A stretch of 59,292 bases of DNA, taken from Clostridiales bacterium. GTDB lineage: Bacteria; Bacillota; Clostridia; Oscillospirales; CAG-272. The translations under genes and the position numbers were made by a program. Shown here piece by piece: positions 1 to 59,292 of the stretch. The stretch is taken from NCBI GenBank assembly GCA_012837425.1, contig DURE01000005.1, positions 1-59,292 on the forward strand, in the 5' to 3' direction. The number at the start of each line of letters is the position of its first letter. The first letter of the stretch is position 1. Below the pieces are notes generated by a model. That model did no database searches. It was given only the letters and a program-made list of their open reading frames with translations, and was not told where the DNA came from.

Positions 1-1745
1 GACGCCGCCTCCCCCCCGGCAGCACGACGAGCCGCAAAATCAATATATTCCGAAAAATTTTCATCAAGACCCGAGAGCGCAAGATATGCCCGGTAGGCCT
101 TCTGCAGCTCGGCCGAGTTCGGATTAACAATAGCCACCGACAGCCCGGCAAAAAGCGCCATGGTAAAGAACGAGGCATTCAGGCTGTCGCGCATCGGCAG
201 CCCAAAGGAAACATTCGAAATGCCAAGCAGGGTGCGTTTTCCCGACGCGCTCAGGGTGGCAACCGTCTTGAGCGTGGTCAGCGCGGCGTCCGGGTCGGCG
301 CAGACAGACATCGCCAGCGGGTCAATCACTATATTTTTGGGGTCAATGCCGTGTTTTTGGGCCTCGGAAATAATTTTTTCGGCGACCCTCAGCCTCCCGG
401 CAACATCAGTAGGTATCCCGTCGTCGTCGAGCGTCAGCCCGACCAGCACCCCGCCGTATTTCTTTGCCAGCGGCAGAATAGCCGAAAGCGATTCGGTTTT
501 GCCCGAGACCGAGTTTATAAGCGGAACCCCGCAACAGACCCGCAGCGCGGCCTCCATCGCCGCCGGATCGGAAGTGTCTATCTGCAGCGGCAGTTTGGTA
601 ATCATCTGCAGCTCGGTTATGATGGTTTTAAGCGCCTCGGCCTCATCTATGCCCGGCAACCCGGCGTTGACGTCAAGAATATCGGCTCCGGCATCGGCCT
701 GAAGCGCGCCCTCCTCGGCAATTTCGCTGTACTCCCCGGCCAGGAGCGCCTCTTTTATCCACTTTTTGCCGGTCGGGTTGATTCGCTCACCCACAAGCAG
801 CGGCTGCTCACCGATTACAAGCGCGTGTGTCGCCGATGAAATCATAGTCAGCTTTTTTTCTGTAATCGGACGCGGAGTTATCCCTTCAAGCGCGCCTACC
901 AACTTCCGGATATATTCGGGCGTGGTGCCGCAGCAGCCCCCCAGCCCCCGGGCGCCGGCTCTTGCCATCTCGCGCATATGTGTGGCATATTCGGCGGGGG
1001 AGACGTCATAGACGGTTTTCCGGTCTTCCAGGTGCGGCATTCCGGCATTAGGCTGTACCACAACCGGCACCGAGGCATATTTTTGCATCTCGGGCAGTAT
1101 GTTTTTCATCTGCTCAGGGCCGAGCGAGCAGTTCATCCCGAGCGCCGCGACGCCGAGCCCCTCAAGTAGCGCCACCACCGCGGCCGGGTTGCTCCCGCTC
1201 ATCATTCTTCCCGACGCGTCAAAAACCACGGTTGCAACAACCGGCAGGTCGCAGGCCTCCTTTGCAGCCAGCACCGCCGCCTTTAGCTCGTATATGTCGT
1301 TCATGGTCTCGACAAGGACAAAATCGGCGCCAGCCTCAGCCCCTATTCTTATCGTCTCGGAAAAGTAACCGACAGCCTCTTCAAACCCGACACCGCCCGG
1401 CCAGCCCACCACTTTCCCGAGCGGGCCGACATCAAGCGCCACCAAAGCTCCGGTATCCCCAACCGCGGCCTTAGCGCAGCATATCCCGGCCCGGATAATA
1501 TTTTCAAGGCAAAACTCACCGGCTTTTGCACCGTATTTGAGCCGGTTGGCGCCGAAGGTGTTTGCCGAGACAACCTCGGCCCCCGACCTGACATACTCCC
1601 GGTGGACCTCGGTAACAATTTCGGGATGGGTTATATTCCAGGTCTCGGGCAGCACTCCGGCAGAAAGGCCGCGGGAGTGCAGCATAGTCCCCAGCCCGCC
1701 GTCAAAAATCACAAATCCTCTGCTCAGTCTTTCTGTTATGCTCAT
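1..1745 (-). CDS. metH: Methionine synthase MetH, N-terminal modules (3' end cut off by window)
   Basis: Cobalamin-dependent methionine synthase, which moves a methyl group from methyltetrahydrofolate to homocysteine in the cytoplasm. The minus strand is open from an ATG at 1745 to the window edge (about 581 codons). Residues 1-290 form the homocysteine-binding barrel. The expected zinc ligands are visible as Cys206 (in NCSLG) and the pair Cys271-Cys272 (in GGCCGT), almost the same numbering as Thermotoga MetH. A pterin-binding domain follows, with GERINPTG and DILDVNAG motifs. The B12 domain, if present, lies outside the window. The start overlaps the metF stop as ATGA, so the two genes are translationally coupled. 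No frameshift is seen. The long plus-strand reading frames here are antisense shadows. Confidence 0.95.
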   Translation of the reverse strand, partial: MSITERLSRGFVIFDGGLGTMLHSRGLSAGVLPETWNITHPEIVTEVHREYVRSGAEVVSANTFGANRLKYGAKAGEFCLENIIRAGICCAKAAVGDTGALVALDVGPLGKVVGWPGGVGFEEAVGYFSETIRIGAEAGADFVLVETMNDIYELKAAVLAAKEACDLPVVATVVFDASGRMMSGSNPAAVVALLEGLGVAALGMNCSLGPEQMKNILPEMQKYASVPVVVQPNAGMPHLEDRKTVYDVSPAEYATHMREMARAGARGLGGCCGTTPEYIRKLVGALEGITPRPITEKKLTMISSATHALVIGEQPLLVGERINPTGKKWIKEALLAGEYSEIAEEGALQADAGADILDVNAGLPGIDEAEALKTIITELQMITKLPLQIDTSDPAAMEAALRVCCGVPLINSVSGKTESLSAILPLAKKYGGVLVGLTLDDDGIPTDVAGRLRVAEKIISEAQKHGIDPKNIVIDPLAMSVCADPDAALTTLKTVATLSASGKRTLLGISNVSFGLPMRDSLNASFFTMALFAGLSVAIVNPNSAELQKAYRAYLALSGLDENFSEYIDFAARRAAGGEAA

Positions 1746-2647
1746 TTTATCCCCCGTGCCGTTGAGCGGCCAAAAATCTGAGTTTTAATTATAGCCGAAA
1801 TATTGTCCATTACACGCGCGGCCACCTCCGGCTTGTTCATCGTGTAAATATGCACGTTTTTTATGCCGCTGGCGTACAGGTCGACCACCTGCTCGGTGGC
1901 ATAGACTATCCCGGCCTGCTTCATCGCCTCGGGGTCATCCCCGAATCTCTCGACAATTTTCGCAAATTTCCGGGGCAGGGTCCTTCCCGAGAGCTCGAGA
2001 ATCCGCCTTATCTGCTTTGCGTTTGTCACCGGCATAATCCCCGGAATCACAGGGACATTAATCCCCTTTGCTGCAAGCTTATCTAAAAATGCATAAAAAA
2101 TATTGTTGTCAAAAAACATTTGCGATACCAGAAAATCACAGCCGGCGTCAACCTTAACTCTGAGGTTGTTGATATCTTCGTCAAAATTCGGAGCCTCGGG
2201 GTGCCCCTCGGGGTAGCAGGCGCCGCCGACGCAGAAGTCACCGAAGCGTTTGATTTTAGCGACAAGGTCACAGGCATACCTGAAATCTTTTTTTATGGCC
2301 GCCTGGTCGTATTTCGGCATATCGCCGCGCAGCGCAAGTATGTTTTTGATGCCGGCATCCCTGATTTGCAGAAGGCTGCTCTCTATTTCCTGCTCGGTGG
2401 ATGAGATGCAGATGAGATGAACCAGCGGGGTTACTCCGAATTTATCCTTCAGGTTTTTCGCAATGCTCACGGTAAAGCCCTCGGTCGAGCCGCCGGCCCC
2501 GCAGGTCACGCTCATAAAGGCCGGGCGAAGGCCGGCGATTGCCTCGGTCGCACTCCGGACGCTCTCGTAATTGTTCCCGGCTTTTGGTGGGAAAACCTCA
2601 AACGACAGGGCAGGCCCTCCCTCGGCAAAAAGTCTGGTCAGCTTCAT
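1742..2647 (-). CDS. metF: Methylenetetrahydrofolate reductase MetF
   Basis: 5,10-methylenetetrahydrofolate reductase, 301 residues, the usual length for bacterial MetF. It is an FAD enzyme that makes the methyl-THF consumed by MetH next door. The N-terminus carries the family hallmark FEVFPPK with the catalytic Glu. The motifs SVTCGAGGS, ALRGD, GGACYPEGHPEA and FLVSQMFFD follow in family order. An AAAGGA site precedes the ATG by about 10 nt. The gene opens a metF-metH operon on the minus strand, divergent from the aldolase gene; I could not place its promoter confidently. Function is firm from family knowledge. Confidence 0.96.
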   Translation of the reverse strand: MKLTRLFAEGGPALSFEVFPPKAGNNYESVRSATEAIAGLRPAFMSVTCGAGGSTEGFTVSIAKNLKDKFGVTPLVHLICISSTEQEIESSLLQIRDAGIKNILALRGDMPKYDQAAIKKDFRYACDLVAKIKRFGDFCVGGACYPEGHPEAPNFDEDINNLRVKVDAGCDFLVSQMFFDNNIFYAFLDKLAAKGINVPVIPGIMPVTNAKQIRRILELSGRTLPRKFAKIVERFGDDPEAMKQAGIVYATEQVVDLYASGIKNVHIYTMNKPEVAARVMDNISAIIKTQIFGRSTARGIK

Positions 2648-2695
2648 ATGTGAAATGTCCTTTCAATATATTTGAAGAAAACCGGCATAATGCTG

Positions 2696-2724
2696 TTGTA
2701 AACCGCAACTATTTGTGGTATTAT
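2696..2724 (+). promoter_or_regulatory. Sigma-A promoter of the HpaI-type aldolase gene
   Basis: TTGTAA at 2696-2701, a 17-nt spacer and TATTAT at 2719-2724, about 30 nt before the start codon at 2755. It lies in the 107-bp gap between divergent metF and the aldolase gene. Confidence 0.6.
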
Positions 2725-2754
2725 AGATTTACCTGTTACAGGAGTTTAAATACT

Positions 2755-3540
2755 ATGATGACGCACGGCTTAAAAGAACGCCTCCCGGCGGCCAAAAGGC
2801 TGTTTGGAACCCATATAACCCTCTCCGACCCGGAGGTGTCGGCTGTCCTTAGCCGGGCAGGCTTTGATTTTGTCCTGCTTGAGGCCGACAACACCGAGGC
2901 AAGCTACTCCGCGCTGCGTAACCACCTGGCTGCCCTGCGGACCGGCGGGGTGCCGGCGCTGGTGCGGGTTTCGCTCATCAGCGAAAACCACATAAACCGC
3001 GTACTTGAGCTCGGACCACACGGAATTATTTTTTCGGGGTTAAACACCGCCGACCATGTCCGGCGCGCTGTTTCTATGTCGCTTTACCCTCCCGAGGGCA
3101 CCCGGCACTTCAATCCGCTGCGCTCGGTTACATACAAGATTGAGGAGGCGTATGAGCTGGCTAAAGGCGAGAACGAAAGCTTTTGCCGCATGATACAGCT
3201 CGACACCGCCGAAGCTATCCGCAATCTTGCCGAAATTGTTCGGGTGAAGGGTATTAACGGGTTCTTTTTGGCGCCCGGCGACCTCACTCGGCCCGACGGT
3301 AGCCCCGAGGCTCTGTTCGGCCCCGATACCGGGGAGCTGATTTTGGGCGCGGCAGAACTCCTGCGGCAAAGCCAGATACCGCTCGGGGTTTCACTGCTCA
3401 GGGCCGGGGCGGGGGTGCCCGAATACTGGCTCGGGCTGGGCGCCCGCATATTTGCAATAGGCTCGGATGCAGGCTATATTGCAGACGGCGCCCGCGATAA
3501 TCTCGGGATGCTGAAAAACCCGGAGCACTCGCTGCAATAA
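2755..3540 (+). CDS. HpcH/HpaI-family aldolase-like protein with altered active site
   Basis: A 261-residue TIM-barrel protein of the HpcH/HpaI (2-keto-3-deoxy acid / 4-hydroxy-2-oxoacid aldolase) family. The frame is open further upstream into metF, but CAGGAG at 2739-2744 selects the ATG at 2755. By eye it aligns with E. coli HpaI: AGFDFVLLEADN matches the region holding the catalytic His, Arg71 is kept, and LAPGDLT carries the second metal ligand (Asp176). Two key positions differ: the catalytic His is Asn46, and the metal-binding Glu is Asp150 in IQLDT. Aldolase activity is therefore uncertain. It is monocistronic, with its own promoter and a downstream terminator. Substrate unknown. Confidence 0.85.
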   Translation: MMTHGLKERLPAAKRLFGTHITLSDPEVSAVLSRAGFDFVLLEADNTEASYSALRNHLAALRTGGVPALVRVSLISENHINRVLELGPHGIIFSGLNTADHVRRAVSMSLYPPEGTRHFNPLRSVTYKIEEAYELAKGENESFCRMIQLDTAEAIRNLAEIVRVKGINGFFLAPGDLTRPDGSPEALFGPDTGELILGAAELLRQSQIPLGVSLLRAGAGVPEYWLGLGARIFAIGSDAGYIADGARDNLGMLKNPEHSLQ

Positions 3541-3627
3541 ATCCGGACTACTAAAGCATTTTTGTGCTATTATTAATAAGTTATTTTATCACATAATACA
3601 TACCATTGCAAGAATGGATATATAAAA

Positions 3628-3665
3628 TACCTGCCGAAAAATTCTCCGGCAGGTACTTTGTTTTT
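3628..3665. terminator. Bidirectional intrinsic terminator between convergent genes
   Basis: Inverted repeat TACCTGCCG / CGGCAGGTA (3628-3655), followed on the plus strand by CTTTGTTTTT and on the minus strand by TTTTATATA. It separates the plus-strand aldolase gene from the end of the minus-strand sulfatase gene. Confidence 0.8.
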
Positions 3666-3690
3666 GAGACATATATCCAAGCAGACTCTT

Positions 3691-5103
3691 TTACCGAAGG
3701 TCTATTCTGTACCCCTCGGGAATTCTTGCCGCCTCCTCGTCGTGCCGGGCGGTATGGTCCATCCACTCCACTCCGAAATCCGACGGGTGCTTTCTTGCCT
3801 CGGGCTTTGGCGACTCGCCGACGTCGCTCTCGTAATATTTCATCAACAGCCCGCGCAGCCCGGCTATATGCGGGTCGTTTTCGTCGTATTTATTCTTTGT
3901 TTCGGGGAAGGAGTCAAAGTAATAATACTTATCCCCGGCCGAGTCGTATATCAGCTTCTCAAAGGCCCCGGCAATCATGTAGACGCCGCCGTTCTCTCTG
4001 CCGTTGTACTGCGAGTACACATAATCGTGTCTGCCCCTGAGCAGGTCAACTCCGTCATATTCCGCCGGGTCATAGTCAATCCCGGCCCAGCTGAGAATTG
4101 TAGGCGCTACGTCGACCAGCGAACAGACGTCGCGGCGGGTTTCCTGCCTTCTGCCCGGGACATGCATTATCATCGGGATATGCGCTGCCGCGTCAAGCAT
4201 GGTGCGCTTTCCCATGCTGTTATAGTCGCCCAGGCATTCGCCGTGGTCGGAAGTAAATATTATCAGCGTGTCGTCGTACATTCCCCTTTCCTTCAGGGTG
4301 TTTATTATCCGGCCTATCTGATAGTCGACAAAAGACACGCAGGCATAATAAAAGTTTTTGAGCTTTTTCGCGTCTGTAGCGCTGATTCCGAGCCGCTCGG
4401 TCCCGTACTTTTTGTTTTGCAGGGGTCTAAACTCTTCAATGTTCTCGGGCATAAAGGGCGCGGGAATGTCCTCGGAGCGGTATAGCTTGTTCCAGGGCGC
4501 CGGCGGGCTGAAGGGCGGATGAGGATGTATAAAAGAGGAAAACAGAAAAACCGGTTTTCGGGGGTCGCAGGACTTGAGGAACTCAACGCTCCGGTCTCCT
4601 ACCCACTGGGTGGGGTGGGCTTCGGCCGGCAGCTGAGACACCTGCGGGACGTAATACATCTCGCTTCTCTGTCCGTTGTAGTCGAAAACATTTCTATAGG
4701 GTGAATTCAGGATAAAATTAGTATAGTCATCGTCAAAATGCGACATTTCCTCCTGCGTGTGGCGGCGGCCGAAACCTATAGGACCGTAGGTGTCCCAGAC
4801 ATAGTGCATCTTTCCGACATTGCAGGAATTATATCCCGCGCCGGTCAGTTTCGCGTAAAGGCCCTCACCCTCATATTTTTTCTTCTTGTTGTTATTGTTG
4901 TTGCCGGTACGCGCCGGGTACTGCCCCGACATCAAAGAGAGCCGGGCCGGCACGCAAACCGGCGAGGGCGTAATACAGCGCTCAAAGACTATCGAATCGG
5001 CCACAAGACGGTCAAGATTAGGGGTCTGAATGAGGGGATTGCCATAAGCCCCGATGGTGTCGTACCTCTGCTGGTCGGTGAAAAGTATCAATACATGCTT
5101 CAT
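3691..5103 (-). CDS. Type I sulfatase (formylglycine-dependent)
   Basis: Arylsulfatase-superfamily hydrolase of 470 residues that cleaves sulfate esters. The N-terminus VLILFTDQQ holds the metal Asp10. Cys50 lies in the signature CVPARLSLMSG (C-x-P-x-R) and would be converted to formylglycine by a maturase not in this window. A second metal motif, TSDHGECLGDY, lies near the middle. No signal peptide is seen, so it is probably cytoplasmic. A run of five Asn and four Lys (residues 68-76) sits just after the catalytic motif. The start overlaps the stop of the preceding small membrane-protein gene as ATGA. It is the last gene of the long opp-linked unit. Substrate unknown; a sulfated sugar or peptide is possible. 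Confidence 0.93.
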   Translation of the reverse strand: MKHVLILFTDQQRYDTIGAYGNPLIQTPNLDRLVADSIVFERCITPSPVCVPARLSLMSGQYPARTGNNNNNKKKKYEGEGLYAKLTGAGYNSCNVGKMHYVWDTYGPIGFGRRHTQEEMSHFDDDYTNFILNSPYRNVFDYNGQRSEMYYVPQVSQLPAEAHPTQWVGDRSVEFLKSCDPRKPVFLFSSFIHPHPPFSPPAPWNKLYRSEDIPAPFMPENIEEFRPLQNKKYGTERLGISATDAKKLKNFYYACVSFVDYQIGRIINTLKERGMYDDTLIIFTSDHGECLGDYNSMGKRTMLDAAAHIPMIMHVPGRRQETRRDVCSLVDVAPTILSWAGIDYDPAEYDGVDLLRGRHDYVYSQYNGRENGGVYMIAGAFEKLIYDSAGDKYYYFDSFPETKNKYDENDPHIAGLRGLLMKYYESDVGESPKPEARKHPSDFGVEWMDHTARHDEEAARIPEGYRIDLR

Positions 5104-5387
5104 CTGTCATTCCCCTTCTCCGGCGCTTGCCGGTTTTTCTTCCTTTCGTAGAACACACAAATCGCGATGCCAAAAGCAGCAGCCAGTACCGCTGCTATGA
5201 CAACGGGTATAAGCCACTCGCTGTTTTCCGCTATTTTCTCAATAAGTAGCTCGGCCAGCGATTCCTCGCTCGGGTCTTCGGTACTTTCGGCAGCAGCGTC
5301 AACCCTGTCGGCAAAAAGCGCCAGTGACAGGGCAACCAAAAACACCGTGGTCAAAAGAAAGAGCGGTTTTTTGCAAGAATAAGTCAT
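5100..5387 (-). CDS. Small membrane-anchored protein (signal peptide plus C-terminal TM)
   Basis: A 95-residue protein I do not recognise. It begins with a typical export signal (Lys pair, hydrophobic stretch, likely cleavage after DRVDA). An acidic Ser/Glu-rich stretch of about 30 residues follows, then a transmembrane helix (residues 59-80) and a basic cytoplasmic tail (YERKKNR). This predicts a small type I membrane protein with a short extracytoplasmic loop. It overlaps the sulfatase start by 4 nt, so it belongs to the same transcript. It may act with the neighbouring lipoprotein or the transporter, but that is inference from position only. Confidence 0.75.
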   Translation of the reverse strand: MTYSCKKPLFLLTTVFLVALSLALFADRVDAAAESTEDPSEESLAELLIEKIAENSEWLIPVVIAAVLAAAFGIAICVFYERKKNRQAPEKGNDR

Positions 5388-5394
5388 GATGCTC

Positions 5395-6144
5395 CTATCT
5401 GCGGTTTTTTCTGACCTGCGCGCGCACCTGCAGCGCTATCTCCACAAGGACGACAAGTACAATAACCCCCCAGGCATACGGGGCGTAAGAGGGTGCACTG
5501 TCCCAATATCCCGGCTTTTTCGGGGGCTGTATGTAGTGAATTTCGGCCAAGCCGTAATCGTGGGCGGGAATGTTCTCGTCATATGGTGCGTCAAGGCAGA
5601 CCCAGCCCGAACTGCCGGGGGTGCTGAGGTATATCCAGACCAAGCCCTCCTCGTCGGTATATGAGGAAAAGACGGCTATTCCCTCTTCCTCGGATGAACT
5701 GTCAATCGCTATGATTTCGCCCGAGCGGGGGTAGGACCAGATATATCTCGGCCCCTCGGGAGGTGGGTCCGAGGCATCTGTAATCTCTTCGGAGTGCTGC
5801 TCGCAAAAGGCGGTATTGTCATAAACCAGCTCCAGCCCCTCCATCCTGACCCAGCCGCCGCCCTCGACCCGGCCCCAGACCTCGCCCCTTTTATCGGTAT
5901 AGTAGTAATCAATGACCAGTATCTCACCCGGCTCATGCCGCCCGAGGGGCTTTTCCCCCGGCTCGGAACAGGCTTCGGCCGGCCCGCCCGCTACCCTGAA
6001 GTTCCGGTCGCAGCCGACAAACTCGTCTGCATGTCTTTTTTCAAAGCTGCCGGCACAGGCTGCAAGCAGGAGCAGCAGTGAGCATGCTGCAATAATCGCT
6101 GCACCAATCCTGGAAATCCGCCGCTTTTTAAATATCAGCTCCAT
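5395..6144 (-). CDS. Hypothetical lipoprotein-like protein with SH3-like segments and C-terminal TM
   Basis: 249 residues from the ATG at 6144. The frame is open further upstream, but AGGTGA right before this ATG overlaps the stop of the previous gene and marks coupled initiation. The N-terminus is basic (KKRR), then a hydrophobic stretch ending in a lipobox-like LLAACAG. Two similar acidic segments follow (around residues 70-110 and 145-185), each with a Gly-Trp-Val core such as GGWVRMEG and SGWVCLD, like bacterial SH3-type repeats. One TM helix sits near the C-terminus with a basic tail. Having both a lipobox and a C-terminal TM is unusual, so lipidation is uncertain. Function unknown. Confidence 0.72.
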   Translation of the reverse strand: MELIFKKRRISRIGAAIIAACSLLLLLAACAGSFEKRHADEFVGCDRNFRVAGGPAEACSEPGEKPLGRHEPGEILVIDYYYTDKRGEVWGRVEGGGWVRMEGLELVYDNTAFCEQHSEEITDASDPPPEGPRYIWSYPRSGEIIAIDSSSEEEGIAVFSSYTDEEGLVWIYLSTPGSSGWVCLDAPYDENIPAHDYGLAEIHYIQPPKKPGYWDSAPSYAPYAWGVIVLVVLVEIALQVRAQVRKNRR

Positions 6145-6145
6145 T

Positions 6146-6439
6146 TCACCTGAACCAAACATATATGCAAAACAGCACAAATGCCGCAAAAACCACGAAA
6201 AACACACCACCTGCCAGCAGCGCGGCTAAAACCACCCCGCGGAGCAGAGCGCGCTCCTCTTTTTTGGTCAGGGTAATTTTCTCAGGGCCGCCATTAACCG
6301 AGTCCGATTCAACGCCGGGCTTGTTTTTGTCGATTTTGCCGTTATACCACGGCATGCCGTCGACATTCATATTTGCTATTGTCCTGCCGTCGTCAAACTC
6401 GTCGTCCCGCCGCTTTTTTTTGCCTTCTTTTCGTGGCAC
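6146..6439 (-). CDS. Small single-pass membrane protein
   Basis: 97 residues from a GTG start at 6439, chosen because AGGAGG lies 8 nt upstream; an ATG directly beside that site is too close. The N-terminal two-thirds is highly charged (KEGKKKRRDDEFDDG) and has no signal peptide. One strong TM helix (about residues 70-95) ends the protein, giving a cytoplasmic domain with a C-terminal anchor. It follows oppF by 54 bp and precedes the lipoprotein gene by 1 bp, so it is co-transcribed. Family not recognised. Confidence 0.72.
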   Translation of the reverse strand: MPRKEGKKKRRDDEFDDGRTIANMNVDGMPWYNGKIDKNKPGVESDSVNGGPEKITLTKKEERALLRGVVLAALLAGGVFFVVFAAFVLFCIYVWFR

Positions 6440-6493
6440 AACAGCATCCTCCTGTATGTCGGCAAGTCTTGTTCGGATTGCCGCCCGCCGGCT

Positions 6494-7582
6494 TTAAGCC
6501 GGCAATGTTTTGCCCGCGTCCTCCTTTACCGCCTTTGCCTCCTCGGTCCGGCGTTCAAACTCTTCACGCTCTGCGTCGGTATTATACAGATGGCAGGCGC
6601 AGAAGTGCCCGGGCTCTACTTCCTTCCAGCTTGGAGCGGTGTACTTGCACATCTCCATGCAGTTGCGGCATCGAGTGTGGAACTTACAGCCGGCCGGCGG
6701 GTTGGCCGGCGAGGGAATACTACCCTGGAGCACTATTCGCTCCATTTTGTAGTCAGGGTCGGGGACCGGAATCGCCGAGAAAAGCGCCTCGGTATACGGG
6801 TGCAGCGGCTTTGTAAACACCTTTCGGGTCGGCGCGTATTCGACCATACTCCCCAGATACATTACCCCGACCGTGTCGGATATATGTTCCACGACAGACA
6901 AATCGTGCGAGATAAACAGGTAGGTCAGGTTGAACTGCCTTTGCAGCTTTTTGAGCAGGTTGATGATCTGCGCCTGAATAGACACGTCGAGCGCCGAGAC
7001 CGGCTCATCGCAGACTATAAACTCGGGGTTGAGGGCCAGCGCGCGGGCTATGCATATTCTCTGCCGCTGCCCGCCCGAAAATTCGTGTGGATACCTTTCC
7101 TTGTGGTATTCCTGCAGTCCACAGGCCTTCATAACCCTGGTGATGTAGTCGTCGTATTCCTCAGGGGGAACAATATTGTGCTCGCGCACCGCCTCCCCGA
7201 TTATTTCGCCTACCGGAAGCCTCGGCGAGAGCGAGGAATAGGGGTCCTGGAATATTATCTGAATCTGCGGGCGGAACTCCCGCAGCTCCTTTTTTGACAT
7301 TTTGAAAATATCCCGGCCGCTAAAGAGCACCTCTCCCGAGGTCTTGGGATACAAGCGGAGCAGGGTTCTGCCGACAGTGGATTTCCCGCAGCCCGACTCG
7401 CCGACCAGTCCCATTGTAGTCCCGCGTTTAATCGAAAAGGATATATCGTCGACAGCCTTGACATAGCCGGTAACCCGCCTTAAAAGGGAGGCCCTTATCG
7501 GGAAATACTTTTTAAGGTTTCTCACCTCAAGCAGGTTGTCGTTTTCCTGCGGGGCGATATTCTCGATATTATGGGTATTCAT
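6494..7582 (-). CDS. oppF: Oligopeptide ABC transporter ATP-binding protein OppF
   Basis: ATPase subunit of an Opp/Dpp-type importer, 362 residues. The start at 7582 overlaps the oppD stop as ATGA and has AAAGGAG 5 nt upstream; an in-frame ATG 11 codons earlier lacks such a site. Visible motifs are Walker [10 protein letters not shown], the Q-loop IIFQDPYSSLSPR, signature FSGGQRQR, Walker B FIVCDEP, and the H-loop FISHD. The C-terminal Opp/Dpp extension has HPYTEAL and the Cys-rich CKFHTRCRNCMEMC, which in some homologues holds an iron-sulfur cluster. It pairs with OppD. Confidence 0.95.
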   Translation of the reverse strand: MNTHNIENIAPQENDNLLEVRNLKKYFPIRASLLRRVTGYVKAVDDISFSIKRGTTMGLVGESGCGKSTVGRTLLRLYPKTSGEVLFSGRDIFKMSKKELREFRPQIQIIFQDPYSSLSPRLPVGEIIGEAVREHNIVPPEEYDDYITRVMKACGLQEYHKERYPHEFSGGQRQRICIARALALNPEFIVCDEPVSALDVSIQAQIINLLKKLQRQFNLTYLFISHDLSVVEHISDTVGVMYLGSMVEYAPTRKVFTKPLHPYTEALFSAIPVPDPDYKMERIVLQGSIPSPANPPAGCKFHTRCRNCMEMCKYTAPSWKEVEPGHFCACHLYNTDAEREEFERRTEEAKAVKEDAGKTLPA

Positions 7583-8772
7583 AGCAGCTCCTTTACATCC
7601 ACCGACCTGGGACATCCTAAAACCTCGCCGGTATCAAAAAACCTGTAGCAGGACACCACATGCGTGTCGCTGATTTTGATTTCCGGGGGATAGACGCCGT
7701 CGCATATTTCGAAGCGGTATTCGCAGCGGTCCCTGAAATAGCAGTAATTCGGCATGTCAACCGGATTAGGAACGCTCCCCGGAATGTTATAAAGCTCTTC
7801 AACCTTCCTGCCGACCACCGGTCTTGATTTCATAAGCCCTATTGTATAGGGATGGCAGGGGCTGTGAAAGACCTCTTTTGCCGTTCCCTTTTCGACTACC
7901 CGCCCGGCATACATGACCACCACATAATCGGCCATGTCGGCGATGACGCCCAGGTCATGTGTGATAAGCATTATTGAGCTTTTGATTTTGTACTTCAGGT
8001 CCTTGAGCAAATCGAGTATCTGAGCCTGAATTGTGACGTCGAGCGCGGTTGTCGGCTCGTCGGCGATAATAAGCGAGGGGTTGCAGGCCAGCGCTATGGC
8101 TATCATGATTCTCTGGCGCATTCCGCCCGAGAGCTCATGCGGGTACATCGTATAGACGCCCTCGGCATTTGCAATGCCGACCAGATTTATCATGTCAAGG
8201 GTTCTGGCCTTTATCTCCTCCTTTGACATCTTGGGGTTGTGCAGCTTTATCACCTCATCGACCTGCGGCCCTACGCGGAACACCGGGTTGAGCGAGGTCA
8301 TGGGTTCCTGAAATATCATTGAGACATGGTTGCCGCGGATTTCCATCATCTTGGAGTTCGGGGTGTTGACAATATTGTAGGCCTCGCCGCCTCCCATGTT
8401 GAAGCGGATTTCTCCCCCCACGACCTGACCGACCGGGCGCTGGACCAGTTGCATGAGCGAGAGAGAGGTCACGCTCTTCCCGCAGCCCGACTCGCCGACC
8501 ACTCCCACGGTTGTGCATTTGGGTATGTCAAAGCTCACCCCGTCAACCGCCTTGACGGTTCCTATATCGGTAAAGAAATATGTGCAGACGTTGTCAAACT
8601 CGACAATGTTGTTCTCATCGCGCATCTTTGTGATATACGTCGACGGGTCACGCCTCGCGTTGTCGCGCTCGCGCTCAAGCTTTTTGAGCAGCTTTCTGTT
8701 AAACCTCGATATTTCCCGCGATTCGGCCCCCGAGATATACCAGGAATTCTTCTTTTTTGTTTTATCAGACAT
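7579..8772 (-). CDS. oppD: Oligopeptide ABC transporter ATP-binding protein OppD
   Basis: Second ATPase subunit, 397 residues from the ATG at 8772 with AGGAGG 7 nt upstream. About 60 extra N-terminal residues, rich in Lys/Arg/Glu, precede the usual start of the ATPase fold. Walker A is GESGCGKSV, the Q-loop [12 protein letters not shown], the signature LSGGMRQR, Walker [13 protein letters not shown], and the H-loop LITHDLGV. The C-terminal extension has the Cys-containing stretch [15 protein letters not shown], as in other OppD/DppD proteins. It lies 17 bp after oppC and overlaps oppF by 4 nt. Confidence 0.95.
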
Positions 8773-8789
8773 TCTGTGCCTCCTGTTTC

Positions 8790-10871
8790 CTATCTCTTCA
8801 TCTTGGGGTCGAAAGCATCGCGCAGGCCGTCGCCCACAAAGTTGAAGGCAATGACCGTAAGACAAATCAGAAGCCCGACCGGCACCCAGATATAGGTATA
8901 ATTGACCATGCTGTTGTAATCCGAAACCGAGTTGATCATGGTCCCCCAGGTGGCAAACGGGTGTTTTACCCCAAGGCCAAGGAAGGACAGGGTTGATTCA
9001 ATCAGAATTACCGAGCCGAGCCCCGCGGTCGCGGTGACAATGAGCTGCGGCATTACATTCGGAATTAAGTGGCGGAATATTCTTCTCGACACCCTCAGCC
9101 CTCCGACCTCGGTAGCCAGCATGAACTCCTGCTCGCGCAGCGAGAGAATCTGCCCGCGGACAAGCCGCGCCACCGAAGCCCAGCCCAAAAATCCGAGCAC
9201 CGCCATCAGCCATACCAGCCGCACATAGGGGTTGACCTGCTCGGCGTCAAGGTAAGCCCCGATAATAATCATAATAGGCAGGCTGGGTATACAATAGAAC
9301 ACCTCAACCAGCCTCATTATCAGGGTATCGACCCAGCCGCCGAAGTAGCCTGAAATGCCGCCCATGAGAATGCCGAGAATCACCTCGATGATAACCACCA
9401 CAAAGCCGACAACCAGCGAAATTCGCCCGCCGTACATCATGCGCGCAAAGACATCAAATCCGTCGCGATCGGTGCCCATAATATGCGTGTGTGACGAGGT
9501 TTTGCTCATCGGCGGCGCATACATGTCAATAAGATCTATGATACGGTCGGTGGTTATTGTGTAGTTATCGCCCTTGCGGGTGATTGTGACCTCGGTGTCC
9601 TCGTAAACTACATTTCCGTTCTCGTCAAGCATAACAGAGCCGTCCGAGGCCTGTTTTTCAACCTTGGTGATAAGCGTGGCGACACTTTTATTCTGCTCGG
9701 ACATTTCCTGTATCTTGTGCCGCACATCGTCCTTAAACTCAAGCAAAAGACCACCCGAGCCGGTGTAACGGCTCACCGAGAAGGTTGTGAACAGAGCATA
9801 GGGCCGGGCTTCGCCTGCCCGGTAGATGTTTATCACGCTCTCCCCGTCCTCAAGCTCCTCGCTGATTACATAGTCAGCCCCGTCAAAGCTGAAGACTCCG
9901 CCCCTGCAAAAGCCTATCAGCGCGGTCTTCAGGAAATCCTTCGGTACATCCGCGCCGCTGTACAGGTCGACGGTGTAGGGCGAGCAAACATATAGCATTT
10001 TGCGGATGGCATATCTGTATATGTCATAGGAATCGGAACCGGTTTGGTCGATAAGGTATTGGCTGCCGCCGAATTCAAAAATCCTCTTGTCGCCGTCAAG
10101 TGCCGCTTCCACCGCAGCCTCAAAGCCCTCGCCCGGGGACTGTGTGATATACTGCAGCCCGGCGTCCAGGTGATGCCATATAGCATACTTCTTGCCGCCG
10201 GCGCTCTCAACCTTGTAGGTTTTGCCGCCGTAAACAAATTCTCCCTCCCTGTCCATGACGGCAAGCCTTACCGCCATACCGAAGGCGTCGTCCATTTCGA
10301 CCCCCTCGGAATAGGTAATCGTCTGGGTAAACATGTCGTACTCACAGACCAGAAGCGCCGAGGCAAGCAGGCCTACCCGGGTCAGGTCGCTCTCGTTGAG
10401 CGAGTAAATGTTGTCGGCTTCATATTTTATTATATACTTTTCTCCGAAGTCGTCCTTAACCAGCATAATGTCAAGGTCGGCCGCCTTCATCTCATTGATG
10501 AAATAATTCATCATGTTGGTTACCAAATAGTGCACCGAAACCGACTCGTCAATTTCATAATTGGAGTATTCGGTGCGTTCTTTAGCCGCCGCATAATTCG
10601 AGTTCTCAAAAATATCGGTTATATAAAACTTGTCGGTCTGCCCGTACGGGTATAAATACGGCCCGACAAAGCAAAAAACAAACATGAAAACAAGGATGCA
10701 GGAACCGACAATCGCCAGCCTGTTGCGGATAAACCGCTTGAACACCAGCCGGCCGGGGCTGAGCACCTTTACCCGTTGGGTATCGTCCAGCCGTTCGGTG
10801 TCCCCCTCGGTTTGAAGCTGGCTTTCGGCCTCCATCTTCTTGAGCATCTGATTCAAATCCCTGTCTGCCAT
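8790..10871 (-). CDS. oppC: Oligopeptide ABC permease OppC with a large extracytoplasmic insertion
   Basis: 693 residues, more than twice the usual 300 for OppC. GAGGAGG 6 nt upstream sets the start at 10871. Residues 1-75 look like a normal OppC N-terminus with TM1 (AIVGSCILVFMFVFCFVGPY). A hydrophilic insertion of about 350 residues (roughly 80-435) follows. The canonical OppC core resumes at HIMGTDRDGFDVFARMMYGGR with five further TM helices and the EAA coupling loop. By topology the insertion lies outside the membrane, between TM1 and TM2. It contains the phrases YIIKYEADN and YVISEELED but no domain I recognise. The reading frame is continuous. It probably works with the equally enlarged OppA. 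Confidence 0.92.
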   Translation of the reverse strand: MADRDLNQMLKKMEAESQLQTEGDTERLDDTQRVKVLSPGRLVFKRFIRNRLAIVGSCILVFMFVFCFVGPYLYPYGQTDKFYITDIFENSNYAAAKERTEYSNYEIDESVSVHYLVTNMMNYFINEMKAADLDIMLVKDDFGEKYIIKYEADNIYSLNESDLTRVGLLASALLVCEYDMFTQTITYSEGVEMDDAFGMAVRLAVMDREGEFVYGGKTYKVESAGGKKYAIWHHLDAGLQYITQSPGEGFEAAVEAALDGDKRIFEFGGSQYLIDQTGSDSYDIYRYAIRKMLYVCSPYTVDLYSGADVPKDFLKTALIGFCRGGVFSFDGADYVISEELEDGESVINIYRAGEARPYALFTTFSVSRYTGSGGLLLEFKDDVRHKIQEMSEQNKSVATLITKVEKQASDGSVMLDENGNVVYEDTEVTITRKGDNYTITTDRIIDLIDMYAPPMSKTSSHTHIMGTDRDGFDVFARMMYGGRISLVVGFVVVIIEVILGILMGGISGYFGGWVDTLIMRLVEVFYCIPSLPIMIIIGAYLDAEQVNPYVRLVWLMAVLGFLGWASVARLVRGQILSLREQEFMLATEVGGLRVSRRIFRHLIPNVMPQLIVTATAGLGSVILIESTLSFLGLGVKHPFATWGTMINSVSDYNSMVNYTYIWVPVGLLICLTVIAFNFVGDGLRDAFDPKMKR

Positions 10872-10881
10872 GTCTGCCTCC

Positions 10882-11886
10882 TCAGTTAACCCTGACTCTC
10901 GGGTCGACCACCGCATAGAGAATATCCGCGATAAGCGTGCCGACCAGGGTGAGTATTGTGACGAACGCAAGGTAGAACATGGTGAAAGGTATGTCCCCGT
11001 TTTTCATCGACTCAAACGAGGTGTAACCTATTCCGCGGATTGAAAAGAGGGTCTCGGTAATCAGAGCGCCTGAAAAAAGCCCGGGCAGCGAACCGCCGAG
11101 GATAGTCACCAGCGGAATAAGAGTATTTCTGAATGCATGATATCCTATAACCTTGCTCTCGGGCAGCCCCTTTGCGCGGGCGGTCCGGATATAGTCTGCA
11201 TTTAATACTTCGAGTGTATTTGTTCTGGTGTAGCGCATAAGGCTGCCTATACCGATTATCGTCAAAGTTAAGGCGGGCAGCACAAAGTGCCATGCGATAT
11301 CCAGCAGCCAGGCAAAACCGGTCAGCTTACCGGCAAGCCGCGCGGTCACCATGCCGAAGGGCTCAAACCATCCGAGCTTGGCCGCAAAAACGAATTTAAG
11401 CACCGTCGCCACAAAAAAGGTCGGCATAGAAATGCCTATCAGCGAAACCACCGTAACGGTATAGTCGGTCATGCTGTACTGCTTGGTTGCGGCAAGAACT
11501 CCGAGCGGGACCGCAATTATTATTTCAAGCACAAAAGCAATCAGCGCCAGAAAGAAGCTGTACCAGATAACCTCCGAAAATTTCTCGGTGACCTCGACCG
11601 TCCACTGCCAGCTCTCGCCGAACTCCCCGCGCACCGCGTAGCTAAGCCATGTAAAGAATCCGGGAATGGCACCTTTATTTAAGCCGTATCGCTCGTTTAG
11701 CTCTTCAATTAGCTCTTCAGTCCATTGCTCAGCGCTTTTCTGGTTTCCCGGCAGGGTTGCAAGCTCTCTTGCGGTTTTCTCGACATAGCTTGTCGGAAGA
11801 TTGTTCATGAGAAGATAAATGAGAAACATTGAGAAAAAGAGGATCAATATGCTCAACAACAACCGCTTTACAATAAATTTCAACAT
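10882..11886 (-). CDS. oppB: Oligopeptide ABC permease OppB
   Basis: Permease subunit of about 334 residues with the OppB layout: N-terminal MLKFIVKRLLLSI, an extracytoplasmic loop after TM1, five further TM helices and an EAA-type loop (TARAKGLPESKVIGYHAFRNTLIP). GGTGA lies 6 nt before the chosen ATG at 11886; an ATG four codons upstream (11898) is possible but lacks a spaced site. It follows oppA after a 15-bp hairpin and precedes oppC by 10 bp. Unlike OppC it has normal length. Confidence 0.94.
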   Translation of the reverse strand: MLKFIVKRLLLSILILFFSMFLIYLLMNNLPTSYVEKTARELATLPGNQKSAEQWTEELIEELNERYGLNKGAIPGFFTWLSYAVRGEFGESWQWTVEVTEKFSEVIWYSFFLALIAFVLEIIIAVPLGVLAATKQYSMTDYTVTVVSLIGISMPTFFVATVLKFVFAAKLGWFEPFGMVTARLAGKLTGFAWLLDIAWHFVLPALTLTIIGIGSLMRYTRTNTLEVLNADYIRTARAKGLPESKVIGYHAFRNTLIPLVTILGGSLPGLFSGALITETLFSIRGIGYTSFESMKNGDIPFTMFYLAFVTILTLVGTLIADILYAVVDPRVRVN

Positions 11887-11970
11887 TTTAATCACCATGC
11901 CGCCCGTCGGGCGACCCGAACTAATAAACTTGGTTGGTTTTATATATATTTGGTCCTTTGGGTTCTTTCA

Positions 11971-12006
11971 TAAGCAAGAGTCTGCTTGGGGGCAGACTCT
12001 TGCTTA
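11971..12006. other. Intercistronic hairpin between oppA and oppB
   Basis: A perfect 15-bp inverted repeat (11971-11985 with 11992-12006, six-base loop). Neither strand has a T-run directly after it, so it is not a standard terminator. It sits after the oppA stop and before oppB. In binding-protein-first operons, hairpins in this position commonly protect the upstream mRNA or reduce read-through, so that binding protein exceeds permease. Confidence 0.7.
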
Positions 12007-12032
12007 AAAGTTATTTACAGGACCGGTAATCC

Positions 12033-14429
12033 TTAATTCATCTCAAGGAGTTCCAGATCATGCGCCCAGCCCCAGAAGGTCGTGATGTCGGGAGTCAGCG
12101 TATCAATATTTATTCTGGCGCTGCTGAACAGGATACAGTTCTGTCTCTGATATGTCGGAATTTCGACGCCCCACTCCATTATTATCTCAAGGCAGCGCTT
12201 GTATGTGGCCTTTCTGAAAGAGGTGTCGCTCGATTTTCTGGCAACCATAATAAGTTCGTCGAGCTCGGCGTCGGTTATGTCGTAAAGGTTTGAGTCTGTT
12301 CCGCCCTTGCCGACTGTGTTGCTGCTGTGATATACCTGATACATATCCGGGTCGGGTGTAGCTCCCCATGCGGCGGCCCACATTTCGCAAGTACCCGACT
12401 CAACGGCGGTCCAGAGCACGTTCGAGTCGGACGGGTCGTTAATACTTATGGTGATGCCGATGGTCTCAAGCGCGGACTTGGTCGAGGTCAGGATTCCGTA
12501 TGCCGGATGCTCTCCGATACCTTCACCAGGAATGATAAGTTCATATGTCAGTTTTGCTCCGGCAGGAGCGGCGGTAAATTTCTTGGAAGCCTCGTCCCAG
12601 GTGTAGCCTGCTGCCTTAAAGAAGCCTATCGCGGCCTGGAGAGCGGCGTCGTATTTCTGGGTCTCGGTCATGCCGTCGGTGAAAATCGGGTTGCCCTCAA
12701 CGTCCTTGGAGTATGCTATGGCATAGTCACTGTCGGAGGGTCTGGGTGCCGCCCAGGAGGTGTTGGAAATCGGGTACTGGATAACCTGAGCTCTCTCACC
12801 GTAATAAGAGGCAATCACGGTATCCCTGTAAACCGCAAAGAGGGTGGCGAAGGCCTTTCTGAGCGCCTTTGAGGCGTCGCTTGCCGGATCCTGGCCTACC
12901 TTGACGTTGTTTGCATTGATGCCTATATAACCGTAGCCGAGGTTGTCGACCGCGTTATAGGTGATGACATCGCCGGTGAGCTCTTTGTTGGGGTTTGCAT
13001 CCTTGATTGACTGGAGAATTTCGTCGTTGACCGAGGGGTTGGAAATGTCGATAGTGCCGCTGGCGATACCGGCGACCTTATCGGCTTCGTTGGTCACTTC
13101 CTGGAACTTGATGTACTTAATCTTCGGGATGCCCTTATAGTAGTTCTCGTTGCGCTCGAAGAGCACAATTCCGTTCTCGAAGCTCACGAACTTATAGGGG
13201 CCGGCGCCCATGGGTGTGGTGGTCTTGGCTCTCACGCTGGACAGGTCGCCCTTTGTGAAGCCGAACATATTTTTATCGTAATCGTATTTGGCTTTGTCGC
13301 CGTAGTAGTGCATCGGAGAAACCGAGAGTGCGAACTTGTAAATCGAGGTGGCGTCAAACTCGGTCATGGTGACCTTGAGCGAGTAGTTGCCGGTCTTCTC
13401 GATGCCTTCTATCTTGTCGACGGTCTCGCCTGTGACAATGCCGGCATTGTATTTTGCAGCTTCATCGCCGAGCTTCTCGTCGACCAGCGCAAACAAATCG
13501 GCATTGGCAGCTTCGGTGGCGTTAAGCTCCACATAGTTGCCGCCATAAGCAGCGTCAAGGTTATCCCAGTAGTCCTCTGTGGTCGGGAAGGTGTTCACGC
13601 AGTCGTAAACCTTGCCGTTTATGTCCTTGAACGCGCCGGTAAATTCGTCGGCCTCGTTCTTGACCCAGCTTCCGAATCCCCACATTCTCATTCCGTATGC
13701 CACGGCATAGGGCGAGTCGGCGGTGATTGCCGTACCCCATTTGCCGCCGTAGGCCGGAGAGGAGGCATATTCTCCGTAGTTGCTCAGCACATAATCGACA
13801 ATATCCTGAGCAAAATCAACGCCGGCCTTGTCCATGGCCTCCCAGTATTTGTCGGCATCTTCCTTGGTGTAGTTTGTAAACTCGGTGGCGTCGCGCCCGG
13901 CCTCAAGGATGAGGACATATAGTGCGGTCATTCCGGCCCGGTACTCCTTCATTCCCTTAATCGGTAGGGTGTAGAAGGTTGAGGAGCCGATATATGTCGG
14001 GTCGCTAAGTACATACATTGAGAAGATAACGTCGTCCGCGGTGAGCCTTTCGCCGTCGCTGAACCTGACGTTTCTGCGAAGGTCAAACTCATAGATAACA
14101 GTGCCGTCGTCATTCTGTGTGATGGTGCAGTCAGCAAGGCCCTCGTACTTGTAATCTGTTCCGTTGTACGGAATGACCTCACCGCTCTTGCCCTTCAGCA
14201 CAACATTGCCTTCTCTGTCGGCCAAAAGGAGTGATACCTGCGTCATGTCCGCAACGTCCTGGTCATATTCAGTCTTTGCAAAAAACGGGCTGAACTTTTC
14301 TGAAAAAATGTCATAACCCACGACAAGGGTGTCTCCGCCCGTGTACTTTTTCCCGCATGATGCCGTAATGGGAATAATCATGCAGAGGACAAGAACCGCG
14401 GCGAGAAACTTGATGAGCGTGCTTTTCAT
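12033..14429 (-). CDS. oppA: Oligopeptide-type solute-binding lipoprotein, oversized (OppA family)
   Basis: 798-residue SBP_bac_5-family lipoprotein, clearly larger than the usual 530-600. The signal peptide ends in a lipobox at ITASCG, so it is lipid-anchored on the outer face of the membrane. Family signs include TLVVGYD at the mature start, YEFDLRRNVRFSDGERLTADDVIFS and GAGPYKFVSFENGIVLFERNENYY. The extra length is mainly between about residues 170 and 350 (Tyr/Asn/Asp-rich, mentioning SPYAVAYGMRMWGF). Of two close ATGs, the second (14429) is spaced properly from GGAGG. Driven by a near-consensus promoter; first gene of the opp unit. Ligand unknown, probably peptides. Confidence 0.93.
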   Translation of the reverse strand: MKSTLIKFLAAVLVLCMIIPITASCGKKYTGGDTLVVGYDIFSEKFSPFFAKTEYDQDVADMTQVSLLLADREGNVVLKGKSGEVIPYNGTDYKYEGLADCTITQNDDGTVIYEFDLRRNVRFSDGERLTADDVIFSMYVLSDPTYIGSSTFYTLPIKGMKEYRAGMTALYVLILEAGRDATEFTNYTKEDADKYWEAMDKAGVDFAQDIVDYVLSNYGEYASSPAYGGKWGTAITADSPYAVAYGMRMWGFGSWVKNEADEFTGAFKDINGKVYDCVNTFPTTEDYWDNLDAAYGGNYVELNATEAANADLFALVDEKLGDEAAKYNAGIVTGETVDKIEGIEKTGNYSLKVTMTEFDATSIYKFALSVSPMHYYGDKAKYDYDKNMFGFTKGDLSSVRAKTTTPMGAGPYKFVSFENGIVLFERNENYYKGIPKIKYIKFQEVTNEADKVAGIASGTIDISNPSVNDEILQSIKDANPNKELTGDVITYNAVDNLGYGYIGINANNVKVGQDPASDASKALRKAFATLFAVYRDTVIASYYGERAQVIQYPISNTSWAAPRPSDSDYAIAYSKDVEGNPIFTDGMTETQKYDAALQAAIGFFKAAGYTWDEASKKFTAAPAGAKLTYELIIPGEGIGEHPAYGILTSTKSALETIGITISINDPSDSNVLWTAVESGTCEMWAAAWGATPDPDMYQVYHSSNTVGKGGTDSNLYDITDAELDELIMVARKSSDTSFRKATYKRCLEIIMEWGVEIPTYQRQNCILFSSARINIDTLTPDITTFWGWAHDLELLEMN

Positions 14430-14566
14430 TTTCATTCCTCCGTAAAAATAATAAAAATATTATTCAGTAGCCTTGATACAAAATAAGACTGCTAATATCC
14501 GGGACCCGGGGCTTGGACATAACCGGCGCAAAAAAACAACATTATAAAAAACTATTGTATGTATAA

Positions 14567-14595
14567 ATTTTACAATAAAACCTACAAGTTGTCAA
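14567..14595 (-). promoter_or_regulatory. Near-consensus sigma-A promoter of the opp unit
   Basis: On the minus strand, TTGACA (14595-14590), a 17-nt spacer and TAAAAT (14572-14567). The oppA start is about 138 nt downstream of the -10 box, giving a leader of about 130 nt in which I see no known riboswitch. Confidence 0.8.
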
Positions 14596-14633
14596 TGGTT
14601 TTAATGAAATATATAAAAAAGACGCAGCGCAAA

Positions 14634-15191
14634 TCATGATACTATTTGCATTTTTGTATGTTTTTTTACAACAAATATTGTCGCGGCCGATATAGTCATA
14701 GCAACAACCGAGACACTTACCATAATATCCTCAATTCCCCTGTAGCCCTGGGCGCCGAGCAGGTAATATGCCACATCTCCCGCGGCCGCGAGTGCCCCGA
14801 GCAAAATCAAAAGAAAGGAGCATTGCGATATTCTGTCGTACAATCTGTCCTTCTGTTCGCGTGTCAGCCCGAACCGGGGAGGGTGAAGCGAATACTTCCA
14901 GAGGTAGAAGAGCGAACTGGTGAGAAAGGCGGCCGGCAGAAAACCGCAAAAATAGGGCAGCGAAACATACCAGCGCCGCATGGCCCCGCTATTGAGAAAC
15001 AGGCCTGTCCAAAAGAAGAGCCAATATGCGGCCACCGACACGGTCATGCAGGCGCACGCGCGGCGCAGCTTGCGCGGGTCGGCCGAAAATCCGTAGTATT
15101 TGCCGCAGTAGACCGGCCGGGAAACCACCTTCCCGCCCGGCAGGGTGACGTTTTCAATTCTGTAATCCTTGGTGTATTTCCTTGATACCAC
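14634..15191 (-). CDS. Hypothetical four-TM membrane protein
   Basis: 185 residues from a GTG start at 15191 with GAGGGG about 8 nt upstream. Family not recognised. A hydrophilic N-terminus (about 45 residues, KVVSRPVYCGKYYGF) is followed by two TM helices (about 48-67 and 75-97), a basic cytoplasmic loop (PPRFGLTREQKDRLYDR), and two more helices (about 122-145 and 153-174). The tail is basic (VVKKHTKMQ). It lies 90 bp downstream of pepF on the same strand and may share its transcript. Nothing in it points to a function. Confidence 0.72.
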   Translation of the reverse strand: MVSRKYTKDYRIENVTLPGGKVVSRPVYCGKYYGFSADPRKLRRACACMTVSVAAYWLFFWTGLFLNSGAMRRWYVSLPYFCGFLPAAFLTSSLFYLWKYSLHPPRFGLTREQKDRLYDRISQCSFLLILLGALAAAGDVAYYLLGAQGYRGIEDIMVSVSVVAMTISAATIFVVKKHTKMQIVS

Positions 15192-15281
15192 AGTCAGCCC
15201 CTCTTGGCCTTGCTCAAACCTTTGACAAAAATTAATTATGAGTCGATTTTACCACAAGTAAGAACAAAAATCAATAACGAT

Positions 15282-17105
15282 TCAGTTTTTTCCGGATTTA
15301 ATCATCCCGAGCCGGCCGGCAATCTCGCGGAACTGTTTTACAGTGTCGGCAAACACCGAGACCGCATCCTCAACAACCTCGGGCCTTGTCATGTCAATCT
15401 CGGCGATCATAAGGCTCTCAATCGGGCTTTTTGAGTTTCCGCACTTGAGAAAATCGATATATTTCCGGATATATTCGTCCCCCCGCTCGGCTATCTTCTT
15501 CATTACGCTCGAGGCGGCCGAGATGCAGGTGGCGTATTTGTAGACGTAAAAATTATAGTAAAAATGCGGTATGCGCATCCATTCCATCGAAATCTGCTGA
15601 TCAACCACCACCCGCGGGCCGAAATACTTTTTGACTATTGCATAGTACTTCTCGCAAAGTATCTCGCGGGTCAGCGGCTCGTTTGCCTCGACCAGCGCAT
15701 ATATGTCGCGCTCAAACTCCGCGAACATGGTCTGCCTGAACAGGGTGCCCTTGAAGGTCTCCATGATGTGGTTAAGTACCGAAAGCTTTTCAAGGTCGTT
15801 TTCGGATTCCCTGAGCTTCTTTGTGGCCAGTACCAGCTCGTTGACGGTCGAGGCGACCTCGGCGACGAAAATATTATAGTTTGACAGATGAAACTCGTTG
15901 TTCTTGCGCGAAAAATATGAGTGCATCGAATGCCCGGCCTCATGCGCCAGAGTCGACATGTCGTCAAACTTGCCGTTGAAGTTGAGCAGGATATAGGGCT
16001 CGGTGTCATAGCTGCCGCTGCTGTAGGCGCCTCCCCGCTTACCCTTGTTCGGGTACACGTCCACCCAGCCCCACTCGGTCATTCCGGCCTTGAGGGTCTG
16101 GTAGTACTCATCTCCGAAAATTTTAACGGCCTCGAGCACCTCGTCCCGGGCTTCTTCGTAGGTGTAATCTCTATCGTAATCGGCGATAAGCGGCGCGTAG
16201 GCGTCGTACATGTGGAGTTTCGGCAGCCCGAGCACCTCGCGTTTGAGGTCGTAATAATCAAAGAGTACCTCAAGATTTCTGTTCACTGTATCAATCAGGT
16301 TGTTGTAGATTTCGGGAGTCACTTCGTCGGCAAAGGTGGAGGCAAAAAGGCTGCTCTCATATTCGCGGAGCTTTGCCAGCGTGGCTTTTTCCTTGATGAA
16401 CCCGTTGAGCACGGTAGCTATTGTATTGCCAAACTGCTCGTAGCCGCGGTAGAGCTTGGTAAAGGCCGCGCGCCGCACGCGCCGGTTTTGGCTCATCAGA
16501 AATTTAAGATAGGACGAATCGGTAAGCTCTACCAACCTCCCCTCCTCGTCCCGGATTTTGCCGAACTGCATGTCGCAGTCGGTCAGGATGCTGTAGATGC
16601 CGTCATGCGAGTCAAGCCCCTGACTCATGCCGGCAAGCAGCTTTTCGCATTCGTCCGAGAGTACATAGGGTTTGCGGCGCAGCTCTACCTCGATAACCCT
16701 GCGGTATTTCTGCAGCTCGGGGCAGGCAAGATACCACTGTTCGAGCTTTTCTGCGTCGAGTTTGAGCAGATAAGGAACAACGAAATATGCCGCCGCCATA
16801 AAGCGGCTGCTGAGATTGATGACCTTTGCGGTCTGGGCCTGCCAGCTGTTTACCGAGGTGTCGACGTCGAAGTTGCGCGCTGCATACTCGTACAGCTTGG
16901 CCATCTTCCGGTCAATAGCATAGTGGTCGGCTAGGGCGGCGGCCAGCGCCTCGGGCCGACTGAGCATGGTGCTCTCGTGTTTCGGGTACTCGGCAATCAT
17001 CCGCTCGGTTTCCGAGAATTCGGCCGAAAATGCCGCCTCGTCGGGGTAAATTGCTGATAGGTCCCATTTGTACTTTGCCGGTATGCCGGCTCTTTCTGTT
17101 GTCAT
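15282..17105 (-). CDS. pepF: Oligoendopeptidase F (M3 family zinc metallopeptidase)
   Basis: 607-residue M3B peptidase, the usual PepF length. The zinc site HEAGH is at residues 388-392 in the stretch LAHEAGHSMHSYFS, and the downstream Glu ligand is expected in FVAEVASTVNEL. The N-terminus WDLSAIYPDE is typical of the family. There is no signal peptide, so it works in the cytoplasm, cutting short peptides of about 7-17 residues. An oligopeptide importer lies just downstream on the same strand, which fits peptide use as a nutrient. AGGAG is 9 nt before the ATG. It has its own promoter. Confidence 0.96.
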   Translation of the reverse strand: MTTERAGIPAKYKWDLSAIYPDEAAFSAEFSETERMIAEYPKHESTMLSRPEALAAALADHYAIDRKMAKLYEYAARNFDVDTSVNSWQAQTAKVINLSSRFMAAAYFVVPYLLKLDAEKLEQWYLACPELQKYRRVIEVELRRKPYVLSDECEKLLAGMSQGLDSHDGIYSILTDCDMQFGKIRDEEGRLVELTDSSYLKFLMSQNRRVRRAAFTKLYRGYEQFGNTIATVLNGFIKEKATLAKLREYESSLFASTFADEVTPEIYNNLIDTVNRNLEVLFDYYDLKREVLGLPKLHMYDAYAPLIADYDRDYTYEEARDEVLEAVKIFGDEYYQTLKAGMTEWGWVDVYPNKGKRGGAYSSGSYDTEPYILLNFNGKFDDMSTLAHEAGHSMHSYFSRKNNEFHLSNYNIFVAEVASTVNELVLATKKLRESENDLEKLSVLNHIMETFKGTLFRQTMFAEFERDIYALVEANEPLTREILCEKYYAIVKKYFGPRVVVDQQISMEWMRIPHFYYNFYVYKYATCISAASSVMKKIAERGDEYIRKYIDFLKCGNSKSPIESLMIAEIDMTRPEVVEDAVSVFADTVKQFREIAGRLGMIKSGKN

Positions 17106-17241
17106 TAACCAAAACTCCTATTGTATGTTTTATTTATTATTTTCTTTTACCTGCCAACCCACACATATCCGGCTATCTATGCAGGTTATTCATAATGGCC
17201 ATATCACTGCCGCATTTTTCTCTGATAACCATGACTTACAT

Positions 17242-17270
17242 ATTATAACATACAACTCCAAAAGATTCAA
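17242..17270 (-). promoter_or_regulatory. Sigma-A promoter of pepF
   Basis: Minus strand TTGAAT (17270-17265), 17-nt spacer, TATAAT (17247-17242). The implied leader to the ATG at 17105 is about 130 nt; no known regulatory RNA is recognised in it. Confidence 0.7.
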
Positions 17271-17349
17271 GGAAAATCCCGCCACACGCCCTATGTTTTA
17301 GCCGGAGTTTTTCTTGTATCCGCCGATTTCGTTGCATTTGCAACATCAC

Positions 17350-17378
17350 TTGTCAAAAAAAGCGTATATACTATACGC
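17350..17378 (+). promoter_or_regulatory. Promoter with overlapping palindromic operator
   Basis: TTGTCA at 17350-17355 and TATACG at 17372-17377 (16-nt spacer) form a moderate promoter for the downstream importer. A perfect inverted repeat GCGTATA-TAC-TATACGC (17362-17378) covers the -10 region, the classic place for a repressor site. The regulator is not identified. Confidence 0.5.
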
Positions 17379-17412
17379 ATAAGCAAAGAATACACAAAAA
17401 AGAGAGGTCTGT

Positions 17413-18408
17413 ATGAAATTCAGAAAAATATTCCCGGTAGTTCTTGCGGTTTTACTTTTAGCCCTTCCCCTCGCCGGCTGCGCGGGCGGCAAAGATAAGG
17501 CCGACGATGTGACAATCCGTGTAGGCGGGCTTGCCGGGCCGACCTCTATCGGGCTTGTCAAGCTCATGGAGGACAACGAGGCCGGCAAGGCCGCCAACAA
17601 ATACGAATTCTCGGTCGATACCTCCCCCGATGTCCTGACTCCGAAACTCGTTCAGGGCAATCTCGACATCGCCGCCCTGCCCGCCAACCTCGCCTCGGTG
17701 CTCTACAACAACACCGACGGCAGAATTCAGCTCCTTGCAATAAACACGCTCGGCATGCTCTATATTCTGACAAAAAACACCGCCATAAATACGGTATCCG
17801 ACCTTGCCGGCAAAACCATATACGCCTCGGGCAAGGGCGCAACCCCCGAGTTCTCGCTCCGCTATATCCTGAGCGAAAATGGCCTTGACCCCGACAACGA
17901 CGTCAATATCGAGTGGAAGAGCGAGCACTCCGAGGTGGTTGCGGCACTGAGCAGCAATGAAAGCGGAATTGCCCTTTTGCCCCAGCCTTTTATAACCATC
18001 GCCCAAAACACCCTGCCCGACCTTGACATCGCTCTCGACCTTACCGAGGAGTGGAACAAGGTGGGAGACGGCACCGAGATGCTGACCGGTGTGCTTGTCG
18101 TTCGCCGCGAATTTGCCGAGGCACACCCCACGGCTCTTGCCGCATTTCTTGACGAGTACGCCGCCTCGACCGAGTTTGTCAACAAAAACATCTCTGACGC
18201 GGCACAGCTTGTCGGAAAGTTCAATATCTTCAACGCCGCCATAGCCGAGGCGGCCATACCTCACTGCAACATTACATTCATCGGCGGCTTGGACATGAAG
18301 CCGCTCATGGAGGGTTACCTGAGCGTCCTCTACAACCAAAAACCGGCCTCGGTCGGCGGGAGGCTCCCGGACGACGATTTTTACTATGTCGCTGAAGTCT
18401 CTGATTAA
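17413..18408 (+). CDS. ABC importer substrate-binding lipoprotein (SsuA/TauA/ThiY-like)
   Basis: 331-residue lipoprotein with signal peptide and lipobox LAGC (Cys23). The fold is that of the nitrate/sulfonate/taurine/thiamine-precursor binding proteins: VTIRVGGLAGPTSIGLVKLMED at the start, then QGNLDIAALPANLASVLYN, DLAGKTIYASGKGATPEFSLRYIL and a C-terminal helical part. GAGAGG 5 nt before the ATG supports the start. It heads a three-gene importer unit whose genes overlap. Ligand unknown: no thiamine, SAM or other riboswitch is seen upstream. Confidence 0.88.
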   Translation: MKFRKIFPVVLAVLLLALPLAGCAGGKDKADDVTIRVGGLAGPTSIGLVKLMEDNEAGKAANKYEFSVDTSPDVLTPKLVQGNLDIAALPANLASVLYNNTDGRIQLLAINTLGMLYILTKNTAINTVSDLAGKTIYASGKGATPEFSLRYILSENGLDPDNDVNIEWKSEHSEVVAALSSNESGIALLPQPFITIAQNTLPDLDIALDLTEEWNKVGDGTEMLTGVLVVRREFAEAHPTALAAFLDEYAASTEFVNKNISDAAQLVGKFNIFNAAIAEAAIPHCNITFIGGLDMKPLMEGYLSVLYNQKPASVGGRLPDDDFYYVAEVSD

Positions 18409-19153
18409 AAACAGGCGCGCAGGGACCGCTATCTCGGTACTTTTGGCGCTGGCCGTCTGGCAGATAGCTGCCCTTATGGTGGGAGAGCGGATTTTGCTCG
18501 CCTCCCCCTTTGCCGTTCTGAAAAGACTTATGACAATCTGGACCGAGCCCGGCTTTTTTCGCGCCATAGGCTTTAGCTTCTCGCGCATTGTCGGAGGGTT
18601 TTTGCTCGGGCTTTGTGTCGGCTCCCTCCTTGCGGTCGCCGCCGGGCGCTTTGAGATAGTCGATATCCTGCTCAGACCCCTGATGGTGACCGTAAAAACG
18701 GTTCCCGTAGCTTCGTTTATTGTCATTGCCCTTATCTGGCTCTCCCCCGCCCGGCTCTCGGTCTTTATTTCTTTTCTTATCGTACTGCCGGTGGTTTACT
18801 CAAACGTGCTCGGCGGCATACGCAGCATACCAAAGCAGATGAGCGTCATGGCCGACGTCTTTCATATGCCCTGGTACCGGTGCTTTATTTACATCTGGCT
18901 GCCGGCCGTCCGGCCCTACCTTGTCTCGGCCTGCACCGCGGCCCTCGGCATGTCCTGGAAGGCCGGTGTCGCCGCTGAGGTTATAGGTCTGCCGCAGGGT
19001 TCCATGGGCGAGGCGCTGTATGACGCGAAAATCTTTTTCAACACAACAGACCTGCTCGCCTGGACGGTTATTATCGTCATTATCAGTGTCGTATTTGAAA
19101 AGCTGTTCATGGCGCTGCTGCGGCTGGGGTTCGGGAGGCTGGTGCGGCTATGA
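18386..19153 (+). CDS. ABC importer permease (SsuC/TauC/ThiX-like)
   Basis: 255-residue BPD_transp_1 permease with about six TM helices. The EAA coupling loop is around MADVFHMPWYRCFIYIWLPA, and the SsuC-like stretch SWKAGVAAEVIGLPQGSMGEAL follows. The start overlaps the binding-protein gene by 23 nt and lacks a well-placed ribosome binding site, so translation is probably coupled. The stop overlaps the ATPase start as ATGA. It forms the membrane channel for the lipoprotein upstream. Confidence 0.88.
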   Translation: MSLKSLIKNRRAGTAISVLLALAVWQIAALMVGERILLASPFAVLKRLMTIWTEPGFFRAIGFSFSRIVGGFLLGLCVGSLLAVAAGRFEIVDILLRPLMVTVKTVPVASFIVIALIWLSPARLSVFISFLIVLPVVYSNVLGGIRSIPKQMSVMADVFHMPWYRCFIYIWLPAVRPYLVSACTAALGMSWKAGVAAEVIGLPQGSMGEALYDAKIFFNTTDLLAWTVIIVIISVVFEKLFMALLRLGFGRLVRL

Positions 19154-19740
19154 AAACCGAGGACATAAGAGTTGAAGACATCTCAAAGCGCTTCGGCTCA
19201 AAGCAGGTGCTCAAAGACTTCTCGGCGATATTTCCGGCCGGGCAGGTGAGTATAGTCATGGGCGAGTCGGGCTGCGGGAAGACCACGCTGCTGAGTCTTA
19301 TCCTCGGCATTGAGACGCCCGATGGGGGTAAAATTACCGGCGTGCCCGGGCGTATGTCGGCAGTCTTTCAGGAAGACCGGCTCTGCGAGGATTTTTCAGC
19401 CCGAACAAATGTCCGCATCACCGCCGCGAAGGGCACCACCCAAAGTGACATTGTCGATGCCCTCTCGGCGCTCGGGCTTGGCGACAACATAAAAACCCCG
19501 GCGCGTGAGCTGTCGGGCGGCATGAAGCGCCGGGTGGCAATCGCCCGCGCGATGCTTGCCGAGAGCTCGCTTGTTATCCTGGACGAACCCTTTGCCGGAC
19601 TCGACGAGGCCAACCGCGCGGCCGCAGCCGCCTTCATTCGCTCAAAACTGTGCGGCCGCACCCTGATTGCAGTCACGCATTCACACACCGACGCCGAGAT
19701 GCTCGGCGCGTGTCAGGTAATTAAGATGAGCCCTATTTAA
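19150..19740 (+). CDS. ABC importer ATP-binding protein (SsuB/TauB-like, short)
   Basis: 196 residues, shorter than the usual 240-260, but all core motifs are present: Walker A GESGCGKTT, Q-loop AVFQEDRL, signature LSGGMKRR, Walker B LVILDEPFAGLD and H-loop AVTHSH. The missing length is mainly at the C-terminus and between Walker A and the signature. The start overlaps the permease stop. A dispersed intergenic repeat begins directly after the stop, so the short end might reflect truncation by it, though the protein ends in a plausible way. Confidence 0.88.
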   Translation: MKTEDIRVEDISKRFGSKQVLKDFSAIFPAGQVSIVMGESGCGKTTLLSLILGIETPDGGKITGVPGRMSAVFQEDRLCEDFSARTNVRITAAKGTTQSDIVDALSALGLGDNIKTPARELSGGMKRRVAIARAMLAESSLVILDEPFAGLDEANRAAAAAFIRSKLCGRTLIAVTHSHTDAEMLGACQVIKMSPI

Positions 19741-19749
19741 AGGGACACG

Positions 19750-19893
19750 CACGGGGCGCTGCGCACCCCCGCGGGGACGCTTGTGAGGCTCCGCCCCGCA
19801 GGTTTACTTAGGGGGTTCTGCCCCCGTACCCCCGCTTAAGGAACTTTACCTTATGAATCCTCAAAAAACTTTTCCAAAACTATTTTACTTCGC
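19750..19893 (+). repeat. Dispersed GC-hairpin/AT-palindrome repeat, copy A
   Basis: GC-rich part with hairpin-forming GGGGTTCTGCCCCC-like units, then CCCCCGCTTAAGGAACTTTA and AATCCTCAAAAAACTTTTCC. The same order of blocks recurs at 44797-44879, 45992-46063 (inverted), 55012-55150 and, in part, 30838-30950 (inverted). Confidence 0.7.
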
Positions 19894-19966
19894 CAATAAA
19901 GCAGCGCGGTAACCGCGTTTAGTTATTAGTTAATTAGTTATCAGATGTTAGATATTAGTAAACGCA

Positions 19967-20046
19967 GGGAAACGCGGTGCATCGCTGTGTTGTCGCGCTC
20001 TACGATAAGTGGCGGAAGGCGCGCCGGCGACCGCAGGTCGCTCTTC
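19967..20046 (+). repeat. Second dispersed element, copy A
   Basis: Contains GTGTTGTCGCGCTCT (19987-20001), identical to 45097-45111, and the hairpin unit GCGACC-GCA-GGTCGC within 20019-20041, which is repeated inverted at 30778-30803 and in degraded form near 44954-44976. The non-coding gap 19741-20093 otherwise holds only copy A of the first repeat and a terminator. Confidence 0.6.
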
Positions 20047-20065
20047 AGGGCTTTAAGAAAATCTG

Positions 20066-20092
20066 AAAGGCCGACGGTATGTCGGCCTTTTC
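20066..20092. terminator. Intrinsic terminator between convergent genes
   Basis: Perfect 10-bp stem AAAGGCCGAC / GTCGGCCTTT with a five-base loop and a T-run on the plus strand. It directly abuts the end of the minus-strand FAD oxidoreductase gene. Confidence 0.85.
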
Positions 20093-20093
20093 A

Positions 20094-21392
20094 TTACTGA
20101 GCAATATTTTTTTCGGGAACCGTCGCCCCCAGCGCCTCAAGCGCCTGTATAAGCCTGTGATAATCCACCTGCCCCACACAGGTTTTTTCCCGGGCGGCAA
20201 GTGCTGCCGCCGTCCCGGCGACCTGTCCCATCGACATGCAGGCGGCCTGCACCCTCACCGCGCTGTTGGTCTCGGTGTCACTCGACACCGTCCGTCCGGC
20301 CACCAGCAGATAGCGCGAGCCGCGCGGGATCAGCGCGCCGTAGGGTATTGTCGGCATAACACCCTTCTCAAGGTAAACTATATACACGCCGCCCCCGTCG
20401 AGCTTGTGCAGGTCAATGGGATAAAAGCAATAGGACACCGCGTCGTCATAAACATAGCCCGACAGATACTTGTCGGCTGTCATGGTCTTCTCGCCGACAA
20501 TCCGGCAGCTCTCGCGTATCCCGCACTCGGCGGCGTAAACCTTCACCCTGATATTCCCACAGCCCCTGATCTGCCTGAACAGCTTCAGAATGGTATAGAG
20601 AATTCTCCGGCCTTCGAGTTCCATCGCCGTCTTTGACCCCGAATCCTCGGTGCCAGGGCAGGGGATGTGCATATTCACCCGTCGGGCCAAAAGCATCTCA
20701 TAGGGCGACTTCCAGCTGAAAACCTCACGCTCAAGCTCCCCCGCCTCTATTGCGGTCTCAAATACCCTCTCAACCTCGTCCTTGTCGACATCCTCAATCC
20801 GGTAGCCCTCAAGCCTGTTTTCAAGCGTCGCCGGCTGGAGCACCTTACTTCTCACCCGCTCGTAGCCCAGCATTCCAGCCAGATTTGCGTCGCCGGTAGC
20901 GTCGACCGCCGCACGGGCGCGCAGAGCATAAAGGCCCTCCTTTCCGGTCACCCCGACTATAAGGCCGCCGCCCGGCGCCTCCTCGGCAAATGATATCATG
21001 CTGTGAAGCAGAATGTCAACACCGTTTAACACACATACGCGGTCAAGTGTGGCGGCAAGCTGAAAGCCGTCCACCCTTATCTGCTGCCTGAAATGCTTCT
21101 TGGTATAGTCGTTGTCGGGCAGCACCGCGCCGCCCTCGGCCGCCAGCTCCTCCATCAGCTCCCAGCAGGGGCCGGTTATCAGCTGCTTGTCCCAAAAATT
21201 AAATATCCCGGGGAAATTGACATATCCGGCGGTCATGGTCCCGCCGAGCAGCCCGTTCTTCTCCACCAGAAGCGTCCGCGCACCGGCTCTTGCCGCGGCC
21301 ACCGCGGCAAAAACACCGGCCGTGCCTCCGCCGGCAACCAGCACGTCATATTCCCCGCGTATGCCGACCGTCTTTTTTATTTGTGTCTCCAT
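20094..21392 (-). CDS. FAD-dependent oxidoreductase (FAD_oxidored family)
   Basis: 432 residues with the dinucleotide-binding motif VLVAGGGTAGVFAAVAAARAG at residues 17-37 and a second Gly-rich FAD contact, AVDATGDANLAGMLG. The C-terminus has IPYGALIPRGSRYLLVAGRTVS, typical of PF12831 proteins often found among carbohydrate or amine catabolic genes. GGAGG is 6 nt before the ATG. There is no signal peptide, so it is cytoplasmic. It stands alone, divergent from the diguanylate cyclase gene. Substrate unknown. Confidence 0.88.
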   Translation of the reverse strand: METQIKKTVGIRGEYDVLVAGGGTAGVFAAVAAARAGARTLLVEKNGLLGGTMTAGYVNFPGIFNFWDKQLITGPCWELMEELAAEGGAVLPDNDYTKKHFRQQIRVDGFQLAATLDRVCVLNGVDILLHSMISFAEEAPGGGLIVGVTGKEGLYALRARAAVDATGDANLAGMLGYERVRSKVLQPATLENRLEGYRIEDVDKDEVERVFETAIEAGELEREVFSWKSPYEMLLARRVNMHIPCPGTEDSGSKTAMELEGRRILYTILKLFRQIRGCGNIRVKVYAAECGIRESCRIVGEKTMTADKYLSGYVYDDAVSYCFYPIDLHKLDGGGVYIVYLEKGVMPTIPYGALIPRGSRYLLVAGRTVSSDTETNSAVRVQAACMSMGQVAGTAAALAAREKTCVGQVDYHRLIQALEALGATVPEKNIAQ

Positions 21393-21480
21393 TTCATGCC
21401 TCCGTTCGTTTTTTTTAATTCTATCATCTTAGGCAGATTATTTCAACCATAAAAATTTTCGGGAAATTTATACTTTTATC

Positions 21481-21509
21481 TTGATTTTTCATGGTAAATA
21501 CTGTATAAT
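21481..21509 (+). promoter_or_regulatory. Sigma-A promoter of the diguanylate cyclase gene
   Basis: TTGATT (21481-21486), 17-nt spacer, TATAAT (21504-21509). The leader to the ATG at 21642 is about 125 nt and shows no recognised riboswitch. Confidence 0.7.
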
Positions 21510-21641
21510 GTATTTGTGTAAAATCCGACTTCTTTATCGGCCGCTAAATTTACCGCAAATGCTCGACTCATCCATTAAATTGCTTGCATAATATAATTTA
21601 ATTGTCTGATATTAAAGAAACATTGAATCGGAGGACGGAAC

Positions 21642-22523
21642 ATGGAATTCAAAAAACCGGCTGACAACGGCCCGGCTTTGTCAGACAAGCTGGACGAGGC
21701 CATCGCCCATGTCTTTCAGTCCGACGGCAACAAAAGCGTTGAGAGCAGTGTGATTATATACCTCAGAAAATTGCCCGGAAAAACCCCTGAAGGCAACAAT
21801 ATCTCAGAAATACTGAAGCTGGTTTCCGACCAGGACGGGGTGGCCGAGTGCGAGCTCAGATTCCGCGGCTGCGAGGGCGAGGGCAATTCTGTCTGGTTCA
21901 AAACCAAAATGAAGCTGCTTGAGTGCACCGATGTCAGCCACACGATTGCCGCCGTTTTTGAAAATATCACAACCAAAAAAACGCTTGAGAACCTGCGCCG
22001 GAACCAGGCACTGCAGGCGGCGCTCGAGGCGGCCCACAAGGATTCGGCCACCGGGGTCTACAACAAGTATTTCACCGAGGATATTATAAGGGACAAGCTC
22101 TCGGAGAGCGACGGAGAACTTTGTCTGCTTTTGATTCTCGACATCGACCTGCTGAAAAACATCAACGACACATACGGGCACCCTATCGGTGATTTGACGC
22201 TCAAGAAAGTCGCCGACGTCATGTGCTCCTGCCTGCGCAAAGGAGACATTATCGGACGGATAGGCGGCGATGAGTTTATGGCCCTTTTGTGCGGGGTAAA
22301 AAACGAGGAGACGGCGCGAGAACTTGTCGAGCGCCTGTTGTCCCGGGTTGCCGAAACCAAAATCTGCGGTTTTAACCTCAGCGTCAGTATAGGCTGCATT
22401 CTGACCGAAGCCGGCACCGAGGACTTTGACACACTCTACCGCAAAGCCGACAAGGCGCTCTATAACGTCAAGAGAAAAAACAAAAACCATTACGAATTCT
22501 ACACCCCCAACATAGACCTGTAA
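21642..22523 (+). CDS. GGDEF diguanylate cyclase with PAS-like N-terminus
   Basis: 293 residues. Residues 20-125 look like a PAS/PAC sensor (FENITTKKTLE at its end); the rest is a GGDEF domain making cyclic-di-GMP from two GTP. The active-site motif GGDEF is intact at residues 208-212, preceded by LDIDLLKNINDTYGHPIGD. The inhibitory I-site RxxD (RKGD) is at the correct distance, five residues before GGDEF, so product inhibition is likely. No signal peptide or TM is seen, so it is a soluble cytoplasmic sensor. GGAGGA is 6 nt before the ATG. Confidence 0.95.
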   Translation: MEFKKPADNGPALSDKLDEAIAHVFQSDGNKSVESSVIIYLRKLPGKTPEGNNISEILKLVSDQDGVAECELRFRGCEGEGNSVWFKTKMKLLECTDVSHTIAAVFENITTKKTLENLRRNQALQAALEAAHKDSATGVYNKYFTEDIIRDKLSESDGELCLLLILDIDLLKNINDTYGHPIGDLTLKKVADVMCSCLRKGDIIGRIGGDEFMALLCGVKNEETARELVERLLSRVAETKICGFNLSVSIGCILTEAGTEDFDTLYRKADKALYNVKRKNKNHYEFYTPNIDL

Positions 22524-22542
22524 ACCGGTAAAATCGTTATGG

Positions 22543-22570
22543 TTGCCCTGTTTTTTTTTATTGGTATAAT
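22543..22570 (+). promoter_or_regulatory. Promoter of the cation efflux gene
   Basis: TTGCCC (22543-22548), 16-nt spacer, TATAAT (22565-22570), about 48 nt before the start codon. Confidence 0.6.
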
Positions 22571-22617
22571 AGCATTATAGCAATAAATCCGCAAACCCCA
22601 AAGAAAGCGCAAAGTCA

Positions 22618-23550
22618 ATGAAGAAACACAAAAAAAATGCCGGAAAAAATATCCTTACCGCCTTTTTGCTCAACTTAGGATTTGTTATCATAGAGATTGC
22701 CGGCGGCCTGTATACCGGCAGCGTAGCCATCCTCTCAGACTCGATTCATGACCTGGGAGACTGCATTGCTATCGGCAGCGCGTATTTTCTTGAGCGCTAC
22801 TCACGCTCACAACCGACCGAGACCTATACTTACGGCTACCGGCGATATTCTATAGTGTCGGCAATAATCAGCTCTCTCGTTCTCCTTGTCGGCAGCGGAA
22901 TTGTGGTTTACTCCTCGGTGGCAAGGCTGCTCAGCCCCGCCGAGCCCAGGTCCGACATGATGATAATTCTTGCCGTCTTCGGAGTCGCGGTCAACGGCTA
23001 TGCGGCATACCGCACGCATCGCGGCAGCTTCAACGAACGCGCGATAAGCCTGCATATGCTCGAGGATGTGTTGGGCTGGGCGGTGGTTCTTTTAGGCAGC
23101 ATTGTAATGTATATTTTCAGGGGACATACCATCGCGCTTTATGTCGACCCGGTGATGTCGCTCCTTGTCGCGGCCTTCATAATCTATAATATTGTCATCC
23201 ACCTGCGCGACGCCTTTGCAGTGCTGCTTGAGCGCGCGCCGGCCGGCTTTGATACCGCGGCGTATAAGGCCGCGCTCGGCGAGGTCGAAGGGGCTTTGTC
23301 GATACACCATCTGCATGTCTGGAGCTTTGACGGTGAAACGGCTATAGCTACGCTGCATGTAGTCGTCCCGGCCGGCTACAGCATATCCGACACAACCCGG
23401 GTGAAGCACAGGATTTACGAGATAAGTGAAAAATTTGGTATCAGCCACCTGACCGTACAGACCGACGCCGAGGGCAACGGCTGCTACGGCCAGGATTGCC
23501 TGATAGGCAGGGACTATAGCCAATATCACGGTGATAACCACAGGCACTGA
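22618..23550 (+). CDS. Cation diffusion facilitator (CzcD/ZitB-type metal efflux)
   Basis: 310-residue CDF protein exporting Zn2+ or a similar divalent cation in exchange for protons. Six TM helices are followed by a cytoplasmic domain with HHLHVWSFDGE. The transport-site residues are visible in TM2 (ILSDSIHDLGD) and TM5 (SLHMLEDVLGW), matching the HxxxD pairs of the family. The C-terminus is Cys/His-containing (GCYGQDCLIG...HGDNHRH), a possible metal-sensing tail. No strong ribosome binding site precedes the ATG. The SGNH hydrolase gene follows after 31 bp. Confidence 0.93.
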   Translation: MKKHKKNAGKNILTAFLLNLGFVIIEIAGGLYTGSVAILSDSIHDLGDCIAIGSAYFLERYSRSQPTETYTYGYRRYSIVSAIISSLVLLVGSGIVVYSSVARLLSPAEPRSDMMIILAVFGVAVNGYAAYRTHRGSFNERAISLHMLEDVLGWAVVLLGSIVMYIFRGHTIALYVDPVMSLLVAAFIIYNIVIHLRDAFAVLLERAPAGFDTAAYKAALGEVEGALSIHHLHVWSFDGETAIATLHVVVPAGYSISDTTRVKHRIYEISEKFGISHLTVQTDAEGNGCYGQDCLIGRDYSQYHGDNHRH

Positions 23551-23581
23551 TATAAAAACCCGACACAGAAAGGACAAAAAT

Positions 23582-24232
23582 ATGGCTGACGCAAGTATTC
23601 TTCATGGCAAGACGCTGGTTGCACTGGGCGACTCGTTATTTCACGGCAACAAGGACTGCCGGGGCAAAACCTGGCTTGAGCTGCTCGCCGCAAAGCAGGA
23701 CATGACCCTTTACAACTACGGTCAGAACGGAAACACAGTAGCATATCAGGAGCTTGAGGCGCAGAAGCTGCCCCCGATGTGCGTAAGATATGCCGACATG
23801 GCAGACGGCGCTGATTATGTTGTGGTAATTGGCGGAGCCAACGACAAGCGCCTCAATGTCCCGCTCGGCGACGACGACTCTACCGACATCTCGACCTTTT
23901 GCGGCGCGCTGAACACGCTCATATCAGGGCTTACCGCCAAATACCCGAGGGCCAAAATCCTGTTTATGACCAATTACAATCGCTGGCCGTCAAAAAACAA
24001 GCCTGGCCTTTCGGACATTGACTATGTGCTGGCAATGGAGCGGGTCTGCAAGCGGTTTGCGCTGCCCTGCTTTAACAACTACTACAATTCCGGCATCTCC
24101 TTCCAGAACCCGGCGCAGCTTGCCTGGATTGACGAGGGGGTAGTGCACGGCGAGCAGCCTAACCACCATTTCTCGGCCGAGGCCTACGCCTGGTTGCTGC
24201 CGAAATACGAGGCTCTGCTCGCCGCACTTTGA
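23582..24232 (+). CDS. SGNH/GDSL hydrolase
   Basis: 216 residues. The frame is open earlier, but AAAGGAC six nt before the ATG at 23582 defines the start. Family blocks are visible: block I VALGDSLF with nucleophile Ser18, a block III equivalent VIGGANDK, and block V with Asp and His in IDEGVVHGEQPNHHFS. It is probably an esterase or deacetylase of a small ester or carbohydrate. No signal peptide, so cytoplasmic. It is likely co-transcribed with the cation efflux gene, although a functional link is not obvious. Confidence 0.88.
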   Translation: MADASILHGKTLVALGDSLFHGNKDCRGKTWLELLAAKQDMTLYNYGQNGNTVAYQELEAQKLPPMCVRYADMADGADYVVVIGGANDKRLNVPLGDDDSTDISTFCGALNTLISGLTAKYPRAKILFMTNYNRWPSKNKPGLSDIDYVLAMERVCKRFALPCFNNYYNSGISFQNPAQLAWIDEGVVHGEQPNHHFSAEAYAWLLPKYEALLAAL

Positions 24233-24301
24233 TTCTACGGCAGCCGGCCTCGAAAATGCCTCGGTTGGAAGTGTCCCGAAGAAGTTTTTTATCATAAATC
24301 C

Positions 24302-24330
24302 TTGCACTTGACTTTACAATTCTGTATAAT
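24302..24330 (+). promoter_or_regulatory. Sigma-A promoter of the solute-binding lipoprotein gene
   Basis: TTGCAC (24302-24307), 17-nt spacer, TATAAT (24325-24330), about 100 nt before the start at 24430. Confidence 0.65.
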
Positions 24331-24429
24331 TATAAATGCACCCGGATTGGTTGTGAGGAATAATCCGGGAACAACTCGGCAATTGTTAGGAACCCGAAGG
24401 ACAAATTTTATACAGGAGGAGTGCAGTTT

Positions 24430-25923
24430 ATGAAAAAACTGGCGGCAATCTTTTTGTGTTTTGTTTTTGTTTTTCCGTTATCTGCCGGCTGCGCACGGGA
24501 CCAGGGGTCCGACACCCCGGCCGATACCACAACCTCGGATTTGCTTGACACCTCAGACTCAGACGAAACCTCAGCTGAGACAGAGCTGGTTGAGGATGAT
24601 TTGGGAGATGACATTGACTTTGGCGGCGAGAGCGCCGGTATACTGTACTGGTCGGACGTGCAGAATGCCGAATTCGAGGTCAAAGAGATTAGCGGAGACC
24701 TAATCGGTGATGCGATTTACGCGCGGAACCAGGCAATTGAGGAACGCCTGGGAGTTGAGCTCAAGTGGGTTGGCGTGTCCGGGAACTATGAAAATCAGGC
24801 GGGCTTTGTCTCGGCGGCCAATAACGATGTGCTCGCCGGCGGCATGTCGTATGACATTTTCGCTGGCTACAGCATGACTGCCGCGACTCTCGCGCTCAGA
24901 GGCTGTACCCAGAACCTCTTAGTCCTCGATTATCTGAATTTTGAAAAACCCTGGTGGCCCGACAGCCTCATTAACCAGTCGACCATTTCCGACAAGCTCT
25001 ACTTCTGCTCGGGCGACATATCCTGCAACCTGCTTTACATGATGTATACCGTCTATTTCAACAAGGACCTGGTTACTGAATACAACCTTGAAAATCCCTA
25101 TGAGCTGGTTTACGACAACAGGTGGACTGTTGACAAGTTGATTGAATTGAGTACCGACCTCTACCGCGACTTAAACGGGAACGGCGTGGCCGACCAGGGC
25201 GACCGCTTCGGGCTGGTGACAAGGGCCATCTTCTATGATTCCTTCTTCTGGGGCTCGGGGCTTACCGAAATTGAAAAGGATGCAAGCGGCAATCTGGTGA
25301 TATCAGAAAACTGGGACAGTGAGAAGACCCTTTACCTCCTGGAGAAACTCTGCCCGTTTTTCCATGAGAGCGGCGACACCTTCACCGCCACCGACGGGGC
25401 GGGCTTATACAATATTTTCGGTTCGGGCAACTCGCTCTTTGCCCTGACCGAGGCGCAGTACAGTATCAAGGGCTTTGCGGCGTCGGGCGTGAACTACGGA
25501 GTGGTGCCGGTTCCGAAATACGACTCCGAGCAGAAAAACCACGTAACCATACTATCATTCCCCTATACAATGTATTCAATCTCCTTTGCGACACAGAAGG
25601 CCAACATGGCGTCTGCGGTGCTCGAGTGCTATGCCTCCGAATCCTACCGCAAGGTGACGCCGGCGGTTTTTGAAATTTCGTTTAAGTACAAGTACTCAAG
25701 CGGCAGCGACGATGTCGTTATGTGGGATATTGTCAGGGAGAGTGTTTCATTTGAGCTGGGCAGGATATTTACCACAAGTCTCAACAACCTCAGCTACAGT
25801 CTGTTCCGCAATGCCGTAATAAACAATGCGGCCGCGTCCTGGACAACGAATTTCAAAGTAAACCGCAGGGTACTTGAAAAGCTGATTGAAAACATTCAGG
25901 GAACCATGGACTCGCTCGGTTAA
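24430..25923 (+). CDS. Orphan extracellular solute-binding lipoprotein (family 1-like)
   Basis: 497 residues from the ATG at 24430; AGGAGG is properly spaced from it, and too close to the in-frame GTG nine nt earlier. Signal peptide with lipobox LSAGCA, then a Thr/Ser/Asp/Glu-rich linker. The mature part has IGDAIYARNQAIEERLGVEL, typical of sugar-binding proteins abundant in gut Clostridia. An Asp-rich DLNGNGVADQGDRFG resembles a calcium-binding loop in the same family. No permease or ATPase genes are adjacent. It is a paralogue of the protein at 43322-44794. Ligand unknown, probably oligosaccharide. Confidence 0.87.
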   Translation: MKKLAAIFLCFVFVFPLSAGCARDQGSDTPADTTTSDLLDTSDSDETSAETELVEDDLGDDIDFGGESAGILYWSDVQNAEFEVKEISGDLIGDAIYARNQAIEERLGVELKWVGVSGNYENQAGFVSAANNDVLAGGMSYDIFAGYSMTAATLALRGCTQNLLVLDYLNFEKPWWPDSLINQSTISDKLYFCSGDISCNLLYMMYTVYFNKDLVTEYNLENPYELVYDNRWTVDKLIELSTDLYRDLNGNGVADQGDRFGLVTRAIFYDSFFWGSGLTEIEKDASGNLVISENWDSEKTLYLLEKLCPFFHESGDTFTATDGAGLYNIFGSGNSLFALTEAQYSIKGFAASGVNYGVVPVPKYDSEQKNHVTILSFPYTMYSISFATQKANMASAVLECYASESYRKVTPAVFEISFKYKYSSGSDDVVMWDIVRESVSFELGRIFTTSLNNLSYSLFRNAVINNAAASWTTNFKVNRRVLEKLIENIQGTMDSLG

Positions 25924-25937
25924 AAGCTGAATATTAC

Positions 25938-25969
25938 AAAACACCGGCGCCGGGTTGCCGGTGTTTTGC
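25938..25969 (+). terminator. Intrinsic terminator after the solute-binding gene
   Basis: Perfect 11-bp stem AAAACACCGGC / GCCGGTGTTTT (25938-25948, 25957-25967) ending in a T-run, 14 nt after the stop codon. The rest of the gap to 26281 holds only the promoter of the next gene. Confidence 0.85.
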
Positions 25970-26210
25970 TTTGGGTTGTGCGGGAAAAGGGGCCGGGAGT
26001 CACAGCCACGCCAATTTATTGAGCAACCCTGACCGATGCCAGAAAAATTATAGCGTCCTCCCCGCCCGTAACCATATTAAACAGTATATTACAAAATATT
26101 TTCCCTAGGTCCGGCAGAAACCGGTTGTTCTCGGCAAACGCAGTTGATTAAAACCCGCGTTTTTTGTTGACCGAAATCGTATAATTATCTGGTATTTTGT
26201 GCGGCGGACA

Positions 26211-26219
26211 TGATATAAT
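26211..26219 (+). promoter_or_regulatory. Extended -10 promoter of the threonine-aldolase-like gene
   Basis: TGATATAAT (TGn plus TATAAT at 26214-26219) with no good -35 box. The start codon is about 63 nt downstream. Confidence 0.5.
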
Positions 26220-26281
26220 GTAAGTACCGGCGGGCTTTAAATCTGCCCGGGCGATACAAAACACAAGGAACGGTAAAGACA

Positions 26282-27313
26282 ATGGAAATACTGCGCTTTG
26301 ACAGCGATTACATGGAGGGGGCGCATCCCGAGATTCTCAGGCGGCTCTCTGAGATAAACTTTGAAAAAAACACGGCATACGGTTATGACCGATACTGTGA
26401 GACGGCAAGGCAAAAAATAAGAGAGGCCTGCGGGGTGGCCGGGGCCGAGGTTTACTTTCTTTCGGGCGGGACCCAGACCAACGCAGTTGCAATCAACGCA
26501 TTTCTTGAGCCCTATGAGGGCGTGGTGGCGGCCGAAACCGGGCATATAAATGTCCATGAGGCCGGGGCTATTGAGGCCGGCGGGCATAAAATTCTAACCC
26601 TGCCCCAGCATGGCGGGAAAATCCGGGCCGACGAGCTTTTGGCGCTGCTTCGGAAGTTTTATTCGGACGAGGCGCGAGAACATATGGTGCGGCCGGGGAT
26701 GGTCTATATATCCCACCCGACCGAATACGGCACGCTTTATTCGGCCGGCGAGTTGCGCGTCCTGCGCCGTATCTGCGACGAATACGGCATGGCTCTCTAT
26801 CTTGACGGCGCGCGGCTGGGCTACGGACTTGCCGCCACCGGTACGGACGTGACCCTTCCGCTGATTGCCGAGTGCTGCGACGCCTTTTATATCGGCGGGA
26901 CAAAGGTGGGGGCGCTCTTCGGCGAGGCGCTGGTCCTCCCTCAGGCCGGGCGGATAAAGCAGATGTTTACCCGGATAAAGCGGCAGGGGGCGCTGCTGGC
27001 AAAGGGCTGGCTGCTCGGCCTGCAGTTCGACACGCTTTTTACCGACGGCCTTTACTATAGAATCTCGGCCCATGCCGTGAGGATGGCCGAGAAACTCGAG
27101 CGGGGCTTCTGCGAGCGGGGCTACCGTATGTTTATTAAGACCCCGACCAATCAGAAGTTTGTTATACTTGAGGATGAGGTGCTGCGCGGGCTGTCGCGCC
27201 GGGTCGGCTTTTGCTTCTGGGAGAAGCCCGACGAAGAACACACGGTAGTCCGCTTTGCCACAAGCTGGGCGACCAAAGAGGAGAACGTAGAGCGGCTGCT
27301 CGAGCTGATTTGA
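26282..27313 (+). CDS. Low-specificity L-threonine aldolase family (beta-eliminating lyase, PLP)
   Basis: 343-residue fold-type I PLP enzyme of the threonine aldolase/tyrosine phenol-lyase group, expected to split beta-hydroxy amino acids such as threonine into glycine and an aldehyde. The phosphate-binding SGGTQTNAVA (residues 61-70), His88 in ETGHINVHEAGAIE, Asp175 in YLDGARLGYG and the Schiff-base Lys208 in YIGGTKVG are all present. No signal peptide. The start is preceded by AAGGAA. Exact substrate unproven. The remains of an AlbA_2-type gene follow immediately. Confidence 0.92.
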   Translation: MEILRFDSDYMEGAHPEILRRLSEINFEKNTAYGYDRYCETARQKIREACGVAGAEVYFLSGGTQTNAVAINAFLEPYEGVVAAETGHINVHEAGAIEAGGHKILTLPQHGGKIRADELLALLRKFYSDEAREHMVRPGMVYISHPTEYGTLYSAGELRVLRRICDEYGMALYLDGARLGYGLAATGTDVTLPLIAECCDAFYIGGTKVGALFGEALVLPQAGRIKQMFTRIKRQGALLAKGWLLGLQFDTLFTDGLYYRISAHAVRMAEKLERGFCERGYRMFIKTPTNQKFVILEDEVLRGLSRRVGFCFWEKPDEEHTVVRFATSWATKEENVERLLELI

Positions 27314-27331
27314 GCTTGAAGGAGGGAAAAC

Positions 27332-27668
27332 GTAAGGCCGGACATTACGGACGAAGCGCTGACACCTACCGGAAAATACAGCAAGGAGCCTTTTCATATC
27401 AAAAAGAACGAAATGGCGGAATTTTGGAAAGATGTCTGCTCATTTGCGAATACCGAAGGTGGTTATTTAATAATTGGAATAAGAGAAGATAAGGGTAAAC
27501 CTCAAGAAATAATTGGTATAGATATATCTAACGATGACCAAAGATAAATTTAAGTTAGAAATTAAAGATATTTAAAGACCAATTATGCCTAAAATGCCTC
27601 CAATAAAGTTAAATTACATTAAACTATCAAATGGCAAATTTGTTGTAGTATTAAATATTTGGAAATAA
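27332..27668 (+). pseudogene. Broken AlbA_2-domain (Schlafen-like DNA-binding) gene
   Basis: Reading from 27332, the first frame runs through FWKDVCSFANTEGGYLIIGI, the hallmark core of AlbA_2 domains, and stops at 27545. The homology continues in the next frame (KDKFKLEIKDI), crosses an in-frame stop and goes on with LNYIKLSNGKFVVVLNIW to 27668. So there is at least one frameshift and one stop. A GGAGG site stands at the right distance before a GTA codon, suggesting that a GTG or ATG start was also lost. The segment is much richer in A/T than its neighbours, which points to foreign origin. In 27669-27815 I recognise nothing. Confidence 0.8.
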
Positions 27669-27815
27669 GAAACGCATTTACCCAGTCGCTACTTTTATCT
27701 GAAGCAATTATAATCCAAGTATATGGCCTTCAAGTCACAAAATGGCCTTCTTGGGCAAATATTGCCGGGCTGGCCGGAGGGGTTGCCATATGTTATATGT
27801 GGCTGCCTGCTTGTG

Positions 27816-28388
27816 TCAAATCCAAAGCTTGTCGGCATAGCCGAAGGCAATACCGAGGGCGGCCGATATGGCTATTATTGTTATCGGATGAATTTTCCTT
27901 GTCACAAGCAAAATGTCAAGCGCCAGTATCACAAGCGAAAACCAGAAGGCCGCGCCGGTGAATATACCAAGGGTAAGCCCGTCCGGGAAAAAGACGGCCT
28001 CTGCCGTGGTATACAGGGCGGTGGCGATAAGCCCGATAACCACCGGTTTGATACCCGACATGCAGCCGGCTACATATTTATTGGTTCTAAAAACCGAGTA
28101 AATTTTTGCAATAATCAAAATAATTATAAAAGACGGCAAAACGACGGCGCCGGTGGCGCAGACCGCGCCCCAGAACCCGGCAGTCTCGGTGCCGATATAG
28201 GTCGCCATGTTTATGGCAAAGGGGCCGGGCGTCGACTCGCTGACCGCTATGAAATTGAGTATTTCCTCAGTGCTCATCCAGCCGCGAGAGGTGACCTCGG
28301 ACTGTATGAGCGGAATCATGGCGTACCCGCCCCCGAAGGTGAAGGCGCCAATCTTAAAAAATGCCCATATAAGCTCAAGATAAATCAC
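27816..28388 (-). CDS. Chromate transporter family protein, half-size (second subunit)
   Basis: 190-residue ChrA-domain protein (PF02417), half of a full-length ChrA. It opens with the hallmark FFKIGAFTFGGGYAMIPLI, and SESTPGPFAINMATYIG is typical. About five TM helices. It starts at a GTG (28388) that overlaps the stop of the paired gene by 4 nt, with AGGTGG 6 nt upstream. Such half-size pairs assemble as heterodimers and move chromate or another oxyanion across the membrane; the true substrate in anaerobes is often unclear. Confidence 0.92.
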   Translation of the reverse strand: MIYLELIWAFFKIGAFTFGGGYAMIPLIQSEVTSRGWMSTEEILNFIAVSESTPGPFAINMATYIGTETAGFWGAVCATGAVVLPSFIIILIIAKIYSVFRTNKYVAGCMSGIKPVVIGLIATALYTTAEAVFFPDGLTLGIFTGAAFWFSLVILALDILLVTRKIHPITIIAISAALGIAFGYADKLWI

Positions 28389-28954
28389 CGTGCGCCACCT
28401 GCCTTCCCCCGTGCGGCGATAAGGCTTGCGGCAAGTCCCACACCCGCCCCGGCGATAATGGTATAGATGGCGCTAACGCCTAAAAATGCGACACAAATGA
28501 AGGCCGCCCCCATTATTATGTAGGGCAGAGTACCCTTGGGGGATTTTTTCCAGAGCGAGAGCAGCGCCTTTGAGATCAGCACGACCACCGCCACCCGGAC
28601 CCCGGCAAAAGCAAACCTTACAACCTCCAACTCCCCGAACTGCCGCAGCAGCGAGGATATTGCATAAATTATGCAAAAGGAGGGCAGCACGCAGCCAAGT
28701 ATCGAGGCAATCGAGCCGGCATAGCCCGCCACCCGGTAGCCGATGAAAGTAGCGATATTAATCGCGATGGCACCGGGCATCGAGGCCGAGACCGCGATTA
28801 TATCCAGCACTTCTTTTTTCTCAATATACTTGCGGTTGTCTATTATCTCGCGCTCAATCAGGGGAATCATGGCATATCCGCCGCCGAAGGTAAAAGCGCC
28901 GATTTTCAAAAAGGTAAAAAATAAAATAAAAATGTCTTTGAGCCTGCTTTTCAT
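28385..28954 (-). CDS. Chromate transporter family protein, half-size (first subunit)
   Basis: 189 residues. AAAGGA 8 nt before the ATG at 28954 sets the start, although the frame is open upstream. It carries the same FLKIGAFTFGGGYAMIPLI signature as its partner and SASMPGAIAINIATFIG. It overlaps the downstream half-gene by 4 nt and lies 66 bp after the metal ABC permease gene, so all four genes may share a transcript. Confidence 0.92.
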   Translation of the reverse strand: MKSRLKDIFILFFTFLKIGAFTFGGGYAMIPLIEREIIDNRKYIEKKEVLDIIAVSASMPGAIAINIATFIGYRVAGYAGSIASILGCVLPSFCIIYAISSLLRQFGELEVVRFAFAGVRVAVVVLISKALLSLWKKSPKGTLPYIIMGAAFICVAFLGVSAIYTIIAGAGVGLAASLIAARGKAGGAR

Positions 28955-29020
28955 ATATGTTCCTTTCAGGAGACTGAATTTCATCAAAAAGACCAATTGC
29001 CTTTTTGCAGGCGCCCCGGC

Positions 29021-29854
29021 CTAAGCGCCGCCGTTTTTTCTCCCGATCCTGTTTCGCACCAAGAAAGCCGCGGCAGAAAGAAAATAGAGCAGCACCGAGA
29101 CCATGACAATAGCAGCGCCCGAGGCTATGTCGGCCTCATAGGAAATCCACAGCCCAAGAAAGCAGTACAGCCAGCCCAAGGCCACCGAGATTATCATCCT
29201 CTTTTTCAGGTCGGCTGAAAGCAGCCCGGCTGTGGCTGCGGGGGCCAGCAGCAGCGCCAGAATAAGTATGATACCGACAACTCGAATCAGCACCACCACC
29301 GCCATAGCCACCAGAACAAGGAGCAGGTATTCAAGCAGCGCACACTTAACACCCGCCACCGCTGCAAACTCCGCGTCAAAGAGGTAGGCCTTCCAGTAGT
29401 TGTAGAAAATTATAAAGACAAGCAGCACAACAAGCGTCAGACTCAGCGTCAGGACAATCTCTGAGCCGGTCACCGACAACACGTTGCCGAAGAGGTAGGT
29501 GCCGAGGTTCGGGGGATAGCCCGGCATTATCGAAATAAACACAATGCCCAGCGCCATGCCGAGCGACCAGAGCAGGCCGCTCTGCACATCGGATTTTCCG
29601 CCGCCCCTGCGGTTTATGTACCCAACTCCCAGGGCAGCGAGCAGTGCAAAAGCAAAAGCGCCTAAAATCGGCTCAAAGCCCAGCAAAAAGCCAAGGCCGA
29701 CTCCGCCGTAGGAGGTGTGGGCTATCCCGCCGCACATCATGACCAGTTTTTTCTCAATGATTATGACCCCGATTATCCCGCAGGTAACACTTGCAAGCAG
29801 ACAGGCAAGCAGCGCCCGCTGGAGGAACTGGTATTCAAAAATGGCCTCAATCAT
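29021..29854 (-). CDS. znuB: Metal ABC transporter permease (ZnuB/MntB-like)
   Basis: 277-residue ABC-3 family permease with about eight TM helices. Family phrases include MCGGIAHTSYGGVGLGFLLG (where most members have ADAISH-S/G), MPGYPPNLGTYLFGNVL and LILALLLAPAATAGLLS. It imports zinc, manganese or iron together with the ATPase gene just upstream, which it overlaps by 8 nt. No metal-binding lipoprotein gene (ZnuA-type) is adjacent. The gene symbol is assigned by family only. Confidence 0.88.
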   Translation of the reverse strand: MIEAIFEYQFLQRALLACLLASVTCGIIGVIIIEKKLVMMCGGIAHTSYGGVGLGFLLGFEPILGAFAFALLAALGVGYINRRGGGKSDVQSGLLWSLGMALGIVFISIMPGYPPNLGTYLFGNVLSVTGSEIVLTLSLTLVVLLVFIIFYNYWKAYLFDAEFAAVAGVKCALLEYLLLVLVAMAVVVLIRVVGIILILALLLAPAATAGLLSADLKKRMIISVALGWLYCFLGLWISYEADIASGAAIVMVSVLLYFLSAAAFLVRNRIGRKNGGA

Positions 29855-30626
29855 CTTTATCCGAATCCTCCCCGTGTTCCCGGAGTACCCGGTGGGGCAC
29901 GCCGTGCGCGATAAGGTCTACCGGGCAGCCGTAGAGATTCTGCACAACACTATCGGTCAGCTCGGGCTCGCCGTGATAAACAAGCCTGCCACTGAGGCAG
30001 GCAAGCCTTCTTATCTGGGATGAGATGGCAAAAAGGTCATGAGTGACAAGTATTATTGTCATGTCGCGGTTCAGCTCGGCCAAAAGGTCGAATATCTGCT
30101 GGCGGGACACGGCGTCAACGCTCGCCGTCGGCTCGTCGAGCAGCAAGAGCCTTGGCTCCCGGGCGAGCGCTCGGGCTATCAGCATTTTCTGAAACTGACC
30201 GCCCGACAGCTCTGATATCTGGTAGCCCGCAATATCGGCAAGCCCCACCCGGCCGAGCAGTTCCTCGGCTTGCTTCTTATCTCTTTGGCTGTACCTGTGA
30301 AAGGGTCTGAGCCCCGGGTCAATCCGGCCGCTCAGCACCACCTCAAAAACCGTGATGGGAAACTGCCTGTCCACCGCGGAAAACTGCGGCACATAGCCAA
30401 TCTGCACCCGTTTTTTCTGCGGCGGCCCGCCGAAAATTTCCACCCGCCCCGAATAAGGCCGGACAAGCCCCAGCATAGCTTTGAGCAGCGTGGTTTTACC
30501 GCCGCCATTCGGGCCAATAATCCCGAGATATTCGCCGGCGACAACATCAAGGCAAATGTCGGACAGGGCCTTGGTATGTCGGTAATAAACCGACAGATTT
30601 TCTATGTGAACCGCCGTCTTGCTCAT
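29847..30626 (-). CDS. znuC: Metal ABC transporter ATP-binding protein (ZnuC/MntA-like)
   Basis: About 259 residues. Walker A GPNGGGKTT, Q-loop GYVPQFSAVDRQFPI (the typical metal-transporter form), signature LSGGQFQKMLIARAL, Walker B LLLLDEPTASVD and H-loop VTHDL. The start is uncertain: the ATG at 30626 gives the usual N-terminus SKTAVHIENLSVYY but its GGAG is only two nt away; a GTG at 30659 is the alternative. First gene of the unit znuC-znuB-chromate transporter pair. Confidence 0.9.
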   Translation of the reverse strand: MSKTAVHIENLSVYYRHTKALSDICLDVVAGEYLGIIGPNGGGKTTLLKAMLGLVRPYSGRVEIFGGPPQKKRVQIGYVPQFSAVDRQFPITVFEVVLSGRIDPGLRPFHRYSQRDKKQAEELLGRVGLADIAGYQISELSGGQFQKMLIARALAREPRLLLLDEPTASVDAVSRQQIFDLLAELNRDMTIILVTHDLFAISSQIRRLACLSGRLVYHGEPELTDSVVQNLYGCPVDLIAHGVPHRVLREHGEDSDKDD

Positions 30627-30689
30627 AGCTCCGACCATGCCTTGTTGATAATATTGCACACTCCCGTGCGGGCTGACTTAATGTTAAGT

Positions 30690-30718
30690 ATTATATCACA
30701 GTTTTACAGAATATGCAA
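30690..30718 (-). promoter_or_regulatory. Promoter of the metal transporter unit
   Basis: Minus strand TTGCAT (30718-30713), 17-nt spacer, TATAAT (30695-30690) with an upstream TG forming an extended -10. No clear Fur/Zur palindrome is seen beside it. Confidence 0.75.
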
Positions 30719-30777
30719 TATTTCAAAAATTACGCTGCCTTTTTGTGTCATGCAATTTTGCATTTTCTATACATGAC

Positions 30778-30803
30778 CGGCGACCTGCGGTCGCTGGCGC
30801 GCG
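30778..30803 (-). repeat. Second dispersed element, copy C (hairpin unit)
   Basis: Inverted copy of the GCGACC-GCA-GGTCGC hairpin unit of 20019-20041; on the minus strand 22 of 23 aligned bases match. Confidence 0.6.
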
Positions 30804-30837
30804 GGTTTTTTAATCTAAAAAATCTCCCACGCCGTGT

Positions 30838-30950
30838 GACTTAAGCGGGGGGCACGGGGGCGGTGTCCTCGCAATCAGGCGGGGGTTTGGGGGCAGAGTC
30901 CCCGTTAAGAAAAGCGGGGTGCGGGGCGGAACCCCGCGAGTCCCTGCTCT
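30838..30950 (-). repeat. Dispersed repeat, copy E, overlapping the 3' end of ccmF
   Basis: Inverted copy: on the minus strand it reads GGGGTTCCGCCCCGCACCCC, then GGACTCTGCCCCC and CCCCCGCTTAAGT. It covers the last 35 or so codons of the CcmF-type gene and ends with its stop codon at 30841. Confidence 0.65.
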
Positions 30951-32613
30951 GCTTTCGTTTCCGGCTGAAAATCCGGCAGGGCGGCACGGCCACCAAAGCA
31001 CACCCGACCCAAAACAAGAGAATCAGCGGCTTTTCGGTATAGTGAACAATAACGCCGCCGGTGGGCGAGGGCAATACCCGGGAGGTTTGAATAATCAAAT
31101 CCCGGTGCGGCTGCGTGACTATAATCATCTCCTTTTCGGCAAGCTCGGTTTTGCTTATCCTCACTCCCTCAAATGAGATGCCCTCGCCGTCAATCTCGGC
31201 GGCGGCATAATAGTACCCGGAAAAGGCCGAGGACGCCACAGCGCCGACAATCATGAAGAGGACCCCCAGATGCCTCAGATAATACCGCGGACCAGACTGC
31301 CTGAAGCGGTCGGCCAGCCAGAGCGAGAGCGGCATTAGCGCCGCCCAGACCACAAAAAGCCAGAAATACTTGGTTGTCCGCGTGAGTACCGCTATTCCCG
31401 AGGTAAGCGCCGTGCTAAGGAGAATCATCGGGATATTCAGCTTTTTCAGGATTTTAAAGTCCTGCGCAAGCAGCAGCCCGGCATATACCAGCGCATAGAC
31501 AGCGCTGATTGCCGTGTAGTAGGCCGTCGGAGTCGGGGCTTGCAGCAGGACCGGGGCAACGGTGCCGAGAAAAATCAGCGCTGCGTATGCGTTTGTTGTG
31601 TATGTAAGAATTCTGTTGATATTTATTTTTGCTCTTTTACAGGTGTCCTTTTTCCTCGCTTTTTTTATTTTTGATGCAACAAGAAAACCCGCGATGCCTA
31701 AAACAGCGCAGGAGATAATTGCCGAAATCAGCATATCGCCCTCGGCGTAGGCATGTGCCGACATTGAGGACAGAATCCCGCTGCGCGTCAGAAACACGCC
31801 GACCGAGGCCAGCAAAAAAGGCAGGATACACACATTGCGCCCTGACAGATCGCTTCGGTGCAGGTAGCCGGTCAGTATAAGCCAGGGGACCAGCGCGGCG
31901 TTTTCAATAGGGTCCCAGGCCCAGTATCCGCCCCAGCCCAGCGCCCGGTAGGCCCATACGCTCCCGCTCAGAATCCCGACCCCGAGAAAAAACCAGCTAA
32001 TCCGAACCCAGCGGCGGGTTTTGGTGGCCGCTGCTACTCTGTCCTCCCTCGGCCCACCTACAAGCGAGAACAAAACCGCCATGGCGCTGTAGGCGATAAA
32101 AACCAGGGGTGGGTGAATTGTCATGTAGGGGTCGAGCAGCGCCGGGTTCAGCCCCAGCCCGTCGGCCGGCGGCGTTGAAAGCCTGGCAAAGGGCTGCGAG
32201 ATAATGCACAAAAGCAAAAGGACAAAACATACGGCAGAAAAGATACCGAAGCTCCTCCCAAAGCCTTTGGCATTATCCCCGAGCAGGACAATGCCGGTTA
32301 TGAACATAATCAGCCCCCAGAGCAGAAAGGAGCCCTCCTGTCCCGACCAAAGGGCGGTAATCCGATAAGCCGGCAGGGTATCCCGGCTGGTATGGCTGTA
32401 AACATAGCTGTATTCACAGTTTACCGTTATAAGATAATAAATCATCAGGGCCGTCGCCGCCATAACAAGGAGTGCCGCCGCACACCACAAAAAAGGCAGC
32501 GCCCCGGCCCGTCTTTTTTGTTTTCCCGGGAAGAAAGAGAGCAGCGCAGAGACCAGGCAAAGCCCGGCGGCCGCCGGGAGCAGCAGGTTTTCCAGCACGG
32601 CAAGTCCTTTCAT
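30841..32613 (-). CDS. ccmF: CcmF/CcsA-type cytochrome c heme lyase
   Basis: 590-residue polytopic membrane protein of the CcmF/NrfE family, which attaches heme to apocytochrome c on the outer membrane face. Seen are WSGQEGS (89-95), LNPALLDPYMTIHPPLVF with the conserved His (167), and the WWD heme-handling motif WGGYWAWDPIENAALVPW (227-244). About 14 TM helices. The last 35 residues (SAPHPAFLNGDSAPKPPP and onward) are Pro-rich and are encoded by a copy of a dispersed intergenic repeat, so the natural C-terminus was probably replaced. It lies 13 bp after the multiheme cytochrome gene. No ccmA-E, ccmH or resB gene is in the window. Confidence 0.92.
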   Translation of the reverse strand: MKGLAVLENLLLPAAAGLCLVSALLSFFPGKQKRRAGALPFLWCAAALLVMAATALMIYYLITVNCEYSYVYSHTSRDTLPAYRITALWSGQEGSFLLWGLIMFITGIVLLGDNAKGFGRSFGIFSAVCFVLLLLCIISQPFARLSTPPADGLGLNPALLDPYMTIHPPLVFIAYSAMAVLFSLVGGPREDRVAAATKTRRWVRISWFFLGVGILSGSVWAYRALGWGGYWAWDPIENAALVPWLILTGYLHRSDLSGRNVCILPFLLASVGVFLTRSGILSSMSAHAYAEGDMLISAIISCAVLGIAGFLVASKIKKARKKDTCKRAKININRILTYTTNAYAALIFLGTVAPVLLQAPTPTAYYTAISAVYALVYAGLLLAQDFKILKKLNIPMILLSTALTSGIAVLTRTTKYFWLFVVWAALMPLSLWLADRFRQSGPRYYLRHLGVLFMIVGAVASSAFSGYYYAAAEIDGEGISFEGVRISKTELAEKEMIIVTQPHRDLIIQTSRVLPSPTGGVIVHYTEKPLILLFWVGCALVAVPPCRIFSRKRKQSRDSRGSAPHPAFLNGDSAPKPPPDCEDTAPVPPA

Positions 32614-32626
32614 TTTTCATAACCTC

Positions 32627-33907
32627 TTATCTTGTTTCTTCAATATAGTACGCGTGCGCCCGTCCCAGGACCCCGGCCCTGTGGCAGACCGTACATCGCC
32701 TGATAAAGTCGGGATAACCCATTATTCTTATAGGAAGCAGATTGTCAAGGCTGTTTGTCGAGACCCACTCGGCATGCGCGCTGTTGTGGCAGGAAATACA
32801 GAGGATTATATTGTTCATCTCTTCGTCGGGGCTGTTTAGGAGATACGATTCATGGTAGAGCTTTCCCATGTTTGTTCCGTACACCTCCCGGTGGCAGTTG
32901 GAGCAGTCGGGCTGATTCAGCCAGGCCTGCCGGCCTACCGCCTGAGTCAATGCCACATTCAGCATGTCGCCGTGGCAATTGGCGTTGGTGCAACTGATGC
33001 CCGCCATATACATAGCCCCTCTGTAAAACTGCGCAACAGGCCCGGGGTGGCACCTGTAGCAGTCGGGTGTTATGCCGCTGCGCGGCAGCATCCTGTCGGC
33101 GTGAAACCGGTGTATCGCCTGTGATAGCGGCGGAACACCAGGGACACCGGAGGCACCCAGCGCGTTGTCCCTGTGGCAGTCCGCGCACCTGTGCCGGGTT
33201 CCCTGCGAGAGCTGTTCAAGCAAATTGGTGTTCGAAATCCTGTCATGCGCCGACAAAATGTTTAGGTTGGTATCAACAATTCCGTGGCAGTTCAGGCAAC
33301 CCATCTCATCAGCCACCGGCATCACGACGTCGCTTATCTGCGCGAGCACCTCGCCGCTTTCACTGTCGGTCACGGTTATGACGGCTAACTGATAGGGATT
33401 CGGCACCCGGCTGCCGTCGTTGTAGGGGGTCAGCGGTATCGCGGTTGCCACATAGTAGTTGCCGTCCTGTGAGAGCTGCATTCGGCCCGAAAGGCCGTTT
33501 CCGGTAATTCCAACATTAGGCTCCACATCATATCCGTAGTATGCCGCGAAGTTCCAGAAGTTTATTTTGTCGGCCGAGGTGGTGTTGTCGACAATCGAAT
33601 AAAACACATCAATCCCGGAATTCACAAGCTCAACCTGCTCGCCGGTCAGCCTGAAGACCTGCGCCCTGAGCGTGTTGCCGGGGGGCAGCAGCAAAAAAGC
33701 GTCAAAATCCCGCTGGTAAAAATACATTCCCTGCTCGCTTGCCGCTAAGATAAGATAGTCGCCTGCGGCCGCGCTGCTTTTTTTCATTTTGCCGGTTCTT
33801 GACAGATATGTTGAGAGCGCCGCGATAAAAAGCGCGCATGCCGCAATGGTGAGTAATGCGAGCAGTACAGACCTGCCTTTGATTATTGTAACCCTGTATT
33901 TTTTCAA
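32627..33907 (-). CDS. Membrane-anchored multiheme cytochrome c (seven heme motifs)
   Basis: 426 residues from a TTG start at 33907 with GGAGG 7 nt upstream. An N-terminal signal anchor (about 11-34) is followed by a roughly 150-residue heme-free domain with a PAS/DUF3365-like look. The C-terminal half carries six CXXCH motifs (starting at residues 204, 241, 283, 335, 370, 405) and one CX4CH (306-312). The heme domain should face outside, where the CcmF-type lyase of the next gene would load it. It is probably an electron-transfer protein to an external or quinone-linked acceptor; no partner reductase is visible nearby. Confidence 0.93.
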   Translation of the reverse strand: MKKYRVTIIKGRSVLLALLTIAACALFIAALSTYLSRTGKMKKSSAAAGDYLILAASEQGMYFYQRDFDAFLLLPPGNTLRAQVFRLTGEQVELVNSGIDVFYSIVDNTTSADKINFWNFAAYYGYDVEPNVGITGNGLSGRMQLSQDGNYYVATAIPLTPYNDGSRVPNPYQLAVITVTDSESGEVLAQISDVVMPVADEMGCLNCHGIVDTNLNILSAHDRISNTNLLEQLSQGTRHRCADCHRDNALGASGVPGVPPLSQAIHRFHADRMLPRSGITPDCYRCHPGPVAQFYRGAMYMAGISCTNANCHGDMLNVALTQAVGRQAWLNQPDCSNCHREVYGTNMGKLYHESYLLNSPDEEMNNIILCISCHNSAHAEWVSTNSLDNLLPIRIMGYPDFIRRCTVCHRAGVLGRAHAYYIEETR

Positions 33908-34082
33908 GCCGTAGCCTCCGCGTTTTTATTTTCGATATTTAATTTATATTCGGCGGCAGGGGGTAAAATCATAGGATGAGGTAAGTTTTGTTTCGGTGTT
34001 CATCCGCCTGTTGTCTAGTAACTAACAACTAAAAGGGGAGAAACTCCTTCGGGCAAGTTCCTCCCCAGCGCGTCCCAAAAAA

Positions 34083-34118
34083 AACCCGCCCTGTGCGGGC
34101 GGGTCGGGCGGGTTTTTG
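34083..34118 (-). terminator. Intrinsic terminator of the metallophosphatase gene
   Basis: Stem AACCCGCCC / GGGCGGGTT (34083-34091 with 34106-34114). Read on the minus strand it ends in a run of eight T. It lies about 20 nt after the stop codon. The gap 33908-34082 shows no other signal. Confidence 0.85.
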
Positions 34119-34135
34119 GTTCTGTATTGTGGAAA

Positions 34136-35956
34136 TTATGCCTTTTTGCCTTTGGTTTTGGTTACAACTATCGCCGCAAAACCGATAATTGCGAATACGC
34201 CGAATCCGGCAGAAGACTTGCAGCTCTGCTTCCCGTCGGGCTTTTTAATGCCGGGCTCGGCTGTGGTTTCGGCCGGGGGCTCGGGTTCGCTCTCGGGCTC
34301 GGGGGTGGTCTCGGGGTCGGGGGTACCTATCACATTCAGCTTAATCTGGAACTGGTTTGACTCTTTGAAGTATTTGTTCTTGATGGCCGAGGCAAAACTA
34401 ATATCAACAGTCTGCCCGCCGTCCGAGAAGGTCATGAACATCACTCCGCCAAAGCCGCCGTACAGGTTGTCAAGGTCCTGAACGTCGCAGAGCAGCTCAA
34501 TGACGCTATTCCCGGCCTCGCCCTTGTTCTCGCGCCAAACTATGTTCTCGGTGTTGATATGCCCGGACAGCACCAACACTATATTAGGATGCTTTGATAT
34601 AAGCTTGCTCCAGAGCTGGTCTCCGTTATTGCAGTCGCCTCCCAAAAAGCTGTAGGAAGAGGGCACATACTGGTCACCGGGTTTTATATGCTGGGCGTTT
34701 TTATTCAGATATGCATGGGTTGCGACTATGACATTGTGCTCGGGGTGCGCGGCTATCACCTCGTTGGCCCAGCGCACCACGTCCTCGCGCGGCCCGAACT
34801 CGAGCGACATCACCATGTATTTAAGCCCGATTGCCTCAAAGCAGAAGTACAGGTTATCCGAACTGGTCTCGTCGTAGGCCCCGCCGTATGCGCCGTTGGC
34901 CTTGAAATGGTCAATCGGGAAATACTGGTTGAACATCTGCGTGTTGCGGACATTTCCCGAGGTCACATAGTCGTGGTTGCCCGGGGCAAGAGAATAGGGA
35001 ATTTTGCCGTCAAAGCGGCCAAGCTCGGACTTGGCAAGCGACCATTCCTTGTCGGTGATGTTGTTCACCACGTCGCCCACGTGGATAATAAACTTTATGT
35101 CGTCTGTTTCACTGCGCGCCAAAACGAAGTCGGCAACCTTGGGCATTAAAGTGGGATAACTCTGTATGATATATTGAGTATCGGGTATTACGGCAATGGT
35201 ATATTTTCCGGTTTTCGGCGTATAATCATAGAACATTGTCTGGGCGGCAAGATGGTTTCTCTTCATAGACCTGTCCTGCAGGCCGTCGGTTTTGTTGTTG
35301 AGCATATAGATGCACAGAGCAGCTTTGACATCAGGAATCTTCATGTCCTTGGAAGTGATTTCAGAGGCTGTGCGTGCGGTCGGGTAAACCGCAATCCCCG
35401 CAATTTCTCCTTTGAAATAATTCGTGTTCCCGGGGCGATAGTCCCCACCCACGCGGCAGGCTCCCGCAGGTATAATATCGGGGGTACCGGTGAGGGTTAT
35501 CTGCTGTTTTTGCTCGCCGTTGATATAGCAGGTAAAGACGCCGGCGGCCGGGTTGCGGGTAACCGAAAGATGCACCCACTTGCCTATTCGCAGGTCTATT
35601 TTGTCAAAGAGAATCTCGGTTGCATTTTTCTCGTCCTGCTGCCAGAGCAGCTTCGGGTGTCCACTTTTTGCGATTTCAAGACTTATGGCAGGATATGAGT
35701 CGTAGTTGCCGAAAATCACCCCTGCAGGCGTGTCGTCGGCAAGGCTTGCCGGCAGGTTAATCCAGGCCGAAATGGTGTTGGGAGTCGCGTCCATGGGAAA
35801 GGATTGCCGGTATTGGTCGGCTGCGGAAAAGGACATGCCGGTTTTCGTATAATCAGGATACTGAGAAGGGTCTGCGGCTGCCTGCACGGGAAGCGCAAGC
35901 AGGATGGTCATGAGCAACAGTAGTATCAGTGCCAATATGCGCCAAAAGCTTTTCAT
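34136..35956 (-). CDS. Exported LamG-domain metallophosphatase with C-terminal anchor
   Basis: 606 residues from the ATG at 35956, with AAGGAGG 6 nt upstream. Signal peptide ending near PVQAAA. Residues 35-225 form a LamG/concanavalin-like domain (TISAWINLP, GKWVHLSVTRN, FKGEIAGIAVYP). Residues 240-530 are a calcineurin-like phosphoesterase with its metal motifs IPDTQY, HVGDVVNN, APGNHDY, ATHAY and LSGHINTE. A Pro/Glu/Thr-rich spacer leads to a C-terminal Cys-Lys-Ser-Ser motif, a hydrophobic helix and a basic tail (TKGKK), a sorting or anchor signal. Extracellular phosphatase; substrate unknown. Confidence 0.92.
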   Translation of the reverse strand: MKSFWRILALILLLLMTILLALPVQAAADPSQYPDYTKTGMSFSAADQYRQSFPMDATPNTISAWINLPASLADDTPAGVIFGNYDSYPAISLEIAKSGHPKLLWQQDEKNATEILFDKIDLRIGKWVHLSVTRNPAAGVFTCYINGEQKQQITLTGTPDIIPAGACRVGGDYRPGNTNYFKGEIAGIAVYPTARTASEITSKDMKIPDVKAALCIYMLNNKTDGLQDRSMKRNHLAAQTMFYDYTPKTGKYTIAVIPDTQYIIQSYPTLMPKVADFVLARSETDDIKFIIHVGDVVNNITDKEWSLAKSELGRFDGKIPYSLAPGNHDYVTSGNVRNTQMFNQYFPIDHFKANGAYGGAYDETSSDNLYFCFEAIGLKYMVMSLEFGPREDVVRWANEVIAAHPEHNVIVATHAYLNKNAQHIKPGDQYVPSSYSFLGGDCNNGDQLWSKLISKHPNIVLVLSGHINTENIVWRENKGEAGNSVIELLCDVQDLDNLYGGFGGVMFMTFSDGGQTVDISFASAIKNKYFKESNQFQIKLNVIGTPDPETTPEPESEPEPPAETTAEPGIKKPDGKQSCKSSAGFGVFAIIGFAAIVVTKTKGKKA

Positions 35957-36143
35957 GGAACCCTCCTTAAACTTATTCGTTTTAATCAGTATACCAAATG
36001 ATACCGGTGGTGTCAATAATTTTTTCGGCACGGCAAATGTAGCCCTCACGCCATCCGGCAGCCATAACACCCGGACATATTGGCACTCGCGACTGGTGCT
36101 TGTAAATTTTCTGCGGTTTTATTAAAATTTTTTTCAAAATGTA

Positions 36144-36172
36144 TTGACAATACTGTTTTAATGTAGTATATT
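36144..36172 (+). promoter_or_regulatory. Sigma-A promoter of hsp20
   Basis: TTGACA (36144-36149), 17-nt spacer, TATATT (36167-36172). It is followed within 12 nt by a CIRCE operator. Confidence 0.85.
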
Positions 36173-36183
36173 TATATCAGAAG

Positions 36184-36210
36184 TTAGCACTGCCGGGTTG
36201 TGAGTGCTAT
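36184..36210 (+). promoter_or_regulatory. CIRCE operator (HrcA-binding site)
   Basis: TTAGCACTG, nine bases, GAGTGCTAT. This matches the CIRCE inverted repeat at 16 of its 18 fixed positions and lies in the usual place between promoter and start codon. HrcA would repress hsp20 until heat or misfolding stress. Confidence 0.93.
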
Positions 36211-36235
36211 AATATCAGGTAAAGGAGATGTTATT

Positions 36236-36685
36236 ATGGGAGTTTTGGTACCTTTCAACAAATGGAATGCGAGTGTAGGTTTTCCGAATTTCGACCTTTT
36301 CAACAATATGCTTGACGACTTCTTTTCGGACAGCTGGTGGCCGTTAGGGAGACCTCTTAGCTGCGACACCTTCAAGGTTGACGTGCGCGAGGAGGAGGAT
36401 AGCTACGTCATCGAAGCTGAGCTTCCCGGCGTAAAAAAGAATGAAATCAGTCTGGCCTATGAAGACAACAGGCTTGTCATTTCTGTCACCCGGGACGAAA
36501 AATCCGAAACCGAAAAGAAAAACTACCTGCACAGGGAACGGCGCGTCTGCTCAATGCGGCGCAGCATCTACCTTGCAGAGGCCGACAGCGCCGGAATCAA
36601 GGCAAGACTTGACAACGGAGAGCTGACTGTCACCGTCCCCAAAAAGCAGACTATCGACAAATCGGTAAAAATCGACATCGACTAA
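36236..36685 (+). CDS. Small heat-shock protein Hsp20/IbpA
   Basis: 149-residue alpha-crystallin-domain chaperone that holds unfolded proteins in the cytoplasm. The start at 36236 has AAAGGAG 8 nt upstream; the longer open frame crosses the CIRCE site and is not used. The crystallin domain spans about 45-149: FKVDVREEEDSYVIEAELPGV, then ARLDNGELTVTVPKK near the end, a classic Hsp20 C-terminus. Monocistronic, with a consensus promoter, CIRCE operator and terminator. Confidence 0.96.
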   Translation: MGVLVPFNKWNASVGFPNFDLFNNMLDDFFSDSWWPLGRPLSCDTFKVDVREEEDSYVIEAELPGVKKNEISLAYEDNRLVISVTRDEKSETEKKNYLHRERRVCSMRRSIYLAEADSAGIKARLDNGELTVTVPKKQTIDKSVKIDID

Positions 36686-36691
36686 AGCTAA

Positions 36692-36730
36692 AGGCTGCCG
36701 CAAATCAAATTGATTTACGGCAGCTTTTTT
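36692..36730. terminator. Intrinsic terminator after hsp20
   Basis: Interrupted stem GCTGCCG-AAATC / GATTT-CGGCAGC followed by TTTTTT on the plus strand. It also sits at the 3' side of the convergent nth gene. Confidence 0.8.
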
Positions 36731-36796
36731 CCGCAGGTGCAACCTGCGCGGCCGGCTGCGTACACCCTGAATTTGTCGCGCCGCACCTTTCATTTT

Positions 36797-37489
36797 TTAG
36801 TGCGGTTTCCGGCCGCCCGGCTCAGATTTTTCAGACTCCGACCCGTAAAGATTATGTTCGCACAAACCGGCAAGCGGGCACTCGGGGCATCTCGGCGCGC
36901 GCGCCCGGCAGTATTCGCGGCCAAAGAGGACCAGCCGGTGGCAGAGGTCGCTCTGCTCGGCCGGCTCGACCAGCCCGGAGAGTATCTTTTCGACCTTGAG
37001 CGGATTTTTCAGGGTTTCGGGGTACATCCCGAAGCGGCCGCAGAGCCTGATGCAGTGTGTATCGGCGACAATACCGGGGATGCCGTAGATATCCCCCAGC
37101 AAAAGGTTGGCCAGCTTTCGCCCGACCCCGGGCAGGGTGAGCAGGTCCTCCATGTTGTCGGGCAGGCGGCCGCCAAAGCGCTCGCAGATGGCGGCGCTGG
37201 CCGCCTTTATGTCCCGTGCTTTGGTTCTGAAAAGCCCGCAGGGGCGTATTATCTCCTCAAGCTCGGCTATGTCGGCGGCGGCCATTGCGGCGGCGCCCGG
37301 GTATTTTTTGAATAAATCGCGGCTTATAATGTTGACCCGCGCGTCGGTACACTGGGCCGACAGCCGCCCCATTACGAGCAGCCGCCAGGGGGCGCCCTCG
37401 AATTTCAGGGCGCAGGCCGCCTCGGGGTAAATTTCCTTGAGCCGGGCGACAATTTCGGCCATGCGCTGCTTTTTTTCGTTCTCTGTCAT
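36797..37489 (-). CDS. nth: Endonuclease III (DNA glycosylase/AP lyase)
   Basis: 230-residue base-excision repair enzyme. GAAAGGA six nt before the ATG at 37489 gives the start. The helix-hairpin-helix motif LPGVGRKLANLLL carries the catalytic Lys125 and the conserved Asp143 follows in VADTHCIRL. The C-terminal iron-sulfur ligands are spaced C-x6-C-x2-C-x5-C (in CRARAPRCPECPLAGLC), the canonical Nth pattern. Cytoplasmic. Monocistronic and convergent with hsp20. Confidence 0.96.
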   Translation of the reverse strand: MTENEKKQRMAEIVARLKEIYPEAACALKFEGAPWRLLVMGRLSAQCTDARVNIISRDLFKKYPGAAAMAAADIAELEEIIRPCGLFRTKARDIKAASAAICERFGGRLPDNMEDLLTLPGVGRKLANLLLGDIYGIPGIVADTHCIRLCGRFGMYPETLKNPLKVEKILSGLVEPAEQSDLCHRLVLFGREYCRARAPRCPECPLAGLCEHNLYGSESEKSEPGGRKPH

Positions 37490-37544
37490 GAAAAATCCTT
37501 TCGGGCTTACTTGTAGCCGGGAGTTCCCCCTGAAAACGCGAAAA

Positions 37545-37576
37545 GCCCGGCGCCACAATTAATTGTAGCGCCGGGC
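37545..37576 (-). terminator. Intrinsic terminator upstream of nth
   Basis: Near-perfect palindrome: GCCCGGCGC and ACAATT arms around 37560, followed on the minus strand by TTTT. It ends the gene at 37587-38036 before nth begins. Confidence 0.75.
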
Positions 37577-37586
37577 GGGAGTATTG

Positions 37587-38036
37587 TCAAGACTCGAATA
37601 TTTTCAGTTTAGCCTGACCGTTTTTCATGACCCAGATGGTCTCGAAGTTGAAGCCGAGCAGGTCTTTCTCTGTCAGCTTGGTACCGGGTTCGAACGAGTA
37701 GCAGTAGAGGACCCCGATTTTGACGTAATTCTCAAGGCAGAAGGCCTGGAAATTGTCATAGCCGCCGAAGGCCTCGCAGACCAGCTCGCCAATAGCTTCG
37801 AGTTCATCTATATGTGCCGTCGGGGCCAATAGATACCAGCTGCTGATATGGCTTACATCCTGTGTAAAATAACATTTTATGATTAAGTCATTAATCATTC
37901 TTTTTACTTCTGCCCTGTCAGCCTCGCTCAACTCGCTGCTGTTGTAATCTTTTTTCCGATAATAAGCCATGAACCTTAAATACTTAAACGAATCGCTTCC
38001 GTAATGCTCTTCCAGCTTGTGCATTACCGTGTTCAT
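37587..38036 (-). CDS. Hypothetical protein downstream of truncated sigma factor
   Basis: 149 residues from the ATG at 38036 (GAGGAT just upstream); a GTG six codons earlier is the alternative. No signal peptide or TM. It has an acidic/aromatic composition with IIKCYFTQDVSHISSWYLLAP and a C-terminal FETIWVMKNGQAKLKI. I do not recognise the family. The frame stays open upstream of the start and runs toward the truncated ECF sigma gene in another frame, so the two could once have been one reading frame, but this protein does not look like sigma region 4. Co-transcribed with the sigma remnant. Confidence 0.68.
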   Translation of the reverse strand: MNTVMHKLEEHYGSDSFKYLRFMAYYRKKDYNSSELSEADRAEVKRMINDLIIKCYFTQDVSHISSWYLLAPTAHIDELEAIGELVCEAFGGYDNFQAFCLENYVKIGVLYCYSFEPGTKLTEKDLLGFNFETIWVMKNGQAKLKIFES

Positions 38037-38080
38037 GGCATCCTCGCTAAGCACAGACAGAACAGCTATTCCGGCGCTGC

Positions 38081-38377
38081 TTACCGTGATATTATCAACT
38101 TCACAGATGTGAGCGAAAGATTGCGCGCGGTGGTAAGTATCCAGGCTGTGGCATTGGTTCCTTTTGTGTAGGCCCCCGCCGCCTCGGTGATTTTAAGAAA
38201 GGTTTGCTGCATTATGTCCTCGGCGCCGTGAGGGTCACGCAGGATTGAGAGCGCCATAAGAAAGATCCGCCTGCCGAGTTTGTCATAGATTATCTCAAGT
38301 GCGTCCATGTCGCCGCTCGCGAGCCGGCCCAGAGCGCTGTCACAGGCGGAGTTTAGCGAAACCTTTGTCGACAGCAT
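38081..38377 (-). pseudogene. Truncated ECF sigma factor (region 2 only)
   Basis: 98 codons from an ATG with GGAGG 7 nt upstream. It encodes sigma-70 region 2: ALEIIYDKLGRRIFLMALSI, DPHGAEDIMQQTFLKI and AWILTTARNLSL. A full ECF factor is about 160-190 residues and needs region 4 for -35 recognition. Here the protein stops right after region 2, with a tail that does not match the family. It is likely non-functional as a sigma factor; a stand-alone region 2 fragment is possible but rare. Confidence 0.75.
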
Positions 38378-38555
38378 TGTTATACCTCCATTCCTTATGG
38401 CTTCACTCTATAAACAAACGAAAGGGGCATTTCCGGACATTGATTTCAGAATTTTTATGAAAAAGGACCGCGCCAGCGCAGCAGTCCGATTGTTTTGCAT
38501 GGTTATTGAAGGTTTTTGAACAGGGGGCGGAGCCCCGTGCGCTCTCATTACAAAC

Positions 38556-38582
38556 CGGGACTGCCGCGGCGCGGCAGTCCCG
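38556..38582. other. GC-rich perfect hairpin after the BspA-type gene
   Basis: 12-bp perfect stem (38556-38567 with 38571-38582) and three-base loop, about 20 nt past the stop of the minus-strand gene. There is no clean T-run on either side, so it is a possible but weak terminator. A short piece of the dispersed repeat (GGCGGAGCCCC) lies just before it at 38526-38536. Nothing else is seen in 38378-38600. Confidence 0.5.
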
Positions 38583-38600
38583 AAGTCTTACAGGATTTTT

Positions 38601-40286
38601 TTAATAAGGTGTGGCAACGCCGTCGACAAAGCGCCAGTAGTTGCCCGAGCCGGGGGCGGTTTCGCTGTAGAAGTAAATGTCGGCGTACATTGTCAGGTAC
38701 ATCAGGTTTGAGGGGTCGACGGTTATCGTCGTGCCGTTCCATTTGCTGGCCGTACCCTCGTAGAATACCTTGGCAATATTCTTGCCGCTGGTGTCGGTGC
38801 CCTTGTTGAGGCAGTTGGTAAAAGCCCTGTAGCCGATTGTCTTGACGCCCGAGCGGAGCACAAGGGTTGTCATGCCGGTGCAGTTGTAGAAGGCATAATC
38901 GTCGATAACCTCGACGGTCTCGGGAATCACAAGGTTGACAATAGCGGTGCAGCCCTCAAAGCAGTGGGTGCTGATGGTTTTCAGACCCGAGCCGATATTG
39001 ACCTCGGCAAGCTTGGTGCACTCCGCGAAGGCGTATGTGTTCACCGAAGAAGTGATGTTCGGAATGGTTATCTCGGTGAGTCCGGTGCAGCCGTAGAAGG
39101 CATAGCTTCCGATCGCGGATATGCCGGGAATATCAACCGTTTTGCCGTCGGCCTCATATATGCGGTCGCGCAGCGTGATGGCACTGAGCTTTGTGGCTCT
39201 ATAGAAGGCATAGTCCCCTATTGTTTCAACCGTCTCGGGAAGCGTAAACGAGCTTGAGGACTTTCCGGCCGGATATGCGATAAGGGTAGTAATATCACTG
39301 TTGTAGAGCACATCGTCGACCACGGTAAAGCGCGCGTTGCCACCAGCAACCTCAAAGGCAGTAAGGTTGGCACAGCCCGCGAAGGCGGAGGGGCTGATTG
39401 TAGTAATTGATGCCGATACCGTATAGGTTGCCAGGTTCAGTCCCGCCGGATATGCAACGATAGTAGAGCCGTCCTTGCTCATCAGCACGCCGCCTACCGT
39501 TGAATAATTCTTGTTCTCGCCCTCGACAGTGAAGGAGGTGAGCTTGGTACAGCCTGCAAAGGCGCCGTCGCCGATGGTTGTCACGCTGGCGGGGATTGAG
39601 ACAGACGTGATTTTAGTGTTGTCCCTGAACGCATTGGCGGCAATGCCCGAGACTATCTTGCTGTTACCCTGACCGTCCACATAATAGGTCGAGTATATGA
39701 TAATCTCCTCGTCTGTGCAGGTGCCGATTCCGGTTATTGTAATGGTATCGTCGGGATTTGTCGTGAAGTCAAGTCCGACAGAGCCGGTCGGGTTGGTGTA
39801 GTTGTCGTTGTAGGAGTCGCCGCAGACCGAGCAGACATGCTTGGTGTAGCCCTGAGTGGTTTTTCCGGGAGTTACCACGGTAGCCGTATACTTATGGGCG
39901 GCCAGGGGTATTTCACGTGTTTCGGTGGCGTCTCCGCGCGAACAGGAGCGGGTTTCGGTCCCGACGGCAGTGCAGGTAGCGGCAACCGTTGTCTGCCACT
40001 CGCCCCAGTCGTGACCTAATGGGTCGGTCTGGTTGTCAACATATGTATCGCCGCAGGAGCAGGTATAGGTGGTATATCCCCCTTCGGTGCAGGTCGGAGG
40101 GGTCACAACCTCGCTGTAGGCATGAACATGCTGGGTGGTGGTCTCTGGCGGCGGCGTTGTGGTTTCCTCTTCTGTGGTACTGATAAGCGAGGGCGTATCG
40201 TCCGACCCCAGTTCACAGGAGGAGAGTGTAAATAAAAGCGTCATCGCTAAGATGACAAGTGTGGTTGCAAGTAAATTTCTCTTCAT
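38601..40286 (-). CDS. BspA-type leucine-rich repeat surface lipoprotein
   Basis: 561 residues from the ATG at 40286, AAAGGAG six nt upstream. Signal peptide with lipobox LSSC. A Thr/Pro/Glu linker (EEETTTPPPETTT) precedes two or three zinc-ribbon-like repeats with CTEGGYTTYTCSCG and CSVCGDSY, common in Clostridial surface proteins. The rest is a ladder of LRR_5 repeats (pattern ITSVSIPASVTTIGDGAFAG), each about 23 residues, with interspersed AYPAG segments. It is displayed on the cell surface and such proteins usually mediate adhesion. It has its own extended -10 promoter. Confidence 0.92.
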   Translation of the reverse strand: MKRNLLATTLVILAMTLLFTLSSCELGSDDTPSLISTTEEETTTPPPETTTQHVHAYSEVVTPPTCTEGGYTTYTCSCGDTYVDNQTDPLGHDWGEWQTTVAATCTAVGTETRSCSRGDATETREIPLAAHKYTATVVTPGKTTQGYTKHVCSVCGDSYNDNYTNPTGSVGLDFTTNPDDTITITGIGTCTDEEIIIYSTYYVDGQGNSKIVSGIAANAFRDNTKITSVSIPASVTTIGDGAFAGCTKLTSFTVEGENKNYSTVGGVLMSKDGSTIVAYPAGLNLATYTVSASITTISPSAFAGCANLTAFEVAGGNARFTVVDDVLYNSDITTLIAYPAGKSSSSFTLPETVETIGDYAFYRATKLSAITLRDRIYEADGKTVDIPGISAIGSYAFYGCTGLTEITIPNITSSVNTYAFAECTKLAEVNIGSGLKTISTHCFEGCTAIVNLVIPETVEVIDDYAFYNCTGMTTLVLRSGVKTIGYRAFTNCLNKGTDTSGKNIAKVFYEGTASKWNGTTITVDPSNLMYLTMYADIYFYSETAPGSGNYWRFVDGVATPY

Positions 40287-40355
40287 TGTTTTCTCCTTTG
40301 ATTTACCGAAAATATACAAACAGCGTTACGGCAAACCGCCTTTTGAGCATTGGAT

Positions 40356-40384
40356 AGTATATCATACTATTTCATGCAATGCAA
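40356..40384 (-). promoter_or_regulatory. Promoter of the BspA-type gene
   Basis: Minus strand TTGCAT (40384-40379), 17-nt spacer, TATACT (40361-40356) with an extended TG. About 70 nt before the start codon. Confidence 0.65.
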
Positions 40385-40542
40385 GCGGGTTCAGAAAAAT
40401 ATCACTGTATCTTCGTAAAAATTTTATAATTGACTAGTGATAAGCGACCAAAAACCCGCGCCTGCCGTATAATGCCGTCCGGGTAATACATGCCCGTATT
40501 ATCTGGTGTATATAATGACGCGACAGCCGGGATAAAGTTCCC

Positions 40543-40930
40543 CTAAATATTCGGTTGGCGGCAATTTTGCTGTTTTCGGTCAAATCGCCTGCGGTATTCG
40601 GTGGGGGTGTGTCCGTATGTGCTCCGATAGAGCCGGGTAAAGTAATATGCGTTTGCAAAGCCGAGCGAGCGGGCAACCTCGCCTATAGGAATATCGGTAT
40701 TGCCCAGCATCTCGAGCGATTTCTGCAGCCTGAACCTGTTGATATACTGAATGACGGTTTGTTTTTTATATGTTTTGAAAAGCCGGATGATATGCTGCTT
40801 TGAGTAACCGAAGCGGCTCGCCGCCTACCCCGCTCAGTTCAACCCGCATCTCCCCGAAGACTATGTAGAGCATCATATTAAGCGGGCGTATGCGGCCTTC
40901 GTTGGCCCAGCCATTGGCAAAAACCCTCTA
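40543..40930 (-). pseudogene. Remnant of an AraC-family transcription regulator
   Basis: The minus strand encodes an AraC helix-turn-helix C-terminus: RFGYSKQHIIRLFKTYKK, then EVARSLGFANAYYFTRLYRS and GHTPTEYRRRF, ending in TAG at 40543. Upstream, in another frame, a piece WANEGRIRPLNMMLYIVFGE belongs to the middle of such a protein. The start of the first helix-turn-helix and the whole sensor domain are missing. So at least one frameshift and deletions are present. It probably once controlled the neighbouring glycosidase/transport genes. Confidence 0.82.
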
Positions 40931-40944
40931 AAACAAGCTCACTG

Positions 40945-40980
40945 AAAAAGTCAGATTTTCGCAAGAAGATCGGACTTTTT
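40945..40980. terminator. Terminator-like hairpin
   Basis: Stem AAAAAGTC / GACTTTTT with an inner GAT/ATC extension. A/T runs on both arms make it a bidirectional terminator. It lies between the AraC remnant and the promoter of the DUF6259-like gene. In 40981-41120 I see nothing further. Confidence 0.55.
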
Positions 40981-41125
40981 TATGAATATATGGTATAATA
41001 ATATGTATCTCCGTGCAATAGTGAGGCAAAAACCTCTGAAACGGGTGTTTTTTACGATAAGGAATGCAGTACAGGCTGTTCTGCCGGCGGCGCCCTCTGG
41101 TCAATTATACCACCCGAGGTACCGA

Positions 41126-41181
41126 CTGTCAATCATTATGTTAATATTGTATTATCTCATGTCAATATTGTGTATTGACAG
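41126..41181 (+). promoter_or_regulatory. Long-range inverted repeat overlapping the -35 box
   Basis: CTGTCAAT (41126-41133) and ATTGACAG (41174-41181) are perfect inverted repeats. Two near-direct repeats, TTAATATTGT and TCAATATTGT, lie between them. The right arm covers the -35 box of the next gene, so a regulator bound here could block or loop the promoter. Confidence 0.45.
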
Positions 41182-41203
41182 CTCAGGGGCAGCGGTATAT
41201 AAT
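41175..41203 (+). promoter_or_regulatory. Perfect-consensus sigma-A promoter of the DUF6259-like gene
   Basis: TTGACA (41175-41180), 17-nt spacer, TATAAT (41198-41203), 35 nt before the start codon. Confidence 0.88.
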
Positions 41204-41238
41204 AAAAATGCGGGATTGTGTAAAGTTACGGAGGAACA

Positions 41239-43248
41239 ATGAAATACTTGCTTGAAAACGCCAACATTGCCTACGCGCTCGACGAGCGCGGCAGAAACTG
41301 CTCGTTTTATAACAAAAATACCGGACACGAATATGTCTTTGCGCCGGCTCGCACCTGGAAGCTGATTTGGAGAGAGGGGCAGCGGACCGAGCGCCCGGTG
41401 TTTGCAGAGGAACAGAACGGCCGGGTGCTGGTCCGGGATAATTCGCTTGCCCTTACATACGAAAAGCTGATATCGGGCGACAGAAGACTTAATATCGGGC
41501 TGACTCTTACCTTTACGCTTGAGGGCAATGCGCTTTGTGTCACCTCGCACATAGAAAACCGCTCGGATATAACCGTAACCGAGCTGAACATCACGGCCGC
41601 CTCGGGCATCCGATCGGTTGACGGCAGTCCCGAGAACGACCGCATCATGTGGCCGGCAGGCTACGGGAAAATAATCGGGGCCCCGGCGCTCTCCGACCTG
41701 TCGGTCTACTCGGGGTTCAGAAAATACGAGCGGCACGACCACCTGCACACCGACCTTGACCTGCTATACCCCGGCGGGTCGGGCTCCATGCCCTGGTTTG
41801 ACCTGTACAGCGGCGACGAGGGGCTTTATGTCGGCTCGCACGACCCGTCCCACCAGGCTATTTGCCTGCACGCAGAGCGGAATGTAAAGACCAATTTGCT
41901 CTCACTCGGAGTTATACGCTATCCCTTTGTAAACCCCGGTGAGGTGTGGGAGGGTGCGCCGATTATATATCAGCCCCATAAGGGGGACTGGCGGAGTGGC
42001 GCGCGCATCTACCGCCGCTGGGCAGAGGAGAGCGGCTATTTTGTGCCGCCAAAGCTCCCCGACTGGGCGCGGCACTTTGAAGGCTGGCTGCGGGTCATAC
42101 TCAAGCCGCACCACTGCGAGATTAACTGGAACTACAAAAAAATCCCCGAGCTCTTCGACGAGGCTCAGGCCGCGGGACTTGACACCATCTTTCTGCTCGG
42201 CTGGGAGCGGGGCGGCTTTGCCCGCATGTGGCCCGACTTTGTGGCCGACAACGACCCGGCCGGCGGGCTGGGTACCGAACAGGAACTACGCGAGGGCATA
42301 GATTACGTCCACTCAAAGGGCGGCCGCGTAATAATGTTCCTCAGCTATTTCCTCATCGACCGCAAAAGCGACTTTTTCACAAAGGAAGGCGGCGAGGAGT
42401 GCCTTATTAAGAGCATCTGGGACGAGGACGTGCCCTTTGCCGAAACCTACTGCGGCGAGGCCACCTACCGCAAGCTCCCCAACCCGCCGATGCCGATGTA
42501 CGGCGCCTGCCCGGGCTCGGACAGGTGGCACGAGAAGATGAAGGCCCTTGCCGAATACTGCCTTGATTTAGGTTGCGACGGCATACTCTATGACCTCGGG
42601 GGGCTCAAGCCCTATCTCTGCTTCTCCGATAAGCACGACCATAAAAAGCCGAATATGGCCTGCGCTTCAAAGGCCGGCCGCTTTGCCGACCTGAGAGAGA
42701 CGATAAAGGCCCGCGGCGAGGACAAAATCATTCTCATGGAGCACCTTGTCGACTGCTTCAACCAGCATATGGACATTACTCAGAGCAGCCGGATGATCCC
42801 GAGGCACAAAGTCAATGTCCCCGACATGTACCGCTATACCTTCCCCGAGCTGGTGCTCACCAACCGCGAGCTCGGAGAGGATGAGGTAAACTACCGCGAC
42901 AACATAAACTTCACCTTCGTATACGGGCTGGCATACGATATGACCATCTTCCGCTGCTGCGGGAGGATGACCGACATACCGAACTACACCGAGTACCTGA
43001 AAAAGGTTATCGACCTGCGCAAAAAGCACGCAAAATTCCTGCATGAGGGCAGATTTGTAGGCGACGACGGCTTTTCGGCCGGCCCGCGGGTCTGCGCCAA
43101 GGCCTATCGGGCGGCCGACGGCAGCCTTGGGGTCGCGGTCTGGAACCTTTGCCATGAGCCGCTAACCGCCCGGATAACCAGCGAGGCCGGCCGGGACTAT
43201 TACCTTGAGCTTGAGGCCGACGGGGTGGAATTTGTTCAGATTGATTAA
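41239..43248 (+). CDS. DUF6259-like glycoside hydrolase-type protein
   Basis: 669 residues with no signal peptide, so cytoplasmic. The N-terminal 240 residues are a beta-sandwich like that of many glycosidases (LTLTFTLEGNALCVTSHIENRSD). The middle is a TIM barrel: GLDTIFLLGWERGGF, GGRVIMFLSYFLID, GCDGILYDLGGLKPYLCFSDKH and IILMEHLVDC. Its layout resembles DUF6259/GH36-like proteins. Asp in LYDLGG and Glu in LMEHL are candidate catalytic residues, by position only. A C-terminal beta domain ends the protein. GGAGGA precedes the ATG. An orphan sugar-type binding protein follows after 73 bp. Confidence 0.8.
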   Translation: MKYLLENANIAYALDERGRNCSFYNKNTGHEYVFAPARTWKLIWREGQRTERPVFAEEQNGRVLVRDNSLALTYEKLISGDRRLNIGLTLTFTLEGNALCVTSHIENRSDITVTELNITAASGIRSVDGSPENDRIMWPAGYGKIIGAPALSDLSVYSGFRKYERHDHLHTDLDLLYPGGSGSMPWFDLYSGDEGLYVGSHDPSHQAICLHAERNVKTNLLSLGVIRYPFVNPGEVWEGAPIIYQPHKGDWRSGARIYRRWAEESGYFVPPKLPDWARHFEGWLRVILKPHHCEINWNYKKIPELFDEAQAAGLDTIFLLGWERGGFARMWPDFVADNDPAGGLGTEQELREGIDYVHSKGGRVIMFLSYFLIDRKSDFFTKEGGEECLIKSIWDEDVPFAETYCGEATYRKLPNPPMPMYGACPGSDRWHEKMKALAEYCLDLGCDGILYDLGGLKPYLCFSDKHDHKKPNMACASKAGRFADLRETIKARGEDKIILMEHLVDCFNQHMDITQSSRMIPRHKVNVPDMYRYTFPELVLTNRELGEDEVNYRDNINFTFVYGLAYDMTIFRCCGRMTDIPNYTEYLKKVIDLRKKHAKFLHEGRFVGDDGFSAGPRVCAKAYRAADGSLGVAVWNLCHEPLTARITSEAGRDYYLELEADGVEFVQID

Positions 43249-43321
43249 AAACAAACATACAAGTCAATCTTCAGTAATTGTGCGGGCCGTGCCCCGGTCC
43301 GCGGAAAGGTGAGGCTTACAT

Positions 43322-44794
43322 ATGAAAAATTCAATTACAAGGCTGCTGACACTCACTCTTGCCCTGCTTGTGCTGACGGCAACTGCCGTGTCCTGCGGCG
43401 GCAGAGAACAAACCCCCGAGGATACCACCACCGGCGCCGGCGCCGCTGAGACAACCAGCGACGACGAGACCACAAGGCTCTATCCTGACTTCCCGGACAA
43501 GGACTACGGGGGAGCCGACTTCAACGTGCTGCGCTATGATTCCCAGACGGTACACGGCTGGAGCGAAATTCCCAACGACATTATGGTAAATGAGCCGAAC
43601 GGCGAAATACTCAACGACGCGGTTTATGCCCGAAACCAGCTGGTTGAGGAGAGATTCGGCGTCAGAATCGTATCGATCGAGGACGGGAAAGGCCTCTCTC
43701 AAAGGCTTCAGACCAGCGTGCTTGCGGGCGACGGCACCTATGATTTGGTCAACCAGTGCTTAAACGAGGCAGGACGGCTCTTCAACCTCGGGCTTATCGT
43801 AAGCTATGACACGCTTGACATGGACTTGTCGATGCCGTGGTTCGACCAGAACTCTATTGAGGGCTTTACCATGTCGGGCAAAATATTTGCCGCGGTAAGC
43901 GATGTGACCTTTGTCGACAAGCTCTCGACAGTGGTTGCCTTCTACAACAAGGGGCTGGCCGAAAAGCTCGATATCCCCGACCTGTATGAAACCGCCCTGA
44001 GCGGCAACTGGACGCTTGAACAGATGCTTTCATATGCGAGCTTGGTCACCGCCGACCTGAACGCCGACGGCAAAATGGACCAGAACGACTCCTATCTGAT
44101 TTCCTGCCAGAACGACGGCTCGTATTATCTCCTTCATTCGGCCGGCATCTGCACCACAATCAACGACGGGACCAACATCAGATACAACCTCAGTAATGAG
44201 CGGGCAATTTCGGCGCTTGAGAAAATTTTCTCAATAATGACCGATAAGAATGTCTATTTCAACCGCCAGCAGTACTCATTGCAGCCCCCCGAAGTGGCCG
44301 CCATGTTTGCCAATGACCAGGCGCTCTTCATGCTGCGTCCGGTTCAGTCGCTTTATGATTTGCGTAAGCTCGACGTCCAGTTCGGCATTATCCCGATACC
44401 GAAATTCGAGGCCTCACAGGAAAACTATTCTGTTCCGGTAAACTCATGGGCGGCTACAATAATCTGTATCCCTAAGGACCGGGTGGATTACGAGAGAATC
44501 TCGCTTGTGTTTGAGGCTCTGGCCGCCGAATCCTATTACAGTATAATGCCCTCCTTCTATGACGTGGTGCTGGGCGTCAAGCTGGTCAAGGACAGCACGG
44601 CCGCGCAGGTGCTCGACCTCGTGTTCGCCAACCGACTGTATGACATCGGCTTTATCTGGAACTTCGGCAATATACGGGGTATGATTGTGGTTCCCTCCAT
44701 GACCGGAATAGCCTCGGCCATCCAAAGGACCGAAAAAATTGTTGAAAACGCAATTAAAACATTCATGAGCGAAATTGAAAAGCTCAAGGAATAA
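43322..44794 (+). CDS. Orphan extracellular solute-binding lipoprotein (family 1-like)
   Basis: 490 residues with signal peptide and lipobox TAVSCG, then a Thr-rich linker. It is homologous to the protein at 24430-25923: both have LNDAVYARNQLVEERFGV-type and DLNADGKMDQNDS-type segments (the latter Asp-rich, calcium-loop-like) in the same order. No ABC permeases are adjacent; in this lineage such binding proteins often use permeases encoded elsewhere. It probably shares the promoter of the glycosidase-like gene upstream, so its ligand may be the substrate of that enzyme. Confidence 0.87.
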   Translation: MKNSITRLLTLTLALLVLTATAVSCGGREQTPEDTTTGAGAAETTSDDETTRLYPDFPDKDYGGADFNVLRYDSQTVHGWSEIPNDIMVNEPNGEILNDAVYARNQLVEERFGVRIVSIEDGKGLSQRLQTSVLAGDGTYDLVNQCLNEAGRLFNLGLIVSYDTLDMDLSMPWFDQNSIEGFTMSGKIFAAVSDVTFVDKLSTVVAFYNKGLAEKLDIPDLYETALSGNWTLEQMLSYASLVTADLNADGKMDQNDSYLISCQNDGSYYLLHSAGICTTINDGTNIRYNLSNERAISALEKIFSIMTDKNVYFNRQQYSLQPPEVAAMFANDQALFMLRPVQSLYDLRKLDVQFGIIPIPKFEASQENYSVPVNSWAATIICIPKDRVDYERISLVFEALAAESYYSIMPSFYDVVLGVKLVKDSTAAQVLDLVFANRLYDIGFIWNFGNIRGMIVVPSMTGIASAIQRTEKIVENAIKTFMSEIEKLKE

Positions 44795-44796
44795 TC

Positions 44797-44879
44797 GCGG
44801 GGCGCTGCCCCCGCACCCCCGCCCGAGGAACTTTTTAAAAGTTCCTTGAGAATCCGCAAAAAACTTCCTGAACTAAATC
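44797..44879 (+). repeat. Dispersed repeat, copy B
   Basis: GGGGCGCTGCCCCCGCACCC, then the palindrome GAGGAACTTTTTAAAAGTTCC, then TTGAGAATCCGCAAAAAACT. This is the cleanest full copy and directly follows the solute-binding gene, where it may also act as its terminator. Confidence 0.75.
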
Positions 44880-44947
44880 GCAAGTCAAGCAGCTCGGGCC
44901 CTATATCCCGCGCTTTTACTGCCATTAGTTTGGCTGCTGACTCGGGG

Positions 44948-45120
44948 GAGGGAACGCGCCGGCGACTGTAAGTCACCTCTACAATGCAATAATGAAGTGC
45001 CCGGCAGCCGCAGGTGTACAAAAAAAGAGCCGCGAGGAAGTACCGGGTGAGTGCACCCTACATCAAAAAGGTACCGACGCACCGCGGCGTGCCGCCGTGT
45101 TGTCGCGCTCTGCAAAGAAA
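44948..45120 (+). repeat. Second dispersed element, copy B
   Basis: Contains ACGCGCCGGCGAC near 44954-44966 and GTGTTGTCGCGCTCT at 45097-45111 (identical to 19987-20001), in the opposite order from copy A. A short direct repeat TCGCACAT follows at 45131-45146. No gene is seen in 44795-45220. Confidence 0.55.
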
Positions 45121-45151
45121 AACGCAAAATTCGCACATTTCGCACATGGTA

Positions 45152-45180
45152 TTGAAATGAGTTGCCTTATATGTTAAAAT
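45152..45180 (+). promoter_or_regulatory. Promoter of the pqqD-like gene
   Basis: TTGAAA (45152-45157), 17-nt spacer, TAAAAT (45175-45180), 41 nt before the start codon. Confidence 0.65.
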
Positions 45181-45220
45181 ATTCATATAGTGCCGTTAAA
45201 TCTTAAGCAGGAGCGGAATT

Positions 45221-45493
45221 ATGAAAATCAAAAACGGATTTATACTATCAAGGGTAGGCGACGATATGGTAGCCGTGGCGACCGGTGAGCTGTCGGGTGA
45301 GTTTTCAAACCTGATAGTATTGAACAGTGTCGGCACCTTTTTGTGGGAGAAGCTCTCGGCAGAGGGTGGGGCTGACGCGGAAAGCCTTGCCTCGGCAGTG
45401 CTTGAGGAATACGAAATCGACGAAAAAACCGCGCGGGCCGACATTTCGGTTTTTTTGGACAGGCTCAGCGCCGCCGGAATACTCGAGAACTAA
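45221..45493 (+). CDS. PqqD-family protein (RiPP recognition element)
   Basis: 90-residue stand-alone PqqD-domain protein. N-terminal beta strands (FILSRVGDDMVAVATGE), the family hallmark LNSVGTFLWEKL, then helices with SLASAVLEEYEIDEKTARADISVFLDRLSAAGIL complete the winged-helix fold. PqqD domains bind the leader of a ribosomal peptide and deliver it to a modifying enzyme. No precursor peptide, radical SAM or other maturase is visible within several kb, so the partner must be elsewhere. SD GCAGGAGC precedes the ATG. A strong terminator follows, so it is monocistronic. Confidence 0.9.
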   Translation: MKIKNGFILSRVGDDMVAVATGELSGEFSNLIVLNSVGTFLWEKLSAEGGADAESLASAVLEEYEIDEKTARADISVFLDRLSAAGILEN

Positions 45494-45610
45494 CAGGCCG
45501 CCGGCGCCTGCCGGGGGTTTTGTGCGCTGCTACACCTTTCGTGAATACTGTTTGCACAGGCACGGACGGCGTGCTTTTTTGCGCCTTCCGCACACCACAG
45601 AGCGTATTCT

Positions 45611-45654
45611 GCCGCGGCATGACAGCCTCAAAGGCTGTTTTGCCGCGGCTTTTT
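45611..45654 (+). terminator. Intrinsic terminator after the pqqD-like gene
   Basis: Stem GCCGCGGCA / TGCCGCGGC (45611-45619, 45641-45649) with a nested AGCC/GGCT hairpin and a TTTTT tail. Confidence 0.85.
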
Positions 45655-45690
45655 CAAATTTATATTGAGTTGCAACAAGGAGAAATTAAC

Positions 45691-45964
45691 TTGAATATTT
45701 TGGATTACGGGTGGAACCCGTCAATTGCTTCCCGAAGGCGCGGGCGAGGGCATATCGGCGCAGGTTACCGCCGCCCACCGCGGGCGGTACGATATTGTCA
45801 GCGACAGAGGAGCCGACCCGGCGCGCATTAAGGGGAGCGAATATTACAACCGGGACGAGGTCTTCCCGACTACCGGCGACTTTGTCATGCTTGACTGGCA
45901 GGAGAGCGGCTCACCGACAAAACAAACTGGATTCGGCCGCCCCGCGCAACCAAATCTTGCTTGA
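45691..45964 (+). pseudogene. rsgA: N-terminal remnant of ribosome GTPase RsgA
   Basis: AAGGAG and a TTG start at 45691 are intact, and the first codons read LNILDYGWNP, the typical RsgA N-terminus. After about 12 codons the homology shifts one frame: GISAQVTAAHRGRYDIVSDR and VFPTTGDFVMLDWQESG are the RsgA OB-fold. The GTPase domain and zinc domain are absent. The sequence degenerates after about 45920 and a dispersed repeat (copy C) begins at about 45992. A functional rsgA is probably elsewhere in the genome. In 45494-45610 nothing is recognised. Confidence 0.8.
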
Positions 45965-45991
45965 CACCCTCTCTCCACCAATATAGTTTTT

Positions 45992-46063
45992 GAAGATTCT
46001 TAAGGAACCTTTTTAAAAAAGTTCTTTAAGCGGGGGGCGGGGGCAGCCCCCCGCACCTTCACG
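45992..46063 (-). repeat. Dispersed repeat, copy C (inverted)
   Basis: Minus-strand reading gives GGGGGCTGCCCCCGCCCCC, then GCTTAAAGAACTTTTTT, AAAAAGGTTCCTTAAGAATC and TTCAAAAACT, matching copies B and D block by block. It sits just past the stop of the minus-strand ATPase gene and may terminate that operon. Confidence 0.75.
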
Positions 46064-46865
46064 ACAGCAGTGCGCGGTCGTTTACGAACTCGCTGCCGCT
46101 GACTTTTGAGAATTTTTCAAGCAGCATCTCGACGGTCAATTTTTTCTTTTCCGCGCCCGCGATGTCGAGAATTATCCGCCCGTCGTTCATCATTATCAGG
46201 CGGTTGCCGTGTTCGATGGCATTTTTCATGTTGTGCGTGACCATGAGCGTGGTGAGGTTATCCCCGGTGACAATTTCCTCGGTGATTCTGAGCACCTTTT
46301 CGGCGGTTTTCGGGTCGAGCGCCGCGGTATGCTCGTCGAGCAGAAGTACTTTCGGCCGGATGAGGGTTGCCATGAGCAGGGTCAGCGCCTGCCGCTGGCC
46401 GCCCGAGAGCAGACCGACCTTCTGGGTCATCCGGCCCTCAAGGTCGAGCTCAAGCCGCCCCAGCTGCTCGCGGTAGAGTACCCGCTCGCGGGCCGAAATT
46501 CCCCAGCTAAGGCCGTGCCGCCTGCCGCGGCGATAAGCCAGCGCTAAGTTTTCCTCTATTCCCATGTTGGGCGCGGTCCCCATCATCGGGTCCTGGAAGA
46601 CCCGGCCGAAGTATCTTGCCCGCTTATGCTCGGGCAGCCCGGTAATATCTATGCAGTCAAGAATTATTTCGCCCTCGTCAACCGGGAACACGCCGGTTAT
46701 CGCGTTTATCAGCGTAGATTTCCCGGCGCCGTTGCCCCCGATTATTGTGATGAAATCGCCGCGTCGAACCTTGAGCGAGACCCGGTCAATAGCCTTTTTT
46801 TCGTTGACCGTTCCGGGGTTGAAGGTTTTTGATATTGAGCGCAGTTCAAGCATTATCTCAGACAT
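46059..46865 (-). CDS. trpZ: ABC transporter ATP-binding protein (TrpZ-like)
   Basis: 268 residues. Walker A GGNGAGKST, Q-loop VFQDPMMGTAPNM, signature LSGGQRQALTLL, Walker B VLLLDEHTAALD (His after the catalytic Glu instead of Pro, as in this subfamily) and H-loop MVTHNMKNA. It matches the ATPase of the TrpXYZ/ABC.X4 type found with ABC_sub_bind lipoproteins. The start overlaps the permease stop by 8 nt. It energises the importer encoded by the two preceding genes. Confidence 0.9.
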   Translation of the reverse strand: MSEIMLELRSISKTFNPGTVNEKKAIDRVSLKVRRGDFITIIGGNGAGKSTLINAITGVFPVDEGEIILDCIDITGLPEHKRARYFGRVFQDPMMGTAPNMGIEENLALAYRRGRRHGLSWGISARERVLYREQLGRLELDLEGRMTQKVGLLSGGQRQALTLLMATLIRPKVLLLDEHTAALDPKTAEKVLRITEEIVTGDNLTTLMVTHNMKNAIEHGNRLIMMNDGRIILDIAGAEKKKLTVEMLLEKFSKVSGSEFVNDRALLS

Positions 46866-47862
46866 TTCTCCTGCCCCCTTCCACGGCGCCCCTGGCCTGC
46901 TTTTTCTTTTGGCGGCGCGCTTTCCTGTTATTTTGCCGGTTTTTGAAGGTTAAAAGCAGGCGGCTTGAGGCAGCTGATTTGCGGATGACCGGGAGCGCAA
47001 GGGCTATTGTCACGATTCCCGCGGTCATGATTTTGAGGTCGGTGGAGGGCATACCCGAGTAAATCACGACGGCGACCACCACCCGGTATATGACGGCGCC
47101 GACAATAATGCCGACAAGCTTCATATAAAAATTCCTAAAGCCAAAAAACAGGGTTTCGCCTATGATAATTGACGCAAGGCCAATAATTATCGAACCTACC
47201 CCCATATTTACATCCGAGTAATTCTGATACTGGCAGAGCAGCGCGCCCGAGGTCGCTATCAGCCCGTTTGAGAGTGCGAGGCCACAGAGCTTAGTCAGGT
47301 CGGTGTTAATTCCCTGGGCGCGGCACATGCTGGCATTTGCCCCGGTGGCGCGGATTGCGTAGCCCAGCTCGGTGCCGAAAAACCAGTAAAGAATGCCGCT
47401 CACCGCCAATGCGACCACAACTCCGAACATCAGGGCCGAATTGACTCTCCCGAGGCCCAGGAGCGAGCTGACCTGCGCGTATGCGGTATTGCTCCTGAAG
47501 GTAAGCAGCGAAAGATTGGCGGTCCCGCCCGAGCCGGTCGCCAGGCTCATTATGTGGATATTAATGGAGTAAAGCGAAATCATGGTCAGAATGCCGGCGA
47601 GTATCGGCGGAATTTTCAGCCGTGTGTTGAGCAGGCCAGTAATAGCTCCGGCGGCGCATCCCGCCAGAAAGGCGAGCAGTACCGACAGGAAGGGGTTGAC
47701 CTCCTTCCATATCAGCATGGCTGAGACCGACGCGCCCAGAGTTATACAGCCCTCGCAGGTGAGGTCTGCAAAATTGAGTATGCGAAAGGATATATAAACC
47801 CCGAGCGCCAGCACCGCCCAGATAAGTCCCTGGCATATGCCGGCGAGTAAAGTATCAAGCAT
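46858..47862 (-). CDS. trpY: ABC transporter permease (TrpY-like)
   Basis: 334-residue permease of the branched-chain/ABC.X4 type with about nine TM helices: ILNFADLTCEGCITLGASV, GLLNTRLKIPPILAGILTM and the coupling-loop region ELGYAIRATGANASMCRAQGI are family features. The C-terminus is strongly basic (RKARRQKKKQ). No strong ribosome binding site is seen. A GC hairpin lies between it and the binding-protein gene. Role: membrane channel of the T-box-controlled importer. Confidence 0.9.
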   Translation of the reverse strand: MLDTLLAGICQGLIWAVLALGVYISFRILNFADLTCEGCITLGASVSAMLIWKEVNPFLSVLLAFLAGCAAGAITGLLNTRLKIPPILAGILTMISLYSINIHIMSLATGSGGTANLSLLTFRSNTAYAQVSSLLGLGRVNSALMFGVVVALAVSGILYWFFGTELGYAIRATGANASMCRAQGINTDLTKLCGLALSNGLIATSGALLCQYQNYSDVNMGVGSIIIGLASIIIGETLFFGFRNFYMKLVGIIVGAVIYRVVVAVVIYSGMPSTDLKIMTAGIVTIALALPVIRKSAASSRLLLTFKNRQNNRKARRQKKKQARGAVEGGRRNV

Positions 47863-47902
47863 TTTAGCTACCCATAGTACCTGTGATAAAAAAACTCTTT
47901 GG

Positions 47903-47920
47903 GGGCGGCCGCAGCCGCCC
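47903..47920. other. Intercistronic GC hairpin between trpX and trpY
   Basis: Stem GGGCGGC / GCCGCCC with a four-base loop. On the minus strand it is followed after 9 nt by a run of seven T. It may partly terminate transcription after the binding-protein gene. Confidence 0.5.
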
Positions 47921-47943
47921 GCGCGAAATTTTACCCGACGCGA

Positions 47944-48978
47944 CTATCCCCCGATATTTACCGAATGGACAGTTGCCGCGCCGCTGGCCAGCACATTGTC
48001 TGTCGGTATGTAGATGGCGTCAACATCTTTTAGGGCAATAAAGGCGTTCTGAATGTCGTTTAAGTCATTGATGCCCTTGACCACATATGTGTATCCCTTG
48101 GCCTCGCAGTGCTGCTTGGCCAGCCTTATCTGGAATTCGGAGTTGGTCTCGGCCGAGGTGTAGAGCAGGCCTATTGTGATGTCTTCCTTGCCGAGCAGCT
48201 CGGCGATAAGGTCTATCTGGTCGGCCACCGGGTTGATGTCCGACACGCCGGTGACATTGCCGCCGGGGTTATCCATCGAGGCCACAAGTCCGGCGTCAAC
48301 CGGGTCGGTGACGGCGCAGAAGACGACCGGAATTTCTTCGGTGGCCGCAGCCGCCGCCTGGGAGGAGGAGGTGGCGATGGTGTAGATGAGGTCAACCTTC
48401 TTGGAGACAAAGGTTTCGGCAATGGTTATGTTGTTGGCCTGCTCGCCGGCGGCGTTCTCGTCAAGAATGGTGACCGTCTTGCCGGCGGCGGCCATTCTGA
48501 CCGAGAGCTGGTCCTGGAAGCCCCGGTTAGAGTCGTCAAGCGCGACATGCTGAACCAGCTGAAGGATGCCGACCGTAAAGTTGCCGCCCGAGGACACTAT
48601 AGCCGAATCCACACGTGTTACCTCAAGCGTGGAGTCACCGGTCACCTTTGCCAGAACGCTCTCGGGAATCTTAAAGCCTATCTCATCGGCCACCGAGGTA
48701 TTGACTGTAAGCGCGGGGCTGGGGTCGAACCAGACCGGCATTTTGGAGACGTCGGCACCCTCAAGCAGGATGTCGGCGGCCATGTCGCCGGCCCTGACGC
48801 CAAGGTTGTAGTAATTGACGCCGTAGGTGGCAATGCCGCAGATATCGTTCATGTTGGTCTCGCCGCAGACAATAGGGATGTTGTAGCCGGCCCCGCTGCC
48901 GCAGGAAGTCAGCCCAAAGAGGACCGTGCCGGCAAGGATGCACAGGAGCACCCGCACGACTGAGCTCTTGGATTTCAT
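47944..48978 (-). CDS. trpX: Circularly permuted ABC_sub_bind (TrpX-like) binding lipoprotein
   Basis: 344-residue lipoprotein (lipobox LTSC, Cys26) of the PF04392 binding-protein family, but with its two halves in swapped order. Residues 33-112 (from NIPIVCGETN through GIATYGVNYYNLG to IPESVLAKV) correspond to the normal C-terminal end. A linker (about 113-132) follows. Residues 133-344 (FTVGILQLVQHVALDDSNRG, ENAAGEQANNITIAE, CAVTDPVDAGLVASM, DAIYIPTDNVLASGAATVHS) correspond to the normal N-terminal and middle part. The protein ends VNIGG exactly where a normal family member continues into the IP-V-GE segment. The frame is intact. It heads the trpXYZ operon behind a T-box. SD AAGGAG precedes the ATG. 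Confidence 0.9.
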   Translation of the reverse strand: MKSKSSVVRVLLCILAGTVLFGLTSCGSGAGYNIPIVCGETNMNDICGIATYGVNYYNLGVRAGDMAADILLEGADVSKMPVWFDPSPALTVNTSVADEIGFKIPESVLAKVTGDSTLEVTRVDSAIVSSGGNFTVGILQLVQHVALDDSNRGFQDQLSVRMAAAGKTVTILDENAAGEQANNITIAETFVSKKVDLIYTIATSSSQAAAAATEEIPVVFCAVTDPVDAGLVASMDNPGGNVTGVSDINPVADQIDLIAELLGKEDITIGLLYTSAETNSEFQIRLAKQHCEAKGYTYVVKGINDLNDIQNAFIALKDVDAIYIPTDNVLASGAATVHSVNIGG

Positions 48979-49057
48979 TTTTCATACACTCCTTAAAAAT
49001 ATATTTTTTCGCAGCACACCGTGCGGTATCGCGCGGGGCAGCGATAAGTTTCCCCAA

Positions 49058-49376
49058 AACAAAAAGTCTCTGTATTTTTGCAAATACAGAGACGAATAAT
49101 TATCCCGGCAAAGACAGCCGAATAAATATCGTGTTACCACTCTGCTTCACCGCAGCCTTGCGGATGTGGCCTTACGGGGCGCAATCACGTCCCTGCGATA
49201 TAACGGTCGCACCCGTCGTATCCTACTTGGCGGCCCTCAACCTTATGTGATAGCCGTTTTTTCAGTACGAAGCTCCCGGAACGAACCAAATACGCTACTT
49301 GCCGCTGTCTCGCACCGACCGACAGCTCTCTTTAGGCTTTTTCCGTATTATTTTTTCCGATCACAGCCTTTGATGC
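49058..49376 (-). promoter_or_regulatory. T-box riboswitch leader of the trpXYZ-type operon
   Basis: Read on the minus strand: a stem I with base TGTGAT/ATCACA, an apical hairpin CTGTC-GGTCGGTGCGA-GACAG (AGAGAG before it, GGTG in the loop), the T-box sequence GCAGAGTGGTAACACG, and a terminator with a 12-bp stem GTCTCTGTATTT (49066-49077 with 49082-49093) ending in TTTTT. Uncharged tRNA would stabilise the antiterminator and switch on the importer. A TGG triplet (49288-49286) after the apical hairpin is a candidate Trp specifier, but I cannot fold the leader rigorously. Confidence 0.92.
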
Positions 49377-49381
49377 ATGTG

Positions 49382-49410
49382 ATTATACCATGACTTTTTT
49401 ATTTTGTCAA
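49382..49410 (-). promoter_or_regulatory. Perfect-consensus sigma-A promoter of the T-box leader
   Basis: Minus strand TTGACA (49410-49405), 17-nt spacer, TATAAT (49387-49382), directly before the T-box leader. Confidence 0.9.
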
Positions 49411-49484
49411 GTATTTATTTTACATTTTTTTCGCCTTTTGTACCCGGAGCCGCCGCTATGAAGTGTTTTTCTTATGTTCGGAGA

Positions 49485-49513
49485 TTGAATTTGCCGGGCT
49501 GATGTGATATTAT
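49485..49513 (+). promoter_or_regulatory. Promoter of the Crp/Fnr-type regulator gene
   Basis: TTGAAT (49485-49490), 17-nt spacer, TATTAT (49508-49513) with an extended TG before it. Confidence 0.6.
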
Positions 49514-49564
49514 ATTAGCTGTAAAGAATAGTATAACCGCTCAGTTAACTGCATCGGAGGGCAC

Positions 49565-50236
49565 ATGAACCGGATTTGCGACTATTTACCCTTCTGGAAA
49601 GACCTTAGCGAGGACCAGAGGAGCCTGCTCCAAAACTCGGCCCGGGAGCGCTCGTACAAAAAGGGAGAAATTCTTCACGGCGGCTCGGAGGACTGCGTCG
49701 GACTTGTTTTGGTCAAGCGCGGGCAGCTAAGGGTGTATACCGTCTCGGACGAGGGCAAGGAGCTGACACTCTACCGGCTGTTTGAGCGCGATATGTGCCT
49801 GTTTTCGGCCTCCTGCGTGCTGCCGAGTGTCCAGTTTGACATAATGGTCTTGGCTGAGGCCGACTCCGAGGTATATATGATACCTCCGCTGCTTTACAGA
49901 ACGCTCATGGATAGCTCAATTGCGGTGGCGAATTACACAAATGAGCTTATGGCCTCCCACTTCTCGGAGGTCATGTGGCTGATGGATAAAATTATGAACA
50001 AAAAGCTCGACTCGCGCCTGGCCGCCTTTCTGCTCGAGGAGCGCGAGCTTGTCGGGAGCGATACTATAAAAATCACCCACGAGCAGATTGCAAACCATCT
50101 GGGCAGCATACGCGAGGTGGTGACCCGGGTGCTCAATTACCTTTGCAGTGAAGGCATGGTCAGGCTTGGCCGGGGGAGCATCCTGCTGACCGACCTCAAA
50201 AGGCTGGCCGAGCTGGCCGAGTCAAGCCGGCGGTAG
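49565..50236 (+). CDS. Crp/Fnr-family transcription regulator
   Basis: 223 residues. Residues 1-125 are a cyclic-nucleotide-binding-like beta-roll (SYKKGEILHGGSEDCVGLVLVKRGQLRVYTVSDEG), and residues 150-215 a Crp-type helix-turn-helix (ITHEQIANHLGSIREVVTRVLNYLCSEGMVRLGRG). Four Cys lie in the sensor part (Cys5, the Cys in EDCVG, and two in MCLFSASC), spaced unlike the Fnr iron-sulfur set. It may sense redox or a reactive sulfur/oxygen signal rather than cAMP. It lies 85 bp before the sulfur-handling fusion gene on the same strand and probably controls it. GGAGGG precedes the ATG. Confidence 0.93.
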   Translation: MNRICDYLPFWKDLSEDQRSLLQNSARERSYKKGEILHGGSEDCVGLVLVKRGQLRVYTVSDEGKELTLYRLFERDMCLFSASCVLPSVQFDIMVLAEADSEVYMIPPLLYRTLMDSSIAVANYTNELMASHFSEVMWLMDKIMNKKLDSRLAAFLLEERELVGSDTIKITHEQIANHLGSIREVVTRVLNYLCSEGMVRLGRGSILLTDLKRLAELAESSRR

Positions 50237-50321
50237 GGCGCTTTTGTGTAGCATTGCTACCGACAAGGCAGGCCTTTTGTGGTATCCTTTGCTTAACTTT
50301 AGCATATGGGAGCAATACGAA

Positions 50322-52760
50322 ATGAAAACAGTGATAATCGGAGGGGTTGCGGGGGGCGCGGGCTGCGCCGCGAGGCTTCGCCGGCTCGACGAGAGTGCCG
50401 AAATTATAGTTTTTGAGAGGGGCGAATATATTTCCTTTGCCAACTGCGGGTTGCCCTATCATATAGGCGGGGTTATCAGGGACAGAGATGACCTGCTGCT
50501 CCAGACCCCGGAGGAAATGAGCCGGAAATTCAGTGTTGACGTGCGGGTAAGACACGAGGTTGCAGCCATCAACCGTGAGCGCAAGACTGTAACAGTCAAG
50601 CGCCTTGAGACCGGAGAGCTGTACGACGAGCCCTACGACAAGCTGGTTATCGCAACCGGCTCCACGCCACTCATACCGCCTATACCGGGGGCAGACTCCC
50701 CCCGGGTCCGCACGCTCTGGACGCTGCCCGACACCGACGCGATAAAGGCACTTATACAGAATAATGCCCGGCGCGCGGTGGTGGTGGGCGGCGGGTTTGT
50801 CGGGCTTGAAGCCGCCGAGAATTTGCACCGCGCAGGGCTTGAGGTTTCGATTGTAGAGCTGGGCAACCAGGTCATGCCCCCGCTTGACTTTGAGATGGCG
50901 CAGCTTCTGCACGAGCATATAGCCGAGAGGGGCGTCGGACTCTACCTGGGCGACGGGGTTGTCGAATTTTCTGACAGGCAAGAGCTTGTCGAGGTGAGGC
51001 TTGCGAGCGGCAGGAGCATTGAGGCCGACTTTGTGGTTCTCTCGGTCGGCGTTCGCCCGAACAGCGCGCTTGCCAGGGCCGCGGGGCTTGAGCTCGGCGG
51101 ACGGGGCGGCATTGTGGTAAATGAAAAAATGCAGACCTCAGACCCCGACATATACGCGGTGGGCGACGTGGCCGAGGTGCGCGATTTTGTCTTCGGCGAG
51201 CCGGCCATGCTGCCGCTGGCCGGTCCAGCCAACAAGCAGGGGCGGGTTGCGGCAAACAATATTGCCGGTATTGATGATTCCTACCGCGCAACTCAGGGCT
51301 CGTCTGTTGCCAAAGTCTTCGACCTTACCGCCGCCTCCACCGGGGCAAACGAAAAGCAGCTTGTGCGGCGCGGGCTTGTGAGAGGACAGGATTACGAGGC
51401 TGCCATCATCACACAGAACTCTCACGCCGGATATTATCCCGGCGCGCGTCCCATGACCCTGAAGCTGCTGTTCTCCGCCGACGGCAGGAAAATATTCGGC
51501 GCTCAGATAGTTGGCCGGGAGGGTGTCGACAAGCGGATTGACACAATAGGCGCCGCTCTGCGCCTGGGGGCCACGGTCGGCGACCTTGAGCAGCTTGAGT
51601 TTGCGTACGCTCCGCCCTATTCGTCGGCCAAGGACCCGGTAAATATGCTGGGCTTTGTCGCCGGGAACATACTCTCGGGCAGAGTGCGCTTTTGCAGCTG
51701 GGACACAATAGAAAAGGATAAAAATTCGCTGGTACTCGATGTGCGCGAGGAGGCCGAGCTTGAGGCCTATTCGCTGCCCGGCTCGGTTCATATCCCGCTC
51801 GGGGGGCTGCGACGCCGCGCCGGCGAGCTTGACCGCTCAAAGCATATAATCATCATGTGCGCCATCGGCGTGAGGGCCTACAATGCCGCGCGGATTCTCA
51901 TGCAGCACGGCTTTGAAAAGGTATCCGTATACCCCGGCGGGGCGCGGTTTTACCGCTCGACACATAGCGAAGGGGAAAAAATGAAACCAAAGGTCATATA
52001 TTCGGGACCGGCGGCCGAAGACAAGCAAACACCGACCGCCGCCGTCAAGCTGGATTGCAGCGGCCTGCAATGCCCCGGCCCGATAATGAAGGTTTTTGAG
52101 AAACTACGGGAGATGGGGGAGGGCGAGACGCTCGAGGTTTCGGCGTCAGACCCCGGCTTTATCCGCGACATTGAGGCCTGGTGCCGTCGGACCCAAAACA
52201 TACTGCTGAGTTCCGGCGAGCGCGACGGCAGCTATGTGGCGCTAATCAAAAAAGGAACTCAAGAAGACGCGCCGGTGGTGCGCGACACCCCCGAGGGGAA
52301 AACTATTGTCGTGTTCTCGGGCGACCTTGACCGGGTGCTGGCCAGCTTTATTATAGCAAACGGAGCCGCCGCCATGGGGCGTAAAGTCACCATGTTCTTC
52401 ACCTTCTGGGGGCTCAACGTTCTGCGCCGGCCTAGGAAGGTTAAGGTCAGGAAGAGCTTTATCGAGCGTATGTTCGGGGCAATGCTGCCGCGAGGCTCGG
52501 GAAAACTGAAGCTGTCTAAAATGAACATGGCCGGCATGGGCACTACCATGATGAAGAAAATCATGAAGGCCAAAAATGTCGACCCGCTCGAGACTCTTAT
52601 CGAAAATGCCCTGAAAAACGGCGTGAAGATAATAGCCTGCACCATGAGCATGGATATAATGGGAATTAAAAAGGAAGAGCTTATCGAGGGCATAGATTTT
52701 GCCGGCGTGGGTACCTATCTGGGTGACGCCGAGGATTCCGATGTGAATCTGTTTATATAA
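50322..52760 (+). CDS. CoA-disulfide reductase/rhodanese/TusA/DsrE-like four-module fusion
   Basis: 812 residues from the ATG at 50322 (GGGAG about 10 nt before). Module 1 (1-440) is a pyridine nucleotide-disulfide oxidoreductase of the CoADR/Npsr type: VIIGGVAGGAGCAARLRR at the FAD site and the single active Cys42 in SFANCGLPY. Module 2 (about 455-545) is a rhodanese with Cys513 in IIMCAIGVRA. Module 3 (about 575-645) is TusA-like with CSGLQCPGP (Cys579, Cys584). Module 4 (about 660-812) is DsrE/DsrF-like with CTMSMDIMG. Together it could reduce persulfides or CoA-disulfides and relay sulfane sulfur. Cytoplasmic. Confidence 0.94.
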   Translation: MKTVIIGGVAGGAGCAARLRRLDESAEIIVFERGEYISFANCGLPYHIGGVIRDRDDLLLQTPEEMSRKFSVDVRVRHEVAAINRERKTVTVKRLETGELYDEPYDKLVIATGSTPLIPPIPGADSPRVRTLWTLPDTDAIKALIQNNARRAVVVGGGFVGLEAAENLHRAGLEVSIVELGNQVMPPLDFEMAQLLHEHIAERGVGLYLGDGVVEFSDRQELVEVRLASGRSIEADFVVLSVGVRPNSALARAAGLELGGRGGIVVNEKMQTSDPDIYAVGDVAEVRDFVFGEPAMLPLAGPANKQGRVAANNIAGIDDSYRATQGSSVAKVFDLTAASTGANEKQLVRRGLVRGQDYEAAIITQNSHAGYYPGARPMTLKLLFSADGRKIFGAQIVGREGVDKRIDTIGAALRLGATVGDLEQLEFAYAPPYSSAKDPVNMLGFVAGNILSGRVRFCSWDTIEKDKNSLVLDVREEAELEAYSLPGSVHIPLGGLRRRAGELDRSKHIIIMCAIGVRAYNAARILMQHGFEKVSVYPGGARFYRSTHSEGEKMKPKVIYSGPAAEDKQTPTAAVKLDCSGLQCPGPIMKVFEKLREMGEGETLEVSASDPGFIRDIEAWCRRTQNILLSSGERDGSYVALIKKGTQEDAPVVRDTPEGKTIVVFSGDLDRVLASFIIANGAAAMGRKVTMFFTFWGLNVLRRPRKVKVRKSFIERMFGAMLPRGSGKLKLSKMNMAGMGTTMMKKIMKAKNVDPLETLIENALKNGVKIIACTMSMDIMGIKKEELIEGIDFAGVGTYLGDAEDSDVNLFI

Positions 52761-52764
52761 ATAA

Positions 52765-52790
52765 AGGGGGCTTTCCGAAAAAGCCCCCTG
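52765..52790. terminator. Intrinsic terminator between convergent genes
   Basis: Perfect 9-bp stem AGGGGGCTT / AAGCCCCCT. The minus-strand side is followed by TTATTTATATAA and the plus side by a weaker CTTTT, so it mainly serves the minus-strand gene but lies just after the fusion gene too. Confidence 0.7.
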
Positions 52791-52813
52791 GCCCTTTTGG
52801 CCGTCAATCCGGG

Positions 52814-53749
52814 TTAAGGTGTGTATCCGTTGAAATAATGTACTCCGTCCGAGGCGGTGTCTCCCGAGGTCTTTCTGCGGTTGGTGGCAAACCACAGCTT
52901 GCCGCCCGACACGCCGACCGACTCGATTTCAAAAAGGACGGGATAGGCCGATGAGGTTATGCGGAAGGAGAGGTCATTCATTGCGTAAATGGTTCCCGAC
53001 GCTGAAGATATGTTGTCATAGACGAGCACTATGCTGACATTGTTCTTTGTCAGCGGGTAATAGATTTTGTTGTTGTGGTAGCCGATGCCCTGGGTTGAAA
53101 AGGTTTCTATCCCGGACACCTTTTTGCCGTTGACCAGCGCGTCGACCACATTGACAGTAAAGGCGTAGGTCACGTTTATTGTCCCGCTGCTCGCGGTTTT
53201 GCCGAGTGAGCCGCGGTAGAAGGTTTTGCCGGACTTGAATATGAAGTTTACATTGGTATCGGTGTAGCTTACCTTGACAACCCCCGACATGGACTTGTTG
53301 GCGCCGTTGTACTTGATGGTATAGTTTCCGACCTTATAATAGGTGGCGCCCGAATAGCGGAGTTTAACTAAGCTGTAGCTGCCGGTTTTCATTGTGACTA
53401 TGTACATGTAGTATTGGTCGTTGATGGTGCAGAGCGTGAGGTCGTTGGCATGCCCGAGGTAGGTGCAGTAGGTCAGCCCGGTGTCGCCGTTGGTCATTAG
53501 CGTGGTTGAGCCGTCGCTCAGCTTTGTGCGGTAGATGCTGGCGCGGGTTTCGTCGCCGTTGATTTTGATGGTGTAGCCGTAGGTGGAGCCCGCGGCGAAC
53601 CCCTGTACCGAATAACAGCTGTTTGGATTTCCGAGGGTCGCTATGGTGGAGTAGGTGTTGTAGTATGCTGCGCCGGCCGGCAGGGTCAGCAAAACTACAA
53701 GGCAAAGAAAAAGCGCGACAAATCCGAGGAGCCGTTTTTTGAGTATCAT
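52814..53749 (-). CDS. Secreted protein, possibly helveticin J-like beta-propeller
   Basis: 311 residues with a clear signal peptide (KKRLLGFVALFLCLVVLL, cleavage near PAGAA). The mature protein is rich in Tyr, Gly, Ser and Thr and made of repeating beta strands (SIYRTKLSDGSTTLM, YYMYIVTMKTGSYSLVKLRY, TFYRGSLGKTASSG). YLGHANDLTLCTINDQYYMYI resembles the helveticin J / class III bacteriocin-like family, but the match is by eye only. No TM or anchor, so it is released. AGGAGG lies 10 nt before the ATG. Function unknown. Confidence 0.7.
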   Translation of the reverse strand: MILKKRLLGFVALFLCLVVLLTLPAGAAYYNTYSTIATLGNPNSCYSVQGFAAGSTYGYTIKINGDETRASIYRTKLSDGSTTLMTNGDTGLTYCTYLGHANDLTLCTINDQYYMYIVTMKTGSYSLVKLRYSGATYYKVGNYTIKYNGANKSMSGVVKVSYTDTNVNFIFKSGKTFYRGSLGKTASSGTINVTYAFTVNVVDALVNGKKVSGIETFSTQGIGYHNNKIYYPLTKNNVSIVLVYDNISSASGTIYAMNDLSFRITSSAYPVLFEIESVGVSGGKLWFATNRRKTSGDTASDGVHYFNGYTP

Positions 53750-53943
53750 ACCGGTTAAACCTCCTTATAATTTTTGGGCCCACCTATATTAACATACAAA
53801 AACCATTTATTTCAAGTGTATATGGAATGTTTTTCTAAATTTTTTTAAAATTACCGTGATGCGCTGCTCGGAATTCCCCGATTTAGTCCTTTATACCCGA
53901 TTTTTTGTCAAAAACTATAAACAGCAAAAGGATGGCCCGATCA

Positions 53944-55011
53944 ATGTTCAGACTCAAGCCCGATTATGAGATGTCAAAGGCGCGTTATGCTGCCTTCTGG
54001 GAGCGCGGGATTGTCGACCGCCCGCCGATAAATATCGTATTGCCGGTCGAAAAGCCAAAGAAGCTCCCCGAAAAGAGCTATGCGAGCCACGAGGAGCGTT
54101 GGCTTGATATTGAGTTCCGCACTGAGCGGATGGCAGCACAGCTTGCCAACCGTGAGTATCTTGCCGACGCACTACCTGTTGCCTGGCCTAATATGGGGCC
54201 TGAGATATACAGCGCCTGGTGCGGCTGCGGCTATTTTTTCGGCGAGACCACGGCCTGGAGCCGCCCCTGCATCGACGACTGGGAGCGCGACGCCGGCTGC
54301 GCGGTCTTTTGTGCCGACCACCCGCTTTTTATAAAAACCCTTGAGTTTACAAAGCTGCTGCTCGAATACGGCCGGGGCAATTTTATTGTCGGGCTTACCG
54401 ACTTTCACTCGGGCGGTGACCATCTGGCTGCCCTGCGCGACCCCGAGCGGCTGGCGCTTGATCTGATAGACCGACCCGACGAGGTAAAGGCAAAGCTCAA
54501 AAGCTCACAGCAGGAGTACTTTGCGGTGTACGATGTCTTTTACAACATGCTGCATAAGGCCGGAATGCCGATAACCTCCTGGACGGCGCTTGTTCACGAC
54601 GGGAAATTCTACATACCCTCAAACGATTTTTCATGCATGATAAGCCGGGAGATGTTCGAGGAGTTTTTCCTGCCCGGCATTGCCGAGGAGTGCCGGTTTT
54701 ACGAGCGCTCGATTTATCACCTTGACGGCCCGGGGGCGCTGCGGCATCTTGACTCTATACTGCAAATCAACGAGCTTGACGCGGTTCAGTGGGTGCCGGG
54801 CGCCGGGAACGAGGGGTACGCCAGGTGGGTATGGGTGTATCAGAAAATCCAGAGGGCCGGGAAGGCGCTTGAGCTCAGAATTACGCTTGACGAGCTGCCG
54901 CTGGTCTTTGAAACCCTTGAGCCCGAGGGTGTGTGGTTCTCCCATATTAAGGGGATCAGCGACAGATACACTGCAAATGAGGTCATAAAACGCATTACAG
55001 CCTGGAAATAG
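53944..55011 (+). CDS. Uroporphyrinogen decarboxylase-superfamily protein (methyltransferase-like)
   Basis: 355 residues from the ATG at 53944 (AAAGGA about 11 nt upstream; TTG and ATG codons further upstream are possible). URO-D-like TIM barrel of the MtaA/CmuA side group: NIVLPVEKP, FIVGLTDFHSGGDHLAALR, RFYERSIYHLDGPGALRHLDSI and LDAVQWVPGAGNEGY are typical of uncharacterised Clostridial members. Heme synthesis genes are absent nearby, so a corrinoid or other methyl-transfer role is more likely than true uroporphyrinogen decarboxylation. Monocistronic. Confidence 0.85.
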   Translation: MFRLKPDYEMSKARYAAFWERGIVDRPPINIVLPVEKPKKLPEKSYASHEERWLDIEFRTERMAAQLANREYLADALPVAWPNMGPEIYSAWCGCGYFFGETTAWSRPCIDDWERDAGCAVFCADHPLFIKTLEFTKLLLEYGRGNFIVGLTDFHSGGDHLAALRDPERLALDLIDRPDEVKAKLKSSQQEYFAVYDVFYNMLHKAGMPITSWTALVHDGKFYIPSNDFSCMISREMFEEFFLPGIAEECRFYERSIYHLDGPGALRHLDSILQINELDAVQWVPGAGNEGYARWVWVYQKIQRAGKALELRITLDELPLVFETLEPEGVWFSHIKGISDRYTANEVIKRITAWK

Positions 55012-55150
55012 AATTCGGGACTCCGCCCCCGCACCCCGCTTTTTTCAGAACCTTCGACCCCAAACCCTTTCTAAAACATGCGCGGGGCTCTGCCCCGCAC
55101 CCCGCCCAGGGAACTTTTTTGAAAAAAATTCCCTGAGAAACCTCAGAACT
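55012..55150 (+). repeat. Dispersed repeat, copy D (double unit)
   Basis: Two partial units in tandem. The second, from about 55081, reads GGGGCTCTGCCCCGCACCCC, then the palindrome GGGAACTTTTTTGAAAAAAA, TTCCCTGAGAAACCTCAGAAC. It directly follows the URO-D-like gene. Confidence 0.75.
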
Positions 55151-55195
55151 TCACATACTGTCACTTCGGGTGCAGTCGAAATCGCATACAAAGAC

Positions 55196-55230
55196 GGGGC
55201 AAAAATCCGATGGACTTTTGCCCCTTTTTT
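55196..55230 (+). terminator. Intrinsic terminator
   Basis: Stem GGGGCAAAA-TCC / GGA-TTTTGCCCC with a TTTTTT tail on the plus strand, at the 3' end of the convergent RNase-like gene. The gap 55012-55228 holds this and repeat copy D. Confidence 0.8.
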
Positions 55231-56827
55231 ATCTGTCCCACTTATCCGATAGCGCGTTTATCTGGTTGGCAAACTTAGCAAGGTCCTTGTTGGCGCCGCC
55301 GCGGTTCCTCTCTATTACCTCGAGCAGCCGCCGCCCTTCGGCAAGCAGCCGCTCAAAGGCCGCACTGCTCCTTGTCGCCCCGGTCTTCTTCTTTATTTTT
55401 ATCATGTTGCCCGGCACGACAAGCCTGTCAGCCGCAAGGTCGTACTCGGCACCGTTGTAGGGAGCCTCGGCTGCAAAACCGAGCTTATCGGTTACAGATT
55501 TAGCGAAAACCTCGCAGACCTCGTCGTTGCAGTGGTTGACAAACACCCGGCGCGGCGCGGGACTGAGGCTGCCGAGCCAGTCAAGCAAAATCCCCAGGTC
55601 GGCGTGCGCGCTTATGCCCCTGAGCGTTTCAATCCGGGCGTTGACCGCAATCTGCTCCCCGAACAGCTTTACCTTTCTTGCCCCGTCCTGAATGATTCTG
55701 CCGAGCGAGCCCTCGGCCTGGTATCCGACAAAGAGCACCGTGCTCTCCCGTCGCCATAGGTTATGCTTTAAGTGGTGCCGGATGCGGCCGGCCTCGCACA
55801 TGCCCGACGCCGAGATTATTATTTTCGGGGTTTTGTCCTCGTTTATTTTGCGGGACTCGTCGCTGGTGACCGAAAGCATAAGCCCCGGGAATATGACCGG
55901 ATTGATTCCCGCCCTCACCAGCTCAAGCGTCTCGGCGTCGAAAAACTCGGTCATGTCGTCGGTGTATATGTTGGTGGCCTCAATAGCAAGCGGGCTGTCG
56001 AGCCAGACCGGAAAATCTCCATGCCCGCTTATCAGCCGCTGATCCTTTATGTATCTTATCAGATACAAAATCTCCTGCGTGCGCCCCACCGCAAATGCGG
56101 GGATAACGACATTCCCGCCCCGGTCGAGCGTGCTCTGAATTATCTCGGTAAGCTGACCGATGTAGTCGGGGCGCTCGCCGTGCGTCCGGTCGCCGTATGT
56201 AGCCTCAATTACAACATAATCGGCAAATTTCGGTTTTGTGGGGTTGCGGAGCAGCGGCCGGTCGACATTTCCGAGGTCTCCCGAAAAGAGCAGCACCGTA
56301 CTTTTGCCGCCCTCGGTTATCGTCAGCTCAACCGAGGCCGAGCCGAGCAGATGCCCGGCGTCAAGAAACCGGGCGACAATCCCGTCGGATATTGTCACCT
56401 GCTGCTCATAGCGGCAGCTTTCAAAAAGCGGCAGGGTTTTTTCAACGTCGGCAACGGTATAGAGCGGAGTGTACGGAGGCTCTCCCGAGCGCGCCGCCTT
56501 CCGGTTTCGCCATTCGGCCTCAAGCCCCTGGATGTAGGCCGAGTCGAGCAGCATTATGCCGCACAGCCGCCTTGTCGCCTCGGTCGAATAAATAGGCCCA
56601 GAAAAGCCGTTTACCACAAGATAGGGCAGCTTGCCCGAGTGGTCTATATGCGCGTGGGTCAGGAGAATGAAGTCGATGTCGGCCGGGTTGACAGGGCAGT
56701 CGCAGTTCTCGTATATGTCGGGTCCCTGCTCAAGCCCGCAGTCAATAAGGATGTTTTTCCCGCAGGCTTCAAGCAATGTCGACGAGCCTGTAACCTCGCG
56801 GGCTGCACCCAGAAAAGTAAGTTTCAC
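55229..56827 (-). CDS. Metallo-beta-lactamase/beta-CASP RNA-processing nuclease
   Basis: 532 residues from a GTG at 56827, chosen because GGGGG lies 7 nt upstream and the protein then begins KLTFLGAAREVTGS, the exact family start. A longer frame to 56974 has no such support. Zinc motif HAHIDH is at residues 58-63; ATYGDRTH and the beta-CASP motifs PAFAVGRTQE, ISASGMCEAGRI and GISAHAD follow. The family includes RNase J/CPSF-like exo- and endoribonucleases. Cytoplasmic. Monocistronic. A C-terminal Arg/Lys-rich tail could contact RNA. Confidence 0.93.
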   Translation of the reverse strand: MKLTFLGAAREVTGSSTLLEACGKNILIDCGLEQGPDIYENCDCPVNPADIDFILLTHAHIDHSGKLPYLVVNGFSGPIYSTEATRRLCGIMLLDSAYIQGLEAEWRNRKAARSGEPPYTPLYTVADVEKTLPLFESCRYEQQVTISDGIVARFLDAGHLLGSASVELTITEGGKSTVLLFSGDLGNVDRPLLRNPTKPKFADYVVIEATYGDRTHGERPDYIGQLTEIIQSTLDRGGNVVIPAFAVGRTQEILYLIRYIKDQRLISGHGDFPVWLDSPLAIEATNIYTDDMTEFFDAETLELVRAGINPVIFPGLMLSVTSDESRKINEDKTPKIIISASGMCEAGRIRHHLKHNLWRRESTVLFVGYQAEGSLGRIIQDGARKVKLFGEQIAVNARIETLRGISAHADLGILLDWLGSLSPAPRRVFVNHCNDEVCEVFAKSVTDKLGFAAEAPYNGAEYDLAADRLVVPGNMIKIKKKTGATRSSAAFERLLAEGRRLLEVIERNRGGANKDLAKFANQINALSDKWDR

Positions 56828-56861
56828 AAAATTGCCCCCAATATTTTTTATTGTTGCTTTA

Positions 56862-56890
56862 ATTATATCATTTCTCGGGCGGGGTGGCAA
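56862..56890 (-). promoter_or_regulatory. Promoter of the beta-CASP nuclease gene
   Basis: Minus strand TTGCCA (56890-56885), 17-nt spacer, TATAAT (56867-56862) with an extended TG, about 35 nt before the GTG start. Confidence 0.75.
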
Positions 56891-56973
56891 GAAATTTTCG
56901 GGTTTTGACAAAAAACACCCGAGTAAAAATAAAATGATTATAATATTACACATATTTCTCTGAATAATTTCCA

Positions 56974-57002
56974 TTTTACTCAGAGCGATATCATGATATA
57001 AT
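56974..57002 (+). promoter_or_regulatory. Promoter of the metallo-beta-lactamase lipoprotein gene
   Basis: TTTTAC (56974-56979), 17-nt spacer, TATAAT (56997-57002) with extended TGA, 55 nt before the ATG. Confidence 0.6.
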
Positions 57003-57057
57003 AAATATGAAAGGACATCGTTTCTTGTTTGTCTGCGACACGCGATAAAGGAAGCCT

Positions 57058-59157
57058 ATGAAAAGTATAATTTTGAGGATTCTGTCACTGTGCCTTGTGC
57101 TCTTGCTCTCCCCCCTGCTCGCCTTTTGCAGCCGCGATCCAACAAGGGATACTGAACCCGAGGGTGCGCGAGCATTTGACGCCAGCATCAATTTTTCGGG
57201 ATATGCGGTCGTCCGGGGCGAGAGAGCCGGCAAGAGCGCTATTGCCGCGGCGGTAAGACTCAGGAACGCGCTTGAGAGCGCGACCGGAATAAATATTAAG
57301 ATTAACGACGACTGGATCAGACCGGGCGACAATACCGACTACTCGCAGGCATATGAGATTCTGGTCGGGCAAACCAACCGTCCCGAGTCGGCCGAGGCGT
57401 CGGCGCTGCTTGAAAAACCGGGATACATAATCAAAATCATAGGTAATAAAATCGTAATCGCGGCGTCAAGCGACGCGCTGCTCGATACTGCCGTCGATTT
57501 TTTCATAAACACATACCTTTCAAAAGCCTCTCCGGATGGTGTGATTGAACTTTATGGAGAATATGTAATGACTGATTTTGAGTTTTTACCTATTGTGCAG
57601 AACGGCGGCTCTGAGTTTACTCTGATCAGGTCAGAGAATGCCGACTACTACACAATTACCCTTTTGACCGACCTCGGGAACAAAATCCGGGAGCTGACCG
57701 GGGTACAGCTAAAGCTAGGCACCGACTGGACCAAAACCGGCGAGGGCGACAGTCGAGCATACGAGGTATTGCTCGGAAACACCAGCCGCAGCGAAACCCG
57801 GGACTTCCTTTCGACTCTCGAGGTTGACGAATACGGGATTGGCTTTATAGGTCGGAAAGTAGTGGTTGCCGGCTGGACACCCACCACCACGGCACTGGCA
57901 AAAGATAAGTTCATCTCAATTCTCTCGGCTGCAGCTGAAGAAAACCAAAAAACCGGCACAAGGGACATCCTGCTGCCGGCTACCGGTCATATCACGGCGA
58001 AATATGACGGCTGGGTTACCGATTTTCCCGAGTTATCCGGGGGAGTTTTCAGCGGAGCTTATGACGCCGGGGTCGGCGCGCTTGAATACTACTACACCGG
58101 CGCCACAAAAGACGCATACCTGAAATATCGTGCCGAAATTGAGGCGGCAGGCTACAAAAAGTACCACGAAAACCAGATAGGCGACAACCTCTTTGCCACC
58201 TATACCAAGGGGGATGTCCTGCTGCACACCTACTATGTGGCCTATGAGGGGGCGGTCAGGGTGATAACCGAGCCGCTCGGCGACCTGCCGAAGCTCAGCG
58301 AAGACTACATAAAGACCAACGAACCGAGTATAACGGCGGTGCCCTGCATATATGAAAACAACAACAAGGGCCAGTGCCAGATAATCCGGCTCTCCGACGG
58401 CAGCTTCTTTATCATCGACTCCAACAGCTCAATTGACGGCACCGGGCTTTACAACGCGCTGGTAGAGCTCAATGGCGGGGAGGAGGGCATTACAATTGCC
58501 GCATGGTTCTTCTCACACGGCCACGGCGACCACTACGGCGGCTTTACGACCTTCGCCAAGGATTACGGGAGCAAGGTCAAGCTCGAGTCGGTAATCATAA
58601 ATGCCACATCCTTTGCGGCCTATGAGGGAACCCGGTATCAGCCCACCTGGGATTTTGCCGGAACCCACATACACACCTACATTGCCATGTTCGGCAGCGG
58701 GATAAAGCTCATCAAGCCCCACACCGGCTATAAATTTGCCGTCCGGGACGCCGTGGTTGAGGTGCTCTACACGCACGACGACCTCTACCCCAACAATGTC
58801 GATTGGTACAACGACGTCACAACCGTCATCCGGGTCACATTAGCCGGTCAGACTATTATGTTTCTCGGCGACCTGATGGACAGCATGCCCTGCAAAATTA
58901 TCGCCTCAATGTACTCAAGGGAAATACTGAAAAGCGACATTATGCAGGTGGCGCACCACGGTGACGGCGGCTCGGTGGCGCTTTACGACATGATTGACCC
59001 GGCGGTGCTGGTATTCCCCTGCTCCGAGGCCGAGTACCAGCGGCTCATTGTCAAAAACGCGGCAAGCCGTTACATAATAAACAGCAAAAACGTAAGGAAA
59101 ATCATTATCTCGGACAATGGCATAAAAACTCTGACTCTGCCCTATATAATCCAGTAA
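57058..59157 (+). CDS. Large lipoprotein with C-terminal metallo-beta-lactamase domain
   Basis: 699 residues with AAAGGAA before the ATG. Signal peptide with lipobox-like LLAFCSR, so probably anchored outside the membrane. The N-terminal part contains two related alpha/beta units, each with a YEILVGQTNR-like phrase (about residue 98 and again as YEVLLGNTSR near 236), as in N-terminal domains of some GH20/GH67 glycosidases. The C-terminal half is a metallo-beta-lactamase fold of the ComEC/Rec2 type with HGHGDH at residues 487-492, TIMFLGDLMDS and IMQVAHHGDGG. It is an extracellular hydrolase of unknown substrate, maybe a phosphodiester or glycan. In 59158-59292 nothing is recognised. Confidence 0.87.
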   Translation: MKSIILRILSLCLVLLLSPLLAFCSRDPTRDTEPEGARAFDASINFSGYAVVRGERAGKSAIAAAVRLRNALESATGINIKINDDWIRPGDNTDYSQAYEILVGQTNRPESAEASALLEKPGYIIKIIGNKIVIAASSDALLDTAVDFFINTYLSKASPDGVIELYGEYVMTDFEFLPIVQNGGSEFTLIRSENADYYTITLLTDLGNKIRELTGVQLKLGTDWTKTGEGDSRAYEVLLGNTSRSETRDFLSTLEVDEYGIGFIGRKVVVAGWTPTTTALAKDKFISILSAAAEENQKTGTRDILLPATGHITAKYDGWVTDFPELSGGVFSGAYDAGVGALEYYYTGATKDAYLKYRAEIEAAGYKKYHENQIGDNLFATYTKGDVLLHTYYVAYEGAVRVITEPLGDLPKLSEDYIKTNEPSITAVPCIYENNNKGQCQIIRLSDGSFFIIDSNSSIDGTGLYNALVELNGGEEGITIAAWFFSHGHGDHYGGFTTFAKDYGSKVKLESVIINATSFAAYEGTRYQPTWDFAGTHIHTYIAMFGSGIKLIKPHTGYKFAVRDAVVEVLYTHDDLYPNNVDWYNDVTTVIRVTLAGQTIMFLGDLMDSMPCKIIASMYSREILKSDIMQVAHHGDGGSVALYDMIDPAVLVFPCSEAEYQRLIVKNAASRYIINSKNVRKIIISDNGIKTLTLPYIIQ

Positions 59158-59292
59158 ATTTAACATATTAGCCAATTGCGAAATGTCCCCAAATAAAAAC
59201 AAGCTGCGCAGGCGGCCATGCGGGAGAGTTATTGCAAAAAAGCCCCCGCGGCAAAAACTACTTGATAGCAGAATAGACAAAAATCAAACGGC

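Follow-up and report, generated by a model that had tools for sequence, protein, structure and literature searches.

Is the solute-binding protein (SBP) gene upstream of an ABC permease in this window, the stretch of 59,292 nucleotides analysed here, genuinely circularly permuted, and if so, is the rearranged protein likely to be used? A first-pass annotation had described it as a circularly permuted, TrpX-type lipoprotein that is presumably used, without giving a strand. The open reading frame lies on the minus strand and is intact, with an ATG start and no internal stop (Table 1), and its product meets the criteria for a bacterial lipoprotein, namely a signal peptide followed by a lipobox cysteine (LTSC, Cys26). 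Natural circular permutation within a family that is still recognisable by sequence is uncommon. We consider it very likely (probability about 0.86) that this gene encodes a functional, naturally circularly permuted Type I (cluster B) SBP of the PF04392/TrpX family, an assessment made without binding, transport or expression data.

Table 1. Coordinates of the permuted gene, the parts of its protein and the associated operon features in the window.
Feature	Position	Strand	Basis
Circularly permuted PF04392 lipoprotein gene, 344 aa	47944..48978	-	profile matches and homologues
Signal peptide, residues 1-25	48904..48978	-	sequence
Lipobox LTSC, Cys26	48901-48903	-	Cys26 invariant in 11-row alignment
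Residues 33-110, C-terminal third of ordinary PF04392 proteins (profile 206-288)	48649..48882	-	profile and structure alignments
Linker, residues 111-132, old C-terminus to old N-terminus	48583..48648	-	alignments and model
Residues 133-344, N-terminal and middle parts of ordinary proteins (profile 2-207)	47947..48582	-	profile and structure alignments
Cognate permease, BPD_transp_2, PF02653	46858..47862	-	profile match
Cognate ABC ATPase, PF00005	46059..46865	-	profile match; position conserved
T-box leader, RF00230, full-length match	49111..49373	-	covariance model
T-box intrinsic terminator, GTCTCTGTATTTGCAAAAATACAGAGAC-TTTTT	49061..49093	-	direct sequence reading
T-box specifier UUC (Phe)	49285-49283	-	codon position read against Rfam consensus alignment

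The order of the two parts is established by profile and structure alignments. The protein matches PF04392 (Pfam) in two stretches with an E-value of 9.4e-58 and 196.2 bits, well over the curated cut-off of 25.9, so that membership of the family is met. When all six frames were searched, profile positions 206-288 matched nucleotides 48897-48646, at the N-terminal end of the protein, and positions 2-207 matched nucleotides 48573-47956, at its C-terminal end. The usual N-to-C order of the family is thus not met, and the protein is homologous in sequence while permuted in topology. Since the two blocks cover the profile once, the gene represents a permutation and not a fusion of two copies. The solved relatives 3lft, 6hni and 3lkv each align to the query as two swapped blocks, with query residues 133-341 corresponding to their N-terminal two thirds and residues 33-111 to their C-terminal third. 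A single collinear PF04392 alignment, which would have refuted the permutation, was looked for and none is present. The permutation claimed by the first-pass annotation therefore holds, and the checks that it had proposed (swapped profile matches, orthologues with the same order and comparison of a predicted structure with those of the family) were run, yielding two matches in swapped order, 19 other contigs with the permuted order, and a two-lobed fold with permuted element order. The order is shown; function is inferred in the absence of expression data, though the presumption that the gene is used is supported. One detail failed: the Asn-Ile pair noted at both cut points is not a signature of the event, as the corresponding residues at the start of homologues vary (YNIP, PMVP, GPFP, NKLP), and on the same grounds an Asn-Ile repeat was rejected as a scar of duplication.

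The permuted order is not confined to this contig. When 295 genomes of the window's family were searched at the protein level, 14 of them, from 9 genera, matched along the permuted protein (one of these, G253, only over residues 10-296), and matches to ordinary PF04392 proteins were mostly confined to query residues 125-340. A scan of GTDB genomes, in which the order was verified by placing the two protein parts separately, returned 18 permuted loci, 6 of them additional to the family search. Overall, 20 permuted loci are known to us including the window, the 19 others being contigs from uncultured Clostridia MAGs (sources include a digester, roe deer, sheep, water buffalo and water deer) whose proteins are 59-87% identical to that of the window. 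The lipobox cysteine, the linker and the end of the protein are common to all 16 homologues that were aligned with it. Among related pairs with unsaturated dS, dN/dS over the whole gene is 0.06-0.17, showing that purifying selection acts across the joined frame. Samples of the order and class were searched for permuted relatives outside the family, though not the whole phylum, and matches were found only inside the family. No relatives were found in viral contigs, and a viral carrier was rejected for this reason. At one of the 20 loci (L067, from G253) a stop and a change of frame interrupt the permuted gene, at 4441-5485; the MAG is named Candidatus Colimorpha enterica, a name that NCBI puts in Bacteroidota, yet the G253 genome falls in the window's family. 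Records of this family are labelled Clostridia, Clostridiales or Oscillospiraceae.

Structure prediction indicates that the permuted chain still folds as a two-lobed clamp. An AlphaFold model based on 17 permuted sequences shows the usual two-lobed fold with a mean pLDDT of 86.4 and a pTM of 0.83, with low confidence in the first 5 residues and a value of about 58 for the last block. For comparison we modelled the group of L068, a homologue with ordinary chain order from an uncultured Clostridia bacterium (CAMAGA010000037.1), at a pLDDT of 94.4 and a pTM of 0.86. Every secondary-structure element of the L068 model has a counterpart in the permuted model, where the order is 17-23, 1-16. In these models, the cut falls between the third and fourth C-lobe strands, in the loop that comes after the intervening helix, and the linker is predicted to be mostly without regular structure. 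The L068 model aligns with 6hni/6hnj over 288 residues (Z about 35), whereas the sequential alignment of the permuted model with the same structures is limited to 207-209 residues (Z 16.6-16.8), which is what a permuted chain should give. The permuted model is 34-37% identical to ordinary PF04392 structures.

The genomic context of the permuted gene is that of an importer under T-box control. In 17 of the 18 named loci the permuted gene is directly followed by the permease and ATPase genes, encoded on the same strand, and in the remaining one the contig ends before them. The T-box that had been proposed upstream of the operon also held: the leader matches RF00230 over model positions 1-219 (E 9.4e-19, 84 bits) and, despite scoring below the Rfam gathering score of 93, satisfies the criteria of a full-length match, specifier, antiterminator core and terminator. 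With default settings, a scan of the window names no RNA family, as 84 bits falls under that gathering score. Among 13 other permuted loci analysed with the covariance model, 8 have a T-box leader upstream, and several relatives score above 93; the T-box core motif was seen in 13 of the 18 named loci. With the Rfam consensus as the reference for codon position, the window, L096, L101 and L102 have the specifier UUC (Phe), whereas L097, L098, L104, L105 and L106 have UAC (Tyr). In L062, a 21-bp unit is repeated about 10 times (6024-6244) between the permuted SBP gene and the permease. No permuted gene was found in G002, a genome of the same genus that is 83% complete (G002:C19, L049, L109); it carries an ordinary PF04392 SBP, permease and ATPase behind a T-box with specifier UAC.

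What the protein binds can be addressed through the pocket positions on which specificity depends in CD0873, VC_1101 and SP1069 (PMC6816091). Residues E40 and Y56, both within the segment of residues 33-110, correspond to Glu263 and Tyr279 of CD0873 and are invariant in an 11-row alignment of permuted proteins, so that the CD0873-type criterion is met. The position of SP1069 Gln284, which marks the tryptophan specificity of TrpX, is occupied by Tyr56, and this criterion is not met; a tyrosine here is found in Tyr and Phe binders (PMC6816091). Likewise, the permuted protein scores 254.7 bits against the TrpX equivalog NF041285 (tryptophan SBP), under its cut-off of 390. Unpermuted L068 also falls under this cut-off (256.7 bits), and therefore permutation alone is not the cause of the miss. 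The TrpX-type label of the first-pass annotation thus holds for the family, while we infer that the ligand is more likely to be Tyr or Phe than Trp, although there are no binding data. Our best reading, likely but inferred from sequence without binding or transport data, is a T-box-controlled Tyr/Phe importer. The exact ligand remains open because the window's specifier is UUC (Phe) while its pocket has the pattern of a tyrosine binder.

To examine the origin of the permutation, trees were built after the permuted proteins had been reordered in silico. In the maximum-likelihood tree, all 19 permuted rows form one clade (bootstrap/SH-aLRT 96/94, recovered in 97% of 200 bootstrap trees), and L068 joins this clade at 100/99. 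A second tree that included ordinary paralogues from the window's family agrees on both the permuted clade and L068. In a permease tree L068 groups with the permuted loci, the permuted ones not being resolved as one side of a branch. L068 is 65% and 63% identical to the permuted protein over the two parts and resembles the permuted proteins in operon order and pocket residues, differing in its ordinary chain order. L068 contains the same motifs in their ordinary order: ...SQVHSVNMESIKVPIVCGETGMNDACG... spans precisely the point at which permuted chains end (VHSVNIGG) and begin (YNIPIVCGE). The permuted proteins form one clade with an unpermuted sister, and a single permutation in an L068-like ancestor accounts for these data. 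Tandem SBP gene copies are seen in ordinary relatives, which makes a route through duplication and truncation plausible; we consider tandem duplication with subsequent loss of the outer parts likely, but this is inferred and no sequence scar proves it. A remnant of a signal peptide in the linkers, a possible trace of such a route, was sought in the homologue alignment and rejected, as no hydrophobic stretch of that kind occurs there.

These observations suggest the following scenario. The chain would have been opened once, in the ancestor shared by a single clade of this uncultured Clostridia family, at a C-lobe surface loop that connects the helix behind strand 3 to strand 4. Through the inferred duplication and loss of outer parts, the C-terminal segment would have moved behind the signal peptide, with a linker of about 22 residues connecting the old ends. 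The clamp fold is predicted to be retained, with pocket residues contributed by both segments. The protein would supply the operon's permease and ATPase with an aromatic amino acid, Tyr and/or Phe being the most likely, and uncharged tRNA-Phe or tRNA-Tyr may switch the operon on via the T-box, as inferred from the specifier. Judging from the chain order and the model, the lipid anchor would sit on the C-lobe via a short tether rather than on the N-lobe.

Among known systems, CD0873 of C. difficile (6hni), VC_1101 (3lkv) and SP1069/TrpX (3lft) are Type I SBPs of PF04392 whose bound ligands were Tyr, Phe and Trp. They share with the permuted protein the family, fold elements and pocket positions (CD0873 Glu263 and Tyr279 are kept), and differ in that the permuted protein has its last quarter first, its old termini joined by a linker and its anchor on the other lobe. 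TrpX of S. suis is likewise under T-box control (PMC9382623). The first-pass annotation had called natural permutation of such a protein a rare event, which we refine in that one natural precedent was found in the open-access literature searched, and others may exist. This is TpMglB-2 (Tp0684; 5jx2, 6bgc) of T. pallidum, a permuted glucose-binding lipoprotein for which a Type Ic / cluster Bc was proposed (PMC4990184). The first three N-lobe strands of TpMglB-2 are at its C-terminus (PMC4990184), and thus its cut lies between strands 3 and 4 of the N-lobe. Both proteins are Type I lipoprotein SBPs that were permuted naturally, with the break falling between strands 3 and 4 of a lobe, and both need a fourth lobe crossover. 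They differ in family, ligand and the lobe that is cut; in addition, the moved part of TpMglB-2 matches ordinary relatives poorly in sequence, whereas the PF04392 case has an unpermuted sister of about 65% identity. Of the tests for Type Ic / cluster Bc, that of a permuted Type I fold is met, by the predicted element order and the match to 6bgc, while that of an N-lobe cut with three N-lobe strands at the C-terminus is not, the cut being in the C-lobe.

Three alternatives to our reading merit discussion. The permuted chain could be used as a domain-swapped dimer, a sensor or an adhesin instead of a monomeric transport SBP. Permuted proteins are able to swap segments, and CD0873 also acts as an adhesin (PMC6816091). 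We regard this as very unlikely given the confident monomer model (pTM 0.83), the permease and ATPase directly next in every locus long enough to show them, the retention of transport-SBP pocket residues, and the precedent of TpMglB-2, which is comparable in topology and closes on its ligand as a monomer (PMC4990184). Alternatively, the protein could be a member or close relative of the TpMglB-2 group, in which case no independent permutation took place. In favor of this, a collinear alignment of the permuted model with 6bgc extends over 255 residues (3..317 to 6..377, Z 15.6, rmsd 3.8), and both are lipoproteins of host-associated bacteria. However, identity to 6bgc is only 14%, compared with 34-37% for ordinary PF04392 structures, the tree makes the permuted protein sister to an unpermuted PF04392 protein, and the published cut of TpMglB-2 is in the other lobe (PMC4990184); we regard such kinship, too, as very unlikely. 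We infer that the collinear match reflects an exchange of pseudo-symmetric lobes, which the alignment output does not itself state, and that the two permutations are, with high likelihood, independent and topologically equivalent. Finally, an assembly or binning artefact, in which parts of one or two SBP genes were joined in the wrong order, is all but excluded, even though all sequences are MAGs and tandem SBP copies frequent in ordinary relatives (L069, L071, L080) could mislead an assembler, because the 19 further contigs, from varied samples, show the identical order, signal peptide and linker included, at 59-87% identity, the window's protein is the sole PF04392 protein found in its own genome, and purifying selection spans the joined frame.

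Returning to a functional permuted SBP, the permuted clade and its sister of about 65% identity with the same type of operon constitute a before-and-after pair, and therefore the effect of anchor and chain-end position on affinity, hinge motion and permease docking becomes testable in ABC importers. For permuted biosensors of aromatic amino acids, the protein also provides a natural template, and it illustrates that annotation from family matches alone conceals such rearrangements. A bolder reading, which we raise only as a possibility, is that Type I binding lipoproteins have been permuted independently at least twice at the pseudo-symmetric strand 3/4 position and that the change seen here is adaptive. 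If so, moving the anchor to the C-lobe would alter how the clamp sits, closes or docks on the permease, and permuted proteins may be a recurrent, under-recognised class among anchored SBPs.

Two other open reading frames of the window lie on the plus strand. A 90-aa open reading frame at 45221-45493 resembles the PqqD-type chaperones of lasso peptide clusters (E 3.4e-07, under the curated cut-off). An 838-aa open reading frame at 50244-52760 joins a CoA-disulfide reductase to a DsrE2-like C-terminal domain, and is adjoined by a CRP/FNR-type regulator at 49565-50236.
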